34,444 nt of DNA from positions 1 through 34,444 of the forward strand of contig CALJDF010000049.1 of the NCBI GenBank assembly GCA_938023835.1, read 5' to 3'. Shown piece by piece: positions 1 through 34,444 of this stretch (its first letter is position 1; the number at the start of each line of letters is the position of its first letter). The DNA is from an uncultured Alphaproteobacteria bacterium. Its GTDB lineage: Bacteria > Pseudomonadota > Alphaproteobacteria > SHVP01. The notes under the pieces were generated by a model that was not told where the DNA came from, made no database searches, and saw nothing but the letters and a program-made list of their open reading frames with translations. Made by a program: the position numbers and the translations under genes.

Positions 1-2227
1 CTTTTTCGGCAAATCGCCTGTTTACCGCGTCCGTGAGGCGGTGCTTGATTTCTTCGTCGGCAATGCCTTCTTCGGCGGCCCACTCTTCGATCGGCAGATC
101 CAGCGCGAAAATCCGTTTCGCTTCCAACGCGAGCGTCTCAGTCTCCCATTGCTCGGCATAGGCCTTTTCGGGGATGTGAGTCGCGACGAGATCTTCGATG
201 ACTTGGTCGCGCATGTCTTTGAATGTTTCGGAGACGTCGTTGCTCTCCATCAGGTCGATGCGCTGGTCGTAGATCACCTTGCGTTGATCGTTCATCACGT
301 CGTCGAACTTCAGAAGGTTCTTACGAATGTCGAAGTTGCGGGCTTCGACTTTTTGTTGAGCTTTCTCTAGGGCTTTGTTGATCCAGGGGTGGACGATCGC
401 CTCGCCCTCTTTAAGTCCCAGGCGGCGCAACATGCCGTCCATGCGCTCGGATCCGAAAATCCGCATGAGATCGTCTTCGAGCGAAAGAAAGAACTTGGAT
501 TGCCCAGGGTCGCCCTGCCGGCCTGACCGACCGCGCAACTGGTTGTCGATACGACGGCTTTCATGCCGCTCGGTGCCGATAACGTAGAGACCACCGTTGG
601 CCATGACGGCTTGTTTTTCTTTCTCGACCTCTTCCGTGATGCGTTCTATCGCTGCAGCGCGATCCGCTTCGGAAGCGCCATCGTCGATTTCGTTAGCAAC
701 CCGCATCTCGACATTACCCCCAAGTTTGATGTCGGTGCCCCGGCCGGCCATGTTGGTGGCGATGGTCACGGCCCCAAGCCGACCCGCTTGGGCAATGATT
801 TGCGCTTCTTGTTCGTGATAGCGAGCATTCAAGACGCGGTGCGGCACATTTCGTTTCTTGAGCGCTGCGGCCAACACTTCGGATTTCTCGATCGAAACCG
901 TGCCCACGAGACAAGGCTGACCGTTCTTTTGGCACTCCTCTACCAAGTCGATGAGCGCATTCATCTTTTCGGTCCCGTTGCGGTAGACCTCGTCGTCTTC
1001 GTCTTTGCGCACCATGGGTTGGTGGGTCGGCACTTCGACGACTTCGAGCTTGTAGATGTCGTGGAATTCTTCGGCTTCTGTCGCCGCCGTGCCCGTCATG
1101 CCCGCCAATTTGGGGTACATACGGAAGTAGTTCTGAAAGGTGATCGAGGCGAGAGTCTGGTTCTCTTGTTGAATCGAGACCCGTTCTTTGGCTTCAAGGG
1201 CCTGGTGCAATCCCTCCGAATACCGGCGCCCTTCAAGGGCCCGACCGGTAAACTCGTCGATGATGATCACCTTGTCGTCTTTGACGATGTAGTCCTTGTC
1301 TTTCTGGAAGAGACGATGGGCGCGCAATGCCTGATTGGCGTGATGGACGACAGTGACGTTCTCGATGTCGTAAAGGGTGGCGCCTTTGAGCAGGTCCGCA
1401 TCGCGCAGGAGCTGCTCCATATGCTCGACACCTTGGTCGGAGAGCACAACCGTCCGCGCCTTCTCATCCAATTCATAGTCATCGGGAATGAGTTTCGGGA
1501 TGACGGCATCGAGTTGTAGATAAAGATCAGAGCTTTGTTCGGCAGGTCCAGAAATGATGAGCGGTGTTCGCGCTTCATCGATCAGGATCGAGTCCACCTC
1601 ATCAACGATCGCGAAGTTGAACTTGCGTTGCACCATCGACGAAAGCTCGAACTTCATGTTGTCACGTAGATAGTCGAAGCCGAATTCGTTGTTGGTGCCG
1701 TATGTAATGTCCGCCTGGTATTGCTGGCGCCGCTCATCGTCGCTCAGCCCATGAGTGATGACCCCGACCGACAGACCAAGAAAGTCGTAAATCTCGCCCA
1801 TCCAGGCGGCGTCGCGTGCGGCGAGATAATCGTTCACGGTAACGACATGGACGCCTTTACCGGCCAACGCATTGAGGTAGACGGGAAGGGTGGAGACTAA
1901 CGTCTTGCCTTCGCCGGTCCGCATCTCGGCGATCTTGCCCTGGTGTAAAACCATGCCGCCGATAAGCTGAACGTCGTAGTGTCGCTCGCCGAGCGTCCGC
2001 TTCGCTGCCTCTCGAACTGTCGCAAATGCCTCTGGCAGGATGCTGCCCAGGGTCTCACCGTTGGCCAGCCGCTCCCGAAACTCAGCGGTCCGCGCTGCGA
2101 GTTGCTCGTCGGTGAGCGGGATGATCGATTCTTCGAGACCGTTGATATGGTCAACGACCGTCGAAAGTTCGCGAACGATGCGATCATTTGCCGTGCCGAA
2201 CAGGCGTCTGGCAAGTCCGCCGATCAT
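1..2227 (-). CDS. secA: Preprotein translocase subunit SecA (5' part; truncated at window edge)
   Basis: Reverse-strand reading from ATG at 2227 gives [57 protein letters not shown]...[21 protein letters not shown] and later [53 protein letters not shown], both SecA signatures. No stop before position 1, which would explain its absence from the ORF track. Confidence 0.97.
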
Positions 2228-2262
2228 CCAGAAATCCTCATAATTGCTGTGATAGGAGCGTC

Positions 2263-2285
2263 GGCGCCCGTTTGGGCGCCAAACG
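2263..2285 (-). promoter_or_regulatory. Overlapping alternative hairpins in the secA 5' leader
   Basis: GGCGCCC(2263-2269)-GTTT-GGGCGCC(2274-2280) and CGTTTGG(2269-2275)-GCG-CCAAACG(2279-2285) are both perfect 7-bp inverted repeats and share bases. Confidence 0.45.
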
Positions 2286-2448
2286 AGAAATAAGGACCGC
2301 CAATGGCCCTGTCAACGGACCGACCAAGCGGGAAAGGGCGCCGGTCAATCGGTCGTGAACGGCAGCACACGGGAAAAATGCCAAGTTCTCATGAGATCAC
2401 GTGCTACAAAACGTTCGCTTTCCTGAAACTACGACCACCGAGGACCCG

Positions 2449-3291
2449 ATGAAGCTCCTGATACCCGCCCGTTTTGTAGGCGTACTAATCACTTTGGCAC
2501 TTATCGGCTCGGGATCTTTGGCCCTCGCCCAAGGGTCGGATCAGGACCGAATTCGCGCCAAATTCGCTGGGGAAGAAATCCGCCAGTCGGACATCGAGGC
2601 GTTCATTAGCCAGCTTCCGGAACAGGTTCGGGCGGCACCACGTGATCAGATTGAGCCCCTTGTCATTAACGAACTCGTCAATACGCGCTTGATCGCACGG
2701 TTGGCGCGCTCGGCGGGGACCCAGGACCAAGAGGAATACAAGCGCCAGCTAGAAGTTGTGGCGGCGCGCATTCTTCAAAACGTGTATCTCGGCGCGCAAG
2801 TCGAGGCGCGGCTCACGGAGGCGCGTATCACCGAGGCCTACGACGCCTTTGTCGCTGCGAACCCGCCGGCCGAAGAAGTGCGGGCCAGCCATATCCTGGT
2901 TGAGGCCAAGGAGAACGCCCAGGCGATCGCCGACGAGGTTCGGGGCGGAGGTGACTTTGCCGAGATTGCTCGGCGCGAATCAACCGGCCCATCGGCCACC
3001 TCTGGCGGCGATCTCGGATTCTTCGAGAAGGGGCAAATGGTCCCAACCTTTGCCGAGGCAGCCTTTGCGCTCGAGATCGACGAAGTGTCGGACCCGGTTC
3101 AAACTCAGTTCGGCTGGCACGTCATCAAGCTAACCGACCGTCGCCAAGCCTCGCCGCCGACTTTGGATGAAGTACGCGGAGAACTCACCGAACAGCTTGA
3201 GGAAGAAATATTGGGCGAAGTGCTCGCGGAGGCCCGCGAGGGCGTCACCATCGAAACCTTCGATGCCAACGGCAACCCAACCGAGAACTAG
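2449..3291 (+). CDS. Exported peptidylprolyl isomerase (parvulin/SurA-like)
   Basis: Signal-peptide-like N-terminus MKLLIPARFVGVLITLALIGSGSLALAQ; parvulin motifs VRASHILVEAKENAQAIADEV...GGDLGFFEKGQMVPTFAEAAFAL...VQTQFGWHVIKLTDRR. Start placed at ATG 2449 inside ORF 2401-3291. Confidence 0.92.
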   Translation: MKLLIPARFVGVLITLALIGSGSLALAQGSDQDRIRAKFAGEEIRQSDIEAFISQLPEQVRAAPRDQIEPLVINELVNTRLIARLARSAGTQDQEEYKRQLEVVAARILQNVYLGAQVEARLTEARITEAYDAFVAANPPAEEVRASHILVEAKENAQAIADEVRGGGDFAEIARRESTGPSATSGGDLGFFEKGQMVPTFAEAAFALEIDEVSDPVQTQFGWHVIKLTDRRQASPPTLDEVRGELTEQLEEEILGEVLAEAREGVTIETFDANGNPTEN

Positions 3292-3340
3292 CCGCCGTCT
3301 ATTGCCGGGCGTCTCAACACGCCGTTAAGCTTCGCTCGTT

Positions 3341-4579
3341 ATGGCCCGAGGACTTCCGCGATCACCGCTTGCGCCGGTTGGGACGCCAACCATGCCGCCC
3401 ATTGCGGGTGTGCGTCTGGCGGCGACCAGCGCCGGCATTTCCTACGACCGTGCCGATGTTTTGCTGGTTGCTTTGCCGGCAGGGACCTCCGTTGCGGGCG
3501 TATTCACCAAATCCAAGACCGCTTCCGCACCCGTTCATTGGTGCCGCGATATCTTGCGTAAAGGCGGCGCTCGCGGCCTCGTGGTCAACTCGGGCAATGC
3601 GAACGCCTTTACCGGCTACGAAGGTGTCCGCGCCGTTGCCGCCACCACAGCGGCGGTCGCCAAGGCGCTGGGTTGCCGGGCAGACGAGGTCTTCGCGAGT
3701 TCGACCGGGGTGATTGGTGAAAAGCTCCCCACCGGCAAGGTCCTCTCGGTTGTCGAAACGTTGAAGCAGGGCCTAGGCGAGGAAAACTGGCTTGCGGCCG
3801 CGGAGGCGATCAGGACCACAGATACCTTTGCCAAGGTCGCGACACGGTCGTTTTCGATCGGTGACGCGCCATTCAATCTCAACGGGATTGCTAAGGGCTC
3901 GGGGATGATCGCACCGGACATGGGAACGATGCTGGCCTATGTCTTTACCGACGCGACAATCGCCGGTGACGTGCTGCAGGCCGAACTGGCAAACGCAAAC
4001 GCTCTCTCCTTCAACGCCATGACCGTCGACAGCGATACATCGACGAGTGACACGGTGCTGGCCTTTGCGACCGGCGCCGGCGCGGCGCATCCGGAAATCT
4101 CAGACAGCAAGAGCCCACACCTTCGCGGGTTCCGTCGTGCGTTGCGTGATCTCATGAGCGATCTTGCGCACCAGATCGTGCGCGACGGTGAAGGTGCCTC
4201 AAAGTTTGTGCGGATCGATATTTCGGGCGCGAAGTCCAAGCGCGCGGCGCGTCGCATCGGTCTCGCTGTGGCCAATTCGCCGCTTGTCAAAACCGCGATT
4301 GCTGGAGAGGACCCGAACTGGGGACGAATCGTGATGGCGGTCGGCAAGGCTGGCGAAGCCGCGGATCGTGATCGCCTGTGCATTAGCTTCGGCGAGCATC
4401 TCGTGGCCGAGAACGGGGTCCGGGCGCCAAACTATGAAGAATCTGTGGTGGCGACTTACATGAAGAACTCAGAGATCAGCATCGCCGTCGATGTCGGCGT
4501 CGGTCAGTCTCGTTTTACCGTTTGGACGTGTGACTTCACCGAGGCCTATGTCCGCATCAACGCGGATTATCGGTCCTGA
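3341..4579 (+). CDS. argJ: Bifunctional glutamate N-acetyltransferase / amino-acid acetyltransferase ArgJ
   Basis: SPLAPVGTPTMPPIAGVRLAATSAGI, KSKTASAPVHWCRDIL, SGNANAFTGYEGV, GMIAPDMGTMLAYVFTDA, GEDPNWGRIVMAVGKAGE are ArgJ hallmarks. Confidence 0.96.
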   Translation: MARGLPRSPLAPVGTPTMPPIAGVRLAATSAGISYDRADVLLVALPAGTSVAGVFTKSKTASAPVHWCRDILRKGGARGLVVNSGNANAFTGYEGVRAVAATTAAVAKALGCRADEVFASSTGVIGEKLPTGKVLSVVETLKQGLGEENWLAAAEAIRTTDTFAKVATRSFSIGDAPFNLNGIAKGSGMIAPDMGTMLAYVFTDATIAGDVLQAELANANALSFNAMTVDSDTSTSDTVLAFATGAGAAHPEISDSKSPHLRGFRRALRDLMSDLAHQIVRDGEGASKFVRIDISGAKSKRAARRIGLAVANSPLVKTAIAGEDPNWGRIVMAVGKAGEAADRDRLCISFGEHLVAENGVRAPNYEESVVATYMKNSEISIAVDVGVGQSRFTVWTCDFTEAYVRINADYRS

Positions 4580-4601
4580 AGGGTGCGCGCCGCGACGCAC
4601 G

Positions 4602-5141
4602 ATGAACGTACAAGCGAAAAGCCTCATTCCCCTTGAGACCGAGCGTCTTCGGCTCCGAACCTTCGACGCCACGGACAAAGAGTCTTTGGTGGCGCAGCTG
4701 ACCGACCCGCAGGTTTCGAAGCAGCTCGCCTTCGTCCCCCATCCCTACGACACGAGCCATGCCGAGGCATGGATCAAAGACTGCGTCCGAAACCCGCCGG
4801 GCAAGATCGTCGGATGCCGCCTCGCCATCGAGCGACGGGAGGACGGCGCGTTCATCGGGGGCCTCGGGTTGATCCCGCGCGAGCGCGCGTTTGAACTCGG
4901 ATATTGGTTGGCACGGGGTTATTGGGGCCAAGGTTACGCAACGGAGGCCGTGGGCGCCGCCGTCGACTTCGGGCACAGGGCGCTAAATATGTGCCACATC
5001 GTTGCTTTCGTTTTCATGGGAAACCCCTCGTCCACGCGCGTGCTCTCGCGGCTCGGTTTTGCCTATCGCGGCCTCGACGAGTCGGCGCCGAATCACGAAA
5101 GTCGCAAGGTGCTTCGTTACGACCTCGTGAAATCGGCATGA
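4602..5141 (+). CDS. GNAT family N-acetyltransferase (RimJ/RimL-like)
   Basis: LETERLRLRTFDATDKESLVAQLTDPQVSKQL...GYWLARGYWGQGYATEAVGAAVDFG; start at ATG 4602 in frame with ORF 4491-5141; ends in an ATGA overlap with the next gene. Confidence 0.88.
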   Translation: MNVQAKSLIPLETERLRLRTFDATDKESLVAQLTDPQVSKQLAFVPHPYDTSHAEAWIKDCVRNPPGKIVGCRLAIERREDGAFIGGLGLIPRERAFELGYWLARGYWGQGYATEAVGAAVDFGHRALNMCHIVAFVFMGNPSSTRVLSRLGFAYRGLDESAPNHESRKVLRYDLVKSA

Positions 5142-6100
5142 AAATGCCGCCGATTGCTAGCAATCGGTTGACGCTTCGCCCGCCGCAACCCACCGATGCG
5201 CCACAACTGACTGAGTTGCTCAACGAACCGACCGTCGTCTCCTTTCTGTCGCATGTGCCGTTCCCGTATCAACTTGCCGACGCGATTTCCTTCATCGACT
5301 CGGCAAATGGCGTGGGGGATCTACCGGTCGGGGACGCCTTCGTCATCGAAGACCGAGCCACCAAAACGCTCATTGGCTGCGTCGGCGTGCGGCCCGATGA
5401 ACTGCCCGACGGCACGACTGTGGGCGAGATCGGGTATTGGCTCGGCCGTCACAGCTGGGGGCAAGGCTTCGCCACAGAGGCAGTCGGGGCGATGCTCCCC
5501 TATTGCTTTGAAGGCCTGGCGCTGGATCGGCTGACGGCCTCCATCTATGTGGACAATGCCGCCTCGCGCTGGGTCTTGGAGAAGCTTGGTTTTCACGCCG
5601 TTGGCGCCGTCGATGCGTGGTATCCGGCACGGGAGTCGGTGAGGAAATCGATCTTGATGACGCTCGAGTCCGAGCGTTGGCAGGCGGCCCAAGGCGAGGC
5701 GGTGCCTATCCTCACGGTGGTTGCGGTTGCGCTTTTGGATGGAGATGACCGCGTTCTGATGGCCAAACGACCGGCAGGAAAGTCCATGGCCGGCTTGTGG
5801 GAGTTTCCCGGCGGAAAAATTGCCGCGGGTGAATCGCCCGAGGCCGCCCTCATCCGCGAACTCGGCGAGGAACTCGGCATCAACACCGAGCAAAGCTGCC
5901 TTGCGCCTTTTTGCTTCGCGTCTCATCGCTACGACACGTTTCACCTCTTGATGCCGCTCTACGTTTGCCGGGTTTGGGACGGCAGACCGGAGGGGCGCGA
6001 GGGTCAGGTACTCAAGTGGGTCGCCATGAAAGATCTGGCTGATCTGGCGATGCCGGCAGCCGACGTTCCGCTCGTCGCAATGCTAAGGGATTTTCTTTAG
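5138..6100 (+). CDS. GNAT acetyltransferase fused to MutT/Nudix hydrolase
   Basis: Continuous frame. N-terminal GNAT (SNRLTLRPPQPTDAPQLTELL...GYWLGRHSWGQGFATEAVGA) followed by Nudix box GKIAAGESPEAALIRELGEELGI (fits GX5EX7REUXEEXGU). Start at ATG 5138. Confidence 0.9.
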   Translation: MKMPPIASNRLTLRPPQPTDAPQLTELLNEPTVVSFLSHVPFPYQLADAISFIDSANGVGDLPVGDAFVIEDRATKTLIGCVGVRPDELPDGTTVGEIGYWLGRHSWGQGFATEAVGAMLPYCFEGLALDRLTASIYVDNAASRWVLEKLGFHAVGAVDAWYPARESVRKSILMTLESERWQAAQGEAVPILTVVAVALLDGDDRVLMAKRPAGKSMAGLWEFPGGKIAAGESPEAALIRELGEELGINTEQSCLAPFCFASHRYDTFHLLMPLYVCRVWDGRPEGREGQVLKWVAMKDLADLAMPAADVPLVAMLRDFL

Positions 6101-6997
6101 CGGCGTCGGATCTGCCTTATCACCGGTGGGCTGCTCTTCGGCCTCAAGCGCTTCGGCCAATCGCGTTGTCGCGCTACCCGGCCGCAGCGGCTTCTGTTGC
6201 GATTCGTGCGGTGCCCAGCCGGTGAGATAGATCACGTCAAAGGTGGCGTTGATGCGTCCGCTCTTTGCGTATCGCTGTTCGTATAGCGCGCTGGCTCGTG
6301 CAAACACCTTTCGCGAAGTGAACTGCTTTCGTCGCTGCGTGAGTGCGTTTGTTTCGCCCATTGCTCGAAGGTCGTGCATTAAGGCTACGGGCGAAGCGTA
6401 GGTCACATTGATTCTGTCCTGATCGGCAACCGGTAAGGCAAATCCGGCCCGCTGCAGCAATCCACCCGCATCACGCAGGTCCACGAACGGAATAACCCGC
6501 GGACTGATCCCCCCCGAGACGTCGATCTCCGCGGCGCCGAGGCATTCGCGGAGTTCCATTAGGGTGTCGCCACCGAGAAAGGCGGCGAGAAGCAATCCGT
6601 CCCGTTTCAGCACCCGGCGCACTTGGACAAGGGTGCCCGGAAGGTCGTTTGCCCAATGCAAGGCCATGACGCTCATCGCGAGATCGACTCTTTGGGCTGC
6701 CACCGGAAGAGCCTCGGCGCTTGCGACCATGGTGTTCTCTCGCGTTGCAAAAGCTGCGGTGCCGACGAGCGTAAAAACCGTCTCGATGCCGCGGGAGGCG
6801 GCGACGCCGGAGGTCGATAACTGTTTGCTAAGTCCGGGCTGTCCGCTGAAGTCGAGCATTTCGGGAAAGGTGCGTTGGATGTCGAGGAGTCGGTCGGCGA
6901 GGCGCGCGGCGATCTCATCAACCAGGAAGTTTTCGCTGTGCGCCCGCAATCGATTGCGGACGACGGACGCGCGGTCAAAAACAACGGAATCGGTCAT
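6083..6997 (-). CDS. SAM-dependent methyltransferase (BioC/NDUFAF5-like)
   Basis: VFDRASVVRNRLRAHSENFLVDEIAARLADRLLDIQRTFPEMLDFSGQPGL...LAMSVMALHWANDLPGTLVQVRRVLKRDGLLLAAFLGGDTLMELRE. Confidence 0.88.
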   Translation of the reverse strand: MTDSVVFDRASVVRNRLRAHSENFLVDEIAARLADRLLDIQRTFPEMLDFSGQPGLSKQLSTSGVAASRGIETVFTLVGTAAFATRENTMVASAEALPVAAQRVDLAMSVMALHWANDLPGTLVQVRRVLKRDGLLLAAFLGGDTLMELRECLGAAEIDVSGGISPRVIPFVDLRDAGGLLQRAGFALPVADQDRINVTYASPVALMHDLRAMGETNALTQRRKQFTSRKVFARASALYEQRYAKSGRINATFDVIYLTGWAPHESQQKPLRPGSATTRLAEALEAEEQPTGDKADPTPLKKIP

Positions 6998-7103
6998 GGG
7001 CCTCGAAGCACGCGGCGCGGGGTGTCGCGGCCGTGATCCTACTACATTTCGGAATGTTTGCTGTTAAGGTGGCGACTTTCCGGGTTTTGCTAGCGGCGAA
7101 GAC

Positions 7104-8147
7104 ATGAAAGCGATTGTTATTCACGAATGCGGTCCGTCCGACGTTCTAACGTACGAAGATATCGACACGCCGAAAATTGGGCCCGGCGAGGTTTTGATCA
7201 ACCTGAAGACGGTGGGTTTGAACCACTTTGACCTCGACGTCCGGGGCGATATTTCGGGTTACCTCTCGCTCAAGATGCCGCACATTCTCGGCGTCGAAGG
7301 CGCTGGCGTGGTGGCCGAGGTTGGATCGGGCGTGACGGCGTTTAGCGTCGGAGACCGCGTCATGCCGCAGCTCACCACTTCTTCAGGACAGTGCCGCCGG
7401 GAAATCTGCAATTGCGCCTTGGGCATGGACAATATCTGTCTGGATTTCGACAAACTCGGGGTAACCAGCTGGGGCACGTATGCCGAGTACGTCAAGGTGA
7501 CCGAGCCGAACGTAATTCGCATCCCCGATGGGCTTTCCGACCTCGACGCCGCAGCAACTCAGGTTGCGATGGCGACAGCTTGGGAACTCGTCGTAACCAA
7601 AGGAAAGGTCAAACAAGGCGAGGACGTGGTCGTCAATGCGGCCGGATCTGGCGTCGGCTCAGCAGCAGTCCAAATCGCGATGCTTGCGGGTGCCCGCGTC
7701 ATTGCGACCGCCGGGTCGGATGACAAGCTCGATCGAGCACGGCAGCTGGGTGCATCCGAGGCGATCAACTATTCAAAGCAAAGTATCGTCGACGAGGTCA
7801 TGAAGATGACCGATGGCCGCGGTGCCGATGTCGTCATTGAGTGTGTTGGCGGAAACATCCTGCAGCAAAGTCTTGAAGCGCTCTGCTTGAACGGTCGCCT
7901 GTCGACCGCCGGCGCGCACGCCGGAGAAAAAGTTGAGATCGACATGATCGAGTTCTTCCGCAAGCAATTGACCATGACGTCAACACATTTTGCCCCGGTC
8001 TCGACCAACCAAATGGTTCTCAAGTTGGTCAAAGAGGGCAAATTACGACCGGTGATCGAGCAGATCCTCCCTCTCAAGGACATGAAGGCCGCGCACGACC
8101 TGATCGCAAGCCGCAAGTTCTTCGGCAAGGTCGTTCTCGAGGTCTAG
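7104..8147 (+). CDS. Zinc-type alcohol dehydrogenase / quinone oxidoreductase family (MDR)
   Basis: MKAIVIHECGPSDVLTYEDIDTPKIGPGEVLI...GVEGAGVVAEVGSGVTAFSVGDRV...VVNAAGSGVGSAAVQIAMLAGARVIATAGSDDKLDRARQLGA. Confidence 0.93.
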   Translation: MKAIVIHECGPSDVLTYEDIDTPKIGPGEVLINLKTVGLNHFDLDVRGDISGYLSLKMPHILGVEGAGVVAEVGSGVTAFSVGDRVMPQLTTSSGQCRREICNCALGMDNICLDFDKLGVTSWGTYAEYVKVTEPNVIRIPDGLSDLDAAATQVAMATAWELVVTKGKVKQGEDVVVNAAGSGVGSAAVQIAMLAGARVIATAGSDDKLDRARQLGASEAINYSKQSIVDEVMKMTDGRGADVVIECVGGNILQQSLEALCLNGRLSTAGAHAGEKVEIDMIEFFRKQLTMTSTHFAPVSTNQMVLKLVKEGKLRPVIEQILPLKDMKAAHDLIASRKFFGKVVLEV

Positions 8148-8154
8148 AAAAGAA

Positions 8155-8178
8155 GCCCCCGCTATCCTTAGCGGGGGC
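8155..8178. other. Perfect 9-bp inverted repeat between adh and comF
   Basis: GCCCCCGCT(8155-8163)-ATCCTT-AGCGGGGGC(8170-8178), ending one base before the annotated comF ATG. On the minus strand it is followed by TTCTTTTCT, on the plus strand by no T tract. Confidence 0.7.
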
Positions 8179-8916
8179 ATGATCAAGGCACCTCGCCACC
8201 TCGGTTGGGGCGCCGTGAACGCGGTGATGGATCTGCTTGTGCCGCGCCAGTGCGCGGTCTGCGGGGTGTTTGTTCAAAATGCCGGCCTTTGCACGACTTG
8301 CTGGCCCAACGCGCACTTCATCGCGGCGCCACTATGTGAGCGGTGCGGTTTGCCGTTTGACTACGACGTTGGCGCGGATGCGTGGTGCGGCGCGCGCGTT
8401 GCGCAGTCGCCACCCTTCGGGCGTGCGCGCGCGGCGATGACCTACGACGACGTATCGCGTGCCCTCATCCTTTCATTCAAACACGGCGACCGATTGGGTC
8501 TGGCCCCGATCATGGCGTCGTGGATGCGGCATGCAGGCAGCGACCTCATTGGCGATGCCCATGGTTTGGTGCCGGTGCCGCTGCACCCCCGGCGGCTGCG
8601 CCGACGGCGCTACAATCAGGCCGCGGTTCTTGCCAACACACTTGGCGCGACCTGCGCCATTGAGGTTCAAAGCAATGCCCTCCGGCGCACCCGGCACACG
8701 GCCAGTCAGAACGGTCTCGGTCGCAAGGGGCGAGACCGGAATGTTCGAGGTGTCATTGCCCCAACCTCGGCGGTCGGCCCGCAGCTTGAAGGACGTCGCC
8801 TCCTCTTGATTGATGACGTTCTGACGACGGGCGCCACCGTGTCCGCTTGTACCCGCGCTCTGCTCCGGGCGGGTGCCGCGCAGGTCGATGTGCTGACGCT
8901 CGCCCGCGTGATCTAG
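8179..8916 (+). CDS. comF: ComF family phosphoribosyltransferase-like protein
   Basis: VPRQCAVCGVFVQNAGLCTTCW zinc finger, LCERCGLPF, LVPVPLHPRRLRRRRYNQAAVLA, RRLLLIDDVLTTGATVSACTRAL PRTase motif. Start may instead be ATG 8227. Confidence 0.92.
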   Translation: MIKAPRHLGWGAVNAVMDLLVPRQCAVCGVFVQNAGLCTTCWPNAHFIAAPLCERCGLPFDYDVGADAWCGARVAQSPPFGRARAAMTYDDVSRALILSFKHGDRLGLAPIMASWMRHAGSDLIGDAHGLVPVPLHPRRLRRRRYNQAAVLANTLGATCAIEVQSNALRRTRHTASQNGLGRKGRDRNVRGVIAPTSAVGPQLEGRRLLLIDDVLTTGATVSACTRALLRAGAAQVDVLTLARVI

Positions 8917-9019
8917 GTCACCTGAAATTGTTTGCCTAAGTGGCGGCGCCGGTTGCGCCGCAAATGCCGAGACCCCTAATCTAAGTGATCTTGTTCCAAC
9001 CTGCAGCGGTAGCGATCCC

Positions 9020-9286
9020 ATGGCGGAAATTGAAATCTATACGACAATGATGTGCGGGTTTTGCGCGCGGGCGAAAAACCTCCTCAAGAAAAAGGGGGTC
9101 GACTACAACGAGGTCGACGTAACGTTTAGCAATGCAAAGCGTCAAGAAATGTCGGATCGGGCGGATGGCCGCTACACGGTGCCGCAAATCTTCATCAACG
9201 GTGATGGCATCGGCGGTTGTGACGAGCTCTATGCGCTTGAGCGCGAGGGCCGGCTTGACGACCTGCTCTCGCGTCCAGCCGCTTAG
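9020..9286 (+). CDS. grxC: Glutaredoxin 3
   Basis: IEIYTTMMCGFCARAKNLLKKKGVDYNEVDV...YTVPQIFINGDGIGGCDEL; CGFC active site. Confidence 0.94.
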   Translation: MAEIEIYTTMMCGFCARAKNLLKKKGVDYNEVDVTFSNAKRQEMSDRADGRYTVPQIFINGDGIGGCDELYALEREGRLDDLLSRPAA

Positions 9287-9297
9287 ATCAATTCAGA

Positions 9298-10116
9298 ATG
9301 AAAGTCGCCTGCGTACAGGTCTGTGCCGGCGACGATATGGCCGTAAACCTTACGCGCGTTAGCGAGGGTGTCAGAGAGGCCGCCGCGGCCCAGGCAGAGC
9401 TGATTACAACGCCGGAAAACGTCGCGCTGATGGCGGCAGATCGCGCCCAATTGCTCGAGCATGCGGTCGCAGAGGACGAACATCCGGCGGTCGCTCATTT
9501 TTCCGACCTCGCAGCGACGGTGCGCCGCTGGGTCCTCGCCGGATCGATTGGAGTCGCCGCTGGCGATGGACGCATTTTCAATCGGTCTCTCCTGTTTAAT
9601 CCCGACGGCGTGATTGCGGCCCGCTACGACAAGATCCACATGTTCGACGTCACGTTGCCGGGTGGCGAGTCGTACCAAGAGTCACGTAATTACCGGCCCG
9701 GATCGACGGCGGTCGCGGTCGATCTCCCAGGGGCGAAGCTTGGCATGACGATCTGTTACGACATCAGGTTCCCCGCATTGTATCGCGCGTTGGGGCAAGT
9801 CGGTGCCCAGGTCATCACCGTTCCTTCCGCATTTACTGCAACCACTGGCCGAGCGCACTGGTCCGTGTTGCTTCGTGCTCGGGCGATCGAAACCGGCGCC
9901 TTCATCGTGGCGCCGGCACAAGTCGGGAGCCATCCGGCGAGGAGGAATACCTACGGGCATTCCATGGTTGTCACGCCGTGGGGCGAGGTTATTCTCGATG
10001 CGGGAGAAGCATGTGGCGTGACCTACGCAAATCTCGACCTCGCGAAGGTGACCAAGGCACGGCAATCGATTACAGCCTGGAACACCGGGCCGGTGTTCGA
10101 AGTGCCAACGGTTTAG
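9298..10116 (+). CDS. Carbon-nitrogen hydrolase (nitrilase superfamily)
   Basis: MKVACVQVCAGDDMAVNLTRV...TTPENVAL...RYDKIHMFDVTLPGGESYQES...LGMTICYDIRFPALYRAL catalytic E-K-C motifs. Confidence 0.93.
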   Translation: MKVACVQVCAGDDMAVNLTRVSEGVREAAAAQAELITTPENVALMAADRAQLLEHAVAEDEHPAVAHFSDLAATVRRWVLAGSIGVAAGDGRIFNRSLLFNPDGVIAARYDKIHMFDVTLPGGESYQESRNYRPGSTAVAVDLPGAKLGMTICYDIRFPALYRALGQVGAQVITVPSAFTATTGRAHWSVLLRARAIETGAFIVAPAQVGSHPARRNTYGHSMVVTPWGEVILDAGEACGVTYANLDLAKVTKARQSITAWNTGPVFEVPTV

Positions 10117-10214
10117 GTCTTGTTGCTTGCCGAGGCCCCCAAGGTGTCGGTCCTCTTGAAAACCAGAGGTCCGTTCTATATCGATGAAAAGGCACACCAA
10201 GGGCACGACCCGGT

Positions 10215-10664
10215 ATGATTTCGTTCGATCTTCGCTGCGCGCACGATCATGTTTTTGAGGCTTGGTTCTCAAACAGTGACGCCTATCAAGAACAGCTTCA
10301 GGCTGGCGAGCTTGCGTGCCCGATTTGCGGTAATACAGAATTAGAGAAATCCCTGATGAAGCCTAATGTCGCGACCGGCGCCGAGCACGCCACGCCGGTG
10401 TCTTCTGCTCCGGTGCCCGCCGCCGTGGGCGATTCAGATAAGGCAGGCGAGATCATGCGGATGGCGCGCGCCATTCGTGACCAGGTCGAAAAGAACTTCG
10501 AACATGTCGGCAGTGAGTTTGCCGAAGAGGCAAAGAAGATTCACTACGGTGAAACGGAACACCGCGAGATCTATGGCGAGATGACTCCCGATGAGGCAGT
10601 CGATCTGCGCGACGAAGGTGTCGAGTTCGGTGTTCTTCCGTGGCCTGCCAAGGAAGACGCTTAA
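10215..10664 (+). CDS. DUF1178 family protein
   Basis: MISFDLRCAHDHVFEAWFSNSDAYQEQLQAGELACPICGNTELEKSLMKPNV typical DUF1178 N-terminus with zinc-ribbon-like CxxC. Confidence 0.88.
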   Translation: MISFDLRCAHDHVFEAWFSNSDAYQEQLQAGELACPICGNTELEKSLMKPNVATGAEHATPVSSAPVPAAVGDSDKAGEIMRMARAIRDQVEKNFEHVGSEFAEEAKKIHYGETEHREIYGEMTPDEAVDLRDEGVEFGVLPWPAKEDA

Positions 10665-11416
10665 GGCCGCGTCACGAATCCCATGTAGTTGACGGCGAGG
10701 CTGGAGGATAGACGCCAGTCGCGCGTGATCGGGTCGTAGCTGATCCCGCTCAGGTCTTGGACCTCCAGGTTTCCGCTCGCCAAATAACGCCGGAGTTCGG
10801 ATGGTCGGATGAAGCGGTTCCAGTCATGTGTCCCGCGCGGGAGCCAGCCCAGGACGTACTCGGCGCCGATAATGGCGAAGAGATACGCTTTGGCCGTTCG
10901 ATTCAGCGTTGCAACGACCATCGCGGAGTCGTCGTCCTTGAACAGGCTGCCGCATGCCGAAAGGAAGCCCGGTACATCCGCAACATGTTCGACGACCTCC
11001 ATATTCAGGACGACATCAAACTTTTCTCCCCACGCCGACAAATCTTCGGCCGTTGCCTGGACATAGTCGATGTCCAGGCCCATGGCCGAGGCGTGGTTCT
11101 TCGCAATGCTGACGTTCTCTTCGGATGGGTCGACGCCCACCATTTTGGCGCCCAACCGCGTCATCGGCTCGCAAAGGAGGCCGCCACCGCAGCCGATGTC
11201 GGCGGCGCGCAATCCGTCTAGGGGTCTCGGGGCCGTGGGGTCGCGACCGAACTGCTGGCAGAGGCGATCCCGAATGTACCGAAGGCGCACCGGGTTAAGC
11301 TGGTGAAGCGGTCGAAAGGGGCCTTCGGTGTCCCACCAAAGGGCCGACATCTTGCTGAATCGATCAACCTCGGTGTCGTCGATCGAGGTTCCGGTCGTGG
11401 CTGTGCTCTCCGTCAC
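10661..11416 (-). CDS. ubiG: Ubiquinone biosynthesis O-methyltransferase UbiG
   Basis: DDTEVDRFSKMSALWWDTEGPFRPLHQLNPVRLRYIRDRL...GLRAADIGCGGGLLCEPMTRLGA...FDVVLNMEVVEHVADVPGFL. Likely GTG start at 11416; the ORF can extend to ATG 11506. Confidence 0.95.
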   Translation of the reverse strand: MTESTATTGTSIDDTEVDRFSKMSALWWDTEGPFRPLHQLNPVRLRYIRDRLCQQFGRDPTAPRPLDGLRAADIGCGGGLLCEPMTRLGAKMVGVDPSEENVSIAKNHASAMGLDIDYVQATAEDLSAWGEKFDVVLNMEVVEHVADVPGFLSACGSLFKDDDSAMVVATLNRTAKAYLFAIIGAEYVLGWLPRGTHDWNRFIRPSELRRYLASGNLEVQDLSGISYDPITRDWRLSSSLAVNYMGFVTRP

Positions 11417-11544
11417 AAGGGCTGCCTTGCTTGCCTGAGAATGGTGTCGTGTATATGTATACGCGCCCCTGCAGGAACAAGAAAACACTTCGGGCACCGT
11501 AGTCAACGTGGCGGCTGGCGGCTGCCCAGTCCAATCCGGGTACT

Positions 11545-12765
11545 ATGTCCGTAATCGTACAAAAATTTGGTGGCACGTCGGTTGCCGACCTTGATCGCAT
11601 AAGGAATGCGGCGCTGAGAACCAAGGCGGAATACGACCGAGGCAACGATGTTGCCGTGGTTGTTTCAGCGATGGCGGGGACGACTAATCAACTGGTTCAA
11701 TGGACCGGTGAGGCCGCGGCGCTTCACGATACGCGTGAATATGATGCGGTTGTCTCGACGGGCGAGCAGGTTACTGCCGGTCTGCTGGCCATTATCCTAC
11801 AAGAGATGGGGGTTTCCGCCCGGTCATGGCTCGGCTGGCAACTGCCGATCCACACCGATTCGTCTCACGGCTCAGCCCGCATTCTGGACATCGATGTTCA
11901 GGCGCTTCGCCAGCGCTTCGGCGAACGACAAGTCGCGGTTATCGCCGGGTTTCAAGGCCTGAGTGCAGAAAACCGAATCACCACCCTTGGCCGAGGCGGC
12001 TCGGATACAAGTGCTGTCGCCCTCGCGGCGGCCTTGAACGCAGACCGGTGCGACATCTTCACCGATGTCGATGGGATCTATACGTCTGACCCTCGAATCG
12101 TCACCAAGGCCAGAAAGCTCGAGAAGATCACATACGAAGAGATGCTGGAGTCGGCGTCGCTCGGCGCCAAAGTTCTCCAGACGCGTTCGGTGGAGCTTGC
12201 GATGAACTATGGTGTCAGGCTCCAGGTTCTTTCTAGTTTCAGTGAGACTCCAGGTACACTCGTTGTCGACGAGGATGAGATTGTGGAAAAAGAAATTGTT
12301 AGCGGCATCGCCTATTCGCGCGACGAGGCCAAGATTACGCTGCGCCGGGTTGCAGACCGGCCGGGGGTCGCCGCCGCTGTATTCGGGCCGTTGGCGGATG
12401 CCAATATCAACGTCGATATGATCGTTCAGAACATTTCGCAGAGCGATCAATCGACCGATCTGACTTTCACCGTCACACGTTCTCACCTCGATCGAGCCGT
12501 CGCGGTTCTCGAGAAAGCGCGCCCGGAGGTCGGCTACGAGAAGCTCAAGGCCGATGAAGATGTCACCAAGGTTTCGGTGATCGGTGTTGGGATGCGAAGC
12601 CATGCCGGGGTGGCCCAGCGTATGTTCGCGACCCTCGCCGAACGCGGGATCAACATCCAAGTGATCTCGACATCTGAGATTAAGGTCAGCGTCTTGATCG
12701 AAGAAGAATATACCGAACTCGCCCTGCGCGCTTTGCACACGGCATATGGTCTCGATAATGAGTGA
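11545..12765 (+). CDS. lysC: Aspartate kinase
   Basis: MSVIVQKFGGTSVADLDRIRNAA...LGRGGSDTSAVALAAALNADRCDIFTDVDGIYTSDPRIV plus C-terminal ACT domains. Confidence 0.97.
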   Translation: MSVIVQKFGGTSVADLDRIRNAALRTKAEYDRGNDVAVVVSAMAGTTNQLVQWTGEAAALHDTREYDAVVSTGEQVTAGLLAIILQEMGVSARSWLGWQLPIHTDSSHGSARILDIDVQALRQRFGERQVAVIAGFQGLSAENRITTLGRGGSDTSAVALAAALNADRCDIFTDVDGIYTSDPRIVTKARKLEKITYEEMLESASLGAKVLQTRSVELAMNYGVRLQVLSSFSETPGTLVVDEDEIVEKEIVSGIAYSRDEAKITLRRVADRPGVAAAVFGPLADANINVDMIVQNISQSDQSTDLTFTVTRSHLDRAVAVLEKARPEVGYEKLKADEDVTKVSVIGVGMRSHAGVAQRMFATLAERGINIQVISTSEIKVSVLIEEEYTELALRALHTAYGLDNE

Positions 12766-13831
12766 AGCGGCAAACCCTGCTGCCGCCGAACAACTTGATC
12801 GACTCTGGCAGCGTGGTCGCGAGTTCTTAGGTAGCGACTACGCAATCCTTGGCGGCGCGATGAGTTGGCTATCCGATCGCAATCTCGTTTCAGCGATTTC
12901 CAATGCGGGCGGATTCGGCGTTATTGCGTGTGGCTCGCTGGGGCCGGAGGAGCTTGGCGCGGAAATCGCGGCGACATCAGAGCGCACGGATCGCCCGTTT
13001 GGCGTCAATCTCATCACGATGCATCCGGAGCTCACCAAGCTTATCGATACTTGCGCGGCGCATGGCGTTACCCATGTCGCTCTGGCGGGTGGCTTGCCGC
13101 AGGCTTCGGCGATCAGTCGGTTGAAAGATGCGGGTATCAAGGTGCTCGCGTTTGCGCCGGCGTTGGCTCTTGCGAAACGTCTGGTTCGCAACGGCGTCGA
13201 CGCGTTGGTCATCGAGGGAATGGAAGCCGGCGGCCATATCGGGCCGGTCTCGACGGGTGTCCTCGCACAAGAGATTTTGCCATTTGTTCGTGACGTACCG
13301 GTATTCGTGGCCGGCGGCATTGGCCGCGGCGCGGCAATTGCGATGTATCTGGGCGCTGGGGCGTCCGGCGTTCAGATGGGAACGCGTTTCGTTGGCGCCT
13401 CGGAATGCATTGCACACCCGAAATTCAAACAGGCTTTTTTCCGCGGTCACGCCCGCGATGCGGCTCTGTCGGTCCAAATAGACGAGCGGTTTCCGGTTAT
13501 CCCGGTGCGCGCACTCGCCAACAAAGGCACCCAGCTATTCGTAGAGAAGCAACGCGAAGTCATCGCAAAGGTCGACTCCGGTGCGCTTTCGCCGGCCGAC
13601 GCCCAGTTGGCGATCGAGAGGTTTTGGGCGGGCGCGCTGCGTAGAGCGGCCATCGATGGAGATGTTGAGCTCGGTTCGATCATGGCGGGCCAAAGTGTTG
13701 GACTCGTCAAATGCGAGCAGCCGACCGCTGAAATCATTGCCCACCTGATCGAAGAAGCGGTCGAGGCGCTCGATATGATGGCGGCCCGCGCAGTGACCTC
13801 GGGGTCGCCTGCGCGCGCGCAGCCCATCTGA
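12758..13831 (+). CDS. NAD(P)H-dependent flavin oxidoreductase (nitronate monooxygenase/FabK-like)
   Basis: YAILGGAMSWLSDRNLVSAISNAGGFGVIACGSLGPEEL...EGMEAGGHIGPVSTGVLAQ...VPVFVAGGIGRGAAIAMYLGAGASGVQMGTRFV. Start ATG 12758 overlaps the lysC stop. Confidence 0.9.
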   Translation: MSEAANPAAAEQLDRLWQRGREFLGSDYAILGGAMSWLSDRNLVSAISNAGGFGVIACGSLGPEELGAEIAATSERTDRPFGVNLITMHPELTKLIDTCAAHGVTHVALAGGLPQASAISRLKDAGIKVLAFAPALALAKRLVRNGVDALVIEGMEAGGHIGPVSTGVLAQEILPFVRDVPVFVAGGIGRGAAIAMYLGAGASGVQMGTRFVGASECIAHPKFKQAFFRGHARDAALSVQIDERFPVIPVRALANKGTQLFVEKQREVIAKVDSGALSPADAQLAIERFWAGALRRAAIDGDVELGSIMAGQSVGLVKCEQPTAEIIAHLIEEAVEALDMMAARAVTSGSPARAQPI

Positions 13832-13845
13832 TGAGCTGAGCGCCC

Positions 13846-16098
13846 ATGGCGGGACCGCGTCTCCTGTTGAGTCAGCTTCGCTCGCTCATGGCGAGCGAAG
13901 AGGCGCCACAGAGCCGGCTCGACTCGGTCACCAAAATCATCGCCACCAACATGGGGGCAGATGTTTGTTCGCTTTATCTGCGCCGCGCCGGCGATGTTCT
14001 TGAGCTCTTCTCGACGCATGGGTTACGTGCCGAGTCGGTTCACCAGACTCGATTGCGCGTCGGTGAAGGTCTCGTCGGCGATATCGTCGCGCAAGCGCAC
14101 ACGCTTGCCCTTCCCGATGCCCAAGCGCATCCCCAATTCGCGTTTCGGCCGGAAACCGGCGAGGAAGGATTTCACTCCCTGCTCGGCGTCCCGCTGCAAC
14201 GTGGTGGGCGGGTTATTGGCGCCCTAACCGTTCAGAACCGATCTCTCCGCGAGTATTCCGCTGAAGAAGCTGAAGTGCTTCAGACCGTTGCGATGGTGTT
14301 GTGCGAGCTTGTTCTTGCATCGAGCCTCATCGGACAAGACGAACTCGCCGATATCGACGGAAACGCGACATTGCCGATGCGCTTTGAGGGCTTGCCGCTC
14401 GCAAGCGGGATCGGCAAAGGCACGGTGTTCATTCATCGCGGTTCGTTTCTCGTCCATGATTTGGTCTCCGATGACTCAGACTTCGAAATCGAACGGCTAG
14501 AACGCGCGGTCCAGGAGTTCCTCAGCGCGGTTCGACATCTCATTGAAGAAAGCGCGCCCCGGATCGGCGACAAAGAACGAGAGATCTTCGATACCTATCA
14601 AATGTTTGCCGAAGACGAGGGCTGGCTGAACAGAATACGGCTCGCCGTCCGGGACGGTCTTACGGCCGAGGGGGCGGTGCAGCGGGTGCAGGAGGAGAAC
14701 CGCCGCCGATTGGCGCCAACCGCCTATTTCCGGGAGCGGATTGCAGATTTCGACGACCTTTCGAACCAGTTGCTGCGTCACTTACAGGGAACGGTTAACG
14801 ATCTTGCGCATGAACTGGTCGGCGATGCTGTGCTGGTCGCGCGCAGTCTCGGCCCGGCAGAGCTCTTGGAGTACGACCATAGCCGTCTCAAGGCGATTAT
14901 CTTGGGGGAGGGGTCGCCAACATCGCATATGGTGTTGGTGGCGAAGTCTTTAAATATCCCGGTCGTTGGTCGGCTTTCCGGTGCGCTTGCGCGGATTGCA
15001 CCGGGTGATCCGGTCGTGGTGGACGGGGGGCGGGGATTGGTCCACGTCCGGCCGGACGACGATATCTACGATGAAATGGCGGAGGCCACTGCCGAGGCCC
15101 AACGGACTCAATCTAGTCTTCTGTCGTTAAAGGCCTTTCCGGCCGCGTCGCGAGATGGCGTGACGTTCGACATGCATCTCAACATTGGCCTCCTAAGCGA
15201 GCTGCCGCTTCTAGATACCACCGGCGCCGCGGGCATTGGCTTGATGCGGACCGAGTTGCTCTTCCTGTCGCACAAAACCTTTCCGAGCGTTGGGGATCAG
15301 GAGGCGCATTTCCGTCAGGTATTCGAATCAGCGGGAAGCCGTCCTGTCGTCTTTCGAACCTTCGATCTTGGGGGAGACAAGATCCTGCCCAACTTGGATC
15401 GCTCGCTAGAGCGCGAGGAAAACCCCGCGTTGGGCTGGCGGGCGTTGCGCGTTGGATTGGACCGGCCTTCTGTCTTACGCAACCAGTTGCGGGCGTTGAT
15501 CGGTGCAAGTGGCGGTCGGCCGTTCTCCATCATGTTCCCGATGGTCTCAGAAATCGCCGAACTCGATCGTGCGCGCGAAATCTTCGAGCTGGAACTTGGG
15601 CGCATTCGTCAAAGGGCCGCCACGACGCCCTCGGATCAGATACGGATCGGGGTGATGATCGAAGTGCCCTCGTTGGCCTTCCAACTCGACGCGCTGGCCG
15701 GGCGTGTGGATTTTGTGTCGATCGGGACCAACGACCTGGCCCAATACTTCTTCGCGAGCGACCGCACCAGTCCAAAGCTGGCCAATCGCTACGACACTCT
15801 GGCGCCGGCCTTCCTGCGGCTACTGCGGCATATCCGAGAGCAATGCGCGGCACACGACATTCCGATTGCCGTTTGTGGTGACATGGCGGCCCAACCCCTG
15901 GAGGCCATTTGCCTGGCCGGCCTGGGTTTTCGAGCCCTTTCGATGCCGCCGTCGGCCTTCGGCCATGTCAAAAAAGCCTTGCGGAGCCTCGATTGCGCCT
16001 CATTTGAAGCCTACCTTCTGTCTCGTCTCTCTAGCGCCGACCACACCCTCAGGAACGATATCCGACACCTCGCCCAAGATCGCGGCTATTTCCATTAA
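13846..16098 (+). CDS. ptsP: Phosphoenolpyruvate-protein phosphotransferase PtsP (EI-Ntr, GAF domain)
   Basis: N-terminal GAF (MGADVCSLYLRRAGDVLELFSTHGL), central EI (GEGSPTSHMVLVAKSLNIPVVG), C-terminal PEP-utilising domain (GIGLMRTELLFL, FRTFDLGGDKILP, FVSIGTNDLAQYFFASDRTS). Confidence 0.96.
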   Translation: MAGPRLLLSQLRSLMASEEAPQSRLDSVTKIIATNMGADVCSLYLRRAGDVLELFSTHGLRAESVHQTRLRVGEGLVGDIVAQAHTLALPDAQAHPQFAFRPETGEEGFHSLLGVPLQRGGRVIGALTVQNRSLREYSAEEAEVLQTVAMVLCELVLASSLIGQDELADIDGNATLPMRFEGLPLASGIGKGTVFIHRGSFLVHDLVSDDSDFEIERLERAVQEFLSAVRHLIEESAPRIGDKEREIFDTYQMFAEDEGWLNRIRLAVRDGLTAEGAVQRVQEENRRRLAPTAYFRERIADFDDLSNQLLRHLQGTVNDLAHELVGDAVLVARSLGPAELLEYDHSRLKAIILGEGSPTSHMVLVAKSLNIPVVGRLSGALARIAPGDPVVVDGGRGLVHVRPDDDIYDEMAEATAEAQRTQSSLLSLKAFPAASRDGVTFDMHLNIGLLSELPLLDTTGAAGIGLMRTELLFLSHKTFPSVGDQEAHFRQVFESAGSRPVVFRTFDLGGDKILPNLDRSLEREENPALGWRALRVGLDRPSVLRNQLRALIGASGGRPFSIMFPMVSEIAELDRAREIFELELGRIRQRAATTPSDQIRIGVMIEVPSLAFQLDALAGRVDFVSIGTNDLAQYFFASDRTSPKLANRYDTLAPAFLRLLRHIREQCAAHDIPIAVCGDMAAQPLEAICLAGLGFRALSMPPSAFGHVKKALRSLDCASFEAYLLSRLSSADHTLRNDIRHLAQDRGYFH

Positions 16099-16341
16099 CT
16101 ATTTGCAATTAAGCGAGTTTCTGGTTTACTCACAGGCTGTGGAAGGTGTGGAAAACCTGCTTCTATTGAGGGGGCGCGTTTTCGGTGCCGAAGTATAGGA
16201 TACGCGCGGCGCCCCGTGACGCCGTGTTTTGGTCGGGAGGCGGTTGCATGGCGACCGCGTCCCGGCGATCTCTTGGCGTAAGGGGAGTCGAGAGTTGGTT
16301 TGTTGGGCTGCACCCACGGGCGGCCAACGGCGAGGGCAGAA

Positions 16342-17883
16342 ATGGCGACTCAAGACCCCCAACGAGATGATGTAACGCCGTCTAAAACGTCGCGAGGGCG
16401 GCTTCACTTACGTGAAGTCCGTTCGGACCACGTCGGCTATGACGGTATTGGCGTCGAGTTACGCGCCGCACGCACGCGTGCCGGTGTGGAACTCGCCGAC
16501 GTCGCCTTGAAGCTCCGAATCAGCCAGGCTTACTTGGAGGCGATCGAAGAAGGTCGCTTCGACGCGTTGCCAGGGCATGTGTATGTCTTTGGCTTCCTCA
16601 AAACATATGCGCGGTTCTTGGAACTCGACGAAGACATTGTCGTTGACCGTTTCCGAACCGAAACAACCGGTCCTCAACCGGAGGCCCGTCTCGCGTTTCC
16701 TTCTGCGATGGATCGCGGTCGGTTGCCAACGGGCCGGCTGCTCCTTGGTGGGTTGCTGGTTGCGGTCTTGGCCTATGCCGGTTGGTTCGTCTTCAACAGT
16801 GACGAGCGCAGCACGGCGGACCGGGTCGCTGCGATTCCAGAACGTCTTGCCACACCGGCGGCGACGGCGGACGCGGCCACGACTCAGCAGCCGGAAACAA
16901 CCCAGCAGCTGGAAACCGCGCAACAGCCCGCGCTCCTCACCCCTGTGTCGGAACAAGATAGCGAGACGCCCACTGCGGTGACCGAAGCCGCGCCGGTGAT
17001 CGCGGCCGTGGCTTCAACCGAACCCGAGGCGACGATCCAGACCGATACCCCCCGCGATGTTGTCACAGACGTGCCCGTCACGGCTGAGCAGCCGCAGCCT
17101 ATCGCGAGCGCCGCCGCGGCAGCCGAGGCCGAAAGTGAGGATGCGGCCATCACCGAAGCGCGCTCGGGAGCCACCGTCGACCCGCAACCGATCGCCACCG
17201 AAGAAACCTCTGTTTTGCCCGACACCGACGAGACGGTCGTCGCGTCGGTGCCGCCCTCTCCCGAACCGATCGCGGCTGAAATCGATCAGCCTGTTGTTAC
17301 ACCGCAAACAGCGCCGCCCGTGACGAGCGTCCCCGCCCCCGAGGCTAACTCGGTGGAAATCCGGCAACTCGCCGACGCGTCGACGGCGCCGATCGAAACC
17401 GAGGGTGCTTCACCTGCCGTCTCAGCCCAATCGGAAGAGACAGCGGCCGAAGCCTCGACAGCGTCCACAGAGGCACCAGTAGAAGTTGCCGCGCGGTCTC
17501 AGGAAAATGCCCCCCCGCCGTTGGCGACGTCGGAAGAGAACGCCAGCACGCCCGTCGCTGGCGAATATGTGCCCCGCGTGTTTGGTGCCGGAAACGAAAG
17601 CGCCCGCATCGTCCTCGTCGCCGATGCCGAAAGTTGGGTGCAGGTTCGGGCGACCTCTGGAGAGCTTTTGCTCACCCGCGTGTTGCGCGCTGGGGATCGC
17701 TATCTCGTACCCGATCGGCCGGGCTTGGTCATGATGACCGGCAATGTCGGCGCGTTTAAGGTCCTTGTTGACGGCAATGCGGTCCCGAAACTCGGGCCGA
17801 TGGGGGTTATCGGAAGGAATATTCCGCTTGATGCCGACCGTCTGCGCGACGGTCGAATCTCGGTTGATTTTGACGCGGAATAG
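16342..17883 (+). CDS. RodZ-like HTH/DUF4115 membrane protein with long low-complexity linker
   Basis: HTH: GIGVELRAARTRAGVELADVALKLRISQAYLEAIEEGRFDALPGHVYVFGFLKTYARFLELD; TM: LLLGGLLVAVLAYAGWFVF; A/T/P/E-rich linker; C-terminal DUF4115-like domain RIVLVADAESWVQVRATSGELLLTRVLRAGDRYLVPD. Confidence 0.88.
   Translation: MATQDPQRDDVTPSKTSRGRLHLREVRSDHVGYDGIGVELRAARTRAGVELADVALKLRISQAYLEAIEEGRFDALPGHVYVFGFLKTYARFLELDEDIVVDRFRTETTGPQPEARLAFPSAMDRGRLPTGRLLLGGLLVAVLAYAGWFVFNSDERSTADRVAAIPERLATPAATADAATTQQPETTQQLETAQQPALLTPVSEQDSETPTAVTEAAPVIAAVASTEPEATIQTDTPRDVVTDVPVTAEQPQPIASAAAAAEAESEDAAITEARSGATVDPQPIATEETSVLPDTDETVVASVPPSPEPIAAEIDQPVVTPQTAPPVTSVPAPEANSVEIRQLADASTAPIETEGASPAVSAQSEETAAEASTASTEAPVEVAARSQENAPPPLATSEENASTPVAGEYVPRVFGAGNESARIVLVADAESWVQVRATSGELLLTRVLRAGDRYLVPDRPGLVMMTGNVGAFKVLVDGNAVPKLGPMGVIGRNIPLDADRLRDGRISVDFDAE
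16876..16929 (+). repeat. Degenerate 18-nt tandem repeat (x3) inside the RodZ-like linker
   Basis: Consecutive units encode TTQQPE / TTQQLE / TAQQPA. Confidence 0.6.
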
Positions 17884-17965
17884 CACCCGCGCACCACTTG
17901 ATTAGAGCGGGTATCGAGAGGCATAGTCGCCCCCATTCGCCCGTAAACAAGTAGTCTTGACTGCC

Positions 17966-19090
17966 ATGAGCGTCAGACCCTACCGCGACATCAATCGTCG
18001 CGAATCACGCCAAGTAATGGTTGGTAACGTTCCTGTCGGGGGCGGTGCGCCTATTTCTGTCCAATCGATGACCAATACGCTCACTCACGATGTTGCGGCA
18101 ACCGTGGCGCAAATTGGCCAACTCGAAGACGCCGGGGCCGATATTGTGCGGGTCTCTTGCCCGGACGAAGAATCGACGAAGGCACTCTCATCGATCGTCG
18201 CGCAAACCAACGTTCCGATCGTCGCTGACATTCACTTCCACTATCGGCGGGGCATCGAAGCCGCCGTCGCTGGCGCGGCATGCTTACGGATTAACCCAGG
18301 AAATATTGGGTCGCAGGCGCGGGTCAAAGAAGTCGTAAGCGCGGCACGGGACCACGGTTGTTCGATGCGAATCGGCGTCAACGCAGGTTCACTAGAGCAA
18401 GAGCTTCTGGAAAAGTACGGCGAGCCTTGCTCCGAAGCGATGGTTGAGAGCGCCCTACGCCATGCGCGAATGCTCGAAGACGAGGACTTCCATGACTTCA
18501 AGATCAGCGTCAAGGCGTCCGATGTGTTCCTGGCGGTGGCGGCCTACCAGCAATTGTCTGAGGAGTGCGACTACCCACTACACCTCGGGATCACCGAGGC
18601 TGGTGGCCTGACCTCCGGGACGGTCAAGTCGTCGATCGGCCTAGGGATGCTCTTGTGGTCGGGCATCGGCGACACGATTCGCGTTTCTCTTTCGGCCGAT
18701 CCGGTTGAAGAGGTACGGGTCGGGTTTGAGATACTCAAGTCACTCAATCTCCGGCATCGTGGCGTCAACATTATTTCTTGTCCGTCCTGCGCGCGGCAGG
18801 CCTTTCCCGTCATCAAGACCGTTGAGACGTTGGAAAAACGCTTGGCGCACATCACCACCCCCATGACGCTGTCGATAATCGGGTGCGTGGTGAACGGTCC
18901 AGGCGAGGCAAAAGAAACTGATATCGGGCTGACGGGCGGTGGGCGTGGCAACCATATGGTCTACGTCAGCGGAATTGCCGATCACAAAATTGATGACGAC
19001 AGGATTATTGATCACGTTGTCGAACTCGTTGAGGCGAAAGCCCGAGAAATAGACTCCGGTGGTCCGGTGACCGCCGACGCAGCACAGTAA
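17966..19090 (+). CDS. ispG: 4-hydroxy-3-methylbut-2-enyl diphosphate synthase (flavodoxin-dependent)
   Basis: [50 protein letters not shown]...[21 protein letters not shown]...[21 protein letters not shown]. Confidence 0.96.
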
Positions 19091-19104
19091 ATCGGACCGC
19101 ACAT

Positions 19105-20349
19105 ATGGCCCTGCAACCTGTCCGCGGAACGCGGGACATCCTGCCGGAAGAAGGAATTCGGATGGCGGAGGTCTGCGCGATTTCCAGTGAGACCGCGCTT
19201 TGGTACGGGTACGAAGAGATTGCAACGCCAATCTTCGAGTTTACCGGGGTGTTTGATCGCACCCTCGGCGAGGCGACCGATGTCGTCACTAAAGAAATGT
19301 ATACCTTTGAGGATCGCAACGGAGACAGCCTCACATTGCGGCCTGAGGGCACCGCGCCGGTCGCGCGCGCGGTTGTGTCAAACGGTCTGGCACAGAACGC
19401 GCCACTCAAGTTCTATTACCAAGGGCCGATGTTTCGCCACGAGCGTCCGCAAAAGGGGCGCTACCGGCAGCTCCACCAAGTCGGTGTAGAGCTGTTCGGT
19501 GTCCCGGGCCCGCTTGGCGATGTGGAGGTTATTGCGCTGGGCGCGCACATTCTGGAAAGGCTCGGCCTGACCGACAAGGTCCGCCTCGAACTGAACTCGT
19601 TGGGCGACCCGGAAAGCCGAGCGGCGTACCGCGATGCGTTGGTTGGCTACCTCAAGGATCATCTCGACGGCCTTTCCGCCGAAAGCAAGACTCGATTGGA
19701 CCGCAATCCGCTACGGATTCTGGATTCCAAAAACGAGGGCGACAAAACCATTGTCGCTGCGGGGCCGCGCTACACGGACTTTCTCAACCAACCATCGGCA
19801 GCCTTCTTTGAAGAAGTCAAATCTCGGCTCGATGACTTGGGCGTCGCCTACCAGGTCAATCCGACGCTTGTTCGGGGCTTCGACTATTACTGTCACACGG
19901 CGTTTGAGTTCATTACCGATGCGCTGGGCGCGCAGGGCACGGTGATGGCAGGCGGGCGATACGACGGATTGGTCCAAGCCCTCGGTGGTCCCTCCTTGCC
20001 CGGTGTTGGTTGGGCGGCCGGTGTCGAGCGCCTTTCCCTTCTGATGACCGAGCCGCCGGTCAAACCGAGACCCATTGCGGTGGTGCCTATTGGCGAACCC
20101 GCTGCTGCGGTGGCCCTTCGAATAACCCATGCGTTGCGCCATCAGGGCTTTGCCGTCGATCTCGGGTACAGTGGCAATCTTGGCCGACGAATGAAGCGCG
20201 CGAACAAGGTCAACGCCTGCGCGGCTGTGATGATTGGCGATGATGAGCTCGCCGCAGGAAATGCCACCATTCGCGATCTTGATTCAGGAGAGCAAATTGT
20301 CGCCGACCTGGACGATTTGGCCGCCAGCCTAGAGAAATACAAAACGTGA
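19105..20349 (+). CDS. hisS: Histidine--tRNA ligase
   Basis: [13 protein letters not shown]...[20 protein letters not shown]...[31 protein letters not shown]...[28 protein letters not shown]. Confidence 0.97.
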
Positions 20350-21434
20350 TTTCTGACGATCAACTCGACCAACTCCTGGGCAGGTACGCCGAACTGGAGA
20401 AGGCCTTGTCAGCCGGCCATGGCCAAGAAAGCGATTTCGTGCAGCTCTCGAAGGAGTATGCCGACATGGGGCCGGTGATCGAGGTCGCTCAGCAACTTCG
20501 CTCGTTGCGGGGAGAGGTCGCCGGCCTTGAGGAGATCCTCGCCGATTCCGACGTCGATGCGGAGATGCGCATGATCGCGACCGAAGAACTCAAGGAACAC
20601 GCCGAGACCACTACGGCAATCGAGCAAAAGCTTCAGGTCCTCTTGTTGCCGAAGGACGAGGCCGACGCGCGAAACGCGATTCTCGAGGTGCGTGCTGGTA
20701 CGGGCGGCGACGAAGCCGCGATATTCGCCGCCGATCTGATGAGGATGTACCAGCGCTATGCCGAGGCACGCGGATGGCGCGTCGAGATTTTGTCGGTCTC
20801 CGAGAACGATGTCGGTGGCTACAAAGACGCCTCGGCGACCATTTCCGGTCGCGGTGTTTTCGAGCGTATCAAGTTCGAGTCTGGCGTACACCGCGTACAG
20901 CGCGTGCCGGTCACTGAATCGAGTGGTCGTATCCACACGTCAACCGCCACCGTCGCAGTCCTTCCCGAAGCGGAAGCGGTGGATGTCGAAATCGACGACA
21001 AGGACATTCGGGTCGATGTCTACCGCGCCTCCGGCCCCGGCGGTCAATCGGTCAACACGACCGATAGCGCGGTCCGCATTACGCACCTGCCAACCGGGAT
21101 CGTCGTAACCCAGCAGGACGAAAAGTCGCAGCACAAAAATCGCGCTAAGGCGATGAAGATCATGCGTGCACGTCTCTATGAAGCGGAACGCATGGCGCGC
21201 GACTCCGAGCGCGCCGAAGCCCGTCGAAGCCAAATCGGCAGCGGTGATCGGTCGGAAAGAATACGGACCTACAACTTTCCTCAGAACCGCGTGACCGACC
21301 ACCGCATAAACCTCACGCTCCACAAACTAGATCGGATCATTCTGGGTGAAGGCCTTGATGAAATGATTGATGCACTAGCATCCGAGGATCAGGCAGCGCG
21401 GCTTGCCGCGCTGGACAGCGGTGGTTCGGAATGA
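20346..21434 (+). CDS. prfA: Peptide chain release factor 1
   Basis: [26 protein letters not shown]...[48 protein letters not shown] motif and class-I RF1 context. GTG start within a GTGA overlap with the hisS stop. Confidence 0.97.
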
Positions 21435-22282
21435 CGTTCGCTTTTGAGGATTTGGTCAGAAAAGGGACCGGCGTGCTTGCGGCGAGCGGCATCGCAAACC
21501 CACGGCGCGATGCAAATCTACTCTTGCGGCTTGCCGCCGATCTTTCGCCCGAACAAGCGCTGACTGGGCCGCGGGCCATCGATCAGAATGCCGCACAGAC
21601 TTTCGAGAGGTACGTAACGCGTCGCGGGCGCGGAGAGCCGGTTTCCCGGATCCGGGGAAGGCGCGAGTTTTGGAGCCTGGATTTCGAGATCACGCCGGCA
21701 ACTTTGGACCCGCGCGCCGACAGCGAGGTCCTGGTGGCAGCGGTCATTCAGGTGCTGGCCGGTCGCGGTTTGACCGCACCTCGGATTCTTGACCTCGGCA
21801 CCGGGAGTGGCTGCCTGTTGATTTCTTTGCTTGCGGAGTTCCCGCAAGCCGTTGGGGTTGGCGTCGACGTGAGTCCGACCGCGGCGGCGATTGCGTTGCG
21901 GAATGCAGCAACAAACGGCGTCGACCGGCGGGCCGACTTTGTCGTCTCGAACTGGCATGCGGCGATCGGCGCACAGTTCGACGTCGTGATCTCAAACCCT
22001 CCATACATTCCGACCAGCGCCATCCAATCGCTGGATCCCGATGTTCGTGTCTTCGATCCGCATCTTGCGCTTGATGGTGGCCGCGACGGTCTGTCTTGCT
22101 ATCGGGCGATTGCGGGCACGCTTCCCAACTTATTGTCCGAAGGCGGTTTCACAGCGGTCGAGATTGGCATGGGCCAAGCCGATGCGGTGGCGGCGATCTT
22201 TGGTGGCGCCGGTTTGACCGAGACGAAGATCTGGCCAGATCTCGCTGGCATTCCGCGCTGCCTGACGGTGGAGAAGGGCTAA
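21431..22282 (+). CDS. prmC: Peptide chain release factor N(5)-glutamine methyltransferase
   Basis: [42 protein letters not shown]...[43 protein letters not shown] (NPPY motif). Confidence 0.96.
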
Positions 22283-22316
22283 ACGCGAAGAAAAAAGGGT
22301 TGGATTAGCCCGTCTA

Positions 22317-22427
22317 GCGGACTAGGTTCGTCCTTGGATAACGCTTCATTCGGGACCTTTTGGTTAGGTCAAGGTTATCCCAGCGCAAACGAGCATCGAT
22401 GTGGGGCGGCGGACCGTCTAGTCCGCC
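22317..22427 (+). promoter_or_regulatory. Structured 5' leader of the DUF4167 gene
   Basis: GCGGACTAG(22317-22325) complements CTAGTCCGC(22418-22426); GGATAAC(22336-22342) complements GTTATCC(22374-22380); a local hairpin GGCGGAC-CGTCTA-GTCCGCC (22408-22427) competes with the first pairing. Confidence 0.45.
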
Positions 22428-22471
22428 CACGGCTGGGTAGCGCAAGCGGAAACAACAACGAGAATGTACCT

Positions 22472-22960
22472 ATGAGACAAGGATCCGGTTCGAGGCGTTC
22501 GCGCGGACGTTCTAACGGTAAACGCTCGTTCGGCCAGGGGCCCAATCGCAGCTACGAGAGCAATGGCCCAGGCGTCAAACTGCGCGGCACTGCCGCGCAG
22601 GTGTTCGAAAAATACCTCGCCCTGGCGCGAGACGCGTCGTCGAGCGGCGATCGAATCGCGTCCGAAAGCTTCTACCAGCACGCCGAGCACTATTATCGTC
22701 TCCACAGCGCCTTTAACGCCGAGCGCAAGCTCAAGACCGAAAGTGAGCGGGCCGACGAAGAAGATCGGCAGGACGAGGAAAACGCGACGGACGGCGGACG
22801 GGATGCGCCCGAGAAGACCGAGAAAAAGGCCGACAAGGTCGAGGCAACAGACACCGAGGACGCACCGCCTGAGGCTGAAGAGGCGCCAGAGCCGGCACCC
22901 AAGCCCCGTCGGCGGCGTCGGGCAGCGCCAAAGGATACCGAGGCAGAAACTTCGGCCTAG
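22472..22960 (+). CDS. DUF4167 domain-containing protein (Arg/Gly-rich N-terminus)
   Basis: MRQGSGSRRSRGRSNGKRSFGQGPNRSYESNGPGVKLRGTAAQVFEKYLALARDASSSGDRIASESFYQHAEHYYRLHSA, then an acidic E/A-rich tail; start at ATG 22472. Confidence 0.9.
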   Translation: MRQGSGSRRSRGRSNGKRSFGQGPNRSYESNGPGVKLRGTAAQVFEKYLALARDASSSGDRIASESFYQHAEHYYRLHSAFNAERKLKTESERADEEDRQDEENATDGGRDAPEKTEKKADKVEATDTEDAPPEAEEAPEPAPKPRRRRRAAPKDTEAETSA

Positions 22961-22973
22961 GGCCGCACTGCCC

Positions 22974-23001
22974 CTTGTGTTGCTCAGTTGCAACACTATC
23001 T
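22974..23001 (+). promoter_or_regulatory. Putative RpoH (sigma-32) type heat-shock promoter for clpB
   Basis: CTTG (22974-22977) - N17 - ACTATCT (22995-23001) resembles the alphaproteobacterial RpoH consensus CTTG-N17/18-CYTATNT (6 of 7 in the -10), about 60 bp upstream of clpB ATG. Confidence 0.5.
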
Positions 23002-23064
23002 ACTAGACGGTTTGTCGTTCTTGGGTCTGAGCCCGGGAATTATTGCATTGTCGAGTAGGGTGCC

Positions 23065-25656
23065 ATGGATTTCGAGAAATATACCGATCGCTCTAAAGGG
23101 TTCGTGCAGGCCGCACAGACGCTCGCACTGAGCCGCAATCACCAGCGGTTCACACCGGAGCACTTGTTGTCGATCCTGATCGAGGACAAGGAAGGCCTGG
23201 CGGCCAACTTGATCGCCGCCTCAGGCGGTCGGCCCGAGGAGGTGCGATCCGGCACCGACGCGGCCTTAGCCAAACTACCCAGCGTTGAGGGCAGCGGTGC
23301 GGGGCAGGTGTACCTTGCCCCCGAAACCGCCCGTCTTTTTGAGTCTGCGGAACAGATCGCCCAGAAGGCCGGGGATCAATTCGTCACCGCAGAGCGCCTG
23401 CTTTTGGCCCTCACGATGGCCAAGGAGACGCCGTCAGCCATCATTCTTCGGCGTGCCGGCGTTACCTCGCAGGCGCTGAACACGGCGATCAACGACGTTC
23501 GCAAGGGACGCACGGCGGACACCGCCGGAGCGGAGGGGCAATATGATGCCCTAAAGCGCTACGCCCGCGACCTCACCGCCGTTGCGGCCGAAGGCAAGCT
23601 CGATCCGGTAATCGGACGCGACGAAGAGATTCGGCGCACGATCCAAGTCCTTTCCCGCAGGACGAAGAACAACCCCGTTCTTATCGGCGAGCCCGGCGTT
23701 GGCAAAACGGCCATCGTCGAGGGGTTGGCGCTACGCATCGTCAACGGCGATGTCCCGGAGTCGCTCAAGAACCGGCGCCTGATGGCGCTCGATCTTGGGG
23801 CGATGGTTGCCGGCGCCAAGTACCGCGGCGAATTTGAGGAACGCCTCAAGGCCGTGTTGAATGAGGTCGCGGACGCGGCTGGCGAGATCATTATATTCAT
23901 CGACGAGATGCATACCTTGGTCGGGGCGGGTGCGGCTGAAGGCGCCATGGATGCTTCCAACCTACTGAAACCCGCGCTCGCGCGCGGCGATCTCCACTGT
24001 GTGGGTGCCACCACCCTCGACGAATATCGCAAACACGTCGAAAAGGACGCAGCACTGGCGCGTCGTTTCCAGTCGGTCTTTGTCAGCGAACCGACGGTCG
24101 AGGATACGGTCTCCATCCTGCGCGGGCTGAAGGAGAAATATGAACTGCACCACGGCGTGCGGATCACCGACAGCGCGATTGTTGCGGCCGCGACCATGTC
24201 CAACCGGTACATCAGCGACCGGTTCTTGCCCGACAAAGCGATTGATTTGGTTGATGAGGCCGCGAGCCGCCTCCGGATGGAGGTCGACTCGAAACCCGAA
24301 GAACTGGATGAACTCGACCGTCGGGTGATTCAGCTCAAGATCGAACGAGAGGCGTTGAAGAAAGAAACGGATCAAGCCTCCAAAGACCGCCTCGAAAACC
24401 TGGAAAAGGAACTTGGCGATCTCGAAGAAAAAGCCAACGAATTCACCGCGCGCTGGGAATCCGAAAAAGATCATCTGGCGGTCGGCCAAAAACTCAAAGA
24501 AGAACTCGAAGCGGCCCGCAACGCCCTAGAGATCGCGCAACGCGAAGGCGATCTGGCGCGCGCCGGCGAACTGACATATGGCGTGATCCCCGATCTCGAA
24601 CAGCACATCAGCGAAACCGAAGGCGATCACAGTGGTGCCATGCTCGACGAAGAGGTTCGCGAGGAACATGTTGCCGCGGTGGTGTCGCGTTGGACCGGCA
24701 TCCCGGTCGACAAGATGCTGACCGGCGAGCGTGAAAAACTCCTCGACATGGAAAAGGTGTTGGCGTCACGCGTCGTTGGGCAAGATCGTGCCATTGACGT
24801 CGTTTCGAACGCCGTCCGTCGTGCTCGTGCTGGTCTCCAGGATCCCAATCGCCCGATCGGTTCGTTTCTCTTTCTCGGCCCGACCGGCGTTGGCAAAACC
24901 GAACTGACCAAAACACTCGCCGCGTTCCTATTTAACGATGAGACGGCGATGGTCCGTCTCGACATGTCCGAGTACATGGAGAAGCATTCCGTGGCTCGGT
25001 TGATCGGCGCGCCGCCCGGCTACGTTGGCTACGAAGAAGGGGGGGCGCTTACCGAAGCCGTGCGCCGTCGGCCCTATCAGGTCGTCTTGTTCGACGAAAT
25101 CGAGAAGGCCCATGGCGATGTCTTCAACGTGTTGTTGCAAGTCCTGGACGATGGCCGGCTCACGGACGGCCAAGGCCGTACTGTCGACTTCTCGAATACG
25201 CTGATCATCCTCACGTCCAACCTTGGATCCGAGTTCCTTGCCGCGCTGCCCGAGGGTGCCGATACCGCCGATGCAGAGGACGACGTTATGGAGGTCGTCC
25301 GCTCGGCCTTCCGACCGGAGTTTCTCAATCGCCTTGACGATGTCGTTCTGTTCAGGCGCCTGGACCGCGACCACATGGACGCCATTGTGGATATCCAAAT
25401 CCGGCGGTTGGCGGGGCTTTTGGCCGACCGCAAGATTAGCGTCGACTTGGATGACAGCGCCTGCACATGGCTGGCGGACGCAGGTTATAACCCGGTCTAT
25501 GGAGCGCGACCCCTGCGTCGCGTTATTCAGCGCGACCTCCAGAACGAGTTGGCGAACCTTATCTTGAAGGGTGATGTCAATGAGGGCGACGTTGTCGCTG
25601 TATCAGCGGGACCGGAAGGTCTCGAGTTGCGCCCGCGACGAAACGTAGACGCCTAG
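23065..25656 (+). CDS. clpB: ATP-dependent chaperone ClpB
   Basis: Walker motifs [18 protein letters not shown] and [19 protein letters not shown]; Clp-N repeats; M-domain coiled coil; [18 protein letters not shown]; full length 863 aa. Confidence 0.98.
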
Positions 25657-27026
25657 TTACGCGCCGCCGTTTGAAGCGGCTTGTCCAGCGCCGAGAAAGT
25701 CGCTTCCAACGCCGCGCGGTTGGCCTGAAAACTCTCCAGTTCGCTGCCTTTGAGCTTGCGGCCGGTTGGCAACTTGAGGCTTAGCGGGTTGATCTGAGCG
25801 TTGTTGCGAAAGATTTCGTAGTGCAAATGCGGGCCGGTCGACCGACCGGTCGTGCCGACATAGGCAACGATCTGGCCTTGTTTCACGCGGCTGCCGACCT
25901 TGACGCCCCGTGCAAACGACTTCAGGTGTGCGTAGCCGGACTTGTATGTGCTGTTGTGGCGGATGCGCAGGTAACGGCCGTACGATCCGTTGGTCTTAGC
26001 GTACTCAACCACGCCGTCACCCGCCGCCATAATCGGCGTACCACGGGGTGCCGCGAAGTCGACGCCACGGTGCATTCGGGTGTACCCCAATATGGGATGC
26101 TTGCGCTTGCCATAGCGCGAGGAAAGCCGAGCTCCGTCGACGGGCGTGCGAAGCAATGCCTTGCGAACGCTCTCGCCCTTTTCGTTGAAATATTCGACCG
26201 AGCCGTCGGCGAGTTCGTGCCGAATCAGGCGGAGTTCGGTGCCGCTCAACGTGAGTGACGCCATCAGAATCTCGCCGGTTTTTACAAGATTGCCTTCTTC
26301 GTCGACCTTGGTTTCGAACATCACTTCGAAGCGGTCGTTGCGTTGAATGTCACGCTGGAAGTCGACGTCCCAACTATAAGCACGGATCAACTCCATGATC
26401 AGGCGGTCAGGGACATCTTCACCGGCCATCGCTTGGAACAGGCTATCGCGGATCAAACCGCTCGCGCCGACGAGAGCGACGGTCAGTGGTTTCTCGACGG
26501 CCTCCGACAAGAACGCGTTGTGGTCCAGGCGGTGGGCCGCAACGCTCTTAACGGCATCCAACGGGATGACTACCGAGAGCAGGCTCGGCGTCGCGTTCTT
26601 ATCTAACGCAATCTCGACGCGTTGCCCGGCAAGGAGTGCCCGAGGTTCGAAGACATCCTCGAGCGCGACAATCGCCTGGTGCGCCTCGGCACGCGGAACA
26701 CCGGCGCGAAGCAGGGTCTCCATCAGATTGGAGCCGCGCTGAACCGTCGTTGATTGGATCGTCGCTTCGGTCTGACTGCTGTGGTGGCGCGAAATCTCCG
26801 AAAGACGCTGCACCGTGTCGACGGGCAGGGCATCGAGACGCAAGTCGTCCGACGTATTGTAGCTTTGTTGGTTGCGCGCAGAAAGAATGCCCGGTTCAAT
26901 AATCGGCAACGCGATGGCGCCGAAAACGGCGCCGACCAAAACCCCCCAGACGAACATCCGGCGACTCCTGTCGTCGGTTCGCGCGGTCCGCGCCGTGCGG
27001 GAGAATTTGGCAAATCGCTTGTACAT
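25653..27026 (-). CDS. M23 family metallopeptidase (murein endopeptidase-like)
   Basis: [72 protein letters not shown]...[19 protein letters not shown] (LytM HxxxD and HxH motifs); N-terminal TM segment. Confidence 0.95.
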
Positions 27027-27076
27027 GCTGACCCAGATTTCTTCGCGATCGACACGATGCGAATCACGGCCGTCCG

Positions 27077-27082
27077 TGTCAA
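27077..27082 (-). promoter_or_regulatory. Candidate -35 element (TTGACA) upstream of the M23 peptidase gene
   Basis: Perfect TTGACA on the minus strand about 50 bp upstream of the ATG at 27026; the -10 is weak (CATCGT). Confidence 0.3.
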
Positions 27083-27139
27083 CAAAAATTTCTTATTAAT
27101 CAATGGCCTCTGGCGCAGACTTAAGGTGATGGTCTGACC

Positions 27140-28573
27140 TCAGAGGGGCGATCGAGGCCTCCCCGGCGGTGTCGGAATCGCGAAATACTGGGCGAAGGAT
27201 TGGGTCTGGTAGGTCCAAAACCGCAATTCCGGCGACCAGTGCCGGGCTGGGAGGCCCGCTTTTCTCCAGAGATGGCCTAGAAAGGCACGCCCACTGGGGA
27301 GTTGCTGCCAGACCTGGGGTAAGAAGGTCGCCCGCTTGTCACCTTCGCGAACGATCAAACCGTCGATTCCGGGCCGCAGCGCTGCCAGCAATGCCTCTTC
27401 AGTGCTGGGGGAGACGGGGGTCGGCGCGCTCAGGATTGAGACCTCGAGCGCGTTCAATTGAGCGAAATCTTCTTCAATCACCGCCTGGAACCGCGGGTCG
27501 CGGAAGGCGGCGGCAAACGCATTCTCCGCGACATCGACGATGAGGGGGCGTTGCGCAACAAGCGAGCCGATACAGCCGCGCAACCGGTTCTTTTGTTTCA
27601 GCGTGACAAAACAGGCGCCCTCTTCGGCCAAGGGCGTGCCGTACCCCTGGGGGTTAATCGGGAAGGGTCGGCCGTGGTCGAGGCCATGCCGAATGGACTG
27701 CCCGGCGACGTGGAGCACGACATCTCGTTCGCCAAGGGAAAGCCCGTGCGTGCCGGGGTCTTGAAACCAGATCGACGCGTATCCGACCTCGCGGTCTTTA
27801 AATCCGGCGGTGTCGCCCGAGCTTCGATAGTCAATCAGAGTGGCCTTGAGACCGGCCGTGCGTGCGACCTCGATCAACCCCTTGATCGGCAACCGGCCAC
27901 ATGCGCCGGCGTCGGCGATGCCATTCGGATCGAGCCGTAGAATGGCATCAAGGGTTTGCTGGTCTAGTTGGTTGGCGCTTTCGTGATCCAAGTAGTGGCT
28001 GAGGTCGGAGCTGATCACAACGAGCGTCCCCGGTTCCGCCGTCATCACCCTGATGACATCGGCGACGTGTCCGGGTGTTGCACCGCCCACGATGAGAGGT
28101 ATGACGGAAAAGGCATCCAAACTGCGCTGCAAGAACGGCAATTGCACCTCGATGCAATGCTCGCCCGCGTGCGCATCATCCCGCACGGTGACCTGTTCCA
28201 ATGTGTTGAGTGTGGCGATCGCGTCGGTGTCGATCGGCACCGTTCCAAGCGGCGGTCGAAATGCCGCTGCGCTGGGGGCCGCCAAGCCTTGGAAAGCGAC
28301 GCGATGCGCGGGGCCTAATATCAGGACACGTTGGAACTGAGACCGGTAGCGGGCAAGGTATTGATAGGCCTGCGCCGCGGTTGGGCCCGAGTAGACGAAC
28401 CCGGCGTGGGGCGCGACGATCGCAAATGGGGGTCGGCTCGGGGCACGCTGACGGGCTTCGCGCGCCTCCGACAACAATCCCTCAACCGTCGCGCCAAGTT
28501 CCTGCCGGTCTGCCGGGTAGAAAAGCCCCGCGACGGCGGGCGGGCGGGTTTCGGTGCGGTTTACCTCGCTCAT
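27140..28573 (-). CDS. AmmeMemoRadiSam system fusion protein: Memo domain + AMMECR1 domain
   Basis: N-terminal Memo: PAVAGLFYPADRQELGATVEGLL, VAPHAGFVYSGPTAAQAYQYL, EHCIEVQLPFLQ, VVISSDLSHYLDHE; C-terminal AMMECR1: GACFVTLKQKNRLRGCIGSLVAQRPLIVDVAENAFAAAFRDPRF (LRGCIG hexamer), GIDGLIVREGDKRATFLPQVW. Confidence 0.95.
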   Translation of the reverse strand: MSEVNRTETRPPAVAGLFYPADRQELGATVEGLLSEAREARQRAPSRPPFAIVAPHAGFVYSGPTAAQAYQYLARYRSQFQRVLILGPAHRVAFQGLAAPSAAAFRPPLGTVPIDTDAIATLNTLEQVTVRDDAHAGEHCIEVQLPFLQRSLDAFSVIPLIVGGATPGHVADVIRVMTAEPGTLVVISSDLSHYLDHESANQLDQQTLDAILRLDPNGIADAGACGRLPIKGLIEVARTAGLKATLIDYRSSGDTAGFKDREVGYASIWFQDPGTHGLSLGERDVVLHVAGQSIRHGLDHGRPFPINPQGYGTPLAEEGACFVTLKQKNRLRGCIGSLVAQRPLIVDVAENAFAAAFRDPRFQAVIEEDFAQLNALEVSILSAPTPVSPSTEEALLAALRPGIDGLIVREGDKRATFLPQVWQQLPSGRAFLGHLWRKAGLPARHWSPELRFWTYQTQSFAQYFAIPTPPGRPRSPL

Positions 28574-28619
28574 GGCGCCTCCATCTTACTAAGATGGGGT
28601 CTCCATGAAACGGCGCCAT
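28572..28619. promoter_or_regulatory. Nested inverted repeats in the divergent Memo-AMMECR1 / radical SAM intergenic region
   Basis: Outer ATGGCGCC(28572-28579)...GGCGCCAT(28612-28619); inner CCATCTT(28581-28587)-ACT-AAGATGG(28591-28597). All arms perfect. Confidence 0.65.
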
Positions 28620-28625
28620 CGTTAA

Positions 28626-29813
28626 ATGCCCGAACGGATCACGGAAAGCGTTCTCAACGCCCCCTCGACGGTAGAAGGACGTCATTGGGAGCGGCTCGAT
28701 GATGGCCGTTTTCAATGCAATGTTTGCCCGCGATTTTGTCGGCTTCATGAGGGGCAGCGGGGGCCCTGCTTTGTGCGGGCGGCCGGCCCGAACGGCATCG
28801 TGCTAACGAGCTACGGTCGGTCCAGCGGCTTTTGCGTCGACCCCATCGAGAAAAAGCCACTCAATCATTTTCTGCCCGGTTCCCCGGTCCTGTCTTTCGG
28901 GACGGCAGGGTGCAATTTGACGTGCAAGTTCTGCCAAAACTGGGACATGAGTAAGTCGCGGGAAATGGACACCCTGGCCGATGCCGCGTCGCCCGAGACA
29001 CTCGTCCGGGCGGCAACGGGAATAGGCTGCAGGTCTGTCGCCTTCACCTACAACGACCCCGTGATCTTTCTTGAATATGCCGTTGATGTTGCCGTGGCAT
29101 GCAGAGAGGCGGGCATAAAGCGGGTTGCCGTTTCGGCGGGGTACGTGACACCGCCCGCGCGCCAAGAGTTCTTTTCCGAGATCGACGCCGTCAATATCGA
29201 CCTCAAGGCGTTCACGGAGGACTTTTACCACTCGATATGCGGCGGTCATCTCGAGCCGGTGCTCGAAACACTTTTGTATCTCGTTCATGAAACGCCGGTC
29301 TGGACCGAAATCACGACATTGCTGATTCCCGGAGAGAACGACTCCGATGAAGGACTCAACAATATGCGCGGGTGGATTGCGGAGAATCTTGGCCCAAGCG
29401 TGCTGCTCCACTTTTCCGCTTTTCATCCCGACTGGAAGATGCCCGATCATCCACCAACGCCGCACGCGACCTTGATCCGTGCCCGCGCTATTGCGCAGGG
29501 TCACGGCTTGCACAACGTCTATCTCGGCAATGTTCATGATGCCGAGGGGTCAAGCACCTATTGCGCCGGGTGCGGCGCACGCCTCGTCGAACGCGATTGG
29601 TATCAATTGGGTGACTGGGGCCTCGACGCGCACGGGCGCTGTCTAAAGTGCGGCGAAGAAATGGCTGGTGTTATCGATGGCCCACCGGGCACGTGGGGTC
29701 GGCGGCGCCTTCCGGTTCGTCTGAAAGATTTTGAGCCGGGCGGGCGAAAGCACAACCAGCCGATCGACCGAAGCGCCGCGCTGCGCACGCCGACGCGTCG
29801 CCGAACGCCCTAG
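28626..29813 (+). CDS. AmmeMemoRadiSam system radical SAM enzyme
   Basis: GTAGCNLTCKFCQNWDMSKSREMD (CxxxCxxC radical SAM cluster motif), CNVCPRFCRLHEGQRGPC N-terminal Cys motif, C-terminal zinc-ribbon-like YCAGCGARL...GRCLKCGEEM. Confidence 0.95.
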   Translation: MPERITESVLNAPSTVEGRHWERLDDGRFQCNVCPRFCRLHEGQRGPCFVRAAGPNGIVLTSYGRSSGFCVDPIEKKPLNHFLPGSPVLSFGTAGCNLTCKFCQNWDMSKSREMDTLADAASPETLVRAATGIGCRSVAFTYNDPVIFLEYAVDVAVACREAGIKRVAVSAGYVTPPARQEFFSEIDAVNIDLKAFTEDFYHSICGGHLEPVLETLLYLVHETPVWTEITTLLIPGENDSDEGLNNMRGWIAENLGPSVLLHFSAFHPDWKMPDHPPTPHATLIRARAIAQGHGLHNVYLGNVHDAEGSSTYCAGCGARLVERDWYQLGDWGLDAHGRCLKCGEEMAGVIDGPPGTWGRRRLPVRLKDFEPGGRKHNQPIDRSAALRTPTRRRTP

Positions 29814-30481
29814 CCGTCCGCGTGCCGCGAAGACCCACGCCGCGCTGCTTGGCGTGCTTCCTCGCGCTGTCGGTAGGCCGCTTTGACGGCCTCCCGCCGC
29901 AATTGCGCATCTTGGACGCGTTCGCCGCGCCATAGACCGTTCACGCGTCGTAAGTATCCCTCTGCCCGATGCGGGGTGGCGGAGTGATAGCGGCCGATTG
30001 CGCGGTTCCAAGAACGAGATGTACGAAAGAGCTTCTTCAAAAACGTGGCGGCATAGTCGGCGTTGGCCGCGGGGTCGAAGGCTTCGGACAGATCCGCGAA
30101 GGCGTCGGGGTGGAAGTGAAGGTTAACTTGCATGCAGCCAACGTCGATGTTGCGCACGCCGCGGGCCTGGAGAACACGAACCGCGGCGATCGCCGCTGCT
30201 TTATCGGCGTAATAGTGCGAGCCTGCGCCCGATGTCACCGTCCACGGCCAGGGATAACTCCGGCGCTGCGTGGGGTGCCAGCGCCCGCTCTCCGCCAAGG
30301 AGATTGCTGAGAGCACGAATTTGGGAAGCCGGTGACGTTTTTCGGCCTCGCGCGTTTGGGCACGGCAAATCTGACCCACCGATGGCGAGAACGCTGTATC
30401 GCTTGCCGCTACCGGCGCATTGACAATCCCTACAAAACCAAGGGCTGCGAGGAAAAGGGCGGCGAGGCGGCGCGGCATCAT
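29810..30481 (-). CDS. Lytic transglycosylase SLT-domain protein
   Basis: Signal peptide MMPRRLAALFLAALGFVGIVNAPVAAS; ICRAQTREAEKRHRLPKFVLSAISLAESGRWHP...VRNIDVGCMQVNLHFHPDAFADLSEAFDPAANADYAATFLKKLF. ATG 30481 has an upstream GGAG; the ORF can extend to 30511. Confidence 0.9.
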   Translation of the reverse strand: MMPRRLAALFLAALGFVGIVNAPVAASDTAFSPSVGQICRAQTREAEKRHRLPKFVLSAISLAESGRWHPTQRRSYPWPWTVTSGAGSHYYADKAAAIAAVRVLQARGVRNIDVGCMQVNLHFHPDAFADLSEAFDPAANADYAATFLKKLFRTSRSWNRAIGRYHSATPHRAEGYLRRVNGLWRGERVQDAQLRREAVKAAYRQREEARQAARRGSSRHADG

Positions 30482-30592
30482 CGGTTTCTCCGTGATCGAC
30501 ATACCGGACAAAATGCGAACCGCGTGCCAACGTCACGATGTGGCCAAAATATCACTAGTGTCGCTAATCTGCGCCAGTCGGGCTTTATTCGT

Positions 30593-30621
30593 TTGGGCGG
30601 ATTTAGGGCTAGCCACTATAT
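30593..30621 (+). promoter_or_regulatory. Candidate housekeeping-sigma promoter for the sRNA
   Basis: TTGGGC (30593-30598) - N17 - CTATAT (30616-30621), close to the alphaproteobacterial pattern CTTGAC-N17-CTATAT. Confidence 0.5.
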
Positions 30622-30627
30622 GTAGTG

Positions 30628-30722
30628 TGTGGCATCGCAGTCTCATGCCTACGATGCCGAATACCCTTTCTGGGTATTTCCTCCCTAAACTCGGGCCCTC
30701 CTGAAAAGGTGGGCCCCTTTTT
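30628..30722 (+). ncRNA. Candidate trans-acting small RNA with three hairpins and a CCUCCC motif (possibly suhB/mmgR-like)
   Basis: Promoter-like box upstream; hairpin 1 GGCATCG(30631-30637)/CGATGCC(30652-30658); hairpin 2 AATACCC(30660-30666)-TTTCT-GGGTATT(30672-30678); unpaired TCCTCCCTAAACTC; intrinsic terminator. No plausible ORF. Confidence 0.65.
30693..30722 (+). terminator. Rho-independent terminator
   Basis: GGGCCC(30693-30698) T CCT-GAAA-AGG T GGGCCC(30711-30716), then C and TTTTT (30718-30722). Confidence 0.85.
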
Positions 30723-30730
30723 CGTCAGGG

Positions 30731-31642
30731 CTATTGCGCTGCGTCGGCGTAGACCTGCGGCGGGGCCCGCAGTCGGCTCGGGTCAACCTTGGTCAGGTCC
30801 GCCATGAATTCGGCCAAGTTCTCGGTCAGGGTTGCCATCTTCGGCACGCGCGAGATCGAAGCTTCGTCCATGTACAGCCCGCGGTTGATCTCGATCTGAA
30901 GGGCATGAATACCGCTATTGGGCCGCCCGTAATTTTGAGTGACGAAGCCGCCCGCATAGGGATCGTTGCGCGCCACCGAATACCCGCGCTCGGTTAGGCC
31001 AGCCTCGAACAAATCCAAAATCGCGGGATCGCAACTGGTACCGAAGCGATCCCCCAGCACGAAATCACACCGCCGCCGCCCCGAGTTCCCCTCGATCGCC
31101 GTACCCATCGAGGGCATCGAATGGCAATCAACCAGGACAACGGCACCGAACTTGGCGCGGGTGGCAACAAGAAGCTGTTTGATCATCGCGTGATAGGGGA
31201 AATAAAGCCGGTCAATGCGTTTCTCAACCTCGGCAAAGTCCAGCTTCCGGCGATAGATTTCGGCGCCGTTGCTCACCACCCGCGCGATGGTTCCGAGACC
31301 AACGGATACGCGCGCGGAGCGTGAATTGACAAAGCTCGGCAGCGGGCCGTTGAACATCTTGGGGTCGAGTTCGTACGGCTCGCGGTTCGGATCGAGATAC
31401 GCCCGCGGGAACCGTGCCCGGATGAGCGGCGCGCCAAGCCTCGGGGCGTCGCGGAAAAGCTCGTGCACGAAGCAGTCCTCCGAGCGACGGATCGCGGTCG
31501 CATCGAGCCGTGATTGAGCGAGAAATTCCGCGTCATAGTCATCGCCCGAATGGGGCGAAGCAAAAACGAAGGGCAGCGTCTGCACGCCTGGTTTTGTCAG
31601 GACGTAGGCGTCGTTTTCGAGGCTCTCCGGCGGCGCGGTCAT
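30731..31642 (-). CDS. N-formylglutamate amidohydrolase family protein
   Basis: LPFVFASPHSGDDYDAEFLAQSRLDATAIRRSEDCFVHELF...VVLVDCHSMPSMG...FVTQNYGRPNSGIHALQIEINRGLYMDE. Confidence 0.93.
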   Translation of the reverse strand: MTAPPESLENDAYVLTKPGVQTLPFVFASPHSGDDYDAEFLAQSRLDATAIRRSEDCFVHELFRDAPRLGAPLIRARFPRAYLDPNREPYELDPKMFNGPLPSFVNSRSARVSVGLGTIARVVSNGAEIYRRKLDFAEVEKRIDRLYFPYHAMIKQLLVATRAKFGAVVLVDCHSMPSMGTAIEGNSGRRRCDFVLGDRFGTSCDPAILDLFEAGLTERGYSVARNDPYAGGFVTQNYGRPNSGIHALQIEINRGLYMDEASISRVPKMATLTENLAEFMADLTKVDPSRLRAPPQVYADAAQ

Positions 31643-31706
31643 CGGGTCAGACTAGCCTCTTTGATCGTTTCGCGGCAGGTCAATTGAGGGAATGCGTGCG
31701 CGGGAC

Positions 31707-31735
31707 TTGAAACCATCGGACAAATGCCGCTAAGA
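31707..31735 (+). promoter_or_regulatory. Candidate promoter for tRNA-Val
   Basis: TTGAAA (31707-31712) - N17 - CTAAGA (31730-31735), 12 bp upstream of the tRNA 5' end. Confidence 0.4.
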
Positions 31736-31747
31736 GTGGCGCCGCGC

Positions 31748-31822
31748 GGGCGCGTAGCTCAGTGGGAGAGCACTACGTTGACATCGTAGGGGTCGCTGGT
31801 TCAATCCCAGCCGCGCCCACCA
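31748..31822 (+). tRNA. tRNA-Val (anticodon GAC), ACCA end encoded
   Basis: Acceptor GGGCGCG/CGCGCCC, D-arm GCTCAGTGGGAGAGC, anticodon arm CTACG-TTGACAT-CGTAG (GAC), T-arm GCTGG-TTCAATC-CCAGC, then ACCA. Confidence 0.96.
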
Positions 31823-31848
31823 CGCTTCAATTTCCAGAGATAGAGGGG

Positions 31849-32808
31849 TCAGGACCCCGCCCCATAAGAGTCGGTGGCGGCGACCAAGGCTTCAAGCGTA
31901 CCGGCCTCACTGTAGGCATGGCCGGCAGCGCCGTTCACGACCAACTCTGCCTTGGGCCATCGCTGTGAAAGGTCCCACGCCGACTTGATTGGGCAGACCA
32001 TGTCGTAGCGCCCTTGCACGATCGTTGCCGGGATGTGCTGGTGCCGCGCCACTTGGTCGAGCAGGTATCCGTCCCTTTCGAAAAAGCCTTTGTTCAAGAA
32101 GTAGTGACACTCAATCCGTGCGAATGCCTCGGCGAAGGCGTCTTCTCCGGCCTGTTCAACTGTTGCCGGATTATTCAGCAGTGTCGAGGTCGACCCCTCC
32201 CAAATGCTCCACGCTCTCGCCGCAGTACGGCGCACCGCGTCGTCGGAACTGGTTAGCCGCTCGTTGTAGGCGCGCACCATGTCGTGTCGTTCGTCCGGTG
32301 GAATGGGGTCGAGATAGGCTTGCCACTCCTCAGGAAAGAAGCGGCCTGCACCGTCTTGGTAGAACCAATCGATCTCCTCCTGTCGCAGCAAAAAAATGCC
32401 GCGTAGGACCATCTCCGAGACCCGATCCGGATGCCGTACCGCATAGGCCAACGACAACGTGCTGCCCCACGACCCCCCGAACAACATCCAGCGATCGATC
32501 CCAAGGCGCTCACGCAGACGCTCCATATCGGCAACGAGATCCCAGGTCGTGTTCTCGCGCAACTCGGCGTGCGGGGTGCTTTGTCCGCATCCTCTTTGAT
32601 CGAACAGGACGATCCGATACCTTTCGGGATCGAATAGCCGCCGGTGGTTTGGCTCGATGCCGCCGTCGGGACCCCCATGGACAAAGATCGCACGTTTGCC
32701 GTGCGGATTGCCGCATTCCTCGAAATAGACACGATGAAGATCGGACACCTGAAGATGACCGGTTCCGTAGGGCTCAATCGGCGGGTAAAGGGCAGGGGCG
32801 TGGCGCAT
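31849..32808 (-). CDS. pip: Prolyl aminopeptidase (proline iminopeptidase, alpha/beta hydrolase)
   Basis: LYPPIEPYGTGHLQVSDLHRVYFEECGNPHGKRAIFVHGGPDGGIEPNHRRLFDPERYRIVLFDQRGCGQSTPHAELRENTTWDLVADMERLRERLGIDRWMLFGGSWGSTLSLAYAVRHPDRV. Start at ATG 32808. Confidence 0.96.
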   Translation of the reverse strand: MRHAPALYPPIEPYGTGHLQVSDLHRVYFEECGNPHGKRAIFVHGGPDGGIEPNHRRLFDPERYRIVLFDQRGCGQSTPHAELRENTTWDLVADMERLRERLGIDRWMLFGGSWGSTLSLAYAVRHPDRVSEMVLRGIFLLRQEEIDWFYQDGAGRFFPEEWQAYLDPIPPDERHDMVRAYNERLTSSDDAVRRTAARAWSIWEGSTSTLLNNPATVEQAGEDAFAEAFARIECHYFLNKGFFERDGYLLDQVARHQHIPATIVQGRYDMVCPIKSAWDLSQRWPKAELVVNGAAGHAYSEAGTLEALVAATDSYGAGS

Positions 32809-32855
32809 CGAGGACGGGCACGAAGTCCCCGTCTCTCTGTCAACGGCTTGGCCTG

Positions 32856-33194
32856 ATGGAACCTCGGGTCCGCAGCGGGTTATGGGTTCAAGCCCAGGTG
32901 CGGCTTTGCGACATTCGGCTCCAGGGAATCGCGGTGTCACGTCGCGGCGATCCGGATGCCGGCGGGATCATTATCAAGTTACTGCGAAACCAGGGTAGGT
33001 GCCTGCTGTTGCGACGCGTGACAGCTGAAGACGGCGGCCAGGCCTGGATGATCGTCGGTGGCACCGCCGAGATCAGCGAAGAGGACGCCGCTGCCTATGT
33101 CGCGCGTGAGATCAAGTGGGACCGCGATCTATGGGTGGTCGAGATCGAGGACTATGATGAGCGCTATGAACTCGATGGGCCGCTGACGGCCTGA
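32856..33194 (+). CDS. DUF1491 family protein
   Basis: MEPRVRSGLWVQAQVRLCDIRLQGIAVSRRGDPDAGGIIIKLLRNQGRCLLLRRV...WMIVGGTAEISEEDAAAYVAREIKWDRDLWVVEIED; start at ATG 32856 inside the over-extended ORF 31989-33194. Confidence 0.88.
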   Translation: MEPRVRSGLWVQAQVRLCDIRLQGIAVSRRGDPDAGGIIIKLLRNQGRCLLLRRVTAEDGGQAWMIVGGTAEISEEDAAAYVAREIKWDRDLWVVEIEDYDERYELDGPLTA

Positions 33195-33213
33195 CGGGGC
33201 CTAGGGGACCGGG

Positions 33214-33947
33214 ATGGCGAAGCAAAGGTTGCGGGCAGGGACCAGCGGTTTCGACAAACCGTGGAAGGGGACTTTCTATCCCGAGGACATCAAGAAACCC
33301 GAGAGGCTTGCTTACTACGCCGCGCGGCTGCCAACCGTCGAGATCAACAACACATTCTATCGTCTTCCCAAGCCAGAGGTTCTTGAGAGCTGGTTCGAAC
33401 AAACCCCGGATGACTTCCAATTCGCCATCAAGGCATCGCGGCGCATTACCCACATCAAACGGCTCAACGATGTCGAGGATGCGACAACTTATCTGATGGA
33501 AACCACCGAGGCCTTGAAGCACAAGCTTGGCCCGATCCTGTTTCAACTGCCGCCGAATGCAAAAAAAACACCGAGCGTCTTAAGACCTTCCTTGGAACGC
33601 TGCCGGCAGATCGGCGTGTCACGTTTGAGTTTCGCCACCCCACTTGGTTCGAGCCTGATGCCCTCGATGCCCTGCGCGATCATGGCGCTGCGCCCTGTGT
33701 CGCCGATACCGACGACGACCTTACAGTGCCGTTGGAGGCGACCACCGATTGGGGGTACCTGCGACTGCGCAAAGAGACCTACACCGCCAAAGGTCTCCAA
33801 AATTGGGCCTCGCAAATCGCCGGCCAGCCTTGGACCGAGATCTACGTTTATTGCAAGGGAGAGGAAGCGGGGCATGGCCCCCTCTGGGCCGCTCAGTTGA
33901 TGGCGCTGAGCGCCAAAAAACCGCCCAAAAAGGCTGGTTCAGGATAG
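33214..33947 (+). pseudogene. DUF72 domain-containing protein, frame interrupted at an A8 tract (programmed frameshift/slippage, mutation, or sequencing indel)
   Basis: N-terminal part in frame 33214 (LRAGTSGFDKPWKGTFYPEDIKKPERLAYYAARLPTVEINNTFYRLPKPEVLESWFEQTPDDFQFAIKASRRITHIKRL...LGPILFQLPPNAKK). The homologous C-terminal part (NTERLKTFLGTLPADRRVTFEFRHPTWFEPDALDALRDHGAAPCVADTDDDLTVPLEATTDWGYLRLRKETYTAKGLQNWASQIAGQPWTEIYVYCKGEEAGHGPLWAAQLMAL) is in the -1 frame and ends at 33947. Confidence 0.85.
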
Positions 33948-33990
33948 CCCCCTATCCAAAAGCCTGGATTTTTGGTGTTCTGGCGCACGG

Positions 33991-34019
33991 TTGACTTCGC
34001 CCCGGTCGGTCCATATTTT
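33991..34019 (+). promoter_or_regulatory. Candidate sigma-70-type promoter for rpmJ
   Basis: TTGACT (33991-33996) - N17 - TATTTT (34014-34019), about 30 bp upstream of ATG 34050. Confidence 0.6.
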
Positions 34020-34049
34020 GCGTGCTCTCACGCTTGATGGACGGGTGCT

Positions 34050-34175
34050 ATGAAGGTTCTAAGGTCATTGAAATCAGCCAAGACGCGCGACCGCGACAAT
34101 CGCGTTGTTCGCCGCAAAGGCCGCATCTACGTCATCAACAAGCGCAAGCCGCGGTTCAAGGCACGGCAGGGCTAG
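34050..34175 (+). CDS. ykgO: Type-B 50S ribosomal protein L36 (41 aa, lacks zinc-binding Cys)
   Basis: [41 protein letters not shown]; shorter than the ORF-track cut-off, so missing from that track. Confidence 0.95.
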
Positions 34176-34193
34176 CCCCTTTCGTCACCTAAT

Positions 34194-34220
34194 AAAAGGG
34201 CGCCGCAGGGCGCCCTTTTT
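34194..34220 (+). terminator. Rho-independent terminator after the L36 gene
   Basis: AAAAGGGCGC(34194-34203)-CGCAGG-GCGCCCTTTT(34210-34219) followed by T. Confidence 0.85.
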
Positions 34221-34272
34221 GTTTGCCCGCAAAAAACTGGACTGGGTGACCGGCGGCCCGACCCCACTCGCG

Positions 34273-34444
34273 TTAAGTGCTGGGGACGCGCGCTACTCGG
34301 AGGATATTGGTAGCGCCCGGCGTTCCAAATGGAACGCCCGCCGTGACGACGAGTTGATCGTCGGCGCCGGCAATCCCGTCGTGCTCCGCGACCCGGCAGG
34401 CCCGATCCACCATGTCGCCGAAATCTCGGGTGTCGCCGGTATGC
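34273..34444 (-). CDS. pyk: Pyruvate kinase (C-terminal end; truncated at window edge)
   Basis: Reverse strand reads HTGDTRDFGDMVDRACRVAEHDGIAGADDQLVVTAGVPFGTPGATNILRVARVPST*, the pyruvate kinase C-terminus. Confidence 0.9.
   Translation of the reverse strand, partial: HTGDTRDFGDMVDRACRVAEHDGIAGADDQLVVTAGVPFGTPGATNILRVARVPST

Follow-up and report, generated by a model that had tools for sequence, protein, structure and literature searches.

The 34,444-nt stretch of DNA analysed here (hereafter, the window) almost certainly encodes, on its + strand, an orthologue of the αR8 trans-encoded sRNAs (suhB/mmgR in Rfam), at a locus of the same type as Caulobacter sisA. A cmscan search of the whole window returned RF00519 (suhB, mmgR) as the sole sRNA match, which covered 30656-30730 (+) and the full model (positions 1-77). 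It scored 52.7 bits (gathering score, 41 bits), with an E-value of 2.9e-8 over 34 kb. The 10-mer UUUCCUCCCU was found after the second hairpin and a terminator at the 3′ end of the RNA, both of which are features of αR8 members. The anti-hemB family of Burkholderia, RF02837, has a CCUCCCU stretch and a terminator in common with the present RNA; with 20.3 bits, far short of the 49.5-bit cut-off, the RNA is not a member of that family.

A previous sequence-only reading had suggested a resemblance to suhB/mmgR (αr8), and this resemblance was real, given the RF00519 match over the gathering score, the UUUCCUCCCU 10-mer, and the linkage to a gene for an N-formylglutamate amidohydrolase-like protein (FGase). 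The same reading was right about the family but overestimated the novelty: "unannotated" overstates the case for an RNA of a curated family whose members MmgR and SisA have been characterised by experiment. The sRNA is a bona fide new orthologue of this known and experimentally studied family at its usual place, that is, an expected gene of low surprise. It confirms a curated sRNA at its canonical locus in a poorly known, uncultured lineage and does not change the knowledge about the αR8 family itself. The great majority of FGase relatives belonged to alphaproteobacterial genomes and MAGs; the nearest one was in a MAG labelled only 'Proteobacteria'. We infer that the host would be an alphaproteobacterium, as αR8 membership requires.

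Anatomy of the predicted transcript

A putative sigma-70-like promoter was read from the sequence at 30593-30621 (+), with the −35 element TTGGGC (30593-30598), a 17-nt spacer, and the −10 element CTATAT (30616-30621). The −10 element was invariant in 9/9 aligned genomes of the taxonomic family, and the −35 element was variable. With the 5′ end placed from the −10 element, the predicted transcript was approximately 95 nt (~30628-30722, +), which agrees with the length estimated before. A generic scan under strict sigma-70 and short-loop rules listed neither a promoter nor a terminator for the sRNA; hence, the argument for these two elements is their conservation in related genomes.

Folding of the RNA at 30625-30725 yielded a minimum free energy (MFE) of −42.1 kcal/mol and exactly the three hairpins named in the sequence-only reading. 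The mean of 200 shuffled sequences was −24.3 ± 2.6 kcal/mol (z = −6.79), and none of the 200 was as good as the sRNA. Hairpin 1, at the 5′ side (30631-30658, +), is formed by GGCATCG (30631-30637) and CGATGCC (30652-30658) and lies mostly outside the Rfam model. Hairpin 2 (30660-30678, +), seen in both the fold and the alignment, is formed by AATACCC (30660-30666) and GGGTATT (30672-30678). The conserved 10-mer UUUCCUCCCU, read as TTTCCTCCCT, is located at 30677-30686 (+) and corresponds to the anti-Shine-Dalgarno seed validated in Caulobacter SisA (PMC12559287). It had been described as unpaired, which holds for CCUCCCUAAACUC but not for UUU; as the latter is within the 3′ arm of hairpin 2, only CCUCCCUAAACUC is wholly unpaired in the MFE structure. 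The intrinsic terminator (30693-30722, +) consists of GGGCCC (30693-30698) paired with GGGCCC (30711-30716) and U5 (30718-30722), as had been proposed, except that one C intervenes between the stem and U5. The coordinates that had been given for the promoter, the three hairpins, the UUUCCUCCCU segment, and the terminator were correct base by base.

Genomic setting and conservation

The sRNA lies between two genes that are both on the − strand, as had been noted. The FGase gene (30731-31642, −; Pfam PF05013, E 3.6e-78) is convergent with the sRNA, and its stop codon is 8 nt from the U-tract; the SLT transglycosylase-like gene (29810-30511, −; PF01464, 24.2 bits against a cut-off of 21.3) is divergent from it. 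In most species, a single αR8 copy is located beside an FGase gene, Caulobacter sisA being an example (PMC12559287). This reported linkage, together with the adjacency observed here, identifies the present site as the canonical αR8 locus. Among 31 loci recruited by Rfam matches, which include the window locus and a sub-threshold copy from its own genome, an FGase relative was present in 22 and an SLT relative in 15. Elsewhere in the window, an AMMECR1-Memo fusion gene (27140-28573, −) is found beside an AmmeMemoRadiSam radical SAM gene (28626-29813, +; TIGR04337, 607 bits), and the two constitute the three-part AmmeMemoRadiSam system, whose function is unknown.

RF00519 matches over the cut-off were detected in 31 of 60 related genomes; within the taxonomic family to which the window belongs, the only genome that lacked one was an 83% complete assembly. 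Alignment of nine genomes of this family showed two invariant cores, TACCC-T-TCTGGGTA (TACCC..GGGTA) and TTCCTCCCTAAACT, and UUCCUCCCU of the seed was invariant in 9/9 relatives. In hairpin 1, double compensatory changes were observed in 7/7 pairs, with 98.4% of cells paired; in hairpin 2, five of the seven pairs were invariant. The whole-structure covariation score of the nine genomes was reached by no shuffle, and the signal was lost when the partners were slid.

A covariance model, R1, was built from the nine genomes, the window sequence being one of them, and matched the window at 30626-30727 with 114.4 bits. R1 was then applied to 80 loci selected solely for encoding a relative of the neighbouring FGase: 54 of them gave 56 matches (two loci had two copies), every one convergent with FGase. 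TTCCTCCCT was likewise present in 54/80 of these loci on the FGase-convergent strand and in 0/80 on the opposite strand. In a control with 60 other loci of the window's own genome, R1 gave no matches at E up to 1. In the 56 wider homologues, hairpin 1 again covaried in 7/7 pairs (93.9% paired) and the terminator stem showed double changes in 6/6 pairs, although these counts lean towards the model to which the alignment was fitted. The sequence-only reading had made its case dependent on conservation and covariation of the hairpins in related genomes, and the nine-genome alignment, the hairpin covariation, and the matches at FGase loci all spoke in its favour. The covariation shows that the 5′ hairpin is kept as a structure. 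The 77-position RF00519 model starts at 30656 here, omitting most of this hairpin despite its covariation in the 56 FGase-linked homologues, and could be extended.

Two adjacent αR8 RNA copies beside FGase were observed in each of two MAGs, one from Beijerinckiaceae (L139:2181-2528) and one from Acetobacteraceae (L123:2280-2563). One locus titled Bacillus subtilis strain SK6B4 (L085) had the same FGase match values as that of Pseudochrobactrum (L086), with TTCCTCCCT at the same position; this assembly is probably mislabelled or contaminated.

In the window's own genome (a 2.53-Mb draft in 303 contigs, 87% complete), RF00519 matched the window copy over the cut-off and one sub-threshold candidate on the minus strand (C74:606-680, 30.9 bits). 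The latter carries an anti-Shine-Dalgarno-type GTCTCCCAGACGTTAAGCCTCCCTGTTAAACTTG and a strong terminator (locus L002), was not matched by R1, and recurs with the same flanks in a sister genome (G001, L178). Either a divergent paralogue of αR8 or a distinct sRNA that has not been described before may be present there.

Mode of action and candidate targets

From homology, a sigma-70-type promoter of its own would drive transcription of the sRNA, which would stop at its own terminator, and its 3′ U-tail would presumably be bound by Hfq; an Hfq gene is present in the genome (PF17209, E 1.1e-32). The exposed UUUCCUCCCU would pair with purine-rich, AGGGAGGAAA-like ribosome-binding sites of several mRNAs, and by analogy with the studied homologues such pairing would cover the site and block translation. 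In Caulobacter, SisA uses the same 10-mer to pair ahead of the start codon in the mRNA for a TonB-dependent receptor, which it represses; compensatory point mutations proved this pairing, and SisA is itself sponged by CrfA (PMC12559287). We therefore regard anti-Shine-Dalgarno repression as the likely mechanism of the present RNA. The genes predicted to be repressed would be those for uptake and peripheral catabolism, a target set that we put forward with some doubt.

Other explanations of the locus were also considered. Chance hairpins with a spurious family match, and no functional RNA, would fit the empty result of the strict promoter and terminator scan. Against this explanation are the Rfam E-value, the constant placement and orientation at 54 of the 80 FGase-selected loci, and the covariation of all hairpin 1 pairs, which already contradicts chance; its probability is next to nil. 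Alternatively, the sRNA might mainly be a cis-acting or 3′-end element of the convergent FGase gene, controlling FGase mRNA through terminator read-through or a shared hairpin. Such a role would agree with the mere 8 nt between the U-tract and the FGase stop codon and with a linkage that is held over wide distances and always convergent; ancestry alone, however, can account for the linkage. On the reverse strand, the stem is not followed by a good U-run, αR8 paralogues are found away from FGase in other genomes (related-genome search; PMC12559287), and SisA acts in trans by validated pairing. A mainly cis-acting role is thus very unlikely. We also consider it very unlikely that the sRNA mainly titrates, or is titrated by, another sRNA. 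The CrfA-SisA sponge pair of Caulobacter (PMC12559287) is a documented precedent, but the perfect complement of the 10-mer, AGGGAGGAAA, was found in the 87% complete assembly solely opposite the sRNA and at one ribosome-binding site; since it occurs at only those two places, no perfect-match sponge of the CrfA type is visible in this draft genome.

To return to repression at ribosome-binding sites, targets were searched by sequence patterns on the draft assembly of 303 contigs. Many genes should show Shine-Dalgarno complementarity by chance alone, and target lists of this kind are therefore weak. The single AGGGAGGAAA site apart from the sRNA lies directly before an ATG, and the gene behind it encodes an Asp/Glu-racemase/EutA-like protein that is distantly related to arylmalonate decarboxylase and EutA and does not reach the equivalog cut-offs of NCBIfam. 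The pattern GGGAGGA-N3-9-ATG occurred 52 times, compared with five times for the reversed pattern, an excess that is expected for ribosome-binding sites. Twenty-two genes behind GGGAGGA sites were readable, and 20 of them had a Pfam match. They included solute-binding proteins, isochorismatases, zinc dehydrogenases, FAD/FMN oxidoreductases, glyoxalases, hydrolases, and racemases. None of the 22 appeared to be housekeeping, compared with 7/15 control genes with AAGGAGH sites (fructose bisphosphatase, release factor, Glx-tRNA synthetase, PdxJ, PNPOx, hibernation factor, and DUF934); the difference (Fisher p = 0.0006) is no more than suggestive, as it was seen in small sets whose classes were assigned by the analyst after seeing the gene names. 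The almost wholly catabolic or transport character of the GGGAGGA genes is consistent with, and does not prove, an uptake and catabolism regulon; catabolic operons might favour GGGAGGA sites for unrelated reasons. The short predicted list could be set against the Caulobacter SisA regulon. We only tentatively entertain the broader proposal, itself rather unlikely, that the sRNA is a group switch for GGGAGGA-type genes of uptake and peripheral catabolism and, at the same time, that the covarying 5′ hairpin is functional in FGase-linked αR8 RNAs and not a variable leader.

The link to phasins and polyhydroxybutyrate (PHB) known from S. meliloti was considered and rejected. A phasin gene is present, and its ribosome-binding site AAGAGGACGTTATG pairs with the sRNA over only five bases (GAGGA, −7.3 kcal/mol); in the window's own genome, the search for a PhaC domain gave a PhaC_N match below the cut-off only. 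Given this short match and no PhaC domain over the cut-off, the role in granules may not apply to the present sRNA.

Comparison with MmgR and SisA

MmgR of Sinorhizobium meliloti (αr8) shares with the present sRNA the Rfam family RF00519, the UUUCCUCCCU core, and three stem-loops. According to reviews, MmgR is Hfq-dependent, limits PHB accumulation, and affects phasins (PMC7143759; PMC8401924), and an Hfq gene is also present here. The two RNAs differ in length, MmgR being 77 nt and the present transcript approximately 95 nt by prediction. They also differ in that the NtrC/AniA regulation of MmgR has no counterpart evidence for the window sRNA, and in the poor phasin match and lack of a clear PhaC described above.

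The likeness to SisA of Caulobacter crescentus (αR8) extends to the locus. The differences are that no CrfA-like perfect-match sponge was seen in the window's own genome and that this genome has one copy over the Rfam cut-off and one divergent candidate, compared with four siblings in Caulobacter. On the other hand, both sRNAs are located downstream of and adjoining an FGase gene, have an identical 10-mer seed, and share the order of weak hairpin, seed, and terminator (PMC12559287).
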